Shown here: positions 1 through 64,000 of the stretch, piece by piece
Layout: each line of letters starts with the position of its first letter
How positions within the stretch are numbered: position 1 is the stretch's first letter
Assembly (NCBI GenBank): GCA_902780915.1
Contig: CACZHK010000005.1
Span: 62,001-126,000 of the forward strand
Direction of reading: 5' to 3'
Length of the DNA: 64,000 nt
Source of the DNA: Pseudoselenomonas ruminantium
GTDB lineage: Bacteria; Bacillota; Negativicutes; Selenomonadales; Selenomonadaceae
Notes under the pieces: model-generated
The model's input: the letters and a program-made list of their open reading frames with translations, nothing else
What the model was told of the DNA's origin: nothing
Databases searched by the model: none
Position numbers and translations under genes: made by a program

Positions 1-2
1 TG

Positions 3-464
3 CTGGCCTTCCTGATCCGTCAGTTCGTGGTGGAGCTTTACATCGTGGACGGACCTTCCATGCGGCCCACCCTGCAGTCCCAGCAGCGGCTGGTGGTGAA
101 CAAGTTCATCTACCGTTTCCGTGAGCCGGAGAAGGGTGAGATCCTGGTGTTCCAGTATCCCCGCGACCCCAGCCGCGACTTCATCAAGCGCGTCATAGCT
201 ACGCCGGGAGACACGGTGGAGATCAAGGACGGCAGGGTGCTGGTGAATGACCAGGTGCTCAGCGAGGATTATATCCTGGAGAAAACCCGTGGTGACTATC
301 CCAAGTCCTCAGTGCCTTATGGTACCGTATTCGTCATGGGGGATAACCGCAACAATTCCGAGGACAGCCGCTTTGCAGATGTGGGCTTCGTGCCCGATGC
401 TCTCATCAAGGGCAAGGCCGTACTGGTGTTCTGGCCCTTGTCTGAGCTGAAGTCCCTGCCTTGA
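3..464 (+). CDS. lepB: Signal peptidase I, 5' end missing
   Basis: Membrane-anchored serine protease that removes N-terminal signal peptides from exported proteins. The reading frame is open from the first full codon at base 3, so the cytoplasmic tail and most of the membrane anchor lie left of the window; the visible part starts in the end of the anchor ([15 protein letters not shown]). The catalytic Ser lies in GPSMRPTL, the general-base Lys in [13 protein letters not shown], and box E reads [11 protein letters not shown]; these are the type I signal peptidase boxes B, D and E. The C-terminus is complete. It sits 19 bp before exoA and is probably cotranscribed with it. Confidence 0.95.
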
Positions 465-483
465 TAAAGGGGAGGAATCTGCC

Positions 484-1239
484 ATGAAATTCATTTCCTG
501 GAATGTGAACGGCCTCAGGGCCTGCCTGAAGAAGGGCTTCATGGAGTCCTTCCGCCAGCTGGACGCGGATATCTTTGCCCTGCAGGAGACCAAGATGCAG
601 CCTGACCAGGCCATCCTGGAGCTGCCTGGCTACCGCCAGTACTGGAACAGCGCCGAGAAGAAGGGCTACTCCGGCACGGCGGTGTTTACCCGCCTTGAGC
701 CGATGGCAGTCACCTATGGCCTGGGCATTGAGGAGCACGACCATGAGGGGCGGGTCATCACCCTTGAATTTGCGGATTATTACTTCGTGACAGTTTATAC
801 GCCCAATTCCAAGCGGGAGCTGGAGCGCCTTGACTACCGCATGGTATGGGAGGATGCTTTCCGTGCCTATCTCTTGGACTTGGACAGCAAAAAGCCCGTC
901 ATCGTCTGCGGTGACCTCAATGTGGCCCACAAGGAGATCGACCTGAAGAATCCCAAGACCAACCGCCGTAACGCAGGCTTCACCGATGAGGAAAGGGAGA
1001 AGTTCACGGAGCTTTTGGCTGCTGGCTTCACGGATACTTTCCGGGCCCTTTATCCCGACAAGGAAGGCATCTACACTTGGTGGTCCTACCTGCGGAAGGC
1101 CCGGGAGACCAACGCCGGGTGGCGCATAGATTACTTCGTCATTTCGGAGCGCCTGCAAGGCTCCCTCAAGGATGCCACCATTCACAATGAGATTTTCGGC
1201 AGCGACCACTGCCCTGTGGGGCTGGAGCTGGCCCTTTGA
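484..1239 (+). CDS. exoA: Exodeoxyribonuclease III (AP endonuclease)
   Basis: Mg-dependent 3'-5' exonuclease/AP endonuclease of base-excision repair, EEP fold, 251 residues, normal for the ExoA/XthA family. Motifs in order: WNVNGLRA with the conserved Asn near residue 7, the metal Glu in ALQETK, the catalytic pair in [21 protein letters not shown], and the terminal [10 protein letters not shown] with the catalytic Asp-His. The ATG has a GGGGAGGAA ribosome site at the usual distance. The stop overlaps the upstream part of the release-factor gene, suggesting one transcript. Confidence 0.96.
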
Positions 1240-1256
1240 TATTTGGAGGTAAGACT

Positions 1257-2885
1257 TTGTCAGCATTGCAAGAAGAACTTGACCGCGAGATAGGCAAGCG
1301 CCGCACCTTTGCCATCATCTCCCACCCTGATGCCGGTAAGACCACCCTGACGGAGAAGTTGCTGCTTTACGGCGGCGCCATCCATCTGGCAGGCTCCATC
1401 AAGAGCCGCAAGACACAGCGCCATGCTGTGTCCGACTGGATGGAAATAGAGAAGCAGCGCGGTATTTCCGTCACCAGCTCCGTGCTGCAGTTCGACTATC
1501 AGGGCTGCCGCATCAACATCCTCGATACTCCCGGCCATCAGGACTTCAGTGAGGACACCTACCGCACCCTGATGGCCGTGGACAGCGCTGTCATGGTGCT
1601 TGACATCGCCAAGGGCGTCGAGGCCCAGACCAAGAAGCTCTTCAAGGTCTGCAAGCAGCGCGGCATCCCCATCTTCACCTTCGTGAACAAGCTGGACCGC
1701 TTCGGCAAGGCTCCCCTGGACATCATGGATGAGCTGGAGAATGTGCTGGGCATCCGCTCCTATCCCATGGACTGGCCCATCGGCGTGGACGGGCAGTATA
1801 TGGGTGTTTATGACAGGCAGAAGAAGCAGATCGAGCTTTTCGCCGAGGACAGCTCCCACGGCCAGGAGGAGCGTTTTTCCGAGACTTTTGCTCCCGATGA
1901 CCCCAAGGTGCGCGAGCGCATCGGCGAGGAGGCCTGGCAGGCCCTGCAGGATGACCTTGAGCTGCTGAACGAGGCAGGGGAGGACTTCGACCTGGAGCGC
2001 ATTGCTGCAGGTGAGCTGACTCCCATGTTCTTTGGCTCTGCCATGACCAACTTCGGCGTGCAGAACTTCCTGGAGGAGTACATCCGCTTGGCGCCCACGC
2101 CTGCTCCCAGGAATTCTTCTGACGGCATGATCGAGCCGGACGATGAGAAATTCTCCGCCTTCGTCTTCAAGATTCAGGCCAATATGAACCCGGCTCATCG
2201 TGACCGCTTGGCCTTTATCCGCATCTGCTCCGGCAAGTTCGAGCGGAATATGAACGTCTGGCACGAGCGCAGCGGCAAGATGCTGAAGCTGGCCCAGCCT
2301 CAGCAGTTCCTGGCTCAGGATCGTCAGATCATCGACACGGCTTATCCGGGGGACATCGTGGGACTCTTCGACCCCGGTGTCTTCGGCATTGGCGACACCA
2401 TCTGCGATGAGGGTCACAAGTTCAAATTCGCCGACTTCCCCGTGTTCCCCCCCGAGAAATTTGCCCGTGTGTCTGCCAAGGACACCATGAAGCGCAAGCA
2501 GTTCGTGAAAGGCATCGAGCAGCTGACCCAGGAAGGCGCCATCCAGCTCTTTCAGCAGGCCGGCGCAGGCACCGAGTCCTACATCGTGGGCACCGTAGGC
2601 ACCCTGCAGTTCGAGGTGCTGGAGTACCGTCTGAAAAATGAGTACAACGTTGATATCGTCATGAACATGCAGCCCTACGAGGTAGCCCGCTGGCTCACCT
2701 TTGAGGACGAAAGGGAAGTCACTCCCGAAAGCCTCAAGGGTGCAGACCGCGGCATGTTCGTCTACGACAGGCACAATAACCCGGTGCTGCTGGTGAACAA
2801 CGAGTGGGCCCTGGGCTGGATCAGGGACAATAACCCCCAGCTGGAGCTGCATCCCGCACCTGTGGGCAGGAAGCAGATTCTCTGA
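1257..2885 (+). CDS. prfC: Peptide chain release factor 3
   Basis: Translational GTPase that recycles RF1/RF2 from the ribosome. 542 residues, the usual length. G1 is SHPDAGKTTLTEK, G2 lies in EKQRGISVTSS, G3 is DTPGHQDFSEDTYRTL, G4 is NKLDR, followed by the EF-G-like domains. I start it at the TTG at 1257 because GGAGGT at 1245-1250 is 6 bp upstream; an in-frame TTG at 1236 would overlap the exoA stop and lacks a ribosome site. The hairpin at 2961-2994 ends the unit. Confidence 0.95.
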   Translation: MSALQEELDREIGKRRTFAIISHPDAGKTTLTEKLLLYGGAIHLAGSIKSRKTQRHAVSDWMEIEKQRGISVTSSVLQFDYQGCRINILDTPGHQDFSEDTYRTLMAVDSAVMVLDIAKGVEAQTKKLFKVCKQRGIPIFTFVNKLDRFGKAPLDIMDELENVLGIRSYPMDWPIGVDGQYMGVYDRQKKQIELFAEDSSHGQEERFSETFAPDDPKVRERIGEEAWQALQDDLELLNEAGEDFDLERIAAGELTPMFFGSAMTNFGVQNFLEEYIRLAPTPAPRNSSDGMIEPDDEKFSAFVFKIQANMNPAHRDRLAFIRICSGKFERNMNVWHERSGKMLKLAQPQQFLAQDRQIIDTAYPGDIVGLFDPGVFGIGDTICDEGHKFKFADFPVFPPEKFARVSAKDTMKRKQFVKGIEQLTQEGAIQLFQQAGAGTESYIVGTVGTLQFEVLEYRLKNEYNVDIVMNMQPYEVARWLTFEDEREVTPESLKGADRGMFVYDRHNNPVLLVNNEWALGWIRDNNPQLELHPAPVGRKQIL

Positions 2886-2902
2886 GCATTTGGGAAGAAA
2901 TA

Positions 2903-2932
2903 TTAGACAAACAAGTCTGAAAATGATAGAAT
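2903..2932 (+). promoter_or_regulatory. Extended -10 promoter after prfC
   Basis: TTAGAC (2903-2908), 18 bp, then TGA-TAGAAT (-10 at 2927-2932). It would start a short RNA near 2940 that runs into the strong terminator at 2961-2998, so it may make an attenuated leader for the permease-xpt operon or a small RNA. Assigned by eye. Confidence 0.45.
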
Positions 2933-2960
2933 AATAGCAGGAGAGCGTTAGATACGCTTT

Positions 2961-2998
2961 GAAGCCCCGGGGGTTGTGTATTGCCCGGGGCTTCTTTA
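2961..2998 (+). terminator. Rho-independent terminator
   Basis: Perfect 11-bp GC-rich stem GAAGCCCCGGG / CCCGGGGCTTC (2961-2971 with 2984-2994) followed by a short T-rich run. A smaller hairpin AGCG/CGCT (2944-2958) lies just upstream. It terminates prfC and, if the 2903 promoter is active, its short transcript. Confidence 0.8.
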
Positions 2999-3048
2999 TG
3001 CTGCTTAAAAATATCAGAAGATAAAAACATTAGGACTTATGAGCTTTT

Positions 3049-3079
3049 TTAACACAAATTATCAAAGATGTGGTAGAAT
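3049..3079 (+). promoter_or_regulatory. Promoter of the purine-salvage operon
   Basis: TTAACA (3049-3054) and an extended -10 TGG-TAGAAT (3074-3079) with 19-bp spacing, about 45 bp before the permease start. I do not see the conserved core of a purine riboswitch between this promoter and the gene. Confidence 0.45.
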
Positions 3080-3124
3080 TAGAAAATCGTTAGTGTATTT
3101 TTGAGAAGGAGTGTATGAGGAAGT

Positions 3125-4501
3125 ATGTCAGAGCCGAAAATCGAGAATATTTACCAGCTGGATGGCAAGGTACCTCTAGGGAAGGCGGTGCCTTTTGGCC
3201 TGCAGCATGTGCTGGCTATGTTCGTGGCCAATCTTGCCCCCATCATCATCATCGCCGGGGCGGCGGGGCTTAGCAGGGAGAGCGTGGCCATGCTCTTGCA
3301 GAATGCCATGTTTGTGGCAGGCATTGCCACCCTGATCCAGCTTTATCCTCTGGGCAGGGTGGGAGCGAGGCTGCCCATTGTCATGGGTGTGAGCTTCACC
3401 TTTGTGGGCATTCTCTGCTATGTATCTGCCAGCTATGGCTACGGTGCTGCCGTGGGCGCCGTGCTGGTGGGCGGTATCTTTGAGGGCACTCTGGGACTTT
3501 TGGCCAAGTATTGGCGCCGCATCATCACTCCCATTGTGGCAGCCATCGTGGTGACTACCATCGGTTACTCTTTGCTGGGGGTGGGCATCCGTTCCTTCGG
3601 CGGCGGCTACAATGAGGGCTATGGCGCTGCAGGCAATCTGGGCATTGCCGCCATCACCCTCCTGTCCTGCCTGCTGTTCAATGTCTTTGCCAAGGGGTAT
3701 TACAAGCAGCTGTCCGTGCTTTTTGGCCTGATTGTGGGCTATGTCATTTCCATCTTTGCAGGAATCGTGGATTTGTCGAAGATTTTCACCAGCGGCATCA
3801 TTTCTTTCCCCACTTTCCTGCCCTTTGCCCCTGAGTTCAATTTGGGAGCTATCGTGTCCGTGGCAATCATCTTCCTGGTGTCTGCCGCTGAGACCATTGG
3901 CGATACCTCTGCCATGACCATGGCAGGCCTGAAGCGCGAGATCAAGGAGAAGGAGATTTCCGGCTCCCTGGCCTGCGATGGCTTTGCCAGCTCCATTTCC
4001 TCTCTCTTTGGCTGTAGCCCCATCACTTCCTTCAGCCAGAATGTGGGCCTTATCGCCATGACCAAGGTGGTGAATCGCTTCACCATCATGACCGGCGCAG
4101 CCTGCATGATACTGGCCAGCATGTTCCCGCCTATCGGCGCTTTCTTCGCCTCTCTGCCTGACCCGGTGCTGGGGGGCTGCACGGTGATGATGTTCGGTGC
4201 CATCATGGTCAGCGGCATTCAGATGATGGCCGCTGCCGGTTTCACCCAGCGCAATGTGACTATTGCCGCCATCTCCCTGTCCTTCGGCATCGGCGCTACC
4301 CAGGCCAGCGAGGCAGGCATCTGGCAGGCTATGCCCCAGCTGGTTCAGGATGTGTTCGGGGCCAACTGCGTGGCGGTGGTTTTCGTGATTTCTGTGCTTC
4401 TCAGCGCCCTTTTGCCCCAGGATATGGAAATCGGCGCCATGGGTGAAGTGAAAAAAGATGAGGATAAGCAGGAAGAAGGAGAGAGGGCATGGAATTACTG
4501 A
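3125..4501 (+). CDS. NCS2 nucleobase permease, probably xanthine
   Basis: 458-residue polytopic inner-membrane protein of the nucleobase:cation symporter-2 family, importing a purine or uracil with a cation. The sequence is a succession of glycine-rich hydrophobic helices. The substrate loop reads TSFSQNVGLIAMTKVVNRF, where SQNVG matches the xanthine/uric-acid branch better than the uracil branch, and AETIGDTSAM carries the conserved helix-8 Glu. Its 3' end overlaps xpt by 13 bp, so uptake and phosphoribosylation are translationally coupled; this is the main argument for xanthine. The C-terminal tail is short and highly charged. Confidence 0.85.
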   Translation: MSEPKIENIYQLDGKVPLGKAVPFGLQHVLAMFVANLAPIIIIAGAAGLSRESVAMLLQNAMFVAGIATLIQLYPLGRVGARLPIVMGVSFTFVGILCYVSASYGYGAAVGAVLVGGIFEGTLGLLAKYWRRIITPIVAAIVVTTIGYSLLGVGIRSFGGGYNEGYGAAGNLGIAAITLLSCLLFNVFAKGYYKQLSVLFGLIVGYVISIFAGIVDLSKIFTSGIISFPTFLPFAPEFNLGAIVSVAIIFLVSAAETIGDTSAMTMAGLKREIKEKEISGSLACDGFASSISSLFGCSPITSFSQNVGLIAMTKVVNRFTIMTGAACMILASMFPPIGAFFASLPDPVLGGCTVMMFGAIMVSGIQMMAAAGFTQRNVTIAAISLSFGIGATQASEAGIWQAMPQLVQDVFGANCVAVVFVISVLLSALLPQDMEIGAMGEVKKDEDKQEEGERAWNY

Positions 4502-5064
4502 AGCAACGGATTTTGGCGGAAGGCTTCTGCCTGCCGGGCAATATCCTGAAGGTTGATTCTTTCCTCAATCACCAAATTGATCCCGAGCTGACTTTGGCCA
4601 TGGGCAAGGAATTTGCCCGCCGCTTTGAAGGTACGCAGATTGACAAGGTGGTGACGGTGGAATCCTCCGGCATCGCCATTGGCCTGGCCGTGGCGGCAGA
4701 GCTGGGCACGAAGCTGGTCTTTGCCCGGAAGAACAAGTCGGCTCTGATGCAGGAGGATCGGTATACCTGCCCCATCACCTCCTTTACCAAGAAGGAAACC
4801 AAGGATGTCTACATCCTGAAGAAGTTCCTGACGGCAGGGGAGAAGGTTCTCATCGTTGACGACTTCCTGGCAGATGGCAATGCGGCTCTGGGGCTCTGCA
4901 ATATCGTGGAGCAGGCAGGCTGCCAGGTGGCGGGCATCGGCATCGCCATCGAAAAGTCCTTCCAGAGAGGGGCTGAGAGAATCAGGGAGGCTGGCTACAG
5001 GCTGGAGTCCCTGGCCCGCATCAAGTCCCTGTCTGATTGCAAGATTGAGTTTGTAGAAGAATAA
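4489..5064 (+). CDS. xpt: Xanthine phosphoribosyltransferase
   Basis: Converts xanthine and PRPP to XMP in purine salvage. 191 residues, the normal length. The PRPP loop is VLIVDDFLADGNA near residues 123-135, and the N-terminal half carries KSALMQEDRYTCPITSF, typical of Xpt. The ATG lies inside the permease gene behind GAAGAAGGAGAGAGG. Degenerate pieces of xpt-like genes recur at 8406-8553, so this locus has been duplicated in the past. Confidence 0.93.
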   Translation: MELLKQRILAEGFCLPGNILKVDSFLNHQIDPELTLAMGKEFARRFEGTQIDKVVTVESSGIAIGLAVAAELGTKLVFARKNKSALMQEDRYTCPITSFTKKETKDVYILKKFLTAGEKVLIVDDFLADGNAALGLCNIVEQAGCQVAGIGIAIEKSFQRGAERIREAGYRLESLARIKSLSDCKIEFVEE

Positions 5065-5097
5065 AGTGAAATCCTCTCTGCTGACCGGCAGCTTGAA

Positions 5098-5131
5098 CCT
5101 GCCGGAATTCAAGAAGGTGTGATCATGGGAC
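5098..5131 (+). repeat. 34-bp direct repeat, left copy
   Basis: Identical over 34 bp to 8546-8579. The right-hand copy contains the ribosome site and first codons of comEC; this left copy holds the same start region but runs into unrelated sequence after the first few bases of the gene. The 3.4 kb between the copies looks inserted or duplicated at the 5' end of comEC. Confidence 0.9.
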
Positions 5132-5168
5132 CTCTAAGCTGGTTTCTCATGACTAAATATGTTTTGAC

Positions 5169-5198
5169 AAAAAACGCCTATTCGATAGGCGTTTTTTT
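5169..5198 (+). terminator. Rho-independent terminator after xpt
   Basis: Stem CGCCTAT / ATAGGCG (5175-5181 with 5185-5191), loop TCG, preceded by A-run and followed by a seven-T run. The insertion sequence begins five bases past the T run. Confidence 0.85.
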
Positions 5199-5268
5199 AG
5201 TTACTCAAACTTCGCAGGTGCTGAGCACCCGTAAAGCCTTGTGAAATCTATGTTTGTAGCAAAATAAA

Positions 5269-5339
5269 TAGCATGAACTGCACCAATTTAGTATAATTAA
5301 GGTGTGAAACAAAACATACTAAAGCGGAGGTTCATGCTA
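5269..5339 (+). promoter_or_regulatory. Transposase promoter and start-hiding hairpin
   Basis: TAGCATGAAC (5269-5278) is perfectly complementary to GTTCATGCTA (5330-5339), which overlaps the last base of the GGAGG ribosome site and the first base of the start codon. The TATAAT at 5292-5297 lies between the arms. A transcript entering from outside would fold and hide the start, while one from the internal promoter lacks the left arm and stays translatable. This is the anti-read-through logic known from other insertion sequences; its use here is inferred. Confidence 0.6.
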
Positions 5340-6724
5340 TGCAAATTATACCACAAACCACCCATCAGATGGAATCCATTTCGAAGAAAACTTCGCTGTT
5401 CTTCCACCAATATCGCATCGGCCAGATTTTGCGGTCTGCCAACGCATGCAAACTCAAGGGCTTTTCCGCTATTCTGGTGTTCCTTGTGCTCGTCAGCATC
5501 ATCTTCGAGAACCGCTCGCTTTACATGCAACGCCGGCTTCACGAGGAATCCCTGCCGTTTGGCAAGGACACGGCCTACCGCTTCTTGAACTCCTGTCACA
5601 CGAACTGGCGCAGGTTCACGCTGCTCCTTGCGGCGCGGATCATCAACGAAACCATCAAACCGTTGACAGACGCCGGACGTCGTTGCGCTATCATCGTCGA
5701 CGATTCGCTCTTCAGCCGCTCGCGCTCCAAGCGCGTGGAACTCTTGGCGAACGTCTACGACCATGTGAGCCACCGTTATACGAAGGGCTTCCGCCTGCTC
5801 GTCCTTGGCTGGACGGATGGGAACACCTTCCTGCCGCTCACGTTCTGCCTCCTTTCGACATCGAAGGGAAAGAATCGTCTCAACGAGGCCGACGCGTCCG
5901 TCGATGCCAGGAGCAACGGTGGAAAGCAGCGCAAGCTCGCGCAGATGGAAGCGCCTGCCGTTGTCCTCAAGTTGTTGCAGGAGGTCAAAGCCGCTAGCGT
6001 TCCCGCGCAATACGTCCTTTTCGACACATGGTTCTGCTCGCCATCCTCTCTGAAAGCCATCCATGACCTCGGTTACGACGTCACCGCCATGGCAAAGAAG
6101 AGCAAGAAGGTGCGCTATCTCTGCGAAGGGAAGATCTCGAACGTCAAGGCCATCTACAAGGAACACAAGAAGCGTCGCGGGCGTTCGCGCTACCTTCTGT
6201 CCGTCGATGCTGTCGCAATGAAACAGGGAGAATCCCTTGTGCCTGTGCGGCTGGTCTTCGTCCGAAACCGCAACAAGAGGAAGGACTATCTCGTCCTCGT
6301 CACGACAGACCTCTCGCTTTCAGAAGAAGAGGTCATCCAGCTCTACGGGAAACGTTGGGGCATCGAGGTGTTCTTCAAGGCGTGCAAGTCTTACCTGCGA
6401 CTCGGCAAAGACTGCCGTTCCGTCTCTTACGATGCGATGACGGCGCATGTTGCCGTCGTCTGCACACGATATATGCTCCTGGCTGTCGAGGAACGTGAGA
6501 ACACGGATGGGCGAAGCCTCGGCGAGCTCTTCTATCTGGGGCTTGATGAGCTTCCGGACTTGAAGTACATGGAAGCGCTTCGCCTCGTGTTGCAGGAGTT
6601 TGCGGAGCAGCTTCGGGCAGAATATCCGTCAGAAGTCTTGCTGGTCGAATCGCTCTTGGAACGATTCCTGAACGATCTGCCCGCTCTTTGGATGAGTCGT
6701 CTGCGTGCACAGAAGTGTGCGTGA
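5339..6724 (+). CDS. IS4-family DDE transposase
   Basis: 461-residue transposase. Catalytic residues fit the IS4 DDE pattern: Asp in AIIVDDSLFSRSRS (about residue 121), Asp in YVLFDTWFCSP (about 226) and Glu in YGKRWGIEVFFKACK, which matches the Y-(2)-R-(3)-E-(6)-K signature exactly. The gene fills the element and is not interrupted. The start ATG is the one behind GCGGAGG whose first base closes the hairpin described separately. Confidence 0.92.
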   Translation: MQIIPQTTHQMESISKKTSLFFHQYRIGQILRSANACKLKGFSAILVFLVLVSIIFENRSLYMQRRLHEESLPFGKDTAYRFLNSCHTNWRRFTLLLAARIINETIKPLTDAGRRCAIIVDDSLFSRSRSKRVELLANVYDHVSHRYTKGFRLLVLGWTDGNTFLPLTFCLLSTSKGKNRLNEADASVDARSNGGKQRKLAQMEAPAVVLKLLQEVKAASVPAQYVLFDTWFCSPSSLKAIHDLGYDVTAMAKKSKKVRYLCEGKISNVKAIYKEHKKRRGRSRYLLSVDAVAMKQGESLVPVRLVFVRNRNKRKDYLVLVTTDLSLSEEEVIQLYGKRWGIEVFFKACKSYLRLGKDCRSVSYDAMTAHVAVVCTRYMLLAVEERENTDGRSLGELFYLGLDELPDLKYMEALRLVLQEFAEQLRAEYPSEVLLVESLLERFLNDLPALWMSRLRAQKCA

Positions 6725-6889
6725 ATGGCTTTCGACATTCAGTTCAAGCTGATTTATCAAGGCATACGGGATGTTTTCCGTGTGCGAAGTTTGAGTTAGT
6801 TATTGCAGATACACAAATAAATAACTCAAATAATAACTTGAGGCTGTTTGCTTTTTATGATAAAATTTTAATTATGGAGGATAAATGAA

Positions 6890-8341
6890 ATGATAACTGA
6901 AGAACTTGTTGAATTAACCCATTGGATTTTAGATAAAAAGACTGAGCGACAAGACTTGGAAATCAAAGCTGCTAATGGCGGTTGTCCGAAGCGTCTCTAC
7001 GATACACTATCCAGCTTTTCAAATCAGGATGGTGGCGGCATTCTTTTCTTCGGCATTGATGAAGCGCAGGATTTCCGACTGGTGGGGGTTTATGATCTGC
7101 AGGATTTACAAAAAAAAGTTGTGGAACAATGCAATCAGATGGTTCCACCTGTCCGTGCTGTCTTTACTGTTGCTGAGGTAGATGGTGTCAATGTATGTTC
7201 GGCAGAAATTCCCGGGCTTGATTTATCCGAACGCCCTTGCTATTACCAAGGAGCAGGCCGCTTGAAAGGTGCTTTTATACGTGTCGGTGATGCGGATATG
7301 GTGATGACTGATTATGAGCTCTATAGTTACGAAGCCTTCAGGAAGCATCTCCATGACGATGAAAGGGAAATCTCCCGGGCTGAGCCATCTGACCTTGATG
7401 AAGGTCTGATTGCTTCATACATGGCTGAAAAAAAAAGGAAACGCCCGGGATTCGCACAACTTCCCAAGGAACGTGCCTATGAACTCTTGGATATTTACCG
7501 AAACGGCAAGCCTACTCTGGCCGCCATGATGAACCTTGGTATTTATCCACAAGGATTTTTGCCACAGCTATGCATCACGGCCATCGTTGTTCCCGGAACA
7601 GAAATAGGTGAAACAGATGCCAATGATAACCGCTTCATAGACAACAAACGCATAGAGGGCACCCTTGCCGAGCAGGTAGAAGAGAGTTTGGCTTTCTGCA
7701 AACGAAATATGAAAACACGTACTGTCATTGATAAGCAGACAGGAATGAGGCATGATTATGACGAGTACCCTATTGCGGCTATACGAGAAGCCATTCTTAA
7801 TGCCGTGGTTCACCGTGACTACAGTATCTATACAGAGGGTACACCTGTACAGATAGTAATGTACCACAACCGTTTGGAAATACATAGTCCCGGAAATCTC
7901 TATGGACGCATGACGGTAGACCAGCTTGGTATAGCCCGTCCTGACCTAAGGAATCCGGCGCTGGCCACTATGGCGGAGTCCCTGACTAAGGCAGAAAACC
8001 GTTACTCGGGCATCCCCACCATGAGGCGGGAAATGAAAAATCTCGGCCTCCCCGAACCTGTATTTGAAAACAGACGCAACGAATTTGTGGTTACATTTTT
8101 CAATCAGAATATGCCAGCAAAATCACCGTCTTCACTGGATGAAGACACATCCTCCTTGCTAGACTTCTGCAAAGAACCCAGAACCAGAGGAGAATTAACG
8201 GCTTTTATGAATATAGATACCTTTTCTTATCTGCTGAAGCGTTACTTGCAGCCACTGTTGGAGGCAGGCTTGTTGGAACTTACTATCCCGGATAGGCCAC
8301 GCAGCAGAAGCCAACGCTACCGTACGGCACCCCAGAAATAG
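6890..8341 (+). CDS. AlbA_2 / GHKL-like ATPase domain protein
   Basis: 483 residues. The N-terminal 130 residues match the Schlafen AlbA_2 nucleic-acid-binding domain (DLEIKAANGGCP, GGGILFFGIDEAQ). A central HATPase_c_4-type region carries IAAIREAILNAVVHRDYS and the glycine-rich IHSPGNLYGRMT, and the C-terminus looks like a winged helix. This is the COG2865 architecture, annotated as transcriptional regulators or RecG-like proteins; the real function is unknown and some relatives sit near defence genes. ATG 6890 has GGAGG at 6876-6880. It is the only non-IS gene between the 34-bp repeats and appears to be cargo. Confidence 0.8.
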   Translation: MITEELVELTHWILDKKTERQDLEIKAANGGCPKRLYDTLSSFSNQDGGGILFFGIDEAQDFRLVGVYDLQDLQKKVVEQCNQMVPPVRAVFTVAEVDGVNVCSAEIPGLDLSERPCYYQGAGRLKGAFIRVGDADMVMTDYELYSYEAFRKHLHDDEREISRAEPSDLDEGLIASYMAEKKRKRPGFAQLPKERAYELLDIYRNGKPTLAAMMNLGIYPQGFLPQLCITAIVVPGTEIGETDANDNRFIDNKRIEGTLAEQVEESLAFCKRNMKTRTVIDKQTGMRHDYDEYPIAAIREAILNAVVHRDYSIYTEGTPVQIVMYHNRLEIHSPGNLYGRMTVDQLGIARPDLRNPALATMAESLTKAENRYSGIPTMRREMKNLGLPEPVFENRRNEFVVTFFNQNMPAKSPSSLDEDTSSLLDFCKEPRTRGELTAFMNIDTFSYLLKRYLQPLLEAGLLELTIPDRPRSRSQRYRTAPQK

Positions 8342-8343
8342 AA

Positions 8344-8396
8344 AAGATTTGGCTATTTTGCAAAATCAAGCCATTTAAGATTTAGCTATTTTGCAA
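8344..8396 (+). repeat. 20-bp tandem-spaced direct repeat
   Basis: Two copies, 8344-8363 and 8377-8396, agreeing at 19 of 20 positions, sharing GCTATTTTGCAA. They follow the stop codon of the AlbA_2 gene directly. Purpose unknown; they may be ends of the cargo segment. Confidence 0.7.
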
Positions 8397-8405
8397 TGCC
8401 CCTCA

Positions 8406-8553
8406 TTTGCCACAACAGAAAAGTCGGAACTGATGGAGGGGGACCGCTATACTTGCCCCTTATATGTGAAATTCTCACAGATAGCAGGAAGAAGGAGAAT
8501 AGGCATGGAATTACTGAAGCAGATAATCATGGAGGAGGGCTTCTGCCTGCCGG
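8406..8553 (+). pseudogene. Two decayed xpt fragments
   Basis: Bases 8406-8459 translate to FATTEKSELMEGDRYTCP, closely matching residues of the middle of the intact Xpt (FARKNKSALMQEDRYTCP). Bases 8483-8553 repeat the 3' end of the permease gene, the ribosome site and the first codons of xpt (MELLKQIIMEEGFCLP against MELLKQRILAEGFCLP). The second piece then joins the comEC leader at the shared octamer CCTGCCGG. The order middle-then-start means at least two broken copies; base differences show they diverged before decaying or came from another strain. Confidence 0.75.
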
Positions 8554-8579
8554 AATTCAAGAAGGTGTGATCATGGGAC
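8546..8579 (+). repeat. 34-bp direct repeat, right copy
   Basis: Identical to 5098-5131. It contains the GAAGG ribosome site and ATG of comEC, so this copy is the functional one. Recombination between the two copies would delete 3448 bp, including the insertion sequence and the AlbA_2 gene, and restore an xpt-comEC junction. Confidence 0.9.
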
Positions 8580-10237
8580 AGCATCAGGAACCATTTCTGC
8601 TGGGGCTGCTCTTTGCCCTGGGGCTGGGGATATTTGCTGCTCATCATATGACTGCTATGCCGCTGCTGCCGGTATGCCTGCTTCTCTGCGGGCTGCTGGT
8701 GGCAGCGGCTTTTGGTGTGCGCAAATGCAAAGGCTGGGCCTGGGTGCCCTTCGTTCTGGCGGCCTTTGTGCTGGGGGCGGGGCGGCTGTGGAGCGCAGAG
8801 ACCCTGCCCGTAGCTGATGTCTCACATTTCGCTAATGAGGAAGTGAGAATAAAGGGGAGTGTGGCAGAGGAACCTGTGCTCCGCAAGGCCGCTGATGGCT
8901 CTTACAGGCTGCGGCTTCATCTGGAGGCTGAAGAAGTCAGGAAGGGCAAGGCGGAGGCCACAGCTGCTGAAGGCGGGCTATATGTCTATGGGAGGTTCAA
9001 CGAACCGCCCAGGGAACTGCCCCGCATAGGGGATGGCGTGGCAGTCACAGGCAAGGTGCGGCTGCCGCAGGGCTACAGGAATCAGGGGCAGCTGGATACG
9101 GCGATGCTGCTCAGGAGCCAGGGCATCACTGCCACCCTGTCTGCCAGAGGGGAAAGCCTGAAAATCGAGGAAAGGGAAGGCCATGGCTTCAAGCGGTGGT
9201 TGTCCTCTGTCAGGGCGCATTATCTGGGGGCTATGGAAGAGGTTATGCCCAAGGAGGATGCAGCTGCTATCTTTGCCATGCTCTTTGGTGGCTATGGGGG
9301 CTTGCAGAATGAGCTGATGGAGGCTTTTGTCAGCACCGGACTGGTGCATATACTGAGTGTATCCGGCTCCCATATCAGCCTGATAGCAGCGGTGATGGCA
9401 TGGCTGGGGATGGCTCTGCGGTTATCCAAAGGCTTGAGGGCAGTATTGGTGATTGGCGTTATCGTGGTTTATTCCCTGCTGGCAGGCTGCGTGCCGCCGG
9501 TGATACGCTCTGCCAGCATGGGCGCCCTGGCCTTTGTGGCCCTGTCTCTGGACAGGGAGCGGGATGCCCGCAGGATATTGCTGCTGACGGGGCTGTTCAT
9601 GCTGGCGGTTTCCCCGCTGCTGCTGTTCCATATCAGTTTCCAGCTGTCATTTCTCGCTACGGCAGGCCTTTTGTATCTGGCGCCTGTCTTGAGAGGCTGG
9701 CTGAAGGCACGGCATTTGGGGGACTTTGTCTCTACAGGCCTTGCTATCACCATGGCGGCGCAGCTGGCCACCTTGCCTATACTGGCCTGGTATTTCAATC
9801 AGCTGTCCCTTTCGTCGCTGCTGGCCAATCTGACCATTGCACCTATCGTCGAGCTGATCATTGTTGTGGGGCTGTTTGGTGGTATCATCGCCTTTTTGCT
9901 GCCCTTCCTGGGAAAGATTGTCTACGCCGGGGACAGCCTGCTTTTGGGGCTGGTGTATGAAATGGCACGATGGATGGCAAAACTTCCCGGCAGCATGATC
10001 TGGATTCCCACGCTGCAGGGCTGGGCGGGGGCGGCATACTACGCCTTGCTGGGGTATGCTGTGCTGGACAATCCCTGGCAGGAAAAGGTTTGGGGTTTTT
10101 TGCAAGCCAGGCGGCAATATTTTCTTTTGGCAGTGCTGGCCCTGCTGCTCTTTTTGGGAGGGCGGCAATTGGCCCATCGGGGAGAAATGACTCTGGCGGC
10201 GGTGGAAAGAGGAAGGTCGAGATTGATACCAGCGTAG
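8573..10237 (+). CDS. comEC: ComEC/Rec2 DNA-uptake channel, C-terminally truncated
   Basis: Inner-membrane channel through which transforming single-stranded DNA enters. Visible are an N-terminal OB-like part (residues about 30-190) and the ComEC/Rec2 membrane core (GLVHILSVSGSHISLIA, QLSFLATAGLLYLAP). Full-length relatives have about 750 residues and end in a metallo-beta-lactamase domain. Here only 554 codons remain and the frame ends soon after HRGEMTLA, exactly where the nuclease-like domain should begin. Foreign genes follow, so the gene was probably split by the prophage or a deletion. An upstream in-frame ATG at 8396 is unlikely, since it would translate xpt debris. Confidence 0.85.
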   Translation: MGQHQEPFLLGLLFALGLGIFAAHHMTAMPLLPVCLLLCGLLVAAAFGVRKCKGWAWVPFVLAAFVLGAGRLWSAETLPVADVSHFANEEVRIKGSVAEEPVLRKAADGSYRLRLHLEAEEVRKGKAEATAAEGGLYVYGRFNEPPRELPRIGDGVAVTGKVRLPQGYRNQGQLDTAMLLRSQGITATLSARGESLKIEEREGHGFKRWLSSVRAHYLGAMEEVMPKEDAAAIFAMLFGGYGGLQNELMEAFVSTGLVHILSVSGSHISLIAAVMAWLGMALRLSKGLRAVLVIGVIVVYSLLAGCVPPVIRSASMGALAFVALSLDRERDARRILLLTGLFMLAVSPLLLFHISFQLSFLATAGLLYLAPVLRGWLKARHLGDFVSTGLAITMAAQLATLPILAWYFNQLSLSSLLANLTIAPIVELIIVVGLFGGIIAFLLPFLGKIVYAGDSLLLGLVYEMARWMAKLPGSMIWIPTLQGWAGAAYYALLGYAVLDNPWQEKVWGFLQARRQYFLLAVLALLLFLGGRQLAHRGEMTLAAVERGRSRLIPA

Positions 10238-10438
10238 AACGGCTGAACTCTTGGAAATAAAAAGCTTCAAGAGCAGTTCCTTCTGTGAAATACCCGTGGG
10301 GGCGGTAAGGGGAAGTGTCCATGATAATAGGTAGGGGACTGTCAAATGCGAATATAGCTATCATTTGACTGTAGACAGTGAGACTTTTAAACTTGCAGTA
10401 TTACCACTCAGCCCAACATATAGCAGAAACCCACCCCA
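10238..10438. other. Non-coding junction after truncated comEC
   Basis: No gene seen. It contains an inverted repeat GTCAAATG / CATTTGAC (10341-10348 with 10362-10369) with 13-bp loop, and a hairpin AAACCC / GGGTTT (10427-10432 with 10448-10453) that can end the leftward operon. This is the expected place for a left attachment site, but without the right end it cannot be recognised. Confidence 0.5.
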
Positions 10439-10756
10439 TCAAGGAGCGGGTTTTTTAATATGATAAAACAACGCAAGAATTAGCGAGGCTCCAATCCACA
10501 TAGGAATATTCATGATATTTGGGGTGCAAAAGGCCAAGAATAGAACTGTAGTCACAACTAGAATTTTTTTGCCTGTAGAGCCGAGGATTTCAAACAACCT
10601 ACATAAATTCTTGCAGAAATAATAAACCATAATTATCAGTATACCTATCTTAACTAAGTCACCAAAGAAAACCCATAGGACAAGCAATACAATTATGGTG
10701 ACCCAAATCATAACGCCGCCTATTAATCCGTTTATGATGGATTCGATAATAGACAT
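10439..10756 (-). CDS. Small membrane protein, last gene of leftward operon
   Basis: 105 residues with about three hydrophobic segments (IWVTIIVLLVLWVFF, ILIIMVYYF, ILVVTTVLFLAFC) and a basic end. Family not recognised. It starts 6 bp after the HTH gene stop, so it belongs to the five-gene operon that begins with the TPR-nuclease at 13433. In defence or addiction operons such a last gene is often a membrane effector or immunity protein; that is only a possibility here. Confidence 0.6.
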   Translation of the reverse strand: MSIIESIINGLIGGVMIWVTIIVLLVLWVFFGDLVKIGILIIMVYYFCKNLCRLFEILGSTGKKILVVTTVLFLAFCTPNIMNIPMWIGASLILALFYHIKKPAP

Positions 10757-10762
10757 TGTTCT

Positions 10763-10978
10763 TCACTCCTTGCCAGGTTCATCACCAAACACGCGAATCA
10801 TGCCAGCTCTGGTGACAAGCCATGTCTTGCCTGACTGACGAAACTCCCCCTTCAGAAACCGGGGAGGTGCACCCTTATAGCCAGTGCAAGCCTGACGTAC
10901 AGTTCGGTCACCCTTGTCCCATCGCTCCGCAGCGTCTGTCACTGTCATCACGAAATCTAATGCTTCTGCCTCATCCAT
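10763..10978 (-). CDS. Small helix-turn-helix protein
   Basis: 71 residues. The pattern VTDAAERWDKGDRTVRQAC, then FLKGEFRQSGKTWLVTRAGMIRVFG, is that of the short phage/plasmid HTH proteins in which a MerR/excisionase-like helix-turn-helix is followed by a wing ending in TWLVTR. It probably binds DNA and may regulate its own operon. I take the ATG at 10978 since GGGAGGG lies about 10 bp upstream; a longer frame runs back into the previous gene without a ribosome site. One base separates it from the upstream stop. Confidence 0.65.
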   Translation of the reverse strand: MDEAEALDFVMTVTDAAERWDKGDRTVRQACTGYKGAPPRFLKGEFRQSGKTWLVTRAGMIRVFGDEPGKE

Positions 10979-10979
10979 A

Positions 10980-11552
10980 CTATGCTTTCCCTCCCCGGAT
11001 AACTTCGAATGGATTCTCAGCCTCACTGGCTCCAAGTTTATAGCAGGTGCCCATGCGGAGCAAGTCTTTGCTGCTCCATCTATTATGGCACATAAAAGTG
11101 TTAGCGCGGTATTCCTCATAGCTGAAAGGCAGCTTCTTCTGCTCATCTATCATGCGCCCAAGCTCGTTAGTCCACTTGCTGCTCATGCCGCACACTCTCA
11201 GGCCTAGCAGAACATTGTTGGTACTTTCTACCGCAAAGATATGCAGGGGGATTCCAGTTCCCTCTTCAGCCTTTGGGACGAAAATTTCTTCAGGGCGCTC
11301 ATGCAGATGCACGGTATAGGCATTGTCACCGTCAATGCGTCCGAACTTGCAAGAAACAAAGATGATGCCAGAGTACATGAACAGGCCAATCCTGCCATGC
11401 TCTCTTGTTATTAAGTCTACTTCTAGCGGCCGCATGTGCTTGAAAACTATTGTGAGTGATGCTATTCCGGTTTCACCGTAATCGAAGAAGAAGCCTTCTT
11501 TGCCCCGGCAGTCTCCCAGGGGAAAGTCTTTACCTACTGTAAATTCTAGCAT
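10980..11552 (-). CDS. Hypothetical protein, phage operon
   Basis: 190 residues, no recognised domain. Mixed alpha/beta composition without signal or membrane segment; it contains a GKEGFFFDYGETG stretch and a C-terminal half rich in charged residues. Start at 11552 is set by AGGCGGTG upstream. It starts 4 bp after the XRE gene and ends 1 bp before the small HTH gene, so it is translated as part of the operon. No function proposed. Confidence 0.6.
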   Translation of the reverse strand: MLEFTVGKDFPLGDCRGKEGFFFDYGETGIASLTIVFKHMRPLEVDLITREHGRIGLFMYSGIIFVSCKFGRIDGDNAYTVHLHERPEEIFVPKAEEGTGIPLHIFAVESTNNVLLGLRVCGMSSKWTNELGRMIDEQKKLPFSYEEYRANTFMCHNRWSSKDLLRMGTCYKLGASEAENPFEVIRGGKA

Positions 11553-11556
11553 GAAT

Positions 11557-11874
11557 TCACCGCCTATCAAATACAACATCCAGGAAATTGGCCAGCTTCT
11601 CTTTTGTATCATCTGGCAAAGGCTTGATTCTTCGGTACAGAATCTCGTCTACTCCTTTTGGCTTTACTCCCATCAATTCGTTGAGTGTAACTTTGAAAGC
11701 CTCGGCTAACTGTGGAAGCAAATTAAGTGGAGGCACTGCCCGCCCTTGCTCCCAATTTGAATATGTGGGAAGGGGGACACCCATGTAATCTGCCACTACT
11801 CCTTGGGTAGCACACCTTTTCATTCTCAACGCTCTAAGTCTATTGCTGAAATCTTTCTTCTCTTCTTCGTACAA
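11557..11874 (-). CDS. XRE-family transcriptional regulator
   Basis: 105 residues. An N-terminal helix-turn-helix of the Cro/CI (XRE) type spans about residues 10-65: ALRMKRCATQGVVADYMGVPLPTYSNWEQGRAVPPLNLL. The C-terminal third is a short helical tail, too short for a CI peptidase-type domain. The start is a TTG whose AGGAGG site overlaps the stop of the TPR-nuclease gene (TAAGGAGG), so the two are coupled. It could be a prophage repressor, but sitting second in an operon with a nuclease also suits a regulator of that module. Confidence 0.85.
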   Translation of the reverse strand: MYEEEKKDFSNRLRALRMKRCATQGVVADYMGVPLPTYSNWEQGRAVPPLNLLPQLAEAFKVTLNELMGVKPKGVDEILYRRIKPLPDDTKEKLANFLDVVFDRR

Positions 11875-11888
11875 GCTAAATGGCCTCC

Positions 11889-13433
11889 TTAGGTAATCTC
11901 CCTGTAAGCTATCTGATATTCATATAAGCGTATCCTATTATCGGCGCGAACCTTTTCTATAAGTTTTTTCTTTGGAGAGTTAAGAACAATGATTCCATAT
12001 ACCTTTTTGTCCTTCTTAACTCTGTTCTTCTCAAACCAATCCACATACTGCTTGGTCTGCTCAAAAGCATCATCATAACCAGAGTCTTTTTTGAGTTCGA
12101 TTATATAAAGGTTATTGTCTTCATCCTCACAAAGAAGATCTATGCGCCACTTGCCTTTAGCACAAGGGTACTGACGCCCGTAAAAATCTCCTTTCTTACG
12201 GTATATATGAAGATTTAAGCCAAACACTGGATGACCACTTTCTATGCGGCTCGCAAGCTCGTCCTCCAATAATTTCTCGTTAGTGAATTGGTACGTATTC
12301 TCGAAGAGTTTTGTCTTAATTTCTTTTGCAAGCTCACCATCGTTATAGCCATCACTATCATCATCTACCTCATCAGATATAGTAGATACTATTTTTACAT
12401 TATTCTTTGGCTTTTTGGTTAGCTGATCCTTGTATGTTTTTGAAATTTTAAATTTACTCTCTTTTATAAAATCACGAGCTTCTTCATACATACCAATTCT
12501 AATATAGGTACGCACAAGGTTGTTTGATGCATAATCAACATTTCGATTTTCGGCTATACACTGCTTGAATATATCTATAGCCTCGTCATATTTTTTCTGA
12601 CGATATAAGCAATACCCTAAATTATTTAGCGCATACTCATACCATGGAGCGAGTTCTAAACATTTCCTATAAGCTAATTCTTCTTGTTTATACTCCTTGA
12701 CCTTACCATATGCCCATCCAAGCCCAAATTCAATAGCGTAGAAATAGAAGAGTTTGCTGTTGTCACGAACCTTTTCAAAACATTGGATGGCATTATACCA
12801 CAGCTTCTCATCAGAATATAGATAACCGAGCAGTTCATAAGGTAAACTATAATTTGAATCTGAATATGTTTGAGAGAAGGTTAATAGTAAATCTATTGCA
12901 GCCTTATTGTTTTCACACTTATAAAAAGAATTCATCAGACTGGATAATGATTTGAATTCCTCTAAACCATATTTATTAGCTAGGCGAGTTAGCTCTTCCC
13001 AAAATCCACTATATCCTTCCTTGAAGGGGTCTAAAAAAAGAGCACAGAAGGTAGCTTCATCTATGCTATTATTTTCTTTTTTTATTTCAATAAAATATTT
13101 CTCAATGAAAGGGATAACTTTTTTATTATCGCCTCTGATAAAGGCATAAATTGCCCCATCCATCATATCTTGTTCTGGAAAATATTCGCCACATATTTTT
13201 AAGTATATATCTTTAAATATGTTCTTTGTAATATTAGTCTGCTTATTTCCATAACGATAATAGTTTTCTATATAGCCTGCAAGAAGTTGATCTGCTAAAA
13301 TACTAGCAAAATCCTTTTTATATTCTCCGTCATACTGTTGCAGTATATTGTACGCTTTATCAAAAGGAAGACCTACAGGTAATATTTTATCATACTCATC
13401 CCTAATAATAGCTTGTTTTTCTTCAGGTGTCAT
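11889..13433 (-). CDS. TPR protein with C-terminal PD-(D/E)XK-like nuclease
   Basis: 514 residues, AT-rich compared with its surroundings. Residues about 190-330 form helical repeats of TPR type (YELLGYLYSDEKLWYNAIQ, YALNNLGYCLYRQKKYDEAI). A KE-rich linker leads to a C-terminal domain with GKWRIDLLCEDEDNNLYIIE and then LKK, i.e. D-(x)n-E-x-K as in RecB/NucS-like nucleases. First gene of a compact leftward operon (TPR-nuclease, XRE, unknown, HTH, membrane protein). A helical-repeat sensor joined to a nuclease is a common design of phage-defence proteins; defence is my inference, as I know no described system with this gene order. Confidence 0.7.
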   Translation of the reverse strand: MTPEEKQAIIRDEYDKILPVGLPFDKAYNILQQYDGEYKKDFASILADQLLAGYIENYYRYGNKQTNITKNIFKDIYLKICGEYFPEQDMMDGAIYAFIRGDNKKVIPFIEKYFIEIKKENNSIDEATFCALFLDPFKEGYSGFWEELTRLANKYGLEEFKSLSSLMNSFYKCENNKAAIDLLLTFSQTYSDSNYSLPYELLGYLYSDEKLWYNAIQCFEKVRDNSKLFYFYAIEFGLGWAYGKVKEYKQEELAYRKCLELAPWYEYALNNLGYCLYRQKKYDEAIDIFKQCIAENRNVDYASNNLVRTYIRIGMYEEARDFIKESKFKISKTYKDQLTKKPKNNVKIVSTISDEVDDDSDGYNDGELAKEIKTKLFENTYQFTNEKLLEDELASRIESGHPVFGLNLHIYRKKGDFYGRQYPCAKGKWRIDLLCEDEDNNLYIIELKKDSGYDDAFEQTKQYVDWFEKNRVKKDKKVYGIIVLNSPKKKLIEKVRADNRIRLYEYQIAYREIT

Positions 13434-13494
13434 TATTACAACCTCCTTACTGCGAGCCTGTTCTTTAGGATTTTAATCGAAATATTATTTTTGC

Positions 13495-13523
13495 TTGAAA
13501 GCTATTACTAAAAGTGCTACACT
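13495..13523 (+). promoter_or_regulatory. Strong promoter for candidate RNA 1
   Basis: TTGAAA (13495-13500), exactly 17 bp, then TGC-TACACT (-10 at 13518-13523). It points away from the TPR-nuclease gene into a non-coding stretch that ends in a terminator. Confidence 0.6.
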
Positions 13524-13529
13524 ATCAAA

Positions 13530-13645
13530 GGTCGATGGGTGTTCCCAATATCCTCATCGTCCTGCAAAAATAGCGCCACATCGCTGTGTCTATACGCTTA
13601 TAGCCCCTTGGTCTCCTACCCGCCAGACCAAGGGGCTGTTTGTAT
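13530..13645 (+). ncRNA. Candidate small RNA 1
   Basis: About 115 nt between a near-consensus promoter and a stem of 13 bp, AGCCCCTTGGTCT / AGACCAAGGGGCT (13602-13614 with 13625-13637), followed by GTTTGT. An internal hairpin AGCG/CGCT lies near 13572-13585. The only reading frame inside is 12 codons without a ribosome site. The stem also serves as the end of the leftward Uma2 gene. Unrelated to any RNA family I recognise. Confidence 0.45.
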
Positions 13646-13652
13646 GCTTATG

Positions 13653-14267
13653 TCATTCGTTCTTATAATTCAAGTTGGCAAATATATCAGTTGTAGCTAT
13701 CTTTGAGTCTGCAAAGAAACCTGTGACCACCGATGTATGGATAAGCTTCTTCTCTTCTTCCGGGGCGAATATATATTCCGGGTCCTCCTCGTCAAGAACT
13801 ACAAAAACATCGCTGATATCCAGCTTTAGCTTGATAGGATCAAAAGTATAGACGTTTATGCTCTGTGATGCAGGGGCAACAGACCAGTATTCTTGTACAC
13901 CAAACTTGCTGTAGGCATTCAACTTGATTTGCATGTCCAGCCGAGTGGTTCTAGGCTCCGTAACCTCTACAATAAAATCCGGAATGCAGTCGGTGTCTTC
14001 CTTCACCAGATGACTGGAAGGAGAGAAACCTGCCAGGTCAGAGACTATGAAGTTGCTATCATCGTATTTGATGCCGAGACCTGCGTAGAACTTCCACCCT
14101 TTTGGGGAGGCATACTCCGTGAGCAAATTCAGAAGGTTGCCCAACACCACCTGATGTACAAGACTGTTGCCAAGGCGCTTATATTCTTCGCCGGCAATGA
14201 CTTCTCTGAGGTATCTCTGTATGCCGTTTATCTTTTCCGGTTTCTCATAGTCTTCAAACTGCACCAT
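13653..14267 (-). CDS. Uma2-family (DUF820) putative endonuclease
   Basis: 204 residues with the Uma2 pattern of PD-(D/E)XK-like proteins: FIVSDLAGFS, then CIPDFIVEVTEPRTTRLDMQIK and YSKFGVQEYWSVAP. The Asp, the E in VEV and the Lys of the helix form the predicted active site. Most members are uncharacterised, and many lie in mobile or repeat-rich loci. Start at 14267 is set by AAAGGAGG seven to eight bases upstream. Monocistronic, divergent from the gene at 14391. Confidence 0.75.
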   Translation of the reverse strand: MVQFEDYEKPEKINGIQRYLREVIAGEEYKRLGNSLVHQVVLGNLLNLLTEYASPKGWKFYAGLGIKYDDSNFIVSDLAGFSPSSHLVKEDTDCIPDFIVEVTEPRTTRLDMQIKLNAYSKFGVQEYWSVAPASQSINVYTFDPIKLKLDISDVFVVLDEEDPEYIFAPEEEKKLIHTSVVTGFFADSKIATTDIFANLNYKNE

Positions 14268-14316
14268 GTATTGTACCTCCTTTTGCCATAAGATTTTATG
14301 CATAATCTACCTTATT

Positions 14317-14345
14317 TTGCCATATTCTAGGAAAAATGCTATAAT
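14317..14345 (+). promoter_or_regulatory. Promoter of the 14391 gene
   Basis: TTGCCA (14317-14322), 17 bp, TGC-TATAAT (14340-14345), essentially consensus with an extended -10. A short CCGA/TCGG hairpin lies just before the GGAGGG ribosome site. Confidence 0.75.
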
Positions 14346-14390
14346 TCCTTCTTGGGATATACCGAAACACTATTATCGGAGGGAAAAGAT

Positions 14391-14780
14391 ATGGCTACTG
14401 CCAAGAAAACTACTACTACCAAGAAGACTACTGCTAAGAAAGCTGCCGTCGCAGAGACAAAGGCCGTTGTAGAGAAGACTACCAAGGCTACTGCTGCCAA
14501 GAGCACTGCCAGCAAGAAGAAGTACGTATATGCCTTCTTCAACTGCGATGACGACAAGAGCGCAGCATCCATGAACGTGCGTTACAACAATGAGATGTTC
14601 GCTGATACCGTTGCTGGACGCAAAGCTCTGCTCAAGAAGATTCAGGAAGAGTGCGCTGCCGGTCGTGTCAACATTGCTGATAAGACCTTCGTGAAAGAGG
14701 CTATCATCAAGGGTGAGCCCACTGAGGCCAGTTCCAAGCTCCAGTATGGCTCCATAGAGCGCATGTCTTTGGTTGGCTAA
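14391..14780 (+). CDS. Hypothetical protein with Lys/Ala/Thr-rich tail
   Basis: 129 residues. Residues 1-45 are a low-complexity chain of lysine, alanine and threonine (KKTTTTKKTTAKKAA and similar), like histone H1 tails or bacterial nucleoid-binding tails. Residues 45-129 form a compact unknown domain (YVYAFFNCDDDKSAASMNVRY). It has its own near-consensus promoter, so it is probably well expressed. Non-specific DNA or RNA binding by the tail is plausible, not shown. Confidence 0.7.
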   Translation: MATAKKTTTTKKTTAKKAAVAETKAVVEKTTKATAAKSTASKKKYVYAFFNCDDDKSAASMNVRYNNEMFADTVAGRKALLKKIQEECAAGRVNIADKTFVKEAIIKGEPTEASSKLQYGSIERMSLVG

Positions 14781-14812
14781 AATATGTATGATAATACAGG
14801 GCTTGAGACCTA

Positions 14813-14841
14813 TTGAGTTCCACACCGGCGCATGATATAAT
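14813..14841 (+). promoter_or_regulatory. Strong promoter for candidate RNA 2
   Basis: TTGAGT (14813-14818), exactly 17 bp, TGA-TATAAT (14836-14841). No gene with a ribosome site follows before the terminator at 14883. Confidence 0.65.
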
Positions 14842-14847
14842 TGCTCT

Positions 14848-14911
14848 ACACTACATTCATTTCTTGGGACAATCGCTCCCAACCCCCTCACGCAGGAGGG
14901 GGCTTTTTTAT
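14848..14911 (+). ncRNA. Candidate small RNA 2
   Basis: About 62 nt. A first hairpin TTGGGA / TCCCAA precedes a terminator CCCCCTC / GAGGGGG (14883-14889 with 14896-14902) and six Ts. No start codon with a ribosome site is present. Same layout as candidate RNA 1 (extended -10 promoter, internal hairpin, terminator), 1.2 kb away. Antisense or protein-binding role unknown. Confidence 0.5.
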
Positions 14912-15008
14912 GTTCTAGAGGAAAATTTATTATTTATGCAGGATTAATCGAGCTTCTGTTGAATAATAAATCTTCATATGATATATAAATTTTATGGAGG
15001 AGATACAT

Positions 15009-15224
15009 ATGGCAAGAGTTGTTAATTACGAGCAGAAAATTCAAGACATCAAGGCAAAAATCGAGAAGAAATCTGAGGAATTAAAAAACCTCAAAGCAGA
15101 CCTGGCTAAGCTGGAAGATGCGAAGAAAAAGGTTGATTTTAAAGTTCTAAACGAGTACCTGGCCAACAAGGGCATAGCCCCGGATGAGGCTCTCGGCAAA
15201 CTCAAAGAAGTATACGGTGAATAA
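15009..15224 (+). CDS. Small coiled-coil protein
   Basis: 71 residues, mostly one long amphipathic helix: YEQKIQDIKAKIEKKSEELK continuing to about residue 45, followed by a short folded end. Start ATG at 15009 lies behind GGAGGAGA. Family not recognised. Ends with its own terminator, so it is a single-gene unit. Confidence 0.65.
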   Translation: MARVVNYEQKIQDIKAKIEKKSEELKNLKADLAKLEDAKKKVDFKVLNEYLANKGIAPDEALGKLKEVYGE

Positions 15225-15231
15225 AACAATG

Positions 15232-15259
15232 ACCTCCGGGGACGTCCCTCGGAGGTTTT
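15232..15259 (+). terminator. Rho-independent terminator
   Basis: Stem ACCTCCG / CGGAGGT (15232-15238 with 15250-15256), inner GGG/CCC pairing, followed by TTTT. Confidence 0.75.
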
Positions 15260-15276
15260 GCAATGGAGAAAATCAC

Positions 15277-15504
15277 ATGAAGAAATTGACTGATTTTGAC
15301 CTCGATGAAGACATGAAGCCACTATCACATTCCGAATGTTTTAGTGCAGATACAGACGTTTACCGAAGAGTATGTATAACTACATTAATGGGGATTTCGG
15401 TAAAATACGACATTCCTGCTTTTGATGCCAATATTATGGTAAATGCAATTATGGACTATGTGAATCGTGCAGTAGATGATGTCTATAAGTCAGCCAAGTG
15501 CTAA
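15277..15504 (+). CDS. Hypothetical small protein
   Basis: 75 residues, acidic N-terminus (TDFDLDEDMK) and a helical C-terminal half. No family recognised. The ATG at 15277 follows a weak GGAG. The frame is open further upstream, but that part overlaps the preceding terminator and is not likely translated. Confidence 0.5.
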   Translation: MKKLTDFDLDEDMKPLSHSECFSADTDVYRRVCITTLMGISVKYDIPAFDANIMVNAIMDYVNRAVDDVYKSAKC

Positions 15505-15550
15505 ATCGGCTGTACAATAGCAAAAATCCTTGCCAATGGAGGTTGTACTA

Positions 15551-15982
15551 ATGCGAAAAGTATTATTAGTGGCGGCACTATTCGTATGTATGAATATGGG
15601 CACTGTTCTGGCTGCCCACTGGGTTCCTCTTATAGAGGGGACGGAGCGAGTTCCTAGTGTGCTTTTTGATGTAGCTTCTATGCAAAAATCGGAGAATAAC
15701 CTGTACTTCTGGGAGAAGATTCAACGTCCAGATGGCAGCTATGAGCTTCGATTTGCTAGGGTAGGCCTCAGAGACTACGAATTCTCCGATGCAATCATGG
15801 CAGAGAAAGCACCATCTCAGAACATGACATACCTGCATCCACAGGAATGGGATGAGCATGGTGCTAACGCTCATCCATTAAGACTGGCATGGCTGGATAG
15901 AGTTTTGGTCAGAGTTGATGAGGCCTCACAAATAGGCTCGGATATCGACTTAGTGAGTGTGGAAGTGCCAGAGAAATTCTAG
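15551..15982 (+). CDS. Predicted exported protein
   Basis: 143 residues with a clear signal peptide: MRKVLLVAALFVCMNMGTVLAAHW, probably cut after VLAA. The mature part contains VLFDVASMQKSENNLYFWEK and ends in an acidic segment. It resembles the small surface or periplasmic proteins common in Negativicutes in composition only; no named family. ATG 15551 has GGAGG 8 bp upstream. Followed by a strong terminator. Confidence 0.65.
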   Translation: MRKVLLVAALFVCMNMGTVLAAHWVPLIEGTERVPSVLFDVASMQKSENNLYFWEKIQRPDGSYELRFARVGLRDYEFSDAIMAEKAPSQNMTYLHPQEWDEHGANAHPLRLAWLDRVLVRVDEASQIGSDIDLVSVEVPEKF

Positions 15983-15997
15983 TTTTTGGAGTGACAG

Positions 15998-16027
15998 GAG
16001 CCTTCATAGCGATGAGGGCTCATTTTT
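15998..16027 (+). terminator. Rho-independent terminator
   Basis: Ten-base-pair stem GAGCCTTCAT / ATGAGGGCTC with one wobble pair, loop AGCG, followed by six Ts. Confidence 0.8.
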
Positions 16028-16047
16028 TGTGGACGCACTCTCTATAC

Positions 16048-16083
16048 CGAACTATTGTTCCGTACAATGATTTGTGTTATACT
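16048..16083 (+). promoter_or_regulatory. LexA-controlled promoter of the Y-family polymerase
   Basis: CGAAC-TATT-GTTCC (16048-16061) fits the Firmicute LexA/DinR box CGAACnnnnGTTYG at all but the last defined position. It overlaps the -35 TTGTTC (16055-16060) of a promoter whose extended -10 is TGT-TATACT (16078-16083), spacing 17 bp. LexA bound here would block polymerase, so the gene should be induced by DNA damage. Confidence 0.75.
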
Positions 16084-16118
16084 GTATAAAACATAAGTTC
16101 TAAAAGAGGTGCGGAGAG

Positions 16119-17513
16119 ATGGCTGACAAAGCCTATATCATCATTGATATGAAGAGCTTCTACGCAAGCTGTGAGTGCGTTGCCCGCGGCCTTCCTGCCA
16201 TGACCACAGACCTTGTGGTAGCCGATCCGGAGCGGGGACGGGGGACAATCTGCCTTGCTGTCTCTCCATCACTCAAGGCCAAGGGCGTCAGAAACAGGTG
16301 CAGGGTTCATGAGATACCTGCATGCTTCAAGTACATAGTTGCACCTCCGAGGATGCAGATGTACATAGACTACGCCGCCGAGATATATGGCATCTTCCTG
16401 GACTACTTCTGCAAGGATGATATATTTGTCTACAGCATAGACGAATCCTTCATAGATGTTACTCCTTACCTGGTCCTGTATAAGAAGCCACCGCGTGAGA
16501 TCGCCATCTTCATGCTAAAGGAGATAGACAAGCGCCTAGGGCTTCCTGCCAGCTGCGGCATCGGCACTAATCTGTATCTGGCCAAGATTGCCTTGGACAT
16601 AACGGCCAAGCACACCCCTAACAGAATAGGCGAACTAACGGAGCAGACATTCAAAGAGACACTATGGCATCATCGTCCGCTCACCGACTTCTGGCGTATC
16701 GGTCCTGGCACACAGCGCACCTTGCATAATATGGGCATCTTTGATATGGCAGGGGTCGCTGCCTGTCCATTTCCAAAGCTCCGTAAGAAGTTCGGGATAG
16801 ATGCCTGCATCCTTTATGACCACGCATACGGAAGGGAACCGACCACTATAGCTGAAATCAAGGCCTACAAGCCCAAGACCAAATCGGTGTCTAATGGGCA
16901 GGTGCTCCTGCGGGACTACAGCTTCAAGGAAGCCCTCACCATACTGAGAGAAATGGCTGATGAGCTTGCACTGGAGCTGGTTGCCCGCGAGGTCATCACA
17001 GAATCCGTCACCATGTATATCGGCTACAGCATGAGACCGGGTGTGGTGATCCCTGCCTCTGGGGGAACAATCCGATTTCCGGAACCTACGAGTTCCAGCA
17101 GTGCTATCACCAAGGCTCTTGTGGCGCTTTACCACGAGGTAGTGTATAGAGACCACGCTATCCGCAGAGTTATGCTCTCAGCCAACCATGTCCTGCCGTC
17201 AGCAGAGCGACAGCTGTCTCTGTTCGCCCCTGTGATAGATGATGAACGGGAACACCGGCGGCAGGAGACCATCCTCAAAATCAAGAAGCGGTTTGGCAAG
17301 AACAGTATTCTGAAGGGGATGGACTTGCTGGCCGAAGGGACTACCATCCAAAGAAATCAGCAGATAGGAGGGCACAAGAGCAATGGCAACTATAACTACA
17401 TTCAAGCGAGCAAAGATATTCCAACCATTCGATGCCCTGCCGGGGCTGAGAGAGGCTCTGGAACAAAAGGAGTGGGAGCACGAACACTTGGAGGAGATGG
17501 AAGAAGACTGTGA
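16119..17513 (+). CDS. Y-family translesion DNA polymerase (UmuC/UvrX-like)
   Basis: 464 residues. Catalytic acidic residues lie in IIDMKSFYASCE (Asp near residue 10) and YSIDESFIDVT (Asp-Glu near 110). Palm, thumb (LPASCGIGTNLYLAKIALD) and little-finger regions are in order. Close relatives typically end at the IGGH motif; here the frame continues about 40 codons past IGGHKS, over the YolD gene in another frame, so the normal stop seems lost by a small deletion. Preceded by a LexA box, as is usual for the UvrX-YolD pair on phages and plasmids. Confidence 0.92.
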   Translation: MADKAYIIIDMKSFYASCECVARGLPAMTTDLVVADPERGRGTICLAVSPSLKAKGVRNRCRVHEIPACFKYIVAPPRMQMYIDYAAEIYGIFLDYFCKDDIFVYSIDESFIDVTPYLVLYKKPPREIAIFMLKEIDKRLGLPASCGIGTNLYLAKIALDITAKHTPNRIGELTEQTFKETLWHHRPLTDFWRIGPGTQRTLHNMGIFDMAGVAACPFPKLRKKFGIDACILYDHAYGREPTTIAEIKAYKPKTKSVSNGQVLLRDYSFKEALTILREMADELALELVAREVITESVTMYIGYSMRPGVVIPASGGTIRFPEPTSSSSAITKALVALYHEVVYRDHAIRRVMLSANHVLPSAERQLSLFAPVIDDEREHRRQETILKIKKRFGKNSILKGMDLLAEGTTIQRNQQIGGHKSNGNYNYIQASKDIPTIRCPAGAERGSGTKGVGARTLGGDGRRL

Positions 17514-17547
17514 TCAGTTGCAGGAAACTCCCCAAGATGCAATCTGA
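17383..17547 (+). CDS. YolD-like protein
   Basis: 54 residues. TFKRAKIFQPFDALPGLREAL is the YolD family signature, followed by an acidic helix with KEWEHEHLEEMEEDCDQL. YolD proteins are usually encoded beside UvrX-type polymerases, as here. AGGAGG (17366-17371) lies 11 bp before the ATG. The first 131 bases overlap the extended polymerase frame. Confidence 0.8.
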   Translation: MATITTFKRAKIFQPFDALPGLREALEQKEWEHEHLEEMEEDCDQLQETPQDAI

Positions 17548-17640
17548 AGCTGAAGAAATGGTGCGGTATAAAATGCTCGATTTGTTCGGTCGCGCATTGT
17601 GAAGTGATGTTTGTTGTACCGTAATAAGATGAATCGGTGC

Positions 17641-17646
17641 TATAAT
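17641..17646 (+). promoter_or_regulatory. Extended -10 before the NTPase gene
   Basis: TGC-TATAAT with no convincing -35; 28 bp before the TTG start of the gene at 17674. Confidence 0.45.
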
Positions 17647-17673
17647 ATCCATATAACATTTTGAGGTGAGGAT

Positions 17674-18186
17674 TTGAAGGTATTGAACTTTTACGGCGGC
17701 GCTGGCATTGGCAAGAGCACTATCGCCGCGGATATTTTCTCGAAGCTGAAGCGCAAGGGGCATAAAACGGAGCTGGTGGGGGAGTATGCCAAGTGGCTTT
17801 GGTATCAGAATGCTACTGATATTGTGCAGGATCAGCTGTACTTGTTTGCCGAGCAGGTACATAGGCTGAAGACGCTGGAGCGCTACGGCGTGGAGTACGC
17901 GGTCTGCGACTCGCCGCTACCGCTGAATATCATCTACAATAACACGCCGGATGAGCTCTTTGACCAGCTGGTGATGCATGAGCATGCTAAGTTTGACAAT
18001 GTGGAGTATCTTTTGCGGCGCAATGATGAATTTATCAGCATTGACGGTCGTAAGGAAACCAATCTGGAACGGGCCAAGGTGAAGGATGAGGAAATCAAGG
18101 CAGTCCTGGATGGAGCTGGCATTGGCTATACGATTATCTCTCCTTGGGAGACGGATAAGGTGCTGCTGGATTTAAAGATGAAATGA
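17674..18186 (+). CDS. P-loop NTPase / kinase-like protein
   Basis: 170 residues. Walker A is NFYGGAGIGKSTIAADI at residues 5-21; YAVCDSPLPLNIIY could be Walker B. Size and layout resemble AAA_28-type or small nucleotide/RNA-ligase-associated kinases found on phages. The start is a TTG with GAGGTGAGGA upstream. It precedes the macro-domain gene by 18 bp, so both are probably on one transcript. Substrate unknown. Confidence 0.7.
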   Translation: MKVLNFYGGAGIGKSTIAADIFSKLKRKGHKTELVGEYAKWLWYQNATDIVQDQLYLFAEQVHRLKTLERYGVEYAVCDSPLPLNIIYNNTPDELFDQLVMHEHAKFDNVEYLLRRNDEFISIDGRKETNLERAKVKDEEIKAVLDGAGIGYTIISPWETDKVLLDLKMK

Positions 18187-18204
18187 GGAGCGGAGGCAGG
18201 TACT

Positions 18205-18720
18205 ATGACTGTTATAAGGAATGAGTTGGGCGACATCACAGCCAAGCATTATGCCGATGCCATTGTTAATGCAGCCAATGAGAGCCTGCTTGGGGGCGGT
18301 GGCGTTGATGGGGCTATACATCGTGCAGCCGGGCCGGAACTTCTGGCAGAGTGCCGTACACTGAATGGCTGCAGAACAGGTCAGGCGAAAATCACCAAGG
18401 CATACAGGCTTCCCTGTGACTATGTGATTCACACAGTTGGCCCTGTATGGCATGGAGGCACTCAGGGGGAAGCGGAACTGCTGGCTGGCTGTTATCGTCA
18501 CTCGTTGGAGCTTGCCATGGAACATGGCATCCGCAGCGTGGCTTTTCCGTCAATATCAACTGGGGTGTACTCCTATCCCGTGCAACAGGCAGCGGAGATT
18601 GCCATTGGGACGGTCAGAGAAATAGTAAAGGAGCACCCAGCAGCGTTTGATGAAATCTTGTGGGTATTGTTCGATGAGCGAACAAAGTTGATGTATGATG
18701 GAGCATTGCAGAAATGCTGA
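18205..18720 (+). CDS. Macro-domain protein (ADP-ribose hydrolase type)
   Basis: 171 residues, a single macro domain. ADP-ribose-binding motifs: [22 protein letters not shown] and the phosphate loop [10 protein letters not shown]. This is the YmdB/MacroD-like branch, removing ADP-ribose or O-acetyl groups from proteins or nucleic acids. The stop overlaps the start of the DNA glycosylase gene by 7 bp. Coupling to a base-excision enzyme suggests work on damaged or ADP-ribosylated nucleic acid. No DarT-like toxin is adjacent. Confidence 0.9.
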
Positions 18721-19343
18721 CATCGAAGGAAATTTATGACAGACTCATAACCGCCTATGGTCAGCCGGATTGGTGGCCGGGTACTCCTTACGCCATCATG
18801 GTTACAGCTATACTGGTGCAGAATACTGCATGGAGCAATGTTGAAAAGGCGGTAGCTGAGATGGGAGAGCGGCTGATGCCAGAGTATATCGACAGCTTGA
18901 CGGAGGAAGAATTGCAGCCCCTTATCCGTTCCTGCGGTTTCTATCGTGCCAAGGCCAGGTATGTAAAAGCCTTGACCGCATGGTTCAAGGGCTATGGCTA
19001 TGAGGTAGGGCGAGTGCGGGAAAAGTCCCTGCATGATGTGCGGCGGGAGCTGCTGGCCTTGCCGGGCATTGGTGCAGAGACGGCAGATGCCATTCTCACC
19101 TATGCATTCCGTATGCCATCTTTTGTGTTGGATGCCTATACACGGCGGTTCTTGGAGCGGCTCGGTTACGGCTTCAAGACGGACGAGGAACGGCGGGCGT
19201 TTCTGACAAAGGGGATAGAGCCTAGTGCGGATATGTACGGCTGGTATCACTGGGCATTGCTGGAGCATGGTAAGGCTCGATGTGGGAAGAAGCCTAAGTG
19301 CGAAGGGTGCGTGTTTAGGGATGTTTGTCGATTTATGGATTAG
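18714..19343 (+). CDS. HhH-GPD DNA glycosylase of endonuclease III superfamily
   Basis: 209 residues. The helix-hairpin-helix is [20 protein letters not shown], the catalytic Asp lies in VLDAYTRRF, and four cysteines [16 protein letters not shown] bind a 4Fe-4S cluster (spacing 6-2-5). The lysine of true endonuclease III (LPGVGRKTA) is a Glu here, so it is probably a monofunctional glycosylase. PWWPGTPY-like text near the start and [14 protein letters not shown] resemble the MagIII-type 3-methyladenine glycosylases. Coupled to the macro-domain gene. Confidence 0.88.
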
Positions 19344-19356
19344 ATAGGGGTGTTTT

Positions 19357-20982
19357 ATGCTTCCAGAAGAAGATAAAGAAATGATGCGGCAAGGATTTGA
19401 TACCCAGTTGAGCGAGGAAGAAATTGAACGCCTGTACAGTTTCGCTGAAAAAAACGCAATGGAAGAGCTTGCAGGCGTTGACATAGAAGAATTAAAGCGT
19501 AGGGAGAGATTATTTCCTATCTATAAGCCGGATATGAAACTGAGCCTGGACGCATTGCTGGCATGTGCATTTGCTCGCAGTCAGAAGATGATGCGATTTA
19601 TCCATCCGAAGTATGATGCAAATAAGGAGTTATTCTTCACCAAAGCACAGGAGAGTGACCATTTTCAAAGCCGCTTCATTACTGGTAGCCGCATTGTTAC
19701 CCGCATGAATGCCATCAAGGCTTTGGGCTTGATTGTTGCAGCCAAAACAGACAAGGATTTGGATACTGAGCTGTTCCAAGCATCCGAACGGGCGTGGAAA
19801 CGGATGAGCAACATCTTCAAGAGTTTCCATGGAGTGAATATGCCGATAGGCATGGCTCTCGAAGCAACTAACGTCTTTGATGCTTCTGAGGATAATGTTT
19901 TGCATGATGCAGTAGCGGTGTTCCTGTATTTCTGCGACAAATACAAAATAAACCCAGAAATGGATGACCCAATGTACCGTCACGCAATGGCGGCTGTGGT
20001 GGACAAAGATGTGGCTTTTTTGCGTCCGTTTTCAGAAATATTGCATGAGGCCGTGGAGGAGGAAGGCACAGGAAAAGACTTGGATGAACTGATGCACATA
20101 ACGCTGCAGGTCTGCGGCAATGCACATAGCGTAGCAGAGCTGGGGAAAAACTTGCCAATTGAAGAACCGGAGTTTGGAATGTTCCAGATACTATGGGATT
20201 TTGCTCAGTTGGACAATGTGCCGATGAGTGCCTATGAAAATGAGCAGTTCTCGAAAAGGGAAATCCAGGACATCTTTTATGTGATGCGTATGCATATGGC
20301 GCGTGGTGACTTTCAGGCGGAGGATATCAACAAATACTTTATCATGGGCTTGATGATTAGGAGCTTCTCGCGGCTCTATCATGAAGCCGTTGGTGTCATT
20401 GAGCGATATGCCGGTATCGTAAGGGAATCAGAGCGTTACAGGGAACTGGACAGGAAGATAGCGGCACTGACCTCGAAAGCCAATGAACAGACAAAACTGC
20501 TGGAACAGCGGCAGGAGAAACTCAACGAAGCCCAGAAGGAAATCGACCGGGCAAAACGCCATGAGTACGAACAGGCTGAGGAACTTGAAGCTGCCAAGGA
20601 ACGGGTAGCGGTGCTTGAATCACTGATGGCTGAGGATGATGCTGCTGCCGATGATACGCTGCATGAAAAACTAGCTGTTTACACGACAGCACAAATTGAT
20701 ACAGTGCGTCATGCCAAGGCGGTTGTATTCGGAGGCCCCCCCAACTGGCAGGCTGAGGTAAAGAAAGCAGCACCGGGCTTTAACTGCGTGTCGGTTGACA
20801 GCAAAGGATTTGATGCCAAGATAATTGATAAGGCTGATGTGGTGGTGTTTAAAACCGACTATATGTCTCATGCCCAATGGTACAGAGTGGTCAAACGGGC
20901 AAAGAGCCGGGGCAGGAAAATTGTGTATTGCAGGAATAATATAGATATGCTCCTGCGAAAGGTGGCCGGAGCATTAAACTGA
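19357..20982 (+). CDS. Coiled-coil protein with C-terminal DUF2325 domain
   Basis: 541 residues. The N-terminal 360 are helical and unknown. Residues about 365-430 form a coiled coil (SKANEQTKLLEQRQEKLNEA). The last 85 match DUF2325: AVVFGGPPNWQAEVKK, FKTDYMSHAQWYRV and YCRNNIDMLLRKV. Function unknown; such proteins occur on plasmids and islands of Firmicutes. It follows the glycosylase by 13 bp and ends in a strong terminator, so it closes the 17674-20982 operon. Confidence 0.75.
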   Translation: MLPEEDKEMMRQGFDTQLSEEEIERLYSFAEKNAMEELAGVDIEELKRRERLFPIYKPDMKLSLDALLACAFARSQKMMRFIHPKYDANKELFFTKAQESDHFQSRFITGSRIVTRMNAIKALGLIVAAKTDKDLDTELFQASERAWKRMSNIFKSFHGVNMPIGMALEATNVFDASEDNVLHDAVAVFLYFCDKYKINPEMDDPMYRHAMAAVVDKDVAFLRPFSEILHEAVEEEGTGKDLDELMHITLQVCGNAHSVAELGKNLPIEEPEFGMFQILWDFAQLDNVPMSAYENEQFSKREIQDIFYVMRMHMARGDFQAEDINKYFIMGLMIRSFSRLYHEAVGVIERYAGIVRESERYRELDRKIAALTSKANEQTKLLEQRQEKLNEAQKEIDRAKRHEYEQAEELEAAKERVAVLESLMAEDDAAADDTLHEKLAVYTTAQIDTVRHAKAVVFGGPPNWQAEVKKAAPGFNCVSVDSKGFDAKIIDKADVVVFKTDYMSHAQWYRVVKRAKSRGRKIVYCRNNIDMLLRKVAGALN

Positions 20983-20990
20983 ACAAGCGA

Positions 20991-21033
20991 AAATGGTGGA
21001 ACCAGATTATGACTTCTGGCTCCACCATTTTTT
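20991..21033. terminator. Bidirectional terminator
   Basis: Stem AAATGGTGGA / TCCACCATTT with inner CCAG/CTGG pairing, T run on the plus side and an A/T-rich flank on the minus side. It lies between two convergent genes. Confidence 0.8.
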
Positions 21034-21043
21034 GCGTATAAAA

Positions 21044-21673
21044 TCAGAGATACTTCACAGCGATTTCTTTGATGACATTGAGCTGGTCATACAGGCTGGA
21101 TTTTTTGATTTCCAGAATCCTGCCAACTTCAGCGGCTCTGATTCCCTGAAGACGTAACCGAAAAATGTTGGCGAGACGCTTATCTTTGCGTTCAAGAGCG
21201 GCAATGATGGAATCTGCGGTGTCTTTAGCAATAAGGGCTGCGATATCAGGGTCGCTGGTGGATGGCTCAGTGCCTGATTCACGCATCTGCTCAATGGATG
21301 CGTTTGTGTTTTTCTGCACGTCCAAGCGTCCGGCGAGTTCGCAGCCAGCGCAACTTTTGTGATGGTCGCAGATGATACTCTTGCCCTTCTTGCCAGAAAT
21401 AAGGCAACGCCCAGCCCAACGAGCCTCGTCAATGAGCTCCCGGTCATAGGCTGAAGGGAACGTTGCCCATTCTTCTGGAACATCAACTAGGTAGCACTTC
21501 ATCCAAACGCCACCAATTTTTGACTTGGACATTCCTATGATATCAGGATGCTTCATCCGGTCACCATCGGTCATTGGCATCAGTGCGATGCAGTGGCCAG
21601 GGCGTTTCGATTGGAAACGAGGGTTCTTTTTCTTACCATAGATGATGTTCTTGTTGCGGTTCTGATTTGCCAT
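21044..21673 (-). CDS. Hypothetical protein with sigma-region-4-like HTH
   Basis: 209 residues. The C-terminal 45 residues (ANIFRLRLQGIRAAEVGRIL, then KKSSLYDQLNVIKEIAVKYL) look like a sigma region 4 or LuxR-type helix-turn-helix. The middle has a possible zinc site ICDHHKSCAGC, and the N-terminus is very basic. It may be a phage regulator. Its 5' leader can form two alternative hairpins, one of which hides the ribosome site (separate entry). Confidence 0.6.
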   Translation of the reverse strand: MANQNRNKNIIYGKKKNPRFQSKRPGHCIALMPMTDGDRMKHPDIIGMSKSKIGGVWMKCYLVDVPEEWATFPSAYDRELIDEARWAGRCLISGKKGKSIICDHHKSCAGCELAGRLDVQKNTNASIEQMRESGTEPSTSDPDIAALIAKDTADSIIAALERKDKRLANIFRLRLQGIRAAEVGRILEIKKSSLYDQLNVIKEIAVKYL

Positions 21674-21680
21674 GTCTTTT

Positions 21681-21774
21681 TCCTCCGTTTGCTCTGAAAC
21701 GGAGAATAGACGTATGGCTGCCAGTATTTGTCATGCGGTCACCTCATACGGATTGCTCCGTTTCGATGGTGACC
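21681..21774 (-). promoter_or_regulatory. Leader with mutually exclusive hairpins over the ribosome site
   Basis: Read on the minus strand: GGTCACC (21774-21768), GAAACGGAG (21764-21756), GGTGACC (21743-21737), CTCCGTTTC (21704-21696), then AAACGGAGGA with the Shine-Dalgarno (21690-21681), 7 bases before ATG. CTCCGTTT can pair perfectly with AAACGGAG and hide the Shine-Dalgarno, or pair with the upstream GAAACGGAG and free it; GGTCACC/GGTGACC can enclose the latter. This has the logic of a translational switch. Ligand or protein unknown. Confidence 0.5.
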
Positions 21775-22114
21775 AGTCGTGTGCAGACTGGCACTGTTAT
21801 TAACTTGGTATCCTCATCATTCACTGCACACTACCCTGCGGCCGCCGAAGTAAGCTCATGCTGAGGATTGGTCATTTCCATTCTGAACTTGATGAAAATG
21901 CTAGATAGGAATAAATCCCTATGCATTAAGTCTATAGGATTTACAATAGTAAGTACATCCGTGACAAAACCACTTACTAAATGCTGTTTTTTGCTGAATT
22001 ATGTAGCATAATTGTTCTATATTTGATATAATCAATAACTAGCACTTACGTTATCACTTACGAAAATGTAAAAAAAAAGAACCCGAAAGGGCTTAAAGAG
22101 AGTGTGGGAAGTAA
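21775..22114. promoter_or_regulatory. Non-coding region with four ACTTAC boxes
   Basis: No gene. The hexamer ACTTAC occurs at 21972-21977, 22044-22049 and 22056-22061 and inverted (GTAAGT) at 21949-21954. The last two are CACTTACG copies spaced by 12 bp, directly downstream of an extended -10 TGA-TATAAT (22027-22032). They look like operators for the gene at 22115. Confidence 0.5.
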
Positions 22115-23311
22115 ATGTCGAAATCAGATGAGACTTATTCGTTGGACAACGACCTATATCCGTTGGAAGGATATAAATGTATATTTGATGTCAAGTGCAA
22201 TAATAAAGGAGAGAAGATTCTGACTGTTAGAAATGATCTTGAGCAAAAGCTATATTATAGCCTAAGTGGCGAACATGGGCTTTGTCTTGATACACATTAC
22301 GGTTCAGTAAAAGAAGGAAATCTTGTACAAAAATTAATTTCGTTACCTGAAGATAGCCCACAATCTTTATTATCTTATTTACAGGAAACTGGATTTTTTT
22401 TTGCTATTCCTCAAAATTATGAGTATTGTGTTGATGCTGTGCAACTAAATGAAATTGTACATCGAATAAAGGCAACTGTTTTGTTAATGAGTGGAATATC
22501 AGAACCAGAACATAACTATGAACAGTTAATTAAATATGTTTTATATCTACTTTTTGAGAAACGCATTGAAATATGTTTAAATGAAAGAATAGGATACAAA
22601 TCTTGTGTACATGACATAGTAAAAATACTAAGCCAATCTAGCATTATTCCACTAAATGATACTGACTATGCAGAAGCAAATGAGAAGGGAACATACAGTG
22701 TTGAAGATACAGTATACAGGAAAGTATATGAAATTAATGCAGAGGAGTATTCTGATATAACAACTGGAGAAAAATTTACATTCGATTATCCGGGTATAGA
22801 TGATAGAAGGTATCAGGTGTTAACCTCAGTTTATAAAAATGGCACTGGTTTAGGACGCAATGATAGGATAGTAATAGATTTTCTTTTTCATTTTATGAAT
22901 GTTGTTGGTGTTATAAAATCTGTAAGCTATGCAGACGGGATCACATTTTACGCTAAGCCCAAAATGGAGAAAATGGATAAACATCTAAAACTAGGACTTA
23001 TCAATGTAGCAAGGATTGCTATTTCTAAAGAAATTAATTATAACATCGCAAGAATGAAGCCATATTACAATCCAAAGAAACTTGAACCTTTATGGATAGC
23101 ACCAAATTTAATTACGGCATATTATTTCGCCCTGTTTTATATGCGTCCTGGAAAGGAAATTTATAGAAAATGCGTCAATCCAAGTTGTTCGGGATATTTT
23201 TCTGTCAAAACATCAAACGCTAGGAAAAAATATTGCGATGCTAAATGTAGAAATGCAAGCAATCAAAGAGACCACCGATTAAGGGAAAAAAGAAAAGCCC
23301 ACAAGCTATAA
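22115..23311 (+). CDS. Hypothetical protein with CGNR-like zinc finger
   Basis: 398 residues, AT-rich. The first 330 residues show no known domain. The C-terminus carries YRKCVNPSCSGYFSVK and then NARKKYCDAKCRNASNQRDH, the Cys pattern (C-x4-C, C-x3-C) and basic tail of CGNR-type zinc fingers, suggesting nucleic-acid binding. It converges with the restriction operon, and its composition matches that operon, so both may have arrived together. An inverted repeat CCACAAGCT / AGCTTGTGG overlaps its stop. Confidence 0.6.
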   Translation: MSKSDETYSLDNDLYPLEGYKCIFDVKCNNKGEKILTVRNDLEQKLYYSLSGEHGLCLDTHYGSVKEGNLVQKLISLPEDSPQSLLSYLQETGFFFAIPQNYEYCVDAVQLNEIVHRIKATVLLMSGISEPEHNYEQLIKYVLYLLFEKRIEICLNERIGYKSCVHDIVKILSQSSIIPLNDTDYAEANEKGTYSVEDTVYRKVYEINAEEYSDITTGEKFTFDYPGIDDRRYQVLTSVYKNGTGLGRNDRIVIDFLFHFMNVVGVIKSVSYADGITFYAKPKMEKMDKHLKLGLINVARIAISKEINYNIARMKPYYNPKKLEPLWIAPNLITAYYFALFYMRPGKEIYRKCVNPSCSGYFSVKTSNARKKYCDAKCRNASNQRDHRLREKRKAHKL

Positions 23312-23360
23312 GCTTGTGGACAAGAATGTTGAGTATCAATACCTCGAAATATGCTTTGAC

Positions 23361-24629
23361 TTAACGAGCTAGATTAGCGTTGTCGGTTAATGCTTTGTCA
23401 ATAGTCTCAGCCATTTTCTTTTTTTTATTTTCTTTTGCACCGTAATAGTTACGCATGAGAAATCTGATATCGATTAAAATACCTTGTACTCTTTCGTAAG
23501 CATGCTTATTGCATTTCCATTCGCTTCTTGCTTCACCGATATTTAGAAAATGCTCTTTTGATTCGAATTTATTTTTATACCTGTTATATGGCATCAAGAA
23601 CGCATTATACACAGGCACGTCCTCACCGTAGTCCTTCTTTATTCTATCAAGGTTGTATATGTATTCGGCATATGTGATTTGTTTGTTAATTGATGAGGAT
23701 TGCGGTAAATGCGAAGGATTTGCTGATACGCCATATCGATAATACTTCGCATCTAGCACATATATTTTTCCATTATATAGCATAATGGAGTCTGGTTCCA
23801 GTGCGCTGTTACTTTTTGGGGTTTCATCATGTTTTAAGCACCAGTATGTATGTGGAAAATAATTTTCTTTATCTTTTTCACCAAATACCTCATCGATGAG
23901 TTTTTCCCACACATACTCAAATCGGTCAGTGCCAAAATAAAATTGCCTATCAGAAACAGGGTCGTCGAGAAACTCTAGCATTGCTTTCATAGAATTAAAC
24001 AACAATTTATCCTGCTCATTATGTGTAGAACTTAATTTTTTATTTAAAGCATAAATAAATTGGTCATGGTTTTTTATTATATGCGGGTCGGGTGGAAGGT
24101 CGGGAGTAAAAAGCCATCCCAATTTCTGGAATGCTTCGAAAACACAATACTTATGGATGGATGTAATTAAGTTATTTTCGTTTGGGGTGGAGCCACGTAC
24201 AACAAAATCCTGAAAAAAAGGAGAACCATCTTCCTGAAAAAAAGGCGTATTTTTTTTAAGCGATGCAGCCCAGTCGATACGTCCTTTGTCGCTACACTTT
24301 TTAACTGGTTCATTTTCTTTGTAATACGACCCGGTTTTTAGATATAGTCTGATAACACTAATGTAAGCGTTGACTGGAAAATCTACCGATTGAGGAGCTG
24401 CAAATCTCGGCATGTGAAGCACTCGATCTTTCTTCTCCATAAATTCAGCTAACACCGAAATTAACTGAAGAATATCATCACGAAGTTCCGCTTCGGATTC
24501 TGGAAGGTTATACCCTAAAGGAAAATATACCATAACTTTATCTGATACTGCTTTTATTCCTACAAATCTGTCACCATCACCATTTTCATTTACATGACAG
24601 CGGGAAACTAGATTTAAACCTAAATTCAT
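23361..24629 (-). CDS. LlaJI-type restriction endonuclease subunit (McrC-like)
   Basis: 422 residues. The nuclease core is LEPDSIMLYNGKIYVLDAKYY, i.e. PD-(x)n-D-A-K, in the C-terminal half, as in McrC/LlaJI.R2 proteins. The LlaJI systems pair this nuclease with an McrB-like ATPase, which is the preceding gene here. Start at 24629 (ATG) with AGAGG upstream; a GTG two codons earlier is also possible. Low GC like the other genes of this operon. Confidence 0.8.
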   Translation of the reverse strand: MNLGLNLVSRCHVNENGDGDRFVGIKAVSDKVMVYFPLGYNLPESEAELRDDILQLISVLAEFMEKKDRVLHMPRFAAPQSVDFPVNAYISVIRLYLKTGSYYKENEPVKKCSDKGRIDWAASLKKNTPFFQEDGSPFFQDFVVRGSTPNENNLITSIHKYCVFEAFQKLGWLFTPDLPPDPHIIKNHDQFIYALNKKLSSTHNEQDKLLFNSMKAMLEFLDDPVSDRQFYFGTDRFEYVWEKLIDEVFGEKDKENYFPHTYWCLKHDETPKSNSALEPDSIMLYNGKIYVLDAKYYRYGVSANPSHLPQSSSINKQITYAEYIYNLDRIKKDYGEDVPVYNAFLMPYNRYKNKFESKEHFLNIGEARSEWKCNKHAYERVQGILIDIRFLMRNYYGAKENKKKKMAETIDKALTDNANLAR

Positions 24630-24682
24630 GTACACAACCTCTTAATTATAAATTGATTTGAATTTGATTCATTGTCCTGTGC

Positions 24683-26605
24683 TTATGATTCATCGTCATT
24701 GAAATTGTTATCACTACTAGCTTCTTCTGATTTGCTTAGGATTGACTGTCTAAGATTTTCGTTAAACACACGATAACGTGTGTTTCCAGTTGTATTCATA
24801 AAGCCAGCGATAACTTCTTCGAGACTGTTATATTTTTTCGTGTTAAATGTTTCTGCATGTGAAAATTTAAAAGCATCATCCCAAAGATACTTAAGAACTT
24901 TTTCAGCAAAAATAGAGTTATTATGATGGGCGCTTATGAATTCCTTAGTTTCCTTACCAAAATCAGATTCGTCAATCCAGGTTAGATTATCAGAATTTAT
25001 AAAGTAAGCACCCAATCTTTTATCCTCAGAAGATGTAACATTGTTTCTACGTAAAATCTCATCATTTATCGCTTTACAGAAATCCTTCCATTTTACAGTA
25101 GTGTCGAGAATTTTTTTGGAGCCAAATTTATGATTGTCAAACGAGTTAGAAATCATTCGCATAATCCATCTGCGTTGAAAAGCGGTATCTAAAGTAAAAA
25201 CGTTTTGGTCAGATGTATTCATGGTGCCAATCAAAGATAAATTTGCCGGAATTCTAACTTTATGTTCTGGGTCTCCATACACTTCTTTTGCAATATTAGC
25301 ATTTGTGATGCCATATTCGCTTGTGCCAATAGGCAAGCTAGAGTTTATATCAGTAACTCTATCTAACAGCTGAAAAACCTCACCAAAAATTGCAGGCGCA
25401 TTTCCACGATTGATTTCTTCCACAATTAAGTAGTACATGTTAGACGGGTCATTATAAGCCTTTTTTAGTAGTTTTGTGAATGGCCCTGCGGTAAATTCAT
25501 ACCGTACTTTATCATCTCTTATAACAGGTAGTATTTGGCCGATAAAGTCTGAATACATGTAATCTGGGTGAAAAACTAACCGTTCCATTTTTGATTCATC
25601 GTTACAATATTCATGTTCGATTGTCCAGCTTTTACCTGAGCCTGGTACACCGTATAGTATGACATTAGTGCCACCTGTTAGGCGTTTTTCCTCAAGATTT
25701 TTTGAAATGTTTTCCTCATCGTCATCCTCATCGTTATCTGCAATCAATGATTCTAGGCCAATAAGCTTAGTTGCAGATAATTTTAGGTACGTTTCTACTC
25801 TCTTCTGATAATCCTCGAGAAGTTCTGAGTTAGGAGTTTTTGAAGTCACATTTCCACTGGAATAATTAAGATAAGGATTCATTCCTTCGGACAAGGCACT
25901 TTTTAGAATTCTAAGAGAACCTTTAGCTTCTTTGTCACCAGAGATATTAACAGCCTCGTTCGTTTCTAATATTTTTTTATAAACGCTGTTGAGATTGAAG
26001 ATAATATTGTTACCATTATCTACAAGCTTAAAGAGTGCGCTTTCTGCTAGAGCATTAAGTGCCAAGACTAATCTGCGTTCACATTCCGGATCAGTTGAAA
26101 TGTTTATTCCAATCCATGATAATAAAATCCGATAATATGATTGTAAATCATTTTCTATTATGCTGTGTATTATATCTATATTGGTAGTATATTTTAATTT
26201 TTTGGGATATCGACTGCCACCTGTTCTTTCCGCACTTGTAATACGTGTATCATCTGTAAATTCTACTTTGGCTATCTTCCAAATCAGTTCAAAAGCAACC
26301 ATTAGTGCTTCTATTTGTGATTTATAAAGCTGGTTACTTTCAATCGTAGAGCGCAAATCGTTTATATCAATTTGCTCATCCGCGCATGTTTCTGATAGTT
26401 CATCCGACACCCATTGTACCAAATCCTCTGGCATGCATATTGAGTCGCCATTGCTAACTGAGTAAATTAGCTCATGTGGGTGATTGGAACATTCCCACAG
26501 CAATATAGAGAGCCCAATTGTGCTTTTTACATGTGGGAGTGAGGACTTGATTCCTAGTTTCAAATCCAGTTCATTATATAGTTCAATATTTGCTGGTCTG
26601 TTCAT
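24683..26605 (-). CDS. McrB-like AAA+ ATPase/GTPase of the restriction system
   Basis: 640 residues. The N-terminal half (about 1-300) is unknown and probably contacts DNA. Then come Walker A NVILYGVPGSGKSW, Walker B YYLIVEEINRGNAPAIFGEV and TMNTSDQNVFTLDTAFQRRW, all typical of the McrB/LlaJI.R1 group, which translocates DNA to activate the nuclease partner. The start overlaps the end of the cytosine methyltransferase gene by 4 bp, and the nuclease gene follows 53 bp downstream. Confidence 0.85.
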   Translation of the reverse strand: MNRPANIELYNELDLKLGIKSSLPHVKSTIGLSILLWECSNHPHELIYSVSNGDSICMPEDLVQWVSDELSETCADEQIDINDLRSTIESNQLYKSQIEALMVAFELIWKIAKVEFTDDTRITSAERTGGSRYPKKLKYTTNIDIIHSIIENDLQSYYRILLSWIGINISTDPECERRLVLALNALAESALFKLVDNGNNIIFNLNSVYKKILETNEAVNISGDKEAKGSLRILKSALSEGMNPYLNYSSGNVTSKTPNSELLEDYQKRVETYLKLSATKLIGLESLIADNDEDDDEENISKNLEEKRLTGGTNVILYGVPGSGKSWTIEHEYCNDESKMERLVFHPDYMYSDFIGQILPVIRDDKVRYEFTAGPFTKLLKKAYNDPSNMYYLIVEEINRGNAPAIFGEVFQLLDRVTDINSSLPIGTSEYGITNANIAKEVYGDPEHKVRIPANLSLIGTMNTSDQNVFTLDTAFQRRWIMRMISNSFDNHKFGSKKILDTTVKWKDFCKAINDEILRRNNVTSSEDKRLGAYFINSDNLTWIDESDFGKETKEFISAHHNNSIFAEKVLKYLWDDAFKFSHAETFNTKKYNSLEEVIAGFMNTTGNTRYRVFNENLRQSILSKSEEASSDNNFNDDES

Positions 26606-27672
26606 TTATCATACACTCCTTGAATATCTGCCATTATGACATTTGCAATTGCCCGAGCTAATAGTGGGGGAACTGCATTTCCAACTTGCTTCATTTGAGA
26701 GCCTTTATTTCCAATGAACTTAAACGTATCTGGAAATGATTGAATACGTGCAGCCTCTCTTACGGTGATACAGCGATTTAAATAGGGATGAGTAAATTTA
26801 CCGGAAGAAGGGGTATCAAATCTTGTAGTAATTGTAACAGAAATTTCATCCTTTCTCATTCTGGTCCAAGTGCCACTATATATAGATTTGGTTAAGTGTT
26901 CCTTTGGTAAGACTTCTTTGCCTGCGTTAGGAGGAATCATGGATAAACGCTCTAGGGCAAGAGGGGAATGTTTGGTGGTTACATGATTATACAGCATAGT
27001 ACTGTCTGTACGCATTTGCTTTTGATAATCAGTCTGTGCATCTAATTTATAGTGTTGCACGCTTTCGCCTTCTCCTGAATTTAAATAAGATAAATCACTT
27101 ATTGCATCCCATATAGTGACTGTTTTATTTTGAGGTAATGGTAAATCAGGTGCATTTGAATTCAGTTTTCCAATTATTACAGCTCGACGTCGGTTTTGAG
27201 GAACACCAAAGTCCGATGCATTAAGAACTCCTGATTTTAGCTTATAGCCCATGGAATTGAACAGTTCTGTTATTTCTTGCTTAAAGAATCCGTGTTCGGC
27301 TGTTAAAAGATTGGGTACGTTTTCCATAACGAAATATTGGGGGCGTACAAGTTTGACTACTTTAACGTAATATTTAAAAAGAAAGTTTCTTTTATCATGT
27401 ATAGTCTTGCGCTGACCTTTTTGAGAGAAACCTTGACATGGAGGACCACCAATTACGACATCCACAATTCCTCTGTATGATTCAAATGTTTCTTTGAGAT
27501 TTAAGGATGTTATATCTCCGACAATCATTTTAGTTGATTGATGATTTATTTTGTAAGCATTTGCAATGGATGAATCATATTCATTGGCCAGAATAACATC
27601 AAAGCCAGCTTGTTCAAAGCCTAGTGAAAGACCTCCTACTCCTGCAAATAAGTCAATCACCTTAGGCTTCAT
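26602..27672 (-). CDS. DNA (cytosine-5) methyltransferase
   Basis: 356 residues, complete motif set: I DLFAGVGGLSLGFEQAGF, IV GGPPCQGFSQKG with catalytic Cys, VI FVMENVPNLL, VIII QNRRRAVIIG, and X GNAVPPLLARAIA. It is the protective methylase of the operon. It starts inside the last codons of the upstream methyltransferase behind AGGAGG, so the two are coupled. Confidence 0.95.
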   Translation of the reverse strand: MKPKVIDLFAGVGGLSLGFEQAGFDVILANEYDSSIANAYKINHQSTKMIVGDITSLNLKETFESYRGIVDVVIGGPPCQGFSQKGQRKTIHDKRNFLFKYYVKVVKLVRPQYFVMENVPNLLTAEHGFFKQEITELFNSMGYKLKSGVLNASDFGVPQNRRRAVIIGKLNSNAPDLPLPQNKTVTIWDAISDLSYLNSGEGESVQHYKLDAQTDYQKQMRTDSTMLYNHVTTKHSPLALERLSMIPPNAGKEVLPKEHLTKSIYSGTWTRMRKDEISVTITTRFDTPSSGKFTHPYLNRCITVREAARIQSFPDTFKFIGNKGSQMKQVGNAVPPLLARAIANVIMADIQGVYDK

Positions 27673-28393
27673 TATTATCCTCCTGAATTCTCTCTCTAGA
27701 CATATTAAAATAATCTTCGCTTAACTCAATTCCTATGAAATTGCGACCGGTTCTTTTAGATACAACTCCAGTGGTGCCACTGCCCATAAATGGGTCTAGA
27801 ACCCAATCATTCTTATTAGACAAAACTTCAATAAAATATTGTATAAGTCCCTCTGGTTTTTGTGTTGGATGCTTTCCATATTTTCGCTCACTGGAAGGAG
27901 TTACAGATGTTTCTACAAAATCATGTAATACCTCGCCGTTGTTATTAAAAATTCCTGTTCTAGTTTGGTAGGTGAAATATATCCAAGCTTCTGTAGAATT
28001 TACAAAATGCAGATTCATATTTCTAGGCATAGGATTTTTTTTGTGCCATATACCGGTGGTTTTGTAATAGAAACCATGTTTAGTAGCTAGTTGAATAATT
28101 GTTTCAACCTTAATGATTGCCATAAACATTATCATCGAGCCACCGTTTTTCATAACTCTAGCGGCTGACTCGAAAAAGTGATCCATGGACTCGCTCCAAT
28201 CTTTGAATCCCATATCGTCCCATCCAGCGGAACCAAAGAAATTATCTCGCATTCGCTTGAGATTTGTATCTCTTTTTTCCATAAATCTTCCAAGATTATA
28301 TGGAGGGTCTGTTAATATTAAGTCAATTGAATTTTCATCTAGACCGGTCATTGCCGCAATGCAATCATTATTAAATAATCTAGTCTCTGCCAT
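27662..28393 (-). CDS. DNA methyltransferase, DPPY type (N6-adenine or N4-cytosine)
   Basis: 243 residues. DPPYNLGRF is near residue 30 and the SAM motif VLDPFMGSGTTGVVSK near the C-terminus, so the order is that of the beta class. Together with the 5-methylcytosine enzyme it would mark the two strands of an asymmetric site, as in LlaJI-like systems; in the original LlaJI both methylases are of the cytosine-5 type, so this pairing differs. Confidence 0.9.
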   Translation of the reverse strand: MAETRLFNNDCIAAMTGLDENSIDLILTDPPYNLGRFMEKRDTNLKRMRDNFFGSAGWDDMGFKDWSESMDHFFESAARVMKNGGSMIMFMAIIKVETIIQLATKHGFYYKTTGIWHKKNPMPRNMNLHFVNSTEAWIYFTYQTRTGIFNNNGEVLHDFVETSVTPSSERKYGKHPTQKPEGLIQYFIEVLSNKNDWVLDPFMGSGTTGVVSKRTGRNFIGIELSEDYFNMSRERIQEDNNEA

Positions 28394-28417
28394 TTTGCCA
28401 GTTTACCTTCCTCGTAG

Positions 28418-28612
28418 TTATTTTATAGCGCTCTTTCCGCTTTGTACCCAATCATCAAGGTCGGATTTCTTAAATTTCCAGAGCTTTCCAATTTGATGAG
28501 CGGGGAGATCTGTTCTCGTTTTTATCCATTTGCGCAATGTAACTGGCTTGACACCAAGATACGTAGCTGCCTCATCTAGGCCAATGTAACAATCGTTTGT
28601 ATGTTCATTCAT
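28418..28612 (-). CDS. Excisionase-family helix-turn-helix protein
   Basis: 64 residues: YIGLDEAATYLGVKPVTLRK and GKLWKFKKSDLDDWVQSGK are the MerR-like winged helix of excisionase-type proteins. As the first gene of the restriction operon it is a good candidate for its controller. ATG at 28612 follows GGGGTGG. Confidence 0.8.
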   Translation of the reverse strand: MNEHTNDCYIGLDEAATYLGVKPVTLRKWIKTRTDLPAHQIGKLWKFKKSDLDDWVQSGKSAIK

Positions 28613-28648
28613 TGGTTCCACCCCAAGATACAAAATAATTCGCGCAAT

Positions 28649-28677
28649 ATTATACTACAAAAGAGATATAATTTCAA
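28649..28677 (-). promoter_or_regulatory. Promoter of the restriction-modification operon
   Basis: On the minus strand TTGAAA (28677-28672), exactly 17 bp, TATAAT (28654-28649). It points leftward to the HTH gene. Confidence 0.75.
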
Positions 28678-28748
28678 GTTATTTGATAATACTTCTCAAT
28701 ATCTTACGATATTTAGTGATACTTAATGTTCTTTATGAAATTTTCACA

Positions 28749-30740
28749 CTAGTCTTTTCTGTAAAACGCCGTTTCATACCCGTCAGCTCGCAGTGCAATG
28801 CCTGTAAGCCACGGCGGTGTCTGTCCCATTACCTTACAGACATCTTCGACCGGAACATCCATTGGACATTCAATGATAAGTTCGTCATGGACATGGCCGC
28901 AGATATACTGCTCGCGCAGGTTTCGCATGGCATAGCAGAGAATGTCACGGCTGACTGCCTGGACGATATTCTCTACGAATTTTGGGCCGTAGGATTCCAA
29001 GCGGGTCCATTTCTTCTGCCCGTCTGTGCCCATGTAGGTTACGGACTCGCCGCCGAATTTGTTTATTCCCATGCGTGGCTTGACGTAAGATAGCCTGCGC
29101 CCGGAGGGGAGGGTTATGAACAGCATGCCGGACTGCCATGAGAAGTGGATGTTGCTGACAGAGGAGGGGATGTGTCGCTTGACGGCGTTCTTTACGGCTG
29201 CATCTACCTGCCACCAATAGTCGGTGATATGCGGATTGGAGTTGCGCCATTTCTCAACCAGGCTGGGAAGTTCTTCTTCGCTAAGACCCATGTCCAAAGC
29301 CCCCATAGCTTTCAGGGCACCAATGGAGCCACCATAGCCGAGTGCCAGTTCTGCAATCTTGCCCTTTTGACGCAGGTGGCCATTTTCGCCGTGCTTCACG
29401 ACTTTGCAGTGGAACATCTGGCTGGCGCTGGCGCAGTAGATGTCACCATTATTTTCAAAGACCTCCAGCCGCCATTGTTCTCCGGCGAGAAAAGAGAGAA
29501 CTCTGGCTTCGATGGCAGAGAAGTCACTGACCACATATTTATATCCGGGCTTGGCCACGAAGGCTGTGCGGATAAGCTCTGATAGGACGTTCGGTACGTT
29601 GCCGTAGAGGAGTTTTAGCATATCAAAGTCACCTTGTCTGACCAGTTCCCGCGCTTCTGCTAAATCGCTCATGTGGTTCTGGGGGAGGTTCTGCAGCTGG
29701 ATATTGCGCCCTGCAAAACGCCCGGTGCGTGATGCGCCGTAAAAGAGGAACATTCCACGGCATCTGCCATCGGCACATACCGTGTTCTGCATGGACTCGT
29801 ATTTTTTGACGGAGCTTTTGGAGCTTTGCTGACGGAGCCGGAGAACTTCGGCAACGTTGTCTGGGACTGTCTTGATAAGCGCAGCCACATCTTTCTTGCC
29901 TAGGCTTTCAGCGTGGACACCCTGGTTTTCAAGCCACCCCTGCATTTGGGTGACACTATTCGGATTCTCCAAACCTGTCAGTGCTGACATTTCAGCCATA
30001 AGTTCATCATGGGACTGCTGGTTTATCTGGATAGCGTTACCGACCAGTGCATGGTCAATCATGATGCCACGGTCATTGATGTTTTCGCTGATGTGATACT
30101 CGTCCCAGACGGATTCCGGGACAGGGTAGTTTTGCAGACGTTCCACTATCTGCATTTCGACCTCGACATCACGTTTGTTATATTTTTTGAATAGTTCCCA
30201 TTTCTGGCGGTCGTGCTCTGGAAAATTCCGAGTACGGCCGCCATTTGTTTTTGTGGCCTTGCAGGGGACGCAGAAATAACGTATGAGGTCTTTGCCTTCT
30301 TTTAGTTTCTGCTGCTCTAAGCCGAGGACGGCACCGACGGCATCAAGGGAAAGGGGAAGTCCGTTGTAGGCGGCAAGCGTCATGGAACATTTCCATGAGA
30401 TCGGGTCGAGGTAATTGCCAACGGTATCGTCTGAGCTGCCATAGGAGCGGAAGAGGTCAGGACGATTCTTCCGCAGCCATGCGGACAGGCAGATGCGCTC
30501 AAAGCTGGCATTATGCGCCCATTTTGTTACAGTTGGGTCAGCGATAGCCGACAGTATCCATTCCGGCGGCAGTTCACCACAGGCGATATCATAGACAGTA
30601 ACAGCACCGCTGTTGACGGATACACCAAACAGCAGAATCTCAAAGTTGGGCGATTCTGTGTAACGATATACGCCACATTTGCCAAGGTCGATATCGCTGT
30701 ATGTTTCAATATCGATTTCAAGGGTATTGATATTTTCCAT
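28749..30740 (-). CDS. Phage family A DNA polymerase
   Basis: 663 residues. An N-terminal 3'-5' exonuclease starts with EIDIETYSDIDL. The polymerase palm has motif A VVSDFSAIEARVLSFLAGE, motif B RQKGKIAELALGYGGS and motif C CGHVHDELIIECP. Replicates the phage genome. ATG 30740 has AAAGGA upstream. It is the last gene of the leftward replication operon (32865 to 28749). Confidence 0.95.
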   Translation of the reverse strand: MENINTLEIDIETYSDIDLGKCGVYRYTESPNFEILLFGVSVNSGAVTVYDIACGELPPEWILSAIADPTVTKWAHNASFERICLSAWLRKNRPDLFRSYGSSDDTVGNYLDPISWKCSMTLAAYNGLPLSLDAVGAVLGLEQQKLKEGKDLIRYFCVPCKATKTNGGRTRNFPEHDRQKWELFKKYNKRDVEVEMQIVERLQNYPVPESVWDEYHISENINDRGIMIDHALVGNAIQINQQSHDELMAEMSALTGLENPNSVTQMQGWLENQGVHAESLGKKDVAALIKTVPDNVAEVLRLRQQSSKSSVKKYESMQNTVCADGRCRGMFLFYGASRTGRFAGRNIQLQNLPQNHMSDLAEARELVRQGDFDMLKLLYGNVPNVLSELIRTAFVAKPGYKYVVSDFSAIEARVLSFLAGEQWRLEVFENNGDIYCASASQMFHCKVVKHGENGHLRQKGKIAELALGYGGSIGALKAMGALDMGLSEEELPSLVEKWRNSNPHITDYWWQVDAAVKNAVKRHIPSSVSNIHFSWQSGMLFITLPSGRRLSYVKPRMGINKFGGESVTYMGTDGQKKWTRLESYGPKFVENIVQAVSRDILCYAMRNLREQYICGHVHDELIIECPMDVPVEDVCKVMGQTPPWLTGIALRADGYETAFYRKD

Positions 30741-30814
30741 GTGTATGTCCTTTCTGCTTATAAAATCAAGGGTAGCAGCACCAGCCGCCACCCCTGTGTC
30801 AGGTTAATTGGTAT

Positions 30815-31381
30815 TTATTTCAGGAAATCGTCATCCTGATCATCGTCTTCATCGAAGGCATCCGCTGTCACATTGGCACCACCGAGCGGTTCGCCATCGC
30901 GAAGCTTCTTCAGACCGTTGAAGCCAGCTGCGATGCCCTTGTTGCCGTTCACATTGTAGGCGTAGAAGTTAATCATGGCCTTGCCATAGATACCGCTGTA
31001 GAGTTCCGAGCTGTCGATGATTTCATTGCCGTCTGCATCAAATGCTTTCGGCTTGCGGGTGCTGCTACAGTTGATGAACCAGCTGTTAGCATAAGTTGCA
31101 TCGCCGGGACGCTCTTCGTCGCCATCGCGCAGGGGGGTATGCAGGCTTTCCAGCTTGGGGACGACCTTCCCGTTTCCACGCAATTTGCCCTGACCTTCGT
31201 CGTAGGCAGCCTTGATGGCGGTTTGGGCTTTGGCGACAGTTACCGTGTCGGACTTTGGGATGATGAGACTGGCACTGTATTTCGGTGTGCCGTGCCCATC
31301 CATGGGAGCCTTCGGCTCATTGGCGTTCAGATAGCTGAAACGAGTGTTCTTGCCGGTAACAATGGTAGTAGGTGCTTTCAT
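30815..31381 (-). CDS. DUF2815 protein, predicted ssDNA-binding
   Basis: 188 residues. TGKNTRFSYLNANEPKAPMD and an acidic end DEDDDQDDDFLK, resembling the acidic partner-binding tail of single-strand binding proteins. DUF2815 is regularly found between DUF2800 and polymerase A in phages of Firmicutes, as here. Start ATG at 31381, 4 bp after the DUF2800 stop. Confidence 0.85.
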   Translation of the reverse strand: MKAPTTIVTGKNTRFSYLNANEPKAPMDGHGTPKYSASLIIPKSDTVTVAKAQTAIKAAYDEGQGKLRGNGKVVPKLESLHTPLRDGDEERPGDATYANSWFINCSSTRKPKAFDADGNEIIDSSELYSGIYGKAMINFYAYNVNGNKGIAAGFNGLKKLRDGEPLGGANVTADAFDEDDDQDDDFLK

Positions 31382-31385
31382 AGTA

Positions 31386-32516
31386 TTATTCCTCCGTTTG
31401 TTCAAAGTCAGCATTTGTGACTGTATTGTACTCTGGGCGCTTGTCGGTTTCTGCGACCAGCACCGGCTTCCCGCTCGGCTTTGTGATGAGATCTGCGAGA
31501 AGTTCTTCGAATTGCTTCTTGCCCAGCTTCTTGGTCATTGCTGTGATGCCAAGGAGCTTTTTTTCATAGGGGTCATACCCAGCTTCTTGGACTGCCTGGG
31601 CTACAGCCTTTTCGTCTGTATATTTCCGATTGGCTCGGCCCTCGACCACTTTGTAACCATAATAGTGCGTTCCGTTGAGCGCCTGCTGCAGTGCATAGTC
31701 CTGCAAATCAGATGCCCAGGATACCATGCCGTCCAGCAGGGGCAGGATGGCAGCAATTTCCTCGTTGGTGAGTTCTGCCGGTTCTTTAAAATCCTCGTTA
31801 CTGATACCAAGGTTATATTCAGCACGTGCCCTGCAGGTGGCCTTGACCTTGCAGAATTTGCAATGGTCGCCAGGATTGAATTCACCCTGGCCAGCTATAG
31901 CCAGTTTGGCTGCTGGGGCGAGGACTGTGTCTGCCCACTTCAGCAGTTCCTCAGTGGAGATTTCCCAGGAGTCCACGTTTTCTCGCCTTGGCTGATAGAT
32001 GGTGAGCCTGACGGTCTTGATGTCATACAGCATGCCGAAGGTGTCGAGTGCCCCAAGGGCGTAACACATCAGCTGACTGTTTTCCGTGGCACTTACCAAC
32101 ACGCCAAGTCCGTTCTTATAATCCGTTATCTGCAGCAGACTGTCGGCTATGATGACGCAGTCGCCGGTTCCGAATCCCTCCGGCACCCAGCGTGAGAAGT
32201 CCAGTCTTTGCTCGATGCCGATGAACGGGTCTTGGCAGAACTTCTTGGCTTCTTCGACCTGTTCCATGACAAAATCCCTGTAGCCTTCAGCACAGTCCTG
32301 CATTTCCTGGCTGTAATGAGCCAGTTGTGACACAGGATTTTTGGCTGGCCAGCCCAAAGCCGTCTTTAGCAGATACTCGCACAGGCTGTGCGCTTCCGTG
32401 CCTTCTTGAGCGTAGGGACTGCCACGGTCAGTGACCTCGGCATTGAGGAGGGCTGACCTTGGACAGGCAATCCACCTCGCACTGGAAGATGCGGAGCAGA
32501 TTGCGTGTTTAGGCAT
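31386..32516 (-). CDS. DUF2800 protein, predicted PD-(D/E)XK nuclease
   Basis: 376 residues. SSARWIACPRSALLN at the N-terminus, GTGDCVIIADSLLQITDYKN (D...DYK nuclease motif) in the centre, and a C-terminal cysteine cluster CKFCKVKATC, the plan of AddB/Cas4-like iron-sulfur nucleases. It probably acts in phage recombination or replication. ATG 32516 overlaps the end of the upstream gene and has GAGGTG upstream. Confidence 0.85.
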   Translation of the reverse strand: MPKHAICSASSSARWIACPRSALLNAEVTDRGSPYAQEGTEAHSLCEYLLKTALGWPAKNPVSQLAHYSQEMQDCAEGYRDFVMEQVEEAKKFCQDPFIGIEQRLDFSRWVPEGFGTGDCVIIADSLLQITDYKNGLGVLVSATENSQLMCYALGALDTFGMLYDIKTVRLTIYQPRRENVDSWEISTEELLKWADTVLAPAAKLAIAGQGEFNPGDHCKFCKVKATCRARAEYNLGISNEDFKEPAELTNEEIAAILPLLDGMVSWASDLQDYALQQALNGTHYYGYKVVEGRANRKYTDEKAVAQAVQEAGYDPYEKKLLGITAMTKKLGKKQFEELLADLITKPSGKPVLVAETDKRPEYNTVTNADFEQTEE

Positions 32517-32865
32517 CGCCAATCACCTCGGCCTCCTTCATGATGGTCGAGAAGAGTTCTGGGTGTCCTTCCAGTTCGGTCAGGCAGCTCACATTGTACC
32601 TGTGCAAGAGCGCCTTGACCTCCGGCCCATGTCCCTGGGCAGCTTTGCCAGACAGGGTGCCACGTACCTTTTGAAAGGGAATCTCTTCAACAGTCGGTTC
32701 TTCCTTGGGCTTCTGGGGGGTGACTTTAGCTTTCGTATCCGTTTTAGGCGGTGTACTTTTTTCTGGAGTCGCATCCGTTCTGGAGATTGCATCTGCGATA
32801 AGTGCAAAGCCTTCGCTGATTTTTCTCAGCCCTGCGACCAGGGCATCTGTGTCTTTCTTTTTCAT
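32509..32865 (-). CDS. Hypothetical phage protein (Rrp5-annotated type)
   Basis: 118 residues. An N-terminal helix, a Lys/Pro/Thr-rich linker (residues 30-65) and a C-terminal helical domain (VRGTLSGKAAQGHGPEVKAL). Homologues upstream of DUF2800 are often labelled rRNA biogenesis protein Rrp5, a label I would not trust. First gene of the leftward replication operon, with GGAGG before ATG. Confidence 0.75.
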   Translation of the reverse strand: MKKKDTDALVAGLRKISEGFALIADAISRTDATPEKSTPPKTDTKAKVTPQKPKEEPTVEEIPFQKVRGTLSGKAAQGHGPEVKALLHRYNVSCLTELEGHPELFSTIMKEAEVIGDA

Positions 32866-33202
32866 TGCGTTTCCTCCGATTGACTTTGTAGACGTGTATA
32901 GGTATAAGTCTGGTCTGGTCTCTTGCTCTGTTCATGACAGTCCTCCGTAGTCGTTGTTTACCTTCACCATATATCCGTGGGAAAAGGTTCATTTGTCCGG
33001 TCGGACGGCGAACTTTTTTCTGCTCTCCGTCTGCCTTCACTCTATATCCGTGGTAAACTGGGTAATTTTCCGGTAACTGTGGATATTTTTTTTGCGGGCA
33101 GTAATAATTCCAGGCATTTAAATGAAGCGAAATTTTTTTTGAGGAAAAGTCGGAAAAACAGATATTTCACCACGGATATATGTTGAAGGCGAGGTGATTG
33201 AT
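32866..33202. promoter_or_regulatory. Divergent replication control region with three 20-bp repeats
   Basis: No gene. Repeat CCTTCACCATATATCCGTGG at 32961-32980, a copy at 33034-33053 (differing at two bases in the centre) and an inverted copy at 33170-33189 (one difference). A palindrome GTCCG-GT-CGGAC (32995-33006) lies between the first two. The region separates leftward (32865) and rightward (33203) replication genes, so the repeats are probably operators of a phage regulator or origin elements. Confidence 0.75.
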
Positions 33203-33541
33203 GTGACTGAGCAAGGTAAGAAACCGTTGGCCTACATATGCTGCCCATATAGCGGCGATGTGGAGTCAAACACGAAAGCTGCAAGATGTTATGCGAGATT
33301 CGCAGCAGAACAGGGGTGTGTACCTCTGGCTGTGACGCTCATGCTCCCGCAATTCATTGATGAAGCTACGGAGCGTGAACTGGCACTGCGTATCGGCGAG
33401 GAAATTCTCTCTCACTGTGATGAGCTTTGGGTCTGTGGTGATCACATCTCGGAAGGGATGGCTTCGGAGATCAGTAGTGCAGAGCAGAGAGGAATAAGAG
33501 TCCGGTATTTCAATGAGGAGGACGTCAAATGTACGAAGTGA
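33203..33541 (+). CDS. DUF4406-like / nucleoside deoxyribosyltransferase-fold protein
   Basis: 112 residues. LAYICCPYSGDVESNTKAAR at the start and DELWVCGDHISEGMASEISS towards the end match the DUF4406/nucleoside 2-deoxyribosyltransferase-like fold, common beside phage primases. It may salvage or modify nucleotides. I choose GTG 33203 with GAGGTG 6 bp upstream; the GTG at 33194 is in frame. The third 20-bp repeat ends 14 bp before the start. Confidence 0.7.
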   Translation: MTEQGKKPLAYICCPYSGDVESNTKAARCYARFAAEQGCVPLAVTLMLPQFIDEATERELALRIGEEILSHCDELWVCGDHISEGMASEISSAEQRGIRVRYFNEEDVKCTK

Positions 33542-33861
33542 GGAAGGATTGCAAGTGTCTTAACGGACAGAATGTGGAGACGTTCAGCAGGACAGTCCGT
33601 GAAAGTGAGGCAGGTTTGCAGATAGAGGTCGGCACCAATGGTTTCAGCGGTGATAACAGCCGTGTGTATCTGAAACTGGTGAACTGCGGTCAGAATAACT
33701 TCATGGTTCGTTGTGTGAAGGATGAGCGCAACAAACCCGTTGGCATTGAACTTGCCTTTGATGGTGAGAATGCGTTCGCCACTTTGATGAAGGCGATAGA
33801 TTTTTCCATTGATGTAATCTGCGACCAGACGGAAGAGCCTGCGAGGAGGTGCAGGCATTGA
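33529..33861 (+). CDS. Hypothetical phage protein
   Basis: 110 residues, no family recognised. Beta-rich composition with an FDGENAFATLMKAIDFSIDV helix near the end. Overlaps the DUF4406 gene by 13 bp and the primase start by 4 bp (TTGA junction), so it is embedded in the rightward replication operon. Confidence 0.65.
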   Translation: MYEVRKDCKCLNGQNVETFSRTVRESEAGLQIEVGTNGFSGDNSRVYLKLVNCGQNNFMVRCVKDERNKPVGIELAFDGENAFATLMKAIDFSIDVICDQTEEPARRCRH

Positions 33862-36110
33862 GGGAGTTCACTTTATATCAGGCAGATGTCTGCGGACAGG
33901 AACGCAACACGTCTTATCCCCACAAGCTTACCATCCAAAGTGCCGCTGATATCGTGGTTGCCGTAGGCAAAGACCATACCTGTGGCTTGTTCAGGAACGA
34001 CCACCGCAGTAACGGGGACTTTCTGGAATGCGATGTGGATGCGATGGATAACGACAATGACCACTCTGATGTACCAGCAGACTGGATTTCGGCAGAGCAG
34101 TTTGCAGAGGAATTCAGCGAGGTGGATTTCGTACTGATTCCCAGCCGCCACAACAATAAGCAGAAGGGTGATAAGTCGCCTAGACCACGTTACCATGTGC
34201 TGTTCCCTCATAAGAAAATTATGGACAGTGCAGAGTGCGCGGCTCTTAAGCAGGAGATACACCGGCAGTATCCGTTTTTTGATGATGGTGCACTGGATGC
34301 CGCAAGGTTTCTCTATGGCAGCGAAGTCAAAGAAGAGGATATCGTCTGGCATGAAGGCTCAATGGACATCCAGGAGTTCCTGGCAAGGAACGCTCCGCCA
34401 GTTGGCACGATACCGCAGGGCAAACGCAACTCAACGCTCAGCCCCTACGCTGGCAGGGTGGTCAAGCGTTTTGGCTTCAGCGAGGAGAGCAAGGCAATAT
34501 TTCTGATTGAAGCGGATAAATGCGACCCGCCGCTTTCGGATGCAGAGCTGAATAAGATTTGGAACAGCGCAGGCAAGTTTGCGAAGAAGGTGGCATCGGC
34601 TCCGGGGTATGTGCCGCCGGATGAGTACAATGCCACGCTGCCTAAAGGACCGGCTGGGTCGCTTAAGCCGCTGGACTATAGCGATATTGGTCAGGCTAAG
34701 GTACTGGCATCTGAATATGGTGATGAACTGAAATATAACCAGGCCACAGATTTCCTGCACTACAACGGCGTTATTTGGGAAGAATCCCTTCAGTCAGCCG
34801 TGGGGGCTACGGAGCAGTTCCTTGACCTCCAGCTTGCCGATGCGCAGCTGATGGTATTCCAGACAAAGCAGGCGCTTATCAATGCAGGGCTGACCGAAGA
34901 TGACCTGGATGGCAAAAAGCCGCCGAAGGACTCTGGTGCGGATGTGATTCGCTTGTTTGGGGAATATTTGACGGCTCTTGGCTACCTTGCTTTTGTGATG
35001 AAGCGCAGGGATATGCGCTATATAAAATCGGCAATGGAGGCATCCAAACCGATGCTGTTCGTGGAGTATTCCGAACTCGACAAAGATGAGTTCCTCCTGA
35101 ACACGCCGGAATCTACCTATGACCTGCGTCTGGGCCTTATGGGCAAGATGGAACACAGAGCGGCTGACCTTATCACGAAGGTGACATACTGTGAACCAGG
35201 CAGCAAAGGCACGGAACTTTGGCAGGACGCGTTGCAGAAGACTTTTTGTGGCGATCAGGAGCTTATCGATTATGTTCAGGAAATCGTGGGGCTGGCGGCT
35301 ATCGGCAAGGTTTATGTCGAGGCACTGATTATCGCTTATGGTGAAGGCCGCAATGGTAAGTCCACATTTTTTAACACCATCGCACGTGTGCTTGGCACCT
35401 ACAGCTGGGCGCTGTCTTCCGATGCCTTGATTGTAGGCTGTCGCCGCAATGTGAAGTGGGAGGTCACTGAGCTGAAAGGCAGGCGTTTCGTCATTGCAGC
35501 GGAACTTGAGGAGGGCACCAGGCTTTCAACCTCGATGCTGAAGCAGATTACTTCTACGGATAAAATCCAGGGCGAGAAGAAGTTCAAAGACCCGTCACCT
35601 TTTACGCCGAGCCATTCCACGGTTCTTTACACCAATCACCTGCCGAAGGTCGGTGCTATGGATGAGGGCACATGGCGCAGGCTCATCGTGATTCCCTTCA
35701 ATGCGGTCTTTGAAAAGAGCAGCGACCGCAAGAACTATGCCGACTATCTGGTAGAAGAAGCCGGCCCTGCGGTACTCAGTTGGATTATTGAAGGTGCAGA
35801 ACGTGTCATTGCCAAAGGGCATAAGCTGACCAATCCCAAGATTGTGCAGGATGCCATTGATGCTTACAGGAGCGATAACAACTGGCTGAGTGCCTTCATG
35901 GAGGAGTGCTGCGACACCGGTGAGACTTGCAGGGCTAAGTCCGGCGAGCTGTACCAGGAGTACCGTGTCTGGTGCGAGAGGGTAGGGGAGTTCACGCGCA
36001 GTGCCGCCGAGTTCTCCAACACGTTGATTAACTATGGCTTTGAAAAGCAGAAGACCAAAAAAGGCATGGTCTTTAAGGGAGTCTCCCTAAAATCTGCCTT
36101 TGATGAATAA
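33858..36110 (+). CDS. P4-type primase/helicase (D5 family)
   Basis: 750 residues. The N-terminal half carries a primase-like part (FLECDVDAMDNDNDHSDVP). The C-terminal half is a superfamily 3 helicase: Walker A IIAYGEGRNGKSTFFNTIA near residue 490, an acidic Walker B region AELEEGTRLS, and sensor HSTVLYTNHLPKV. It primes and unwinds at the phage origin. Start at TTG 33858, 8 bp after AGGAGG, overlapping the previous stop; GTG 33849 is in frame but lies on the ribosome site. Confidence 0.92.
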   Translation: MREFTLYQADVCGQERNTSYPHKLTIQSAADIVVAVGKDHTCGLFRNDHRSNGDFLECDVDAMDNDNDHSDVPADWISAEQFAEEFSEVDFVLIPSRHNNKQKGDKSPRPRYHVLFPHKKIMDSAECAALKQEIHRQYPFFDDGALDAARFLYGSEVKEEDIVWHEGSMDIQEFLARNAPPVGTIPQGKRNSTLSPYAGRVVKRFGFSEESKAIFLIEADKCDPPLSDAELNKIWNSAGKFAKKVASAPGYVPPDEYNATLPKGPAGSLKPLDYSDIGQAKVLASEYGDELKYNQATDFLHYNGVIWEESLQSAVGATEQFLDLQLADAQLMVFQTKQALINAGLTEDDLDGKKPPKDSGADVIRLFGEYLTALGYLAFVMKRRDMRYIKSAMEASKPMLFVEYSELDKDEFLLNTPESTYDLRLGLMGKMEHRAADLITKVTYCEPGSKGTELWQDALQKTFCGDQELIDYVQEIVGLAAIGKVYVEALIIAYGEGRNGKSTFFNTIARVLGTYSWALSSDALIVGCRRNVKWEVTELKGRRFVIAAELEEGTRLSTSMLKQITSTDKIQGEKKFKDPSPFTPSHSTVLYTNHLPKVGAMDEGTWRRLIVIPFNAVFEKSSDRKNYADYLVEEAGPAVLSWIIEGAERVIAKGHKLTNPKIVQDAIDAYRSDNNWLSAFMEECCDTGETCRAKSGELYQEYRVWCERVGEFTRSAAEFSNTLINYGFEKQKTKKGMVFKGVSLKSAFDE

Positions 36111-36316
36111 TCCGTCACCCAATTGTGCGTGAGGTGCAAGCGGTGAGGGACGAAATGGCTCATTAGCCTATAAATTTTAGTGATTTTTGTAAAAGGTGCA
36201 GGACGGTGCAAGGTAATAACACTTTATACGCTATACAAATAAAAAAAATAATTTTTGTATATATAAAGGAATAGGAATAGCCTTCACTCTCCTGCACCCA
36301 TATGGAGGAAAGCTTT
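36111..36316. other. AT-rich non-coding segment, possible origin elements
   Basis: GGTGCA occurs at 36133-36138, 36195-36200 and 36205-36210 and inverted at 36293-36298, flanking an A/T-rich block (36211-36270) with inverted repeat ATACAAA / TTTGTAT (36233-36239 with 36254-36260). The layout would suit a replication origin downstream of the primase; it also contains TATATAA that could serve as a -10. Confidence 0.4.
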
Positions 36317-36634
36317 ATGAATAAAGCATTTGCAGACATTGACGCAGTTCAGCCGAAGGAAGAGCCGCTGAAGCTTAGCGAGGTCTTTTCCATGATGAAG
36401 ACCATCAAGCCGGGGGACAAGGTGGAGTTTGACAGCGTGGGCGCATGTAACACAGCAACACAGGCCAACCGCAATACGGCAGCCACCATTCCTGCCACGG
36501 CAACAGTAGAGAAGGTTTATCCGAGGTATGTAAGGACGAGACTCAAAGGTGGAGCGGCTGAGTGTGTAAGCTGGGACAGCATCCGTCATTTGAACGGCAA
36601 GCCGTGGCCGCTGTATGCACAGGAGCGCAGCTGA
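36317..36634 (+). CDS. Hypothetical phage protein
   Basis: 105 residues. The C-terminal half (EKVYPRYVRTRLKGGAAECV) resembles the small beta-barrel-like proteins encoded next to VRR-NUC genes in phages. ATG 36317 has GGAGGA upstream. Its stop overlaps the VRR-NUC start (TGATG). Confidence 0.6.
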   Translation: MNKAFADIDAVQPKEEPLKLSEVFSMMKTIKPGDKVEFDSVGACNTATQANRNTAATIPATATVEKVYPRYVRTRLKGGAAECVSWDSIRHLNGKPWPLYAQERS

Positions 36635-37041
36635 TGACGGAAAAGCAGGTCGAGCAGAAACTTGTAAAGGCTGTCAAGACTTGTGGTGGTCACTGCATCA
36701 AGTGGGTGGCTCCGGGCTGGAATGGTGCACCGGACAGGATTGTTCTCCTGCCCGGTGGTCGTATCGGCTTTGTCGAGGTAAAGCGTCCCGGTCAAAAGCC
36801 ACGGGCGATACAGACAGTCAGGCACAGGGAACTGCAGGAACTGGGATTTGATGTATTTGTACTGGATGAGCCGGGACAGATTCACAGTATCCTTCAGCAG
36901 ATAAGGGGGATTGAGGGTGGCGGTTCAGATAAGACAGTGGGAAAATCTCGCCAATGCCATCATCGTCAAGGCAGCCAAGGACTACCGGGCGGCTTACAGG
37001 GCAAAGAAAAGGAATCCGCAGAATATAAGGGTCAACGCTGA
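36634..37041 (+). CDS. VRR-NUC domain nuclease
   Basis: VRR-NUC endonuclease of phage replication/recombination. QVEQKLVKAVKTCGGHCIKW, GWNGAPDRIVLLPGGRIGFV and EVKRPGQKP give the PD-(D/E)XK core (PDR...EVK). Relatives are about 95 residues and end near QQIRGI; here the frame runs on for another 40 codons over the next gene in a different frame, giving a 135-residue product with a low-complexity basic tail. Natural overlap, lost stop and sequencing error are all possible. Confidence 0.88.
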   Translation: MTEKQVEQKLVKAVKTCGGHCIKWVAPGWNGAPDRIVLLPGGRIGFVEVKRPGQKPRAIQTVRHRELQELGFDVFVLDEPGQIHSILQQIRGIEGGGSDKTVGKSRQCHHRQGSQGLPGGLQGKEKESAEYKGQR

Positions 37042-37186
37042 ACTTCGGGAACTGGTGAGATTTTTCACTGGTCTGTGGTACAGCGAACTTACAGATGTGG
37101 ATGGCGAGTATCTGGTGAGAAAGTTAAATGAAAGCGTTGATGGCAGACGGAAGGAGGTGAGGCCGCATGAAGTTCATACCGCATGA
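36917..37186 (+). CDS. Hypothetical phage protein
   Basis: 89 residues, helical (LANAIIVKAAKDYRAAYRAK, WYSELTDVDGEYLVRKLN). Small helical proteins of this kind are common between VRR-NUC and SNF2 genes. GTG start at 36917 behind AAGGGGGA. Overlaps the VRR-NUC tail by 125 bp and the SNF2 start by 20 bp. Confidence 0.6.
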   Translation: MAVQIRQWENLANAIIVKAAKDYRAAYRAKKRNPQNIRVNAELRELVRFFTGLWYSELTDVDGEYLVRKLNESVDGRRKEVRPHEVHTA

Positions 37187-38541
37187 TTATCAGGCATATG
37201 CAATCGAATATGTGAAGACTCACAAGATTGCCATGCTCCTGCTGGATATGGGCTTGGGTTAGCAAGACCGCGATAACACTCAGTGCCATAGCTGACCTGA
37301 TGTTTGACAGTTTTGAAGTGCGAAAGACTCTGGTCATAGCACCTCTCAGGGTTGCAACATCAGTCTGGCCGACAGAGAAGGATAAATGGGATCACACAAG
37401 ATTCCTGCGGATGTCGGTCATGACCGGTAATGTAAGGTGCAGGATAGCAGCACTGAACACAGCTGCCGATGTGTATGTAATCAACCGCGAGAACATCAAG
37501 TGGCTGGTGGATTATCTGGAGAAGAACAGGATGCCGTGGCCGTTTGATTTCGTGGTGATAGATGAGCTTTCCAGTTTCAAAAACTGGAAGGCGCAGCGTT
37601 TCAAGGCACTAAAAAAAGTCAGGCCTTTCATCCAGCGGATGGTTGGCCTGACTGGCACCCCGGTCCCCAAAGGTTTGATGGACTTGTGGGCAGAGGTCGG
37701 CATAATTGACCGAGGAAAGCGACTGGGCAGGTTCATCGGTAAGTTTCGTGAAACGTACTTCAAGCCCAGAGCGATGAATCCATACACGGGTGTGGTCTTT
37801 GATTACATACCTCTGCCTGGTGCGGAGCAAAAGATTTATGAGTGCATCTCGGATATCACCATCAGCATGAAGTCGATGGACTACCTTGATATGCCGGAGA
37901 AAATCTCGGTGAAACATGAAGTTGAGATGGATTCTGATGAACGGGCATTATACGATGAGATGAAGAAAGAATTGGTACTGGCCATCGACGGTGAGGTTAT
38001 TGATGCCGCCAATGCAGCGGTGCTTTCCGGCAAGCTGCAGCAGATGGCAAATGGTGGCCTGTATGCCAACGATGGCTTTGTAAGAATCCACGACCGCAAG
38101 CTTGATATGCTTGAAGACTTAATCGAAGAAGCAAATGGACAGAGCGTCTTGATTGCCTACTGGTATCAGCACGACAGGGAACGCATTATGGAAAGGCTCA
38201 CGCACATTGGTTATAAGCCCAGGGAAATGAAGTCCTGTAAGGATATCGAGGACTGGAATGCTGGCAAAATCCAGATAGCATTGATTTCACCGGCATCGGC
38301 TGGTCACGGACTGAACATACAAAAAGGCGGGCATATTCTGATTTGGTACAGCCTTTGCTGGAGCCTTGAGATGTACGAGCAGACCTGTGCCAGATTGTGG
38401 CGGCAGGGACAGAAGAATGTTGTGACCATCCACCATATCGTCTGCAAAGGTACGGTGGACACTGATGTCCTTGCGGCTCTGGAAAGCAAGAGCAGTACCC
38501 AGCAGAATCTTATTGATGCGGTTAAAGCACATCTTACATGA
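37167..38541 (+). pseudogene. SNF2-type helicase broken by a 4-base insertion
   Basis: Phage DEAD/SNF2 helicase. ATG 37167 (AGGAGG upstream) opens with MKFIPHDYQAYAIEYV and reads to LLLDMGLG, where the four bases TAGC (37260-37263) interrupt the codons for LDMGLG-KTAITLSAI. This gives a stop codon inside Walker A and shifts the frame. Beyond it, all later motifs are intact: VVIDELSSFKNWKAQRF (DEAD-like), LTGTPVPKG, and QTCARLWRQGQ with HHIVCKGTVD. An unbroken remainder suggests a very recent event or an assembly error. Confidence 0.88.
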
Positions 38542-38557
38542 GGAGGCATAGCTTTTT

Positions 38558-38977
38558 ATGACAGCAAAAGAATATCTCAAACAGGCGTTTCACATTGACC
38601 GCAGGATTAATGACAAGCTGGAACAGATTAGTTCCATGCGTGACCTTGCGACCAAGGCCACAAGCATCATCAATGACATGCCGGGAAGTGCCACGCATGA
38701 CCCACATTCCATGCAGGAGGTCATAGCCAAAATTATCGATGATGAAGAGGAGGTCAATGCAGCTATCGACAGGCTGGTGGATTTGAAGCGCGACATCCGT
38801 CACACGATAGAACAGGTGCCTGACGAGAATGAAAAGATGCTGCTTGAACAGCGTTACCTCAGTTTTAAGTCATGGGAGCGTTTGGCTGAGGATATGAATT
38901 TCAGCCTGCGTTGGGTTCACATCATGCATGGGCGTGCCTTGAAGGCAGTCGAGAAGATTTTGTCGGCAAAATCCTAA
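38558..38977 (+). CDS. DUF1492 / ArpU-like phage regulator
   Basis: 139 residues. An N-terminal coiled-coil part and a C-terminal sigma-region-4-like helix-turn-helix: QRYLSFKSWERLAEDMNFSL, then RWVHIMHGRALKAVEKIL. Such proteins (DUF1492, ArpU/RinA group) sit at the end of the early region and are thought to switch on late genes. Directly downstream are tandem repeats, a promoter without -35 and a terminator, consistent with that role. Confidence 0.8.
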   Translation: MTAKEYLKQAFHIDRRINDKLEQISSMRDLATKATSIINDMPGSATHDPHSMQEVIAKIIDDEEEVNAAIDRLVDLKRDIRHTIEQVPDENEKMLLEQRYLSFKSWERLAEDMNFSLRWVHIMHGRALKAVEKILSAKS

Positions 38978-38990
38978 AGAGTGCACAGGA

Positions 38991-39036
38991 ATTCACTATA
39001 ATTCACTATAATTCCAAACTCTAGGCGTGATATGAT
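38991..39036 (+). promoter_or_regulatory. Candidate late promoter with tandem operator
   Basis: ATTCACTATA is repeated head to tail (38991-39000, 39001-39010) and begins a third time (ATTCC). An extended -10 TGA-TATGAT (39031-39036) follows, and no -35 is seen where the repeats end, which suits an activator-dependent promoter. The preceding gene is a likely activator. Confidence 0.55.
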
Positions 39037-39063
39037 AGAGTCAGCAAAAAAGGATAGAGGTAC

Positions 39064-39095
39064 AGCCTCGGAGGAGAAATCTTCCGGGGCTTTTC
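39064..39095 (+). terminator. Terminator/attenuator before the packaging genes
   Basis: Twelve-base-pair stem AGCCTCGGAGGA / TCTTCCGGGGCT (two wobble pairs) with GAAA loop, followed by TTTT, only about 20 bases after the likely transcript start at 39043. Late transcription must pass it, so it may be an antitermination point. Confidence 0.7.
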
Positions 39096-39122
39096 TATTG
39101 ACAAGAATCGAGGTGAACCAGA

Positions 39123-39476
39123 GTGCCAAGAAAACCAAAGCGACCCTGTCGGTATGGTGGATGCCCAAAGCTGACAGACCACAAAAGCGGCTACTGTGAA
39201 GAGCACCGCAAGATGATGGAACGGCACTACGAGCACTTCGCCCGTGGCTACGACCACCACAAGCGGTACGATGAGCGTTGGAGAAGGATTCGGAACCGCT
39301 ACATCAGCAGCCACCCGTTGTGCGAGAGATGCCAGAGCCAGGGAAGGTATGCTGAGGCCAAGCTGGTGCATCATATCAAACCCTTGTCAGCGGGCGGCAC
39401 TCATGATGAGAGCAATCTGCAGAGCTTGTGCATCAGCTGCCATGAGAAGATTCACCAGCGGAGGAAAAGCGAGTGA
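39123..39476 (+). CDS. HNH endonuclease of the packaging module
   Basis: 117 residues. The N-terminal zinc knuckle CRYGGCP and C-x2-H are followed by the HNH core: CERCQSQGRYAEAKLVHHIK, GGTHDESNLQSLCISCHEKIH. HNH proteins beside the small terminase assist cos cleavage in HK97-like phages. GTG start at 39123 behind GAGGTGAA. Confidence 0.92.
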   Translation: MPRKPKRPCRYGGCPKLTDHKSGYCEEHRKMMERHYEHFARGYDHHKRYDERWRRIRNRYISSHPLCERCQSQGRYAEAKLVHHIKPLSAGGTHDESNLQSLCISCHEKIHQRRKSE

Positions 39477-39719
39477 CCCCCAGGGGCGGTTGAAATCCCT
39501 ACAGAGAGACCGATGTCCGTCCGGGGTGGGCTTTCGCGCGTAAAAATCGAATTTCAAACAGGGGAATAGGGCGGGAAGCCACCAATTGCCCATGAATGCC
39601 GATGTTTTGGGGCTTCACGGCGATAGTCAGAGGACGCTCAGTTCTTTGAAAAACGCCGATATCGTTTGAAAAACCTTTGAAAAAATCCAGAAATCAAAGG
39701 CCGAAGGGAGTGATGGAAG
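39474..39719. other. Non-coding packaging (cos-like) region
   Basis: 243 bases without a gene between the HNH nuclease and the small terminase. It begins with CCCCCAGGGGCGG, then AAATCCCTACAGAGAG, a GTCCGTCCGGGG block and TTTCGCGCG. GC-rich blocks of this kind between HNH and P27 terminase genes are the usual place of cos. A cut site cannot be fixed from sequence. Confidence 0.5.
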
Positions 39720-40256
39720 ATGGCCAAAGATGGAACTAATCGCGGCGGTGCCAGGGCAGGTGCCGGACGCAAGAAGAAAGCCCTCGCCGACAAAATCAGC
39801 GAGGGCAAAGCTGCCAAGGTGACGGTGCTGCCAACGGCCAATCTCCAGGGCATGGAAATGCCCGCTCCAAAGGATTACATGAAGGCACCCCAGAAGAACG
39901 GGCAGGAAAATTACGCTGTGGAGATTTACGAGGAAACCTGGAACTGGCTGAACAAGAAAGGCTGTGCCGAGCTGGTGAGCCAGGAGCTCATCGAGCATTA
40001 CGCCATGAGTGTATCCCGCTGGATTCAGTGCCAGGATGCCATTTCCAACTACGGCTTCCTGGCCAAGCATCCAACCACCGGGGCGGCTATCGTTTCGCCC
40101 TATGTGAACATCAGCCTGCAGTACATGAAGCAGGCCAATCAGCTGTGGTACCAGATTTACCAGGTGGTAAAGGAGAACTGCTCGGACGATTACAGGGGAG
40201 CCAACCCGCAGGAAGATGTGATGGAGCGGTTGCTCCGCACAAGGATGGGACATTGA
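39720..40256 (+). CDS. Terminase small subunit, P27 family
   Basis: 178 residues. The N-terminus GTNRGGARAGAGRKKKALAD is the usual basic P27 tail; then YEETWNWLNKKGCAELVSQE and NISLQYMKQANQLWYQIYQV. Recognises phage DNA for packaging. The large subunit is unusually far away (49255), with 9 kb of accessory genes between them. Confidence 0.9.
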   Translation: MAKDGTNRGGARAGAGRKKKALADKISEGKAAKVTVLPTANLQGMEMPAPKDYMKAPQKNGQENYAVEIYEETWNWLNKKGCAELVSQELIEHYAMSVSRWIQCQDAISNYGFLAKHPTTGAAIVSPYVNISLQYMKQANQLWYQIYQVVKENCSDDYRGANPQEDVMERLLRTRMGH

Positions 40257-40272
40257 TTTGAGGTGTACTCAT

Positions 40273-40527
40273 TCAATCTAAGAGAGGACACCAGCCCTTA
40301 CTTGCGTGACAGTGAGGACATAAATTACAAGCCTCTCCACCTGCTCCATAAATCCGCCCTTCACCTTCTTTGGGAGTAGGAGTTTCAACTTTGGAATAGT
40401 CCAGTCGATATGGAGCATAATCGCTGACCTGCATAGGCTTATTACATTTTGGGCATTTCTCAATGGGACTTTTGGAAGGAATATCAATATGACAATGGTA
40501 GCACGTGTAATGTTTCAAAGTCATCAC
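40273..40527 (-). CDS. Double zinc-ribbon protein
   Basis: 84 residues with paired cysteines CYHCH, CPKCNK, CNLCPHCH and a further C near the end, i.e. rubredoxin-like zinc ribbons. It runs against its neighbours and is probably a late-added gene. Function unknown. Confidence 0.6.
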   Translation of the reverse strand: MMTLKHYTCYHCHIDIPSKSPIEKCPKCNKPMQVSDYAPYRLDYSKVETPTPKEGEGRIYGAGGEACNLCPHCHASKGWCPLLD

Positions 40528-40616
40528 GCTCCCTTTTTGAAAACTATAATAGATGATTTTCTGTCAGCAAATCAAAATTCCTGCTCGGTTCAAAATTATT
40601 TTTGGAGGTGTACTTA

Positions 40617-41879
40617 TTGGGAAAAATGACAACGGATATGCAGCTTGTCCCTATCGACAAGCTGGTGCCTTACGTGAACAACGCCCGGACGCATTCGCCG
40701 GAGCAGATAACCAAGCTGCGCTCATCGTTACGAGAGTTTGGTTTTGTGAATCCCGTCATCATCGACCGAGACTTCAATGTGTTGGCGGGGCATGGAAGGC
40801 TGGCGGCAGCCAAGGCTGAGAACATCAGCGAGGTGCCCTGTGTCTTTGCCGATTATCTCACCGAGGCTCAGAAGAAAGCATACATTCTCGCCGACAACCG
40901 TTATGCGATGGACGCAGGCTGGGACGAGGAAATGCTTCGTGTCGAGATTGAAGCATTGCAGGGCATGGATTTCGACCTAGGACTGACCGGCTTTGACGAG
41001 AAGGAAATTGCCGACCTTTTCGATACGGATGGTGGCGATGGCAAGGATGATGGCTTCGATGTGGATGCGGAACTCTCCAAGCCGTGTATCTCCAAGGCAG
41101 GAGATGTGTGGCACCTGGGCAAGCACCGGGTCATCTGCGGAGATTCTACTCTGACGGAAACCTACCAGCGTTTGCTCGGTGACGAGAAGGTGAATCTGGT
41201 CTGCACCGACCCGCCTTACATGGTCAACCTTGAAAGCACTTCTGGGAAAATCAAGAACGATGACCTGTCTGACAAGGAGGCCTACGAATTTCTGACCAAA
41301 GCCTTCAGCTGTTTCCATGAAGCCATGGCCAATGATGCCTCCATTTATGTATTTTACGCAACTGCCAAAGCCCGCATCTTTCATGACGCTTATGAGGATG
41401 CGGGCTTTAAAGTTGGGGCGGGGCTGGTCTGGAAGAAGAACCGTCTGGTGCTGACCCGCACTGACTGGAAGTACATCCACGAGCCAATCATCTGGGGATG
41501 GCGCAAGGATGGCAAGCACACCTGGTATGGCGATCAGAAGCAGACCACGGTGTTCGAGTTCGACCGCATCAAGAACTCGAAGGAAGATGGCTGTGGTCAT
41601 CCCTCCAGCAAGCCAGTGCCGCTCATTGCCTATCTTATCAAGCAATGCACCCAGACCAACGGTCTTGTGCTGGACGGATTCCTCGGCTCGGCCTCAACGC
41701 TTGTCGCTTGCGACCAGCTGGGCCGTGTCTGCTATGGCGTGGAACTGGAGCCTAAGTTTGTGGATGTAGCGGTACAGCGCTATGCGGCTGCCCATGATGG
41801 CAGTTTTGCTGATGTGTATGTGGAGCGGGATGGGGAGAAGATTCCCTATGCTGATGTTCCGAAACCAGAGGAGGTCTGA
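40617..41879 (+). CDS. ParB-like domain fused to DNA methyltransferase
   Basis: 420 residues. Residues 1-95 are a ParB/Srx-like nuclease domain (LVPYVNNARTHSPEQITKL, VLAGHGRLAAAK). The rest is a beta-class methyltransferase with VCTDPPYMVNLES and VLDGFLGSASTLVACDQLGR. This fusion is common near phage terminases and presumably methylates phage DNA against host restriction. TTG 40617 has GGAGGT 7 bp upstream; ATG 40626 is a second choice. Confidence 0.92.
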   Translation: MGKMTTDMQLVPIDKLVPYVNNARTHSPEQITKLRSSLREFGFVNPVIIDRDFNVLAGHGRLAAAKAENISEVPCVFADYLTEAQKKAYILADNRYAMDAGWDEEMLRVEIEALQGMDFDLGLTGFDEKEIADLFDTDGGDGKDDGFDVDAELSKPCISKAGDVWHLGKHRVICGDSTLTETYQRLLGDEKVNLVCTDPPYMVNLESTSGKIKNDDLSDKEAYEFLTKAFSCFHEAMANDASIYVFYATAKARIFHDAYEDAGFKVGAGLVWKKNRLVLTRTDWKYIHEPIIWGWRKDGKHTWYGDQKQTTVFEFDRIKNSKEDGCGHPSSKPVPLIAYLIKQCTQTNGLVLDGFLGSASTLVACDQLGRVCYGVELEPKFVDVAVQRYAAAHDGSFADVYVERDGEKIPYADVPKPEEV

Positions 41880-41882
41880 CTT

Positions 41883-42440
41883 ATGCGTGTATTTCTGAAC
41901 CCCGGACATGCCCCCTGCGGATGCCCTGACCCCGGAGCCGTCAACAGCGGCACCGGCCTGCGTGAATGTGACGTTGCCAAAAACATCGCCGTCCTGGTAG
42001 AGAAGTATCTCACTAAGGCCGGCGTTTCTGTTTCAGGCAATTTGCAGTCGGACAGCCTTTTTGAGGTGGTCAGTGCCTCCAACAATATAGACGCAGATGT
42101 GTTTGTATCAATTCACTGCAATGCCTTCAATGGCGTGGCTCACGGGACAGAAACCTGGCACTACCATACCAGCAAGTACGGCAAGCTTCTGGCGGGCTGC
42201 CTCCAGCGACAGATTGTGGATGCCCTGGGGACGGCAGACCGTGGCGTGAAGGGGGCGGTTCCCCATACCGACAACAGTCTGTATGTGCTGAACAACACTG
42301 ATGCCGTGGCTGTACTGGTGGAGACAGCCTTTATTGATAATGCGGAGGATGAGGTTTTGCTCCGTACCAGGCAGGATGACTTCGCTCGGGCCATTGCCCG
42401 TGGCATCACAGATTTCGAACAGGAGGCCGACAATTTATGA
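41883..42440 (+). CDS. N-acetylmuramoyl-L-alanine amidase (endolysin)
   Basis: 185 residues, Amidase_3 fold. Zinc ligands lie in FLNPGHAPCG, RECDVAKNI (Glu) and VSIHCNAF; the catalytic Glu is in VLVETAFIDN. No signal peptide and no cell-wall binding domain. It cleaves host peptidoglycan at lysis. Its place among accessory genes rather than after the tail genes is unusual, and no holin is adjacent. Confidence 0.92.
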   Translation: MRVFLNPGHAPCGCPDPGAVNSGTGLRECDVAKNIAVLVEKYLTKAGVSVSGNLQSDSLFEVVSASNNIDADVFVSIHCNAFNGVAHGTETWHYHTSKYGKLLAGCLQRQIVDALGTADRGVKGAVPHTDNSLYVLNNTDAVAVLVETAFIDNAEDEVLLRTRQDDFARAIARGITDFEQEADNL

Positions 42441-42715
42441 AACTGGATTTTATCAAAGATGAACTGAAAAGCCATGTGGGGGATTTCGTAAAAGCAGAGG
42501 CCAAGGAAGCCACCGTTATCTGGCTCAAGGACAAGGCTTTGCCTGCAGTCAGGGAAGTGGCCGAGGCATATACAACCGCCCTCCGCGAATCCTCAGAGAA
42601 GGAAGTAGGCTGGTGCAAGTTCCGCGACCGTGTATTTCTGCCCTGCGTGGTAGATGGTGCGCTGTGGTTTGCGGGTAAGGCACTGGAGGCCATGGCAGTG
42701 AAGCAGGGAGGCTGA
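42437..42715 (+). CDS. Hypothetical phage protein
   Basis: 92 residues, helical, with a moderately hydrophobic end DGALWFAGKALEAMAVKQGG. Overlaps the amidase stop by 4 bp (ATGA), so it is coupled to lysis. It lacks a clear membrane span, so I do not call it a holin. Ends 3 bp before the next methyltransferase. Confidence 0.6.
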   Translation: MKLDFIKDELKSHVGDFVKAEAKEATVIWLKDKALPAVREVAEAYTTALRESSEKEVGWCKFRDRVFLPCVVDGALWFAGKALEAMAVKQGG

Positions 42716-42718
42716 TTT

Positions 42719-44410
42719 ATGGCAGAGCAGAAACTGACCTTGGGCAGTCTCTTTGATGGTAGCGGAGGTTTCCCGCTGGGAGGAATCCTGGCGGGCATTG
42801 AACCTCGTTGGGCTTCGGAAGTTGAGCCGTTCCCAATCAGGGTGACCACCAAGCGGCTGCCCCAGGTCAAGCACTATGGAGACATCAACCAGATACACGG
42901 CAGCGAGGTTGAGCCGGTTGACATCATCACTTTCGGCTCTCCTTGCACCGACATGAGCATCGCCGGGAAGAGGGCAGGACTGGATGGAAAGCAGTCCTGC
43001 CTTTTCTATGAGGCGGTGCGCCTGATAAAAGAAATGAGGGAGGCTACGAATGGCAGATATCCAAGATACATCGTGTGGGAGAATGTCACCGGGGCATTCT
43101 CCAGCAGCGGAGGCAGGGACTTCCAGTCCGTCCTCACCGAAATCGTCCGCATCAAAGAGCCGCAGGCTCCCCAGGTGCCTATGCCTGAAAAGGCTGGCTG
43201 GCCTTATGCCGACATTCTCATGGGAGATGGATGGAGCCTTGCGTACCGCGTTATGGACGCGCAGGGCTGGGGAGTTCCACAGCGGAGGCGTAGGATCTAC
43301 CTTGTCGCAGATTTTGCAGGCGGCAGTGCCCCAAAAGTATTATTTGACACCGAGAGCCTGTTCGGGGATTCTGCGCCGTGCTTTGGCTCGTGGCAAGGCT
43401 TTGCCGGAAAACTTGAGGCTGGCCTTGGAACGGCAGGCCATGGTCTGAGCGCGGGTTTCTGCACGGAGCCATCGGCAAAGAGCCGGGGCATTGGTTATGA
43501 GGAGGAGAAGTCTCCGACCATCAGGGCAGGTGGAGTGCCCGCCGCCATCACGGTGCTGAATGACCAGGGCGGGCAGCGGATGGATGTGACGGAGGGAATC
43601 ACCAATACTCTCCGGGCTGAAAGCCATCATCCACCTCTGGTCTATGAAAACCACAGCATGGATGCCAGATACAAAGGGCCGCTGGAGGTTGCCCCAACGG
43701 TGTCCAGCACCTATGGGACAGGCGGGAATAATCAGCCGTTGGTCAGCACCATAGACATCCGGCTTACTTCGGAGGGCACCAGGAATGCCCGCCATAACAT
43801 CCACGAAACCCACATTTCCCGCTGCATAGATACATCGGGCAATGTCCCTGATGCCAACCAGGGCGGGGTAGCTATCGTGCAGCCGGATACCGCCTATGCC
43901 ATGACAACGGGCAGTTACACCCAGGTGGAGGAGGAAAAATCTCCAACGCTGATGTCGAGGGACTTCAAAGACCCCAATGCTGTCTGCTGCGGAATTGGCA
44001 GGGATGTTTTCAATGCGGGAGCCAACGCAAAATTTGCCCCGTCCATTGACGAGGAACTGCAACCGCCCATGACGGCAAGAGGCCCAGGGGCTGTATCGCA
44101 GGGCTACATCGTTCGCAGGCTGACCCCCTTGGAGTGTTGCAGGCTGCAAGGATTCCCTGATTGGTGGTGCGCTGACCTTGGTACGGATAACCCTACCGAG
44201 AATGAAATGGCCTTCTGGCGGGATGTCTTTGAAACTCATCGGAAAATAGTGGGCAAGGCCAAGAAGCCCAAGAGCGACAACCAAATCCGCAAGTGGCTGG
44301 CTGATCCCCACACGGATGGGGCAGAGTACAAAATGTGGGGCAACGGCGTGGCTCTCCCATGCGTCTACTATGTAATGATGGGCATTGCTCACTTTTCCAA
44401 GGAGCCTTGA
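42719..44410 (+). CDS. DNA (cytosine-5) methyltransferase, phage type
   Basis: 563 residues. Motif I SLFDGSGGFPLGGILAG, motif IV TFGSPCTDMSIAGKRAG with catalytic Cys, ENV in YIVWENVTGAF, QRRRRIYLV, and C-terminal GNGVALPCVYYVM. The long insert with VAPTVSSTYGTGGNN, where repeated SPT motifs occur, is typical of phage Dcm-like enzymes next to terminases. Probably protects phage DNA. Confidence 0.93.
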   Translation: MAEQKLTLGSLFDGSGGFPLGGILAGIEPRWASEVEPFPIRVTTKRLPQVKHYGDINQIHGSEVEPVDIITFGSPCTDMSIAGKRAGLDGKQSCLFYEAVRLIKEMREATNGRYPRYIVWENVTGAFSSSGGRDFQSVLTEIVRIKEPQAPQVPMPEKAGWPYADILMGDGWSLAYRVMDAQGWGVPQRRRRIYLVADFAGGSAPKVLFDTESLFGDSAPCFGSWQGFAGKLEAGLGTAGHGLSAGFCTEPSAKSRGIGYEEEKSPTIRAGGVPAAITVLNDQGGQRMDVTEGITNTLRAESHHPPLVYENHSMDARYKGPLEVAPTVSSTYGTGGNNQPLVSTIDIRLTSEGTRNARHNIHETHISRCIDTSGNVPDANQGGVAIVQPDTAYAMTTGSYTQVEEEKSPTLMSRDFKDPNAVCCGIGRDVFNAGANAKFAPSIDEELQPPMTARGPGAVSQGYIVRRLTPLECCRLQGFPDWWCADLGTDNPTENEMAFWRDVFETHRKIVGKAKKPKSDNQIRKWLADPHTDGAEYKMWGNGVALPCVYYVMMGIAHFSKEP

Positions 44411-44502
44411 TTGTATACAACACAAACCCCTTGCTATTTCCTACGCATTACGGGAACATGTGACTACCCGAAGATAATGATGACACAAAGGAGGTCACGA
44501 AA
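44411..44502 (+). promoter_or_regulatory. Diverged copy of the repeated control cassette
   Basis: TGTATACA (44412-44419) and CTTGCTATTTCCT (from 44430) match the core of the cassettes at 47222-51448, but the spacing is 16 instead of 26 bp and the later leader is different. AAAGGAGG precedes the gene. Confidence 0.5.
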
Positions 44503-45339
44503 ATGGAAGTCAAGTACAACGTCAGCGGTGAGAGGCGCAAGGAAATGGTGAAGGCAGTCAGCGAGGCACTGGACGGCTGGAGCATTGAGTACCTGGGAGC
44601 ACCGACCTTCTCCTACCAGGTGGGAGACTTTGAGATTACCAAAGACGGCACCCTGGTTTTCTCCGACCGCACCGACAGCAAGATGGTGGAGGATGTGTTG
44701 GAAGCCTTGGAGCAGAGGGGCTTCGAGTTTGAGGAAGAGCATCCCCGCAACACCAGTCAGTTCGCCGGGCCTTACGAAATGCCGTGGGATGAGGATTGCA
44801 ACCAGAAGGAAATGACGGACGAGGAGATGGCAGAAGCGATGGAAGAGCAGGAAAGTCTGTTTGCAGAGGCGGCAACCGCCCCCCAAGCCGAGGCAGAGCC
44901 GGTCAGCCTTTCCATCAGCATGCCGAAGGATTCCTTCACGGATGTCGCCTTGGAAAATCTCGACCATCTGCTGGAGGGCAAGGGGAGCCTAATCAAAAAG
45001 GCCTTCGGCATCGAAGAAGCTACCTATAACTTTGACGAAGATAAAGTGACTTTCAACTGGCTGCACGGCGAAATCACGCCGGAGAAGGCCAAGGCTGCGC
45101 AGGACTTCATTGGCAAGCTTTGCGAGATGGCAAGGACGCAAAAAAGGGTCACTGCCAAGGCCAAGGCAGTGGATAATGAAAAGTACGCCTTCCGCTGTTT
45201 CCTCCTGCGCCTTGGGCTGATTGGAGCCGAGTACAAGGCTACCCGAAAAATCCTCATGGCGAACCTTTCTGGCAACGCCAGCTTCAAGTCCGGACATAAG
45301 AAGGAGGCGGCAGAGAGCAATGAGACCACGGAAGGATAA
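44503..45339 (+). CDS. Phage virulence-related-type protein
   Basis: 278 residues. The N-terminal 75 residues (YNVSGERRKEMVKAVSEALD, YLGAPTFSYQVGDFEITKDG) match proteins called virulence-related in Firmicute phages; a linker rich in Glu and Ala follows. The last 45 residues, YAFRCFLLRLGLIGAEYKAT then RKILMANLSGNASFKSG, recur at the C-terminus of the amidoligase at 45708, so both share a small targeting or interaction module. Function unknown. Confidence 0.7.
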   Translation: MEVKYNVSGERRKEMVKAVSEALDGWSIEYLGAPTFSYQVGDFEITKDGTLVFSDRTDSKMVEDVLEALEQRGFEFEEEHPRNTSQFAGPYEMPWDEDCNQKEMTDEEMAEAMEEQESLFAEAATAPQAEAEPVSLSISMPKDSFTDVALENLDHLLEGKGSLIKKAFGIEEATYNFDEDKVTFNWLHGEITPEKAKAAQDFIGKLCEMARTQKRVTAKAKAVDNEKYAFRCFLLRLGLIGAEYKATRKILMANLSGNASFKSGHKKEAAESNETTEG

Positions 45340-45592
45340 CTGGCTTGGCTTCCCCAGCAGGGAGGAGGTGGAGCGCTTGCGCTCCATCTACCCTCCGGGG
45401 CGCATTGTGATGCTGGTGGAAATGCACGATGAGCCGCAGGCTCCTCCTGAAGGAACCTGCGGTGAAATCAAGGGCGTGGATGATGCAGGGAGCATCCTGG
45501 TCCGTTGGGATAACGGCTCCAGCCTCAGCCTAATCCCCAGCGTGGACAGATTCTACCTGCTGAAGCAAAGGCCGAAAACCAATGAAAAATAA
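45320..45592 (+). CDS. DUF4314 protein
   Basis: 90 residues. VERLRSIYPPGRIVMLVEMH, then GTCGEIKGVDDAGSILVRWD, is the small SH3-like DUF4314 barrel common in phages. Overlaps the previous gene by 20 bp. Confidence 0.85.
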   Translation: MRPRKDNWLGFPSREEVERLRSIYPPGRIVMLVEMHDEPQAPPEGTCGEIKGVDDAGSILVRWDNGSSLSLIPSVDRFYLLKQRPKTNEK

Positions 45593-45707
45593 TCCCCAAT
45601 GTGCGCTGTGTATACACATTTATTTACTTGATAATCTCTCTCAAAAGAGTGATTAATACAGTAAGGAAAAACACAGCAAGCCGAAAGGCAGAAAGGGGAT
45701 TTTCCAA
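45593..45707 (+). promoter_or_regulatory. Diverged control cassette before the amidoligase
   Basis: TGTATACA (45609-45616), then CTTGATAAT about 14 bp on, and a leader with CCGAAAGG near 45692, all elements of the repeated cassette in altered spacing. Confidence 0.45.
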
Positions 45708-46667
45708 ATGAAGGCAAGCACCGCAAAGCAGATTGAGGCCATGAAGAAGCAGACCATCGGGGTGGAGGTCGAAATGTACGGCATCAGCCGCCAGAAGGCC
45801 GCCAAGGTTGCCGCCGACTTCTTCGGAACCGGGCGCTACGAGGACACGGCAGACAGCAACAGCTACTACACTTGGAGCGCATGGGACCAGCAGGGCAGGG
45901 AATGGAAATTTCAGCGGGACGTCAGCATCGATGCATCAAACAGCAACGAGCAGACCGAACTGGTAACACCCATCCTGACCTACGAAGACATCGAAGCCCT
46001 GCAGGAGCTCCTCCGCCGCCTCCGCCACGCCGGAGCGAAGAGCAACCCCCGCCACATGTGCGGAGTACACATCCACATCGGCAAGGGAAGCCACACGGCG
46101 CAGACCCTGCGGAACCTCGCCAACATCATGGCAAGCCACGAAAGCCTGCTGGTCGCCGCCATGCGGATTGACCAGAGCCGCCTTGGGCGCTACTGCCGGA
46201 CGGTCAACAGGCACTTCCTCGACAGGCTGAACAAGAAGAAGCCCCAGACCATGCAGGCCTTGGCAGACATTTGGTACGAAGGCAACGGCGCCGATTACGG
46301 CAGGGACAGGCACTACAACGAAAGCCGGTACCATTGCCTCAACCTCCACGCCACCTTCACCAAGGGCACCATCGAGTTCCGGCTTTTCCAGTTTGCCAAC
46401 CCCACGGCAGACCGCAAGGGCGGGATTCACGCAGGGGAAATCAAGAGCTACATCCAGCTTTGCCTCGCCCTTTCCGAGATGGCCAAGGAAGTGAAGACCG
46501 CCAGCCCCAAGGAACCCCAGAGGGAGAACCCCAAATTCGCAATGCGGACTTGGCTGATGCGCCTCGGATTCATCGGCGAGGAATTCGCAACAGCAAGGGA
46601 AATCCTCACTAAGAACCTCGAAGGCGATGCCGCCTTCCGCTTCGGCAGGAGCACCTCTTCAAACTGA
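45708..46667 (+). CDS. Predicted amidoligase (glutamine-synthetase-like fold)
   Basis: 319 residues. Metal and ATP ligands fit the phage amidoligase family: GVEVEMYG (Glu20, Glu22), QRDVSID near 70, NEQTELVTPIL (Glu81, Glu84), CGVHIHIGKG (His121, His123) and GTIEFRLFQFANP. Such enzymes are predicted to form amide bonds between a carboxylate and an amine. The C-terminal 45 residues share RLGFIGEEFATAREILTKNL with the protein at 44503. The gamma-glutamylcyclotransferase follows, a pairing described for phages by comparative genomics; the substrate is unknown. Confidence 0.82.
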   Translation: MKASTAKQIEAMKKQTIGVEVEMYGISRQKAAKVAADFFGTGRYEDTADSNSYYTWSAWDQQGREWKFQRDVSIDASNSNEQTELVTPILTYEDIEALQELLRRLRHAGAKSNPRHMCGVHIHIGKGSHTAQTLRNLANIMASHESLLVAAMRIDQSRLGRYCRTVNRHFLDRLNKKKPQTMQALADIWYEGNGADYGRDRHYNESRYHCLNLHATFTKGTIEFRLFQFANPTADRKGGIHAGEIKSYIQLCLALSEMAKEVKTASPKEPQRENPKFAMRTWLMRLGFIGEEFATAREILTKNLEGDAAFRFGRSTSSN

Positions 46668-46756
46668 GGCCCACCGCCCCCCCAGAACCCGCCGCAAGGC
46701 GGGCTTGGGGTGGTAGAAGGGATGTTCCTTCGGAAGCAGAAAGGACGGCTGAGAAA

Positions 46757-47218
46757 ATGAAAACGAAAATTTACATTGCCTACGGAAGCAACATGGATTT
46801 AGCCCAGATGAAGTTCCGTTGCCCCAAGGCCAAACTGCTGGGGACTGGAATGCTGGAGGGCTGGAGGCTTATGTTCAAGGGGAGCAAGACCGGGGCCTAC
46901 GCTACCATCGAGAAGGAAAAGGGGCAGAAGGTGCCCGTGCTTCTGTGGAGAATCACCGAGGAGGACGAGGCCAGCCTCGACCACTACGAGGGCTTTCCAA
47001 CTTTCTACTACAAGCGGGTCATCCAAGCCGTGAAAACGGACGAGCACGGCATCCGCTGCGGGCTGACCCGCGGGATGGCCTACATCATGCACGAAGACCG
47101 CAAGCTGGGGAGTCCCTCCTGCCATTACTTCGAAACGCTGGACAAAGCCTATCTGAAGTTCGGATTTGACGAGGACATTCTTGGCGATGCCTACGAATAC
47201 AGTTGGCCTGCAGACTGA
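46757..47218 (+). CDS. Gamma-glutamylcyclotransferase-like protein (AIG2)
   Basis: 153 residues. YGSNMDLAQMKFRCP is the conserved YGSN substrate loop, and TEEDEASLDHYEGFPTFYYK carries the catalytic Glu. These enzymes release gamma-glutamyl groups as 5-oxoproline. Beside an amidoligase it could reverse or edit the ligase product. The 89-bp gap holds a GCAA-loop hairpin CCCGCC/GGCGGG but no GTATAC box, so both genes probably share the upstream promoter. Confidence 0.88.
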   Translation: MKTKIYIAYGSNMDLAQMKFRCPKAKLLGTGMLEGWRLMFKGSKTGAYATIEKEKGQKVPVLLWRITEEDEASLDHYEGFPTFYYKRVIQAVKTDEHGIRCGLTRGMAYIMHEDRKLGSPSCHYFETLDKAYLKFGFDEDILGDAYEYSWPAD

Positions 47219-47221
47219 AAA

Positions 47222-47325
47222 GTATACACAGAAGTTATCCGAAAATCGCTTGCTATAAACCTCGTTTAGAGCGAACATACACATACCGAAAGGGAACAAC
47301 CAGACAAGCGAAGGAGGAAACGAAA
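47222..47325 (+). promoter_or_regulatory. Control cassette B
   Basis: GTATAC at 47222-47227, 26 bp, TGC-TATAAA (47254-47259), then the conserved leader AGAGCGAACATACACATACC and GAAAGGGAAC, and AAGGAGGAAA before ATG 47326. Confidence 0.85.
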
Positions 47326-47529
47326 ATGAGCCTGAACCCCTTAACCAAGAAAGAACAGAAAGCCCTGCTGAAGATTGCCATGAGGAACATTCCCAGCATG
47401 AAGGACAGGGGTACCTTCGAAGCCGCCTACAGAGATGACGACGACTTCTTCGAATTGGCGGTATGGAGCCTGGAGGTAGCCATGACGGAAGCCTACCTTC
47501 TAGGCAAGAAGAACGCAACAAAGGCATGA
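47326..47529 (+). CDS. Small cassette protein, family 1
   Basis: 67 residues: LTKKEQKALLKIAMRNIPSM, FEAAYRDDDDFFELAVWSLE, VAMTEAYLLGKKNATKA. Clearly a paralogue of the product at 48650. Helical, no membrane segment. Ends in a UUCG-loop terminator. Function unknown; the setting suggests an accessory phage function such as host takeover or counter-defence. Confidence 0.75.
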   Translation: MSLNPLTKKEQKALLKIAMRNIPSMKDRGTFEAAYRDDDDFFELAVWSLEVAMTEAYLLGKKNATKA

Positions 47530-47548
47530 GGAACGACAACAATCGAGG

Positions 47549-47570
47549 ACAGCCCTTCGGGGCTGTTTCT
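47549..47570 (+). terminator. UUCG tetraloop terminator
   Basis: ACAGCCC-TTCG-GGGCTGT then TTTCT. Confidence 0.85.
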
Positions 47571-47580
47571 CGTAGAAACT

Positions 47581-47685
47581 GTATACATAAATAAATGTGA
47601 CAAATGACTTGCTATTACTCCCATAAAGAGCGAATATACACATACCGAAAGGGAACAACCTGAACAAGCAAAGGAGGAAAACAAG
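47581..47685 (+). promoter_or_regulatory. Control cassette C
   Basis: TGTATACA with GTATAC at 47581-47586, 26 bp, TGC-TATTAC (47613-47618), leader AGAGCGAATATACACATACC and GAAAGGGAAC, AAAGGAGGAAA before ATG 47686. Confidence 0.85.
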
Positions 47686-48123
47686 ATGACAAAAGCATTT
47701 GCAGAAGACTTCAAAAGGGCACGGGAACTGCGGAAGGCCATCGATGTGGCTGGAAAACCGGAAGAGGAGCAGGCGGCAAGGGAAGCCTACAGGGAATTCA
47801 GAGTAGAGCTTGAGGACAAGGGAACAGCCTACAACAGATTCTACAGAGCCTACGCCGATGCACAGAACCGGAGCAACGCCTGCATCGACTTCAGCGAGTG
47901 CATTTGGGAAAAAGAAATCCCCCAGCTGGTAACAGACCTCAAAGCCTACGGGATTGAAGAATTTACCCTTTCCTCGACTTGGAGCGGCACGGTGAAGGTA
48001 GCCTGGGGCTTCCAGAAAAACGGCTGCATCCTCGAAGGGATGGAGGAGATCAGCGGAACTAGCCGGGACTTCAAAACGGGGGATTACGAAAAGGTTCCGG
48101 CCTTCAAATTCAGGATAAGCTGA
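47686..48123 (+). CDS. Cassette protein, unknown family
   Basis: 145 residues. The N-terminal 65 residues form a charged coiled-coil-like helix (AREAYREFRVELEDKGTAYN). The rest is a beta-rich domain (YGIEEFTLSSTWSGTVKVAW). No function known. Own cassette promoter and a GCAA-loop terminator. Confidence 0.7.
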   Translation: MTKAFAEDFKRARELRKAIDVAGKPEEEQAAREAYREFRVELEDKGTAYNRFYRAYADAQNRSNACIDFSECIWEKEIPQLVTDLKAYGIEEFTLSSTWSGTVKVAWGFQKNGCILEGMEEISGTSRDFKTGDYEKVPAFKFRIS

Positions 48124-48140
48124 AGCCAAACAAAAACGAC

Positions 48141-48164
48141 AAAGGGAGCCGCAAGGCTCCTTTT
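48141..48164 (+). terminator. GCAA tetraloop terminator
   Basis: GGAGCC-GCAA-GGCTCC with flanking AAAG/TTTT pairing and T run. Confidence 0.8.
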
Positions 48165-48167
48165 GAA

Positions 48168-48272
48168 GTATACACAGAATTCCTCAGAAAATAGCTTGCT
48201 ATAATTTGCTTTTAGAGCGAACATACACATACCGAAAGGGAACCACTTAGACAAGCGAAGGAGGATGCAACC
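48168..48272 (+). promoter_or_regulatory. Control cassette D
   Basis: GTATAC at 48168-48173, 26 bp, TGC-TATAAT (48200-48205), leader AGAGCGAACATACACATACC and GAAAGGGAAC, GAAGGAGG before ATG 48273. Confidence 0.85.
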
Positions 48273-48497
48273 ATGTGGAGCAAAGGCAAAATCGAGATTG
48301 AAGGCACCGAGGTTCAGTATTGGGTAAAGCACTACGAGGAAGGTTCGGAATTCGGAATTGAAGGCGGCAGGATTTCCAAGCTGGAATGCCGGGCAAACGG
48401 AAAGACAATTCTGCATTACGAGAGGGGCTGGGACATGGAACCGGAAACGGAAATTGGCTACCAAGCCTATGCAATCCTCACTGCAAAATTCAACTGA
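48273..48497 (+). CDS. Small cassette protein, beta-rich
   Basis: 74 residues: KGKIEIEGTEVQYWVKHYEE, SKLECRANGKTILHYERGWD. An all-beta small domain of the kind annotated only as a domain of unknown function in phages. Own cassette promoter and UUCG terminator. Confidence 0.7.
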   Translation: MWSKGKIEIEGTEVQYWVKHYEEGSEFGIEGGRISKLECRANGKTILHYERGWDMEPETEIGYQAYAILTAKFN

Positions 48498-48515
48498 AAA
48501 CGGCATCAAAGTCAG

Positions 48516-48537
48516 CAGCCCTTCGGGGCTGTTTCTT
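48516..48537 (+). terminator. UUCG tetraloop terminator
   Basis: CAGCCC-TTCG-GGGCTG then TTTCT. Confidence 0.8.
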
Positions 48538-48543
48538 GTCAAA

Positions 48544-48649
48544 GTATACACAAAATTTATCCATAATTCGCTTGCTATAATTCGTGTTTAGAGCGAATAT
48601 ACACATACCGAAAGGGAACAACCTAGACAAGCAAAGGAGGAAAAACAAG
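48544..48649 (+). promoter_or_regulatory. Control cassette E
   Basis: GTATAC at 48544-48549, 26 bp, TGC-TATAAT (48576-48581), leader AGAGCGAATATACACATACC and GAAAGGGAAC, AAAGGAGG before ATG 48650. Confidence 0.85.
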
Positions 48650-48877
48650 ATGAAAAAGCAAGAAGGATTGACCCGCAAGGAACTGAACGCCCTTTGGAAG
48701 ATTGCCCAGAAAACAATCTACGGATTCGAAGGAAGAAAGCCCTTCGAACGGCGGTGGAATGATGAAGAGGATTTCCCCGACATTGCGATTTGGAGCCTTG
48801 AGGCAGCCATGACCGAGGCATACCGCCTGGGCCAGAAGAATGCCACCAAGACCTTGAAGGATGCCGCCAAGGCATGA
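48650..48877 (+). CDS. Small cassette protein, family 1 paralogue
   Basis: 75 residues: GLTRKELNALWKIAQKTI, FERRWNDEEDFPDIAIWSLE, AAMTEAYRLGQKNATK. About half of the positions are shared with the product at 47326, including the C-terminal block WSLExAMTEAYxLGxKNATK. Duplication of a whole cassette followed by divergence is the simplest explanation. Confidence 0.75.
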   Translation: MKKQEGLTRKELNALWKIAQKTIYGFEGRKPFERRWNDEEDFPDIAIWSLEAAMTEAYRLGQKNATKTLKDAAKA

Positions 48878-48895
48878 AAGAAGCCAACAATCGGG

Positions 48896-48917
48896 ACAGC
48901 CCTTCGGGGCTGTTTCT
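48896..48917 (+). terminator. UUCG tetraloop terminator
   Basis: ACAGCCC-TTCG-GGGCTGT then TTTCT, same as at 47549. Confidence 0.85.
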
Positions 48918-48924
48918 CGTTGAA

Positions 48925-49027
48925 GTATACAGAGAAATTCTCCGAAAATCGCTTGCTATAAATCGCGTTTAGAGCGAACATACACATACCGAAAGAGAAC
49001 ACCGAACAAGCGAAGGAGGAAAACAAA
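48925..49027 (+). promoter_or_regulatory. Control cassette F
   Basis: GTATAC at 48925-48930, 26 bp, TGC-TATAAA (48957-48962), leader AGAGCGAACATACACATACC and GAAAGAGAAC, GAAGGAGGAAA before ATG 49028. Confidence 0.85.
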
Positions 49028-49210
49028 ATGAAGACGATTTACAAACTCGATGGAAAGAAAATCAGCAAGAAGGCCCTGGTCGAGAAAATGGGAGCCGAGC
49101 AGGTCAAGAGGATGACCGAAGAGGCTTGGGAAACCACCATGGAAGACCCCTGGATTAGCAACGACTTCTGGATTGGGTCCGGGATGCTGAACATTTCTTT
49201 CGAGGGATAA
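49028..49210 (+). CDS. Small cassette protein
   Basis: 60 residues: YKLDGKKISKKALVEKMGAE, TEEAWETTMEDPWISNDFWI. Basic N-terminal half, acidic and aromatic C-terminal half. Family unknown. Ends in a GCAA-loop terminator directly before the large terminase. Confidence 0.7.
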   Translation: MKTIYKLDGKKISKKALVEKMGAEQVKRMTEEAWETTMEDPWISNDFWIGSGMLNISFEG

Positions 49211-49217
49211 GGAGAGG

Positions 49218-49239
49218 GGAGCCGCAAGGCTCCTTTTTT
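49218..49239 (+). terminator. GCAA tetraloop terminator
   Basis: GGAGCC-GCAA-GGCTCC then six Ts, just before the terminase ribosome site. Confidence 0.8.
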
Positions 49240-49254
49240 CGTGGGGGTGATTGA

Positions 49255-50856
49255 TTGCGAAAACTTACCGGCTACAAGCCGACTGAATTCATGGACAAGG
49301 ATTCACATTACGACAAGGGGGCGGCAGATTTTGCCGTGGCCTTCATCGAGAGCCTGTGCCACACCAAGGGGACTTGGGCGGGCAAGCCCTTTGAACTCAT
49401 TGACTGGCAGGAACGAATCATCCGTGACCTGTTCGGCATCCTCAAGAAAAACGGTTACCGACAGTTCAACACCGCCTACGTGGAGATCCCCAAGAAGCAG
49501 GGCAAGAGCGAACTGGCGGCGGCTGTGGCGCTCCTGCTTTGTTGTGGCGATGGGGAGGAGAGGGCGGAGGTATATGGTTGCGCTGCCGACCGCCAGCAGG
49601 CCTCCATCGTTTTCGAGGTGGCGGCAGACATGGTGCGTATGTGCCCTGCCCTCAACAAGCGGGTGAAAATCCTCGCATCCCAGAAACGGATGGTTTTCCA
49701 GCCAACCAACAGCTTCTACCAGGTGCTCTCCGCCGAGGCTTACTCGAAGCACGGCTTCAACATACACGGCGTGGTTTTTGACGAACTGCACACCCAGCCC
49801 AATCGGAAACTTTTCGATGTCATGACCAAAGGCTCCGGCGATGCCCGCATGCAGCCGCTGTATTTCCTCATTACCACGGCAGGGACGGATACCCAGTCCA
49901 TATGCTACGAGACACACCAGAAGGCCTTGGACATCCTGGAGGGCAGGAAAATCGACCATACCTTTTATCCGGTTATCTACGGAGCCAAAGAGGACGAAGA
50001 TTGGACCAGCCCGGAGGTTTGGAAGAAAGCCAATCCATCCTTGGGCATCACTGTGGGGCTGGACAAGGTGCAGGCAGCTTGCGACTCAGCCAAGCAGAAT
50101 CCGGGGGAGGAGAACTCCTTCCGACAGTTGCGCCTCAACCAATGGGTGAAGCAGTCCGTTCGCTGGATGCCGATGCACAAGTGGGATGTCTGCGCCTTTC
50201 CTGTTGACGAGGATGAACTGGAAGGGCGCGTTTGTTACGGCGGGCTTGACCTTTCCAGCACCACGGACATTACGGCTTTTGTGCTGGTTTTCCCGCCTGT
50301 GGATGAAGCAGACAAATACATGGTGCTGCCTTATTTTTGGATTCCAGAGGACAATGTGGATTTGCGAGTACGCCGCGATCATGTACCCTACGATGTCTGG
50401 CAGCGGCAGGGCAAGCTGGAAACCACGGAAGGCAACGTAGTGCATTACGGCTTCATCGAGAAATTCATCGAGCGGCTGGGGGAGCGGTTCAACATCCGTG
50501 AGATTGCTTTCGACCGATGGGGGGCGGTGCAGATGGTGCAGAACCTTGAGGGCATGGGATTCACGGTGGTTCCCTTTGGGCAGGGATTCGCCAGCATGAG
50601 CCCTCCGACAAAGGAACTCATGAAACTGGTGCTGGAGGAGCGGCTTGCCCACGGTGGCCACCCAGTGCTGCGGTGGAACATGGACAACATCTTCATCCGC
50701 ACCGACCCTGCAGGGAACATCAAGGCAGACAAAGCAAAAAGCACGGAGAAGATTGACGGAGCGATTGCCCTCATCATGGCTCTTGACCGTGCTATTCGTT
50801 GCGGAAATGATGCTGGGGAAAGCGTTTATGATAGCCGTGGGCTTATTGTTTTTTAG
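49255..50856 (+). CDS. Terminase large subunit
   Basis: 533 residues. ATPase Walker A VEIPKKQGKSELAAA (residues 77-90), Walker B HGVVFDELHT (to 180), coupling motif FLITTAGTD; the nuclease domain begins with YGGLDLSSTTDITAF (Asp332). Motor and nuclease that fills the capsid. The start is the TTG at 49255 behind GGGGGTGA. It ends tail-to-tail with the C_GCAxxG gene, overlapping by 14 bp. Confidence 0.95.
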   Translation: MRKLTGYKPTEFMDKDSHYDKGAADFAVAFIESLCHTKGTWAGKPFELIDWQERIIRDLFGILKKNGYRQFNTAYVEIPKKQGKSELAAAVALLLCCGDGEERAEVYGCAADRQQASIVFEVAADMVRMCPALNKRVKILASQKRMVFQPTNSFYQVLSAEAYSKHGFNIHGVVFDELHTQPNRKLFDVMTKGSGDARMQPLYFLITTAGTDTQSICYETHQKALDILEGRKIDHTFYPVIYGAKEDEDWTSPEVWKKANPSLGITVGLDKVQAACDSAKQNPGEENSFRQLRLNQWVKQSVRWMPMHKWDVCAFPVDEDELEGRVCYGGLDLSSTTDITAFVLVFPPVDEADKYMVLPYFWIPEDNVDLRVRRDHVPYDVWQRQGKLETTEGNVVHYGFIEKFIERLGERFNIREIAFDRWGAVQMVQNLEGMGFTVVPFGQGFASMSPPTKELMKLVLEERLAHGGHPVLRWNMDNIFIRTDPAGNIKADKAKSTEKIDGAIALIMALDRAIRCGNDAGESVYDSRGLIVF

Positions 50857-51325
50857 AGGACTCCTGCAAATAATTTTCTTCAAAAATCGCTGCTGCTGTT
50901 GCACATAAATCGGCACAGGGGCGTACAGCATAATATTCTTTTGTGCGTTTTGAGGGCGTGGGCTGGTCATGCTTTTGTTCTAATCCCAGCAACTCACGAC
51001 AGATGATGGAACCTTTGCTTTCCTGGAATTGAAGGACAAGCTTTTGTGTTTTGCTATACAATGCTTTTTTCTTTTCGTCATCCGGTGTGTCGTAGCCATC
51101 CGTTAATCCTATTAACAGGCATAAGGCTGAAACTGCACCACATACCTCACGGAGGCGGCTTATACCACCGCCCATTGGCGATGCCATTCGTAAAACGGTC
51201 TTGGCATCCAATCCCTTTTCCTGCAAATAATCCTCATAAGCCAGCAGCACTGACTGAGAGCAATTATAGCCAGAATTGAAATTGTCTTTAGCTTTTTTGC
51301 CACGAATTGACTGTTCAATGTTCAT
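50843..51325 (-). CDS. C_GCAxxG_C_C family protein
   Basis: 160 residues. NCSQSVLLAY, then SRLREVCGAVSALCLLIGL gives the C-GCAxxG-C pattern, with a further Cys in SIICRELLGL and C-x3-C near the end. A redox-active-cysteine family mostly seen in anaerobes. Start ATG 51325 behind GGAGGT. A leftward gene inside the late region, so probably acquired cargo. It diverges from cassette G. Confidence 0.85.
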   Translation of the reverse strand: MNIEQSIRGKKAKDNFNSGYNCSQSVLLAYEDYLQEKGLDAKTVLRMASPMGGGISRLREVCGAVSALCLLIGLTDGYDTPDDEKKKALYSKTQKLVLQFQESKGSIICRELLGLEQKHDQPTPSKRTKEYYAVRPCADLCATAAAIFEENYLQESSKKQ

Positions 51326-51341
51326 GGGGGTGACCTCCATT

Positions 51342-51448
51342 GTATACATAAATAAAAGCAATTTATGACTTGCTATTTCCTCCATAAAGAGCGAATATAC
51401 ACATACCGAAAGGGAAAAACACAGACGACCGAAAAGGAGGAAAACAAA
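51342..51448 (+). promoter_or_regulatory. Control cassette G
   Basis: TGTATACA with GTATAC at 51342-51347, 26 bp, TGC-TATTTC (51374-51379), leader AGAGCGAATATACACATACC and GAAAGGGAAA, AAAGGAGGAAA before ATG 51449. Separated from the other cassettes by the terminase gene. Confidence 0.85.
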
Positions 51449-51775
51449 ATGACCAAACAGGAAATCGCCGAGATTATCGAGAGCAAGGGCAACGAGTATG
51501 GATTCAAGATGAGGGACATGGGGTCGGCTTGGACGAGCGAACAGACCAGCGAAAGCAACATCCGCATCGAGGTTTTCAAGGAAACCGACTACGACAAAAC
51601 CAGCTGGGAAGACCGCAGGGTGGCGATAAACCTCAAGGTCACCGGGTGCATTTGCCGGATGGGCGACCGCAGGGAGGCGGCAGACCTTCAGAAAACCGCA
51701 GACGAGATTGCAAGGGGCGCCAAGATGGTAGCTGAACTTGAGAAGATGGACCTTTCCTACATCGAAACCTTCTAA
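51449..51775 (+). CDS. Cassette protein, unknown family
   Basis: 108 residues: EIAEIIESKGNEYGFKMRDM, SESNIRIEVFKETDYDKTSW, ADLQKTADEIARGAKMVAEL. An alpha/beta fold with a helical C-terminus; no family known. Last member of the cassette array, ended by its own hairpin. Confidence 0.7.
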   Translation: MTKQEIAEIIESKGNEYGFKMRDMGSAWTSEQTSESNIRIEVFKETDYDKTSWEDRRVAINLKVTGCICRMGDRREAADLQKTADEIARGAKMVAELEKMDLSYIETF

Positions 51776-51792
51776 GCCGAAAACAAGAACGG

Positions 51793-51819
51793 AGCGCCGC
51801 TCGAAAGGGCGGTGCTTTT
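51793..51819 (+). terminator. Terminator of cassette G
   Basis: AGCGCCGC paired with GGCGGTGCT across a TCGAAAGG loop, followed by TTTT. Confidence 0.7.
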
Positions 51820-51829
51820 GCGTGGAATG

Positions 51830-52054
51830 TCATCTTCTCTTGGCGTTTTCTTTCTCAGTGGTTACAACAATGACCGTGTCATCGTCATCGATTTCTACAC
51901 CGCAACGTGGGCAACAGGCATATTCCGTACCACCGGGAAGATTCCTTTTCCCTTGGCACTTGGTACAGAAATCAGTGTTGCACCTTTTGCAGTGCAGTAT
52001 TTCACCAAAGTCTCTTCTGCCACATCTTGGACAGCCGTCATAATACTGGGGCAT
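51830..52054 (-). CDS. Zinc-ribbon protein
   Basis: 74 residues with four CxxC pairs: DGCPRCGRRDF, LHCKRCNTDF, CTKCQGKR and CCPRCGVEID. Follows the metallopeptidase gene by 40 bp in the same direction, so probably an operon partner. Function unknown. Confidence 0.7.
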   Translation of the reverse strand: MPQYYDGCPRCGRRDFGEILHCKRCNTDFCTKCQGKRNLPGGTEYACCPRCGVEIDDDDTVIVVTTEKENAKRR

Positions 52055-52094
52055 AGTGAATTCCTCCGTCAAAGAAAAACGATACATTCACTGA

Positions 52095-52979
52095 TTATTT
52101 AGATTTCGACTTAGACAAGATTAACGATTCGATTGGTTTTTGAGTAGTTTCTAATTCTTGTTCAATTTTACCAGCAACAACTAGTATGGTTTCTATGCTA
52201 ATTTTTTCTGGAATGCATTCGTTATTGTTTAAAAAATGTGCTAAGTATTTATGCGATGGATTATCTATTCCTCTTCTTTGAGTAATTAGCCAACAGACAC
52301 TTTCTGCTTCAAATTCACATTCGTTTTTGGGTAATGACCTTCTATCGTCCCAAGGGAGTCGTGAATTGCCATAATCGCCAGTATGACCACAATATATGTG
52401 TGCAACTTCGTGAATGAGGGTAGCAAATTTTTCGGCATCAGACAAGTTGCTATTTATGACGATATCGTTAATTCGTTGTATTGTATAGCGACAATTTCCT
52501 TGGTAGTAAGAGATATGGTTATTGTTATGTGAGGGAGTTGTATATCCAGCGCTGTTTGCACCTCTGGTAACAAAATTCACATTGATACCTCGTCCTTTTA
52601 GATTATCAATGAGATGATAAATTTCTTTTTTAGATACCTCGCCTTTTTTTATTTCAAATATAGATTCCAATTCTATGGGCTTGGTTTCTGGTATGAGATC
52701 TCCTTCTTCAAAAACGAACTCAACGGGACCAAATGGACGCAGGATGACTAAAGGGTTTGCACCTTCTTTTAGTTCAGCTCCCAAATTACGCCATTGCAAT
52801 GCAGTGGCTACCTTTCCAGCACCTGGACGCTGCATATAAACCAGCATAGCGTTGTATGGAGACAACTTTGTCAATCCAGCAATGTGATTCATAAAAGAGT
52901 GGAAATGCTCTGATTGGCGGTAGGTGAGGACTTGAGAAAACAATGTGTCTAAACGTAAATCTTCTTTCTTCTTATTCAA
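52095..52979 (-). CDS. ArdC/ImmA-like zinc metallopeptidase
   Basis: 294 residues, AT-rich. The N-terminal half (LSPYNAMLVYMQRPGAGKVA, WRNLGAELKEGANPLVILRP) resembles the ArdC antirestriction N-domain. The peptidase motif is TLIHEVAHIYCGH (HExxH) with a downstream Glu in NECEFEAESVCWL. Relatives are ImmA/IrrE repressor-cleaving peptidases and ArdC antirestriction proteins. With the zinc-ribbon gene it forms a leftward pair between terminase and portal, a usual place for cargo. Confidence 0.8.
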   Translation of the reverse strand: MNKKKEDLRLDTLFSQVLTYRQSEHFHSFMNHIAGLTKLSPYNAMLVYMQRPGAGKVATALQWRNLGAELKEGANPLVILRPFGPVEFVFEEGDLIPETKPIELESIFEIKKGEVSKKEIYHLIDNLKGRGINVNFVTRGANSAGYTTPSHNNNHISYYQGNCRYTIQRINDIVINSNLSDAEKFATLIHEVAHIYCGHTGDYGNSRLPWDDRRSLPKNECEFEAESVCWLITQRRGIDNPSHKYLAHFLNNNECIPEKISIETILVVAGKIEQELETTQKPIESLILSKSKSK

Positions 52980-53039
52980 TTACCATCACCCTTTTGGAAA
53001 ATATTGGCTGATTGATTTTTTATTAGGAGCGTGATACCT

Positions 53040-54293
53040 ATGAATTTCTTCACAAAACTTTTCCGTTCAAGGGACAAGCCAACCAACCTGTATCATTTCA
53101 GTGGTTGGCCGTTTGTCTTCGGCAGGTCAGCCAGTGGTAAAAAGGTTAATGAGTTCACTGCCATGCAGACCACGGCAGTTTATGCTTGCGTCCGCATCCT
53201 GGCTGAGTCCGTTGCCAGCCTGCCGCTTCATGTCTATGAGTACAAGGGACAAGGCAAGGAGCGGGTGCCGGGGCATCCACTATATGTCTTGCTGCATGAT
53301 GTTCCTAACCCCGAAATGACATCTTTCATATTTCGAGAGACGGCCATGATTCACCTGCTTTTGTGGGGAAATTCCTACTCGCAGATAATCCGTGATGGCA
53401 TGGGGCGTGTGGTGGGGCTGTATCCGCTCTTGCCAAATCACATGAGCGTTGACCGGGACGAGCATGGCGAGATTGTCTATACCTACACGCCGAGCAATGA
53501 CAGCAACCCCAATCTCAAAGGGACACAGCAGGTGCAGCTCCGCAGACAGGATGTCTTGCATATTCCTGGGCTGGGCTTTGATGGGCTGGTGGGTTACTCG
53601 CCCATAGCCATGGCGCGTAATGCCGTAGGCATGACGTTGGCTTGTGAGGAATATGGCTCGGCATTCTTTGCCAATGGGGCAAGACCAGGGGGCGTACTGA
53701 AGCACCCCGGAGTTCTCAAAGACCCATCGAAGCTGAGAGAAAGCTGGCAGGCTGTATATGGCGGCACTGCCAACACGGGCAAGGTCGTGGTGCTGGAGGA
53801 GGGAGTGGACTATCAGCAGATTTCCATCCCGCCGGAGGAGGCACAGTTCCTTGAAACCCGCAAGTTTCAGATTGATGAGATAGCCAGGCTCTACCGAGTA
53901 CCACCCCACATGATTGGTGACCTTGAGAAAAGCTCGTTCAACAACATCGAGCAGCAGTCTCTGGAGTTCGTGAAATACACCCTCAACCCCTGGGTAGTGC
54001 GGTGGGAGCAGTCCTTGCAGAAAGCCCTGCTGAATACTGCCGAACAGAAGCGGTACTTCATCAAGTTTAATGTGGATGGTCTGCTGCGAGGGGACTACCA
54101 GAGCCGCATGGCTGGCTATGCAGTGGGCAGGCAGAACGGCTGGCTCTCAGCCAACGACATCCGTGAGATGGAGAACATGAATCCAATCCCGGACGAGGAG
54201 GGCGGTAATCTGTATCTCATCAATGGTAACTTGTGCAAGCTCCGTGATGCGGGGCTGTTTGGCAAGACTGGAGGTAAAAATGAAGAAGCGTAA
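53040..54293 (+). CDS. Portal protein, HK97 family
   Basis: 417 residues. TAMQTTAVYACVRILAESVA, HPLYVLLHDVPNPEMTSFIF, LLLWGNSYSQIIRD and RLYRVPPHMIGDLEKSSFNN are classical HK97 portal blocks. The ring forms the DNA entry vertex. ATG 53040 has AGGAG about 11 bp upstream; a GTG three codons earlier is too close to the ribosome site. Overlaps the protease gene by 14 bp. Confidence 0.96.
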   Translation: MNFFTKLFRSRDKPTNLYHFSGWPFVFGRSASGKKVNEFTAMQTTAVYACVRILAESVASLPLHVYEYKGQGKERVPGHPLYVLLHDVPNPEMTSFIFRETAMIHLLLWGNSYSQIIRDGMGRVVGLYPLLPNHMSVDRDEHGEIVYTYTPSNDSNPNLKGTQQVQLRRQDVLHIPGLGFDGLVGYSPIAMARNAVGMTLACEEYGSAFFANGARPGGVLKHPGVLKDPSKLRESWQAVYGGTANTGKVVVLEEGVDYQQISIPPEEAQFLETRKFQIDEIARLYRVPPHMIGDLEKSSFNNIEQQSLEFVKYTLNPWVVRWEQSLQKALLNTAEQKRYFIKFNVDGLLRGDYQSRMAGYAVGRQNGWLSANDIREMENMNPIPDEEGGNLYLINGNLCKLRDAGLFGKTGGKNEEA

Positions 54294-55005
54294 GTTTTGG
54301 AACTGGGTGCGTGACTCTGATACAGGGGAACGCACCCTTGTGCTTAACGGCACTATTGCCGAGGATTCCTGGTTTGGCGATGAGGTCACGCCTGGAATCT
54401 TCCGTGATGAGCTGATGAAGTGCGATGGCAATATCACGGTCTGGATTAACAGTCCAGGCGGGGATGTCTTCGCGGCGGCTCAAATCTACAATATGCTCAT
54501 GGACTACAAGGGCAATGTCACTGTTCGCATTGACGGTCTTGCTGCCTCGGCTGCCACCATGATCGCCATGGCTGGCGCTACTGTGGAGATGTCTCCAGTG
54601 GGAATGTTCATGGTGCATAACCCCAGCACAGCAGTTATCGGCAACACCAAGGAAATGCAGGCTGCTATCCAGATGCTTGAAGAAGTGAAGGACAGCATAA
54701 TCAATGCCTACGAACTAAAGACTGGATTGCCCCGTCAGCAACTGTCCGACCTTATGGATGCGGAAAGCTGGATGAACGCCAAGAAGGCTGTGGAACTGGG
54801 CTTTGCGGACAAGATTCTTTTCGCCAATGAAGACGAGGAAAAGAAGTCTGAGGGTGTTGAAGCAATGCTCTTTTCCCGCAGGGCAGTCACCAACTCGTTT
54901 ATGGATAAATTTATGGCACAGAGCAAGGATGTATTGCCAGCCGTGCCGGACAACCGTGTATCTGCGGATGCTCTCAGGAGCCGTCTGAATCTTATTGTTC
55001 ACTGA
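54280..55005 (+). CDS. Head maturation protease, ClpP type (S14)
   Basis: 241 residues. Ser90 in GLAASAATMIAMAG and His113 in MFMVHNPSTAV form the ClpP active site, with INSPGGDVFAAAQIY before them. Cleaves the capsid delta domain during prohead maturation. ATG 54280 behind GGAGGTAA. Confidence 0.95.
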   Translation: MKKRKFWNWVRDSDTGERTLVLNGTIAEDSWFGDEVTPGIFRDELMKCDGNITVWINSPGGDVFAAAQIYNMLMDYKGNVTVRIDGLAASAATMIAMAGATVEMSPVGMFMVHNPSTAVIGNTKEMQAAIQMLEEVKDSIINAYELKTGLPRQQLSDLMDAESWMNAKKAVELGFADKILFANEDEEKKSEGVEAMLFSRRAVTNSFMDKFMAQSKDVLPAVPDNRVSADALRSRLNLIVH

Positions 55006-55020
55006 TTGGAGGAATTATTT

Positions 55021-56208
55021 ATGGCAAACGTTATGGAACTTCGTACTAAGAGAGCACAGCTTTGGGAAGGTGCCAAGGCATTCCTGGACAGCCACACTGA
55101 CAAGGATGGCAAGCTGTCTGCCGAGGATGCTGACGTCTACGACAAGATGGAGGCAGATGTGGTGGCTCTCGGCAAGGACATCGAGCGTCTGGAGCGGCAG
55201 GCAGCTATCGATGCCGAGATGTCCAAGCCCACCACTGAGCCGATTGTCAACAAGCCAGCCGCCGCTGTGCCGGAGAAGAAGGGCAGGGCAGCAGATGAAT
55301 ACCGCCAGGCCATGATTGCCGCCATCCGCAGCAACTTCCGCAACGTGTCCAACGTCCTGCAGGAAGGTGTCGATGCCGATGGCGGTTATTTGGTGCCGGA
55401 GGAGATGGACAGCCGCCTCATTGATGTGCTGACCGAGGAAAACATCATGCGTAATCTTGGCACCAAGATTACCACCAGCGGTGAGCGCAAAATCAACATC
55501 GCTGCCACCAAGCCCGCCGCATCCTGGATTGAGGAGGGCGGTGCGCTGTCTTTCGGTGATGCGACCTTTGACCAGATTATCATGGATGCCTACAAGCTCC
55601 ATGTGGCAATCAAGGTCACGGAGGAACTGCTCTACGACAACGCTTTCAATCTGGAGAGCTACATCATCCAGCAGTTCGGCAAGGCCATCTCCAATGCCGA
55701 GGAGGATGCCTTCCTCAACGGTGATGGCAACCACAAGCCCACTGGCCTGCTGACCACGGCTGAGACTGGTATCACCACCAGCGGTGCCTCTATTGCGGCA
55801 GATGAACTTATCGAGCTGGTCTATAAGCTCAAGCGTCCTTACCGCAAGAATGCTGCCTTTATCATCAACGACCAGACTCTGTCGGTCATCCGCAAGCTGA
55901 AGGACGCTAACCAGGCATACATCTGGCAGCCCTCCTACCAGGCTGGAGAGCCGGATCGCCTGCTGGGCTACGCTCTGCACACTTCGCCTTACATGCCGAC
56001 CATTGCGGCGGGCAAGGCAGTCATCGCTTTTGGTGACTACTCATATTACAACATCGGCGACCGTGGCACTCGTTCCCTGCAGGAACTGAAGGAACTCTTT
56101 GCTGGCAACGGCATGGTGGGCTTTGTGATGAAGGAGCGTGTGGACGGCAAGCTGGTGCTGCCGGAGGCGGTGCAGACGCTGAAAATCAAGGGTTCCGACA
56201 AGGGCTGA
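55021..56208 (+). CDS. Major capsid protein, HK97 fold
   Basis: 395 residues. A coiled-coil delta domain (residues 1-75) is probably removed by the protease; the capsid domain starts near DGGYLVPEEMDSRLIDVLTE and contains EEDAFLNGDGNHKPTG. ATG 55021 has TTGGAGG upstream. A terminator lies 9 bp after the stop. Confidence 0.96.
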   Translation: MANVMELRTKRAQLWEGAKAFLDSHTDKDGKLSAEDADVYDKMEADVVALGKDIERLERQAAIDAEMSKPTTEPIVNKPAAAVPEKKGRAADEYRQAMIAAIRSNFRNVSNVLQEGVDADGGYLVPEEMDSRLIDVLTEENIMRNLGTKITTSGERKINIAATKPAASWIEEGGALSFGDATFDQIIMDAYKLHVAIKVTEELLYDNAFNLESYIIQQFGKAISNAEEDAFLNGDGNHKPTGLLTTAETGITTSGASIAADELIELVYKLKRPYRKNAAFIINDQTLSVIRKLKDANQAYIWQPSYQAGEPDRLLGYALHTSPYMPTIAAGKAVIAFGDYSYYNIGDRGTRSLQELKELFAGNGMVGFVMKERVDGKLVLPEAVQTLKIKGSDKG

Positions 56209-56216
56209 GTTTTGTG

Positions 56217-56245
56217 AGGGGGTAACGAAATGTTACTCCCTTTTT
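56217..56245 (+). terminator. Terminator after the capsid gene
   Basis: AGGGGGTAAC / GTTACTCCCT, 10-bp stem with one wobble pair, loop GAAAT, then five Ts. Would lower expression of downstream connector and tail genes relative to the capsid protein. Confidence 0.8.
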
Positions 56246-56266
56246 CAATATAAGGGGGCGGTTCAA

Positions 56267-56542
56267 TTGATTGTAACCTTACCAAAAGTAAAAAAGTATC
56301 TCCGCATTGATAACGATGATGAGGACGATATTGTCCGCAAGCTGCTGCGGTCGGCAGAGCAAATCTGCATAGATGTCTCCAGACTGAATGCAGAGGAATT
56401 CGAGGCCTGCGGAGCCATAGCAAAGACGGCGGTTCTATATACAGTCGGTTATCTGTATGAGCATCGGGAGGAGGCTGATCATAAGGCACTCACCATGACG
56501 TTGCGGTCGTTGCTGATGGGCATTCGTCGGGAGGGTTTCTGA
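56267..56542 (+). CDS. Head-tail connector (gp6-like)
   Basis: 91 residues: VKKYLRIDNDDEDDIVRKLL, then AVLYTVGYLYEHREEAD. This is the helical HK97 gp6/SPP1 gp15 connector type. TTG start; GGGGGCGG upstream. The stop overlaps the next ATG. Confidence 0.88.
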   Translation: MIVTLPKVKKYLRIDNDDEDDIVRKLLRSAEQICIDVSRLNAEEFEACGAIAKTAVLYTVGYLYEHREEADHKALTMTLRSLLMGIRREGF

Positions 56543-56880
56543 TGAACATACACTTGAGCGAACTCAAGCAACGGGTCAAGATACTCAGACCTGTTGCAAC
56601 GGAGGATGAGGTAGGCAATCTTATCGAGCAGGGCAGGTCAGAGGTGGCTACAGTCTGGGCCATGGTGCTGCCGTATGCAGCCAAGATTTCTGATGGCTAT
56701 GCCGAGAAGGTGGACGAGGTTACCTATCGCGTGGTAATCAGATACCGAGAGGATATACAGGTAACGGATATCCTGCAGTGGCGAGGTAATACGCTGATGA
56801 TGGCAGCCCCGCCTTATGCCTTGAATGGGGGGCGTAAGTATCTGGTCATGGAGGCAAAGGAGCTGGTGGAGGATGGCTAA
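56542..56880 (+). CDS. Head-tail adaptor / head closure protein
   Basis: 112 residues, SPP1 gp16 type: LKQRVKILRPVATEDEVGNL, EVATVWAMVLPYAAK, YRVVIRYREDIQVTDILQWR. Closes the head-tail channel. Confidence 0.85.
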   Translation: MNIHLSELKQRVKILRPVATEDEVGNLIEQGRSEVATVWAMVLPYAAKISDGYAEKVDEVTYRVVIRYREDIQVTDILQWRGNTLMMAAPPYALNGGRKYLVMEAKELVEDG

Positions 56881-57256
56881 GGGCTGGCAATCTTCAGAGC
56901 AGATTCTGCGGGAACTGGGCGAGAACGCTACTAAGGCCGCCAAGTCTGCCCTGGCAGAGGGCGTTGAACTGGTCATGAAGGAGGCCAAGGAACGCTGCCC
57001 TGTCTACACTGGTACTGACAGACGAGTAGTTAAGGGTGCGTTGAAAAATTCCATCCATGCGGAAAAGATGAAGGGCGGTGCCAAATATAAAATCATCGCC
57101 GATGCCTTATCGCATGATGGCATCTTCTATGGCAAGCTGGTAGAGTTCAGTCCCGCCATTAACAAGCCCTTCATGTATCCGGCATTGGATGCCCAACGGG
57201 AAACGGTCAAAAAGCTGATAGTTGAAGCAGTGCGAGAGGCGGTGCGGAAAAGGTGA
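56873..57256 (+). CDS. HK97 gp10-family tail terminator/completion protein
   Basis: 127 residues: LREYGEN-like helix ILRELGENATKAAKSALAEG, RCPVYTGTDRRVVKGALKNS, FYGKLVEFSP. Start at 56873 inside the preceding gene, behind AAAGGAG. Confidence 0.85.
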   Translation: MAKGWQSSEQILRELGENATKAAKSALAEGVELVMKEAKERCPVYTGTDRRVVKGALKNSIHAEKMKGGAKYKIIADALSHDGIFYGKLVEFSPAINKPFMYPALDAQRETVKKLIVEAVREAVRKR

Positions 57257-57624
57257 ACATCAAGGAAAAAGTGTATAAGGCGTTATCATCCTCACGGGAA
57301 CTGACATCCTTGCTGGTGAAAGACAGGCGTAGTAGATGCATCTATCCGGGAGTCAGCCCCAATGCAGGTAGCTATCCCATCATTGTCTACAATGTCATTT
57401 CGGATGTCCCGGTTCTGGTGGCAGATGGCGAGGAGATGGAGCGACGGGTAACGGTGAGAATCCATATTCTCACCAAGGATGGTCACTATGAGGATATTTA
57501 CAGTGCTGTACGCAAGGCTATTCTGAAACTGGGCTTTATGCGTAAGCAGTCACTGGAAACGGCAGAGAAGGATGTTTTTGTTTATTGTGTGGATTTTGTA
57601 GCAGGAATAGGAGTGGATGAGTAA
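57253..57624 (+). CDS. Tail completion protein (DUF3168 type)
   Basis: 123 residues: VYKALSSSRELTSLLVKDRR, YPIIVYNVISDVPVLVADGE, VTVRIHILTKDGHYEDIYSA. GTG start overlapping the previous stop by 4 bp; its own stop overlaps the major tail ATG by one base. Confidence 0.82.
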   Translation: MNIKEKVYKALSSSRELTSLLVKDRRSRCIYPGVSPNAGSYPIIVYNVISDVPVLVADGEEMERRVTVRIHILTKDGHYEDIYSAVRKAILKLGFMRKQSLETAEKDVFVYCVDFVAGIGVDE

Positions 57625-58163
57625 TGGCAGAAGTGAAACCGACCAGCAGGCTGGTCAGTGGGCAGTTTATCAATGTACAGAGACTTCATGTGGCAAAGCT
57701 GCTGACGGATGAAGCCGGAGGTGAAGCAACCTATGATACCCCTGTGGACTTGGGCAAGGTACTCCGCAGCATCGACATCAAGCCATCCAACAGCAGTGCC
57801 GAACTTTATGCCGATGGCCAGTCCATTGACACGGCTAACAATACAGCCGCATATCTCCTGGGGCACAAATGTGAGAACGGCGTGATGGTAGCCAACAAGG
57901 ACGATGTGGCTCCGTACTTCGCGGTGATGTTCCAGAGCGACAAGCGGAACGGCAGCAAAAGGCTGATGAAGTTCTTCAAAGTCATGTTCCAGGAGCCCTC
58001 TGTCAAAGGCTCTACCAAGGAGGCAAATATTTCCTACCAGACACCGACACTGACCGCCAAGGCCATCTATCGCCTGTCTGATGGTAATAGCTACACCTAT
58101 GCCGATACGGAAAGTGCTGGACTTGAAGCGGAAATTGCTGCCAGCTGGTATGCAAGCGTCTGA
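57624..58163 (+). CDS. Major tail protein
   Basis: 179 residues. KVLRSIDIKPSNSSAELYAD, PYFAVMFQSDKRNGSKRLMK and the repeated beta-strands to AEIAASWYASV fit the phi13/TP901 major tail tube family. Its position before the G/GT chaperones supports this. Confidence 0.9.
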   Translation: MAEVKPTSRLVSGQFINVQRLHVAKLLTDEAGGEATYDTPVDLGKVLRSIDIKPSNSSAELYADGQSIDTANNTAAYLLGHKCENGVMVANKDDVAPYFAVMFQSDKRNGSKRLMKFFKVMFQEPSVKGSTKEANISYQTPTLTAKAIYRLSDGNSYTYADTESAGLEAEIAASWYASV

Positions 58164-58177
58164 GGGGGGCGGTTTAG

Positions 58178-58492
58178 ATGGATGCACCACAACTCAAAAT
58201 CAACGGCAAAATCATCCAGCCAGCACCTCCCAAGATGAAGGTGTGGCGGGAGTTCCTGGCATTCTTCGACAAGGACAAGGGCAAGATGACCGTGGAGGAT
58301 TTCCTCTCGGCTCATGTTGCCCTTATTGTTTTGGCGTTCAATCAGCCAGCGGTTAACACAGAATCGGTGGAGGATAATCTGGAGATTGCCGAGGTGGTTC
58401 CTCTTGCAAGGGAGCTATTCCAATGGCTGCAGGCACAGACCTTTGCCAAACTGGTGAATCTCCCAAACGGGGAAACGGAGACGGGGGAGTAG
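58178..58492 (+). CDS. Tail assembly chaperone G
   Basis: 104 residues: KMKVWREFLAFFDKDKGKMT, VALIVLAFNQPAVNTESVED. Zero-frame product of the G/GT pair that keeps the tape measure soluble during tail assembly. Confidence 0.88.
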   Translation: MDAPQLKINGKIIQPAPPKMKVWREFLAFFDKDKGKMTVEDFLSAHVALIVLAFNQPAVNTESVEDNLEIAEVVPLARELFQWLQAQTFAKLVNLPNGETETGE

Positions 58493-58665
58493 ACCTGTCT
58501 CCGTACCAGAATCTGCTGCTGTATTATGAGCGGCTGCAGCAGTCCTACGGCTGGACGATGCAGGAGGTGGATGAGCATGACATAGATTTTTTACTTGATC
58601 AGCTGACCGTACTCAGCCTGACGGATGGCAGACGCAATCAGAAATACATTGACGATGTCCTGTAG
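58178..58665 (+). CDS. Tail assembly chaperone GT by -1 frameshift
   Basis: The heptamer C-CCA-AAC at 58462-58468 lies in the zero frame of G (codons CCA at 58463 and AAC at 58466). Slippage by -1 there joins G codons 1-97 to the frame that ends at 58665 and contains LSPYQNLLLYYERLQQSYGW, the T domain. Total about 162 residues. The T frame has no good start of its own, which supports frameshifting. Confidence 0.82.
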
Positions 58666-58676
58666 GAGGTGGGCAG

Positions 58677-61280
58677 ATGGCAAAGCGTGGACAGCAGATA
58701 GATGAACTGTATATCAGCCTTGGCCTGGATATTGCCCGGCTCCAGTTGGACTTCGACACAGCGGGGAAGACTGTATCACAGGCAGTGTCCAGGCTCAATA
58801 CCAGGACTAATCAGATAAAGCTGAAGATGGATGTTGACCTTGCCAAGCTGGAGGGCGTTGGCTCGGAGCTGGACAAGCTGAAGGTCAAGCATGAAGCCAT
58901 CAACAGGCAGCTGGACATACAGCGGCAGAAAGAAGAAATTCTCGCTGCCGTTCTTCGTGATGCCCAAAAGACCAACGGCAATGACAGTGAGGTGGCTCAG
59001 CGTGCTCAGACCAATCTGCTGAGACAGCAAAAAATAGTTGCTCAGACAGAGGCAGAAGTCCGCAAGCTCAATGCGGAGATGAATAAGCTAGGTGGCACCA
59101 TCACCCAAACATCTGGCAAGGCAGGAACTTTTGGCTCGGCTATGACAGCAGGGCTGGCAAGGGCCAGGAGCGGTGTAGATGGTTTGAGTAACGGCTTTAC
59201 CATGCTGTCCTCCAAGGCGGCTGCTGTGTTGGCTATCTTTTCCACTGGTGCAGGTTTGTTCAGCCTTACCAAAGGTGCCATGGAGTCAGGCGAGAATCTT
59301 TACCGACTGACCAAGAGGCTCCATACCACGGCTGCTGAGGCGGGCAAGCTGAATCGTACCTTCCAACTGGCAGGGATGGATGTGTCGGCAATCATCCCGC
59401 TTATTGCCAGACTGGACAAGCAGGTAGAAACTGCCGGAGAAACAGGCAATGCCACCACGCAGGCCATGGAGCGGTTTGGGATGTCAATCCTCGACCAGTC
59501 CGGAAATCTGCTACCACTGAACGAGCAGTTGGAGCAGTTGGCAAAGGGCTACAAAAATGCCATGGAGACAGGACAGGAAGAAGCCTTTACGGCAGAAGTC
59601 CTCGGTGCCAGAGGTGCTGCCTTAATTCCCCTCCTTGAGCAGTATGACGAGCTGATGGAAGTGGCAGGGAGTGTCAAGACCACAGGATTATTGAACCCTG
59701 AGGAGAGCCACAAGACCTGGCTCCAATGGAAAGCCATGGAGATGGAGGTCGGCCAGCTTAAATCCGCCATCGGTACGGCACTGCTGCCGTTATCAACCGA
59801 ACTCATGCCGGAGGTCACTGAGGGGTTCAAGAATCTGGTAGAAGAAATCCAGGCTAACAAGGACACCATCAAGGATGCAATTTCCGGCTGGGCATGGGCT
59901 TTGAAGACTGTAGCAGAAGCCCTGGTCTTCGTTGGTGAGCAATTCCATAAGGTTTCTGAGCACATCAAGGCTAACAAGTGGCTTATAGAGAATCACACCG
60001 CAGCTGCGCCGTTGGCAGGTGTGCCTTTCATTGGTGGTGCCATCCTCGACCAAATCTATGGCGATGAGTACAAGTCATATTTGGAAGAGCAGAAGGCTTT
60101 GCAGGAAAAAGCCCAAGCTGAGAAACAGGTGGCTGTAGAGGCAGAGAAAAACAAGGAGGCCCAGGACAAGAACACCAAGGCCAGCCTTTCCCGCGCCGCT
60201 GCAGAGAAGAAGGCTGCCAAGGCTACGGAAGAAGCCACCAAGGCCAATGCCCAGCTGACGGAATCTCTGTATGAGCTTACCCACAACGAATTGGAAAACT
60301 CCCTGCATTCCGTCAATCGAGAGATTAAGGAATTGCAGGAGAAGGGTGCCGATGCCAAGCTGCTGGATGAGTACAAGATAGCAAAGCAGGCCAAGGTCTA
60401 CGAGGATTTCCAACGGAGTGTGGTGGATAGTACTCAGGCAGTCTATCGTACCGATTTACAGAATCAGCTGGCAAACATCGACCGTGAGGCGGCAGCTTAT
60501 CGGCAGAAAGGGCTGGATGAGGTCAGTGCAGTCCAGTGGGCAGAGGCCAGCAAGGCCAAGGTTAGGGAGCAGTGGGAAAATGAAATCTCTTCAAAAATCG
60601 ATTCCGTATGGAAGACGGAACTACAAAACCGCCTTGACGATATCGAGCGTGAGAAACAGGCTTGGATACAAAAAGGGCTGGATGAAGTCAAGGCGACGCA
60701 ATGGGCTGAAAAAGAAAAGCTTGATGCCAAAAGGAATGCGGCACTACAGGTACTGCAGGCGCAGAAAGAGGAATTTAAGGCGTATCTGGAGGGCGGTCAG
60801 CAAGGTCTAGCCGACTACTATAAACGGGCTCACGGTTTCACCATGGAAGATTTGCAGATGACACCGCAGCAGTTGGAGGGATTTCAACGTGCGCGGAAGG
60901 ATATGCTGGAAAACCTGTTGCCAAACTTTCGTGATCCGGCTGCTATAGCTGCCGAGCAGGAGCAGATGCGCCAGAGTTTTCATATGAGCATGGGAGGTCG
61001 AGATTATTCATACGATGAGGTTATGGGCAATATGCAGACAGAAATACAGGGCATGCGGGAGCAGATGGACAAGCTCGGTTCATCGGTTGCCATTCAGAAT
61101 GAAGCTGGGCAGGCTCCCCGGCAGACTGTCACGAACGCTCCGCATCTTGAGGTCAATGTAAATATCGATACTGCCGTCACGCAGGACAGTGAAAGCATGA
61201 GCCGTCTTGCTGACCAGGTAGCAGATAAGATAACGCCTGTTGTGGAGCAGGCATTGGGGAGTGGTGAACTTGCATATTGA
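58677..61280 (+). CDS. Tail tape measure protein
   Basis: 867 residues. Alpha-helical, with coiled coils (residues 60-140, 470-700), a hydrophobic stretch around MLSSKAAAVLAIFSTGAGLF and a TMP repeat-rich centre. Two neighbouring segments are repeats of each other: TDLQNQLANIDREAAAYRQK with GLDEVSAVQWAEASK, and TELQNRLDDIEREKQAWIQK with GLDEVKATQWAEKEK. Sets tail length. GGAGGTGGGC before ATG. Confidence 0.95.
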   Translation: MAKRGQQIDELYISLGLDIARLQLDFDTAGKTVSQAVSRLNTRTNQIKLKMDVDLAKLEGVGSELDKLKVKHEAINRQLDIQRQKEEILAAVLRDAQKTNGNDSEVAQRAQTNLLRQQKIVAQTEAEVRKLNAEMNKLGGTITQTSGKAGTFGSAMTAGLARARSGVDGLSNGFTMLSSKAAAVLAIFSTGAGLFSLTKGAMESGENLYRLTKRLHTTAAEAGKLNRTFQLAGMDVSAIIPLIARLDKQVETAGETGNATTQAMERFGMSILDQSGNLLPLNEQLEQLAKGYKNAMETGQEEAFTAEVLGARGAALIPLLEQYDELMEVAGSVKTTGLLNPEESHKTWLQWKAMEMEVGQLKSAIGTALLPLSTELMPEVTEGFKNLVEEIQANKDTIKDAISGWAWALKTVAEALVFVGEQFHKVSEHIKANKWLIENHTAAAPLAGVPFIGGAILDQIYGDEYKSYLEEQKALQEKAQAEKQVAVEAEKNKEAQDKNTKASLSRAAAEKKAAKATEEATKANAQLTESLYELTHNELENSLHSVNREIKELQEKGADAKLLDEYKIAKQAKVYEDFQRSVVDSTQAVYRTDLQNQLANIDREAAAYRQKGLDEVSAVQWAEASKAKVREQWENEISSKIDSVWKTELQNRLDDIEREKQAWIQKGLDEVKATQWAEKEKLDAKRNAALQVLQAQKEEFKAYLEGGQQGLADYYKRAHGFTMEDLQMTPQQLEGFQRARKDMLENLLPNFRDPAAIAAEQEQMRQSFHMSMGGRDYSYDEVMGNMQTEIQGMREQMDKLGSSVAIQNEAGQAPRQTVTNAPHLEVNVNIDTAVTQDSESMSRLADQVADKITPVVEQALGSGELAY

Positions 61281-61602
61281 GATTGACGGCCATCGTTCGC
61301 TATCCGTAGAGAGTTGGAGTGTGCTACCAGATGATCGCCAACAGACTGTAGAGGTCGTGGGCGGCACGGTGGTGCAGGACTTTGGGCATTTGGAGAGCGG
61401 TGACAAATACAGCTGTACGGCATACTTTCTATTGTCGGAATGGCAAGAAATAAAGCGTTTATGGAATGACCGCACCCTTGTCAGCGTCAAGGACGAGGCC
61501 GGTATTGTTCATACGAATATGCGTGTGGTGGTGAAGGGTTACAGCTATGTCAATCACTTCCCACGCTGCTATAAAGTGAATCTTGAGTTTTGGAGGTGCT
61601 AG
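61264..61602 (+). CDS. Phage tail protein
   Basis: 112 residues, beta-rich: HIEIDGHRSLSVESWSVLPD, SGDKYSCTAYFLLSEWQEIK. Located just after the tape measure, where distal tail or tail-completion proteins lie. GTG start at 61264, overlapping the tape measure end by 17 bp. Confidence 0.7.
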   Translation: MNLHIEIDGHRSLSVESWSVLPDDRQQTVEVVGGTVVQDFGHLESGDKYSCTAYFLLSEWQEIKRLWNDRTLVSVKDEAGIVHTNMRVVVKGYSYVNHFPRCYKVNLEFWRC

Positions 61603-61605
61603 AAC

Positions 61606-62022
61606 ATGGCAAATCAGCTGCATATTTATACGAACAATCCCACGGCAGGGAAAACAGATGGTACGGAGGCTTCAAGCGGCACTGGGCTTACGCCTATCTC
61701 CGTCACCCTCGATGCCAGCAAGGCAGAATCAGCGGCGGTGAAATGCGCTGTCAGATGTGACGAGGGCTACAAGATTGACGGCGATGTGTCGGTCAGCCTC
61801 AAAGGCACAAGTTCAGCCAAGTGGAAACTGGCAAAGGACGCTGGCTTCGCCGATAGCAAAGCGGCTTTAGACGGTGCTACCTGGCAGGATAAAATCGCCC
61901 TGGCAGATGTAACTGCTGGCAATGTCATCTTCTGGGCAAAGGCCATGAGCTCGAAGGACGAGCCACCGCAGAAAGATACCAGCGTCAGCATCGAGGCCGT
62001 AGGGAAGGTTGTGGTGGCATAG
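61606..62022 (+). CDS. Phage tail protein, Ig-like beta domain
   Basis: 138 residues: TGLTPISVTLDASKAESAAV, GYKIDGDVSVSLKGTSSAKW, IFWAKAMSSKDEPPQKDTSV. An all-beta, probably immunoglobulin-like accessory tail domain. Starts 3 bp after the previous stop. Confidence 0.65.
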   Translation: MANQLHIYTNNPTAGKTDGTEASSGTGLTPISVTLDASKAESAAVKCAVRCDEGYKIDGDVSVSLKGTSSAKWKLAKDAGFADSKAALDGATWQDKIALADVTAGNVIFWAKAMSSKDEPPQKDTSVSIEAVGKVVVA

Positions 62023-62037
62023 GGGGGGGGCGGACTG

Positions 62038-62925
62038 ATGAGATACATGAATCCGGGCTACGCATCCTGGCTGGAGAGGAATACCTCATTGGCTGTACAG
62101 GAAGAAACAGGCAATCCTTATGCCAATGCTTCTTTTTATCTAACGAAGTCGAAGACGTGCATTTACCGTCTGAACCTGGATAAGGAACTGTACATCAAGG
62201 CCTCTCTTTGGCTTTACAGTCCTTCACAGACCTATACGAACTGTTATATAGGTGTAGGGACAGGATATTTTACGGGAGCAGTCTTTAGCAACAATGATTC
62301 CTACACATGGAAGGCTGGCTATGCTGATTATGCATGGAATATCTCATGCTACGTAAACAATGAGGCGGTGGCAAGAGTCAATGCCCTGAATGAAGTCCTG
62401 CTCCATTTTGATGGCAAAAATTATGAAGCTACCATCAATGGCACAAGTGTCCTTAAAACTGGCTGGACTAACAAGACCATAGATTTGGTTATCTATTCAG
62501 ATGACGGCAAGGGGCACTGGTCGAACCTGATTATATCCGATGAGCCGATAGATATCCGTGAACACGTTATTGAACTTCCTGTGACACTGGCAGATGTGAC
62601 CATGGCAGAGCAGGAGGACGGTGGCTACTCGGCAAGCAAGGCTGGGCAGGTTTTGCAGTATGATCTGGATGCGGAAGCTCTTATAAAAAAATATGGTGGA
62701 GATACGCTGGTTACAGGCATCGGCTTTCAGGCAGAAAAGGCATATACGAATGGCGATTTGCTAACGAAACTCGAAGAATATCTGCAAGAGGAAGATGGCA
62801 CGGAACATAGTATTGGCAGAATATCTCTGCCCACAGCTGGCGGTCAGGCCGTTTTGGGGTTACCTACAGAGGAGATTACGTTGGCAGACATGGCAGGAAA
62901 AAAGCTGGGGTATAGGTCATCATGA
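62038..62925 (+). CDS. Phage tail protein, lectin-like
   Basis: 295 residues. The first 190 look like a concanavalin/LamG-type beta sandwich (LWLYSPSQTYTNCYIGVGTG, VLLHFDGKNYEATINGTSVL), so it may bind host surface glycans. Preceded by a run of nine Gs, a spot prone to slippage. Overlaps the next gene by 4 bp. Confidence 0.6.
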   Translation: MRYMNPGYASWLERNTSLAVQEETGNPYANASFYLTKSKTCIYRLNLDKELYIKASLWLYSPSQTYTNCYIGVGTGYFTGAVFSNNDSYTWKAGYADYAWNISCYVNNEAVARVNALNEVLLHFDGKNYEATINGTSVLKTGWTNKTIDLVIYSDDGKGHWSNLIISDEPIDIREHVIELPVTLADVTMAEQEDGGYSASKAGQVLQYDLDAEALIKKYGGDTLVTGIGFQAEKAYTNGDLLTKLEEYLQEEDGTEHSIGRISLPTAGGQAVLGLPTEEITLADMAGKKLGYRSS

Positions 62926-64000
62926 GCATTGAACTGAAAGGTATACGTCCTGTTGCCTCGGCCATAATTGCTGGCAGCATAGCTTTCAAGCCGCAAAAGA
63001 TTATTTTAGGCATTGTACAGCCTGAACATATAGTTGCTGCATCGGCAGATACGGAAAGGAAACTGGCCGCTGAAGATAAATCCCAAGCTGATGGCAAGCG
63101 AAATGTCATCAGAAATAATTGTGTCATGGCAGACACCGTGCGATGGGGATGCAGCTATAAAATGGTCAATGCCGAAACATGCCGGTGCCTTGGTGTATCG
63201 ATTCATGGCATCGCAGATTCATCGAGAGAAACGGTGCGTACAAATGAAGTGGTGGCAGATACCTGTAGGCAGATCATTTCTGCTTTGCAGGGAGCAACCG
63301 TCAGTACGCTCCGTGAAATCTACGCTGATGAGAATGCTACGGCAGATTCTATCCGCAATTTGGTGCGGGATACCTTTCTGGTGGCTGGAGCAGAAAGAAA
63401 TTTGCAGGCATCGCAGGTAGCAAGGGCAAAAGCGGAGCGGTGTGTTTTTAAAGCCGTTTCTGCCGCATTGACTATCGGAAGACAGGTGGTCAAGTCTGAA
63501 GCTGTCCTTGCCGCAACTGAGCGCACTGTTAATTCACCGCTACAGGCAGCAACCGCAGATACAGCAAGGCAGGTCGCCTGCATATCCCAAGCTGAAGCCA
63601 AAGCCGAGCGTGACATGTCCAAGTGGGAAGTGGTTCATGGAGACACCGCAATCATCTTACCTTACCATTTCGCCATAGATGCTAATAAGGGGACAGGGGG
63701 CGGTGGCGGCATAGACGATATTCCCCAGCAGAATATTTCCGGCATCCAATCCGTCACGCTTTCGCTCAACGAGCGGACACTTGCTGACACATTCCAAATG
63801 GAGGCAACCAGTCCCTTAGAGATTGAATCAGCAGTGCAGGGGCGGTTGCTAGACTTTGACTGCGATTTCCAGGTAGAGGAAACCAGTCAGCAGGGCATAT
63901 CGCAGACGGTTAAGGGGATGTACCCTTTGGATCGTCTGCTCTATATGCCCATAAATATCGAGGTGACGGAGGCTGAATGCTCTTGCTATGCCAGGAATAT
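62922..64000 (+). CDS. Tail/baseplate protein, 3' end beyond the window
   Basis: Open for 359 codons from ATG 62922 to the window edge. Residues about 40-230 hold an irregular repeat with the core ADTxR (MADTVRWG, VADTCRQI, TADSIRNL, TADTARQV), a style of tail protein seen in Negativicutes phages. After a glycine hinge (NKGTGGGGGIDDIP) a folded domain follows (IQSVTLSLNERTLADTFQME), perhaps the true baseplate part. Start overlaps the previous stop (ATGA). Confidence 0.7.
   Translation, partial: MSIELKGIRPVASAIIAGSIAFKPQKIILGIVQPEHIVAASADTERKLAAEDKSQADGKRNVIRNNCVMADTVRWGCSYKMVNAETCRCLGVSIHGIADSSRETVRTNEVVADTCRQIISALQGATVSTLREIYADENATADSIRNLVRDTFLVAGAERNLQASQVARAKAERCVFKAVSAALTIGRQVVKSEAVLAATERTVNSPLQAATADTARQVACISQAEAKAERDMSKWEVVHGDTAIILPYHFAIDANKGTGGGGGIDDIPQQNISGIQSVTLSLNERTLADTFQMEATSPLEIESAVQGRLLDFDCDFQVEETSQQGISQTVKGMYPLDRLLYMPINIEVTEAECSCYARN

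Follow-up and report, generated by a model that had tools for sequence, protein, structure and literature searches.

A leader related to the DUF2800 RNA as a putative translational switch of a sigma-like early phage gene in Pseudoselenomonas ruminantium

Results

The window studied here, a stretch of 64,000 nucleotides of Pseudoselenomonas ruminantium DNA, carries a prophage gene preceded by a leader with two mutually exclusive potential helices, one of which would cover the ribosome-binding site. We give a probability of roughly two in three to the reading in which this leader, a relative of the Rfam family RF02960, acts as an RNA switch on translation and turns an early phage gene on or off, with off as the default. 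Comparison with related sequences confirms that the leader is a real, conserved feature whose pairings are kept by matching mutations, and the structure of the leader RNA is well supported.

All segments of the leader lie on the minus strand of the window, upstream of a gene for a protein of 209 amino acids (21673-21044; start codon ATG, 21673-21671). The preliminary description, which gave no strand, had named three segments and a GGTCACC/GGTGACC helix; all of them are present, and their coordinates and minus-strand orientation are established here. The shared arm CTCCGTTTC (RNA CUCCGUUUC, 21704-21696) is complementary either to the copy of the Shine-Dalgarno (SD) segment AAACGGAGG (21690-21682), giving helix P5, or to an identical upstream copy, GAAACGGAG (21764-21756), giving helix P4; the assignment of the latter as the putative anti-sequestor arm draws on covariation and on loci fetched by protein. 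P5 is predicted by folding as the hairpin UUCUCCGUUU/AAACGGAGGA (21681-21706), which covers the main SD segment AAACGGAGGA (21681-21690). The strands GGTCACC (21774-21768; GGUCACC in the RNA) and GGTGACC (21743-21737; GGUGACC) form P2, which is found in the fold and is invariant in the relatives, where the search pattern fixed it; the 3' strand together with the two preceding bases makes up GAGGUGA, the SD of a leader ORF. Within P2 lies the P3 hairpin ACGGA-GCAA-UCCGU (21748-21761), a competitor of P4. Further upstream, the H1 hairpin CCAGUC/GACUGG (21773-21791) overlaps the two outer pairs of P2, and a 5' hairpin domain, P0 (21812-21868, outer helix AUCCUCA/UGAGGAU), was assigned in the window from the fold and from its alignment to the first hairpin of RF02960. 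Two long-range inverted repeats 5' of H1 (21776-21868), GTCGTGTGCAG/CTGCACACTAC and ATCCTCATCAT/ATGCTGAGGAT, could rival H1.

The minus strand from 21661 to 21800 folds with -54.2 kcal/mol (z -6.3), a value equalled by none of 200 shuffles. The predicted fold contains the GGTCACC/GGTGACC helix and the SD hairpin, where CUCCGUUU is the partner of the SD; part of the upstream arm lies inside the ACGGA-GCAA-UCCGU hairpin. The calculated probability that the SD is unpaired is 0.01, and it rises to 0.98 once the shared arm is blocked. When the sequence was shuffled with dinucleotides and SD preserved, using a separate set of shuffles for each length, an arm fitting perfectly to the SD region as well as to a segment upstream appeared in 21 of 3,000 shuffles for 6 nt, in 0 of 3,000 for 7 nt and in 1 of 3,000 for 8 nt; the suspicion that exclusive helices of 8-9 bp are unlikely to arise by chance is thus borne out.

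Relatives of the leader were collected by several routes. A DNA search of 150 related genomes matched six genomes including the window's own and yielded a single homologous leader, which lies in Pectinatus and precedes a different sigma-like gene; on reading, L006 was genuine and L007 unrelated, and L008-L010 are matches of 22-27 bases. A covariance model (R1) built from the window and Pectinatus leaders found two further leaders, L056 and L057, in 379 genomes of the class, the latter upstream of the same gene class as the window leader. L056 (1497-1646) is a leader of the same clade before a truncated non-sigma ORF, as though the sigma-like gene had been lost. Two weak matches of R1, L058 and L059 (E 0.03-0.1), contained no such leader on reading. 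A second model, R2, returned just the two known leaders from 398 genomes of the phylum and none from 10 genomes of the order of G510, and a leader search of plasmids gave no match. Scans of viral contigs for the exact cores GGAGCAATCCGTATGAGG and CGGAGCAATCCGTATGA recovered no leader other than that of Pectinatus, along with two coincidental matches in coding sequence; with at most one mismatch the core matched 43 of 380 genomes of the class, and among the loci read out the context was present only in the window and Pectinatus leaders, the others looking like chance. The window protein as sole query found no relative in viral contigs, genome contigs or phages.

A pattern derived from the four leaders (CTGGTCACC, gap, GAGGTGACC, gap, ATG) matched at 22 places among viral contigs and at 89 among genome contigs. 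From 110 pattern matches, in a run that included L011, L057 and the window, 59 were kept that had a downstream CTCC-type motif and a G+C content of at most 60%. Removal by eye of two chance matches (L074, L121) and of two duplicates (L125, L153) and addition of L056 gave 56 leaders, of which 38 were non-redundant once near-identical ones had been removed; these come for the most part from Clostridia, with some from Gordonibacter and Ruminobacter. Since the six-base CTCC-type motif served as a filter, the 3' arm is selected for in part in this set.

Across the 38 non-redundant leaders, P4 (the upstream arm with CUCCGCUUC) is paired in 96.5% of 342 cells, with both-sided changes at three of the nine pairs (11 cells); its covariation score was matched by none of 500 shuffles, and partners slid along the sequence paired in 38-60%. 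H1 is similar, with 96.8% of cells paired, both-sided changes in 11 cells and a covariation score reached by 0 of 500 shuffles. For P3, 90.3% of cells are paired and three pairs have a both-sided change, a modest covariation that as many as 27 of 500 shuffles equal on those measures. P1, which is predicted by the fold, showed no covariation in the relatives, and P2 cannot be assessed in this way because the pattern fixed it and made it invariant by construction. In 63 leaders with 19 distinct arm pairs, several mis-extracted arms included, the five positions unused in finding the arms form pairs in 77 of 95 cells, where 69.5 were expected, an excess equalled by 9 of 10,000 shuffles. Moreover, the triplet has been rewritten jointly in all three segments: as GAGATGGAG/CTCCATCTC/AGATGGAG in L199 and L203, a version also present in L204, and as GGAATGAAG/CTCCATTCC/GAATGGAGG in L196, which scores 110 bits to RF02960 and whose version spans L196-L198. 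A generalised triplet test on 17 non-redundant leaders found a near-perfect triplet in six (0 of 200 shuffles each); ordinary members of the clade such as L192 score low here because their P5 and P4 share only UCUCC and P5 is lengthened by UUCGG/CCGAA. The proposal that the leader can hide or free the ribosome site thus gains support from exclusive helices that are maintained by compensatory changes among relatives.

Folding of the 38 leaders points in the same direction. The SD was found in 37 of them, and in 35 it pairs with the shared arm with a probability of at least 0.74, the two low ones being L109 and L056. Blocking the arm raises the median unpaired probability of the SD in the 37 leaders from 0.20 to 0.77; even then the SD is still mostly paired (unpaired at most 0.30) in L057, L072, L073, L109, L128, L143, L154 and L056. 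P4 is imperfect in L072 and L073.

The triplet is not a property of every leader in front of this gene. Loci fetched from viral contigs by protein only numbered 37, five of which had too short an upstream sequence; 20 of the 32 testable ones have the arm and a partner with at least eight of nine pairs (17 with nine, three with eight), and among the other twelve, 11 have no arm by the pattern and L201 has only 7 of 9 pairs. For named phage records with the gene, counted in nine of ten records, the triplet is present in four (L231, L233, L235, L236) and absent from five. Homologous leaders that lack the triplet, which were to speak against the switch, therefore do exist beside those that have it, and the triplet is best described as a conserved property of one leader class and not of every leader of the gene family. 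Upstream of the sigma-like gene, L195, L229 and L232 have a hairpin followed by a T run, judged terminator-like by eye, and no triplet, which suggests that the gene is attenuated by more than one route.

At the gathering threshold, an Rfam scan gave no match within the window. Under a permissive threshold, RF02960 matched the window leader with 21.8 bits (E 0.083 for 401 bases), below the gathering score of 60.2, as do the clade leaders L094 (36.5 bits), L088 (37.3) and the Pectinatus leader (33.6). The alignment is full-length in the window and in L094 (model 1-158 of 158), with some non-standard pairs. Six of ten clade loci scanned match RF02960 (28.1-36.5 bits), and L080, L200, L202 and L205 have no match at E 1. 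A clear member of the family, L170 (138 bits), lies upstream of the same gene class, and five loci with RF02960-like leaders, among them L196 with its rewritten triplet, score 110-142 bits; scans of L199, L203 and L216 gave no match. Another locus, L172 (31 bits), sits between housekeeping genes and was dropped. A set of 16 RF02960-like leaders, made up of 17 stretches with the canonical pattern minus L174 and L185, which are not this RNA, plus L170, has GAAACGGAG, CTC(C/T)GTTTC and a GGAGG-type SD in all 16. The Rfam model stops before CTCCGTTTC; thus the platform, i. e. the 3' part of the triplet, is outside it. The statement that no known riboswitch core is recognisable has to be revised, since the sub-threshold match runs over the full length of the model and clear members share the architecture, the triplet and the gene class. 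Judged by its sequence, the window leader is a diverged RF02960 relative that has gained a leader ORF. RF02960, the DUF2800 RNA, is an orphan cis-regulatory family in Rfam and belongs to the Weinberg 2017 collection. A literature search on DUF2800 RNA/RF02960 found no paper on the RNA; it did not cover the original description, which may already report it.

The regulated gene (21044-21673, minus strand) encodes a protein with a conserved four-Cys cluster and, as judged via its relatives, a C-terminal sigma-70 region-4-like helix-turn-helix. An earlier suggestion of a helix-turn-helix and a possible zinc site holds for the conserved cysteines, and the sigma-like helix-turn-helix is found in relatives but not for the window protein directly, which itself matches nothing in Pfam at 0.001 or in PHROG at 0.01. 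The cluster C-x(6-16)-C-x(2-5)-C-x2-C occurs in 48 of 55 downstream ORFs, the seven misses including truncated genes and some wrong gene picks. A profile of nine relatives matches, in its C-terminal part, RNA polymerase sigma factors of known structure (best E 2.5e-4), and two relatives match PHROG sigma-factor families (best E 7e-10); Pfam matches to sigma region 4 among relatives are below the cut-off.

The gene belongs to a prophage for which Pfam identifies DUF2800, a DUF2815/Enc34 single-stranded DNA-binding protein, a family A DNA polymerase, an SNF2 helicase, terminase, portal, Clp protease and capsid. The DUF2800 gene of this prophage (31386-32522) is about 10 kb from the window leader. 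In L064, the sigma-like gene is followed by those for DUF2800, a single-stranded DNA-binding protein and DNA polymerase, in that order, DUF2800 being the next Pfam-identified gene downstream. PMC9226167 gives nine genes as common to all Candidatus Heliusviridae, eight of which were found in the window by Pfam; the ninth, VRR-NUC (36562-37041), was assigned by eye, a Pfam match being absent at 0.001. Genes of the Ca. Heliusviridae-like prophage span 28749-56208. The DNA polymerase gene is separated from the sigma-like gene by a restriction-modification island (23361-28393, minus strand) with an LlaJI-type endonuclease, an McrB-like AAA protein and C5 and N4/N6 DNA methylases. A divergent gene (22115-23311, plus strand) gives a weak hit to the CGNR zinc finger and aligns over nearly the full length to PHROG 30403, whose function is unassigned.

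Finally, the leader contains an ORF that had escaped the preliminary description and that has its SD in the GGTCACC/GGTGACC helix. It comprises 33 codons (21633-21734, minus strand; MTNTGSHTSILRFRANGGKRHGKSEPQQEHHLW), crosses the SD hairpin and, in a different frame, also covers the main start codon; the shared arm is read as CTC CGT TTC, Leu-Arg-Phe, and translation would continue beyond the main SD. In the clade, the 3' strand of P2 is inside GAGGUGACC, a good SD followed by ATG. A start and an SD of at least four bases in the CTC-CGT-TTC frame are present in 37 of 38 clade leaders as compared to one of 16 RF02960-like leaders, which suggests that the ORF is an addition within the window's clade. 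The distance from start to arm is 33 nt in 28 leaders, 30 in seven, and 39, 34 and 32 in one each; start and CTC are in frame in 36 of 38, the frame being broken in L065 and L086. The search pattern required SD and ATG but not the frame, and L056 and L057, which were found by a model that needs no start codon, as well as L205, which was found by protein, are likewise in frame. The peptide often contains Gly-Ser-His and Gly-x-Leu-Arg-Phe. The residue that precedes Leu is free to vary (Y, C, F, L, D, G) and the hairpin dictates the later part, so that a strict arrest peptide is not evident. A tiny ORF, ATGAGGTGA (21747-21739), was rejected as a minimal uORF since its start codon is not conserved, being ACG in L057 and displaced to a TTG in L056, and a programmed frameshift from the leader into the main gene is ruled out, as the relative frame is 0, 1 or 2 among relatives.

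Discussion

The segments, their covariation and the leader ORF can be read directly from the sequences. With these elements, a switch may be envisaged as follows: in the stable fold, P2 and P3 would retain the upstream GAAACGGAG arm and P5 would cover the main SD, so that the sigma-like gene is off. If the upstream arm took CUCCGUUUC, P4, which is exclusive with P3 and P5, would free the SD and turn the gene on. Where the leader ORF is present, as in the window's clade, ribosomes translating it would have to melt P5, which may be a second way to expose the main SD. That the SD is hidden in vivo, that P4 corresponds to the on state and that leader translation plays a part are our inferences. 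A terminator-like site was searched for on the minus strand within the leader and none was found, which favours translational control. The off folds have -54.2 (window), -54.3 (L094), -57.5 (L170) and -56.3 kcal/mol (L199), and the nested P4 folds -39.8, -46.9, -44.2 and -44.3 kcal/mol, respectively; pseudoknot estimates that leave out the loop cost are -42.2, -45.4, -42.0 and -45.2 kcal/mol. In these four leaders the off fold is thus about 7-16 kcal/mol more stable than the P4 folds, and P4 requires help or a kinetic route: it might form during transcription, via a bound factor, or as ribosomes on the leader ORF melt P5.

It is conceivable, if somewhat unlikely, that the leader is primarily a leader-peptide attenuator, in which P5 is opened by a ribosome that translates the M..TGSHTGYLRF leader or stalls in it, the early gene responds to the state of the host ribosomes, and P4 merely holds the hairpin open or shields the leader. 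The in-frame start and SD of the clade leaders, their spacing of 30, 33 or 39 nt to CTC, and the frame of L056, L057 and L205 argue for such a role. However, the switch occurs in RF02960-like leaders that have no such ORF, the search pattern itself demanded SD and start codon, and the free residue before Leu, the hairpin-set later part and the two leaders that are out of frame weigh against it. A combination of both ideas, i. e. a widespread lineage of gut phages in which a sigma-like early gene is under the control of an RF02960-type anti-sequestor switch and a leader peptide, with the translation of early phage genes depending on host ribosome activity or drug stress, is a doubtful extrapolation at present.

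We consider it unlikely that the leader is a ligand-binding riboswitch with P0, H1, P2 and P3 as the aptamer and P4/P5 as the expression platform. The filing of RF02960 as cis-regulatory, the conserved core CGGAGNAAUCCG and the covariation of P3 and H1 fit this idea, but the regulated gene is non-metabolic, and no conserved pocket beyond the core came to light. Improbable to a similar degree is a kinetic timer, in which P4 forms first on the nascent RNA and allows a brief translatable period before the stable off state is reached: the order of the segments, with both P4 arms made before the SD, and the preference for the off fold would suit it, but P3 is made early too and competes. Most improbable is a DNA operator, in which a phage regulator binds the GGTCACC/GGTGACC and TGCCAG/CTGGCA repeats. 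An invariant P2 and a non-covarying P1 are what one would expect of protein sites, but the pattern had fixed P2, RNA covariation is seen in P3, P4 and H1, and the segments overlap the SD.

If the translation-level switch is the correct reading, an orphan RNA family gains a testable expression platform and a fitting regulated gene, a sigma-like factor that heads the replication genes of abundant gut prophages. The lambda cIII mRNA is another early phage gene with alternative structures, and the leader resembles it in that the start region of an early phage gene would take part in alternative folds; the architecture is different, however, and no sequence relation is known. Drug-inducible erm and cat genes are controlled by translational attenuators in which a ribosome on the leader opens a hairpin. 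In sequence and predicted folding, the window leader likewise has a leader ORF with an SD and an overlapping hairpin that holds the main SD; unlike erm and cat, it precedes no drug-resistance gene, has an upstream SD copy as the putative anti-sequestor and has relatives with the switch but without the ORF. From RF02960 it differs in its score (21.8 as compared to 60.2 bits), in the exchange of P2 for GGUCACC/GGUGACC and in the presence of the leader ORF, whereas it shares with this family the order of elements in the Infernal alignment (5' hairpin, P1, P2 and P3 with the core GAAACGGAG), the phage gene class downstream and the triplet of GAAACGGAG, CTCCGTTTC and SD.
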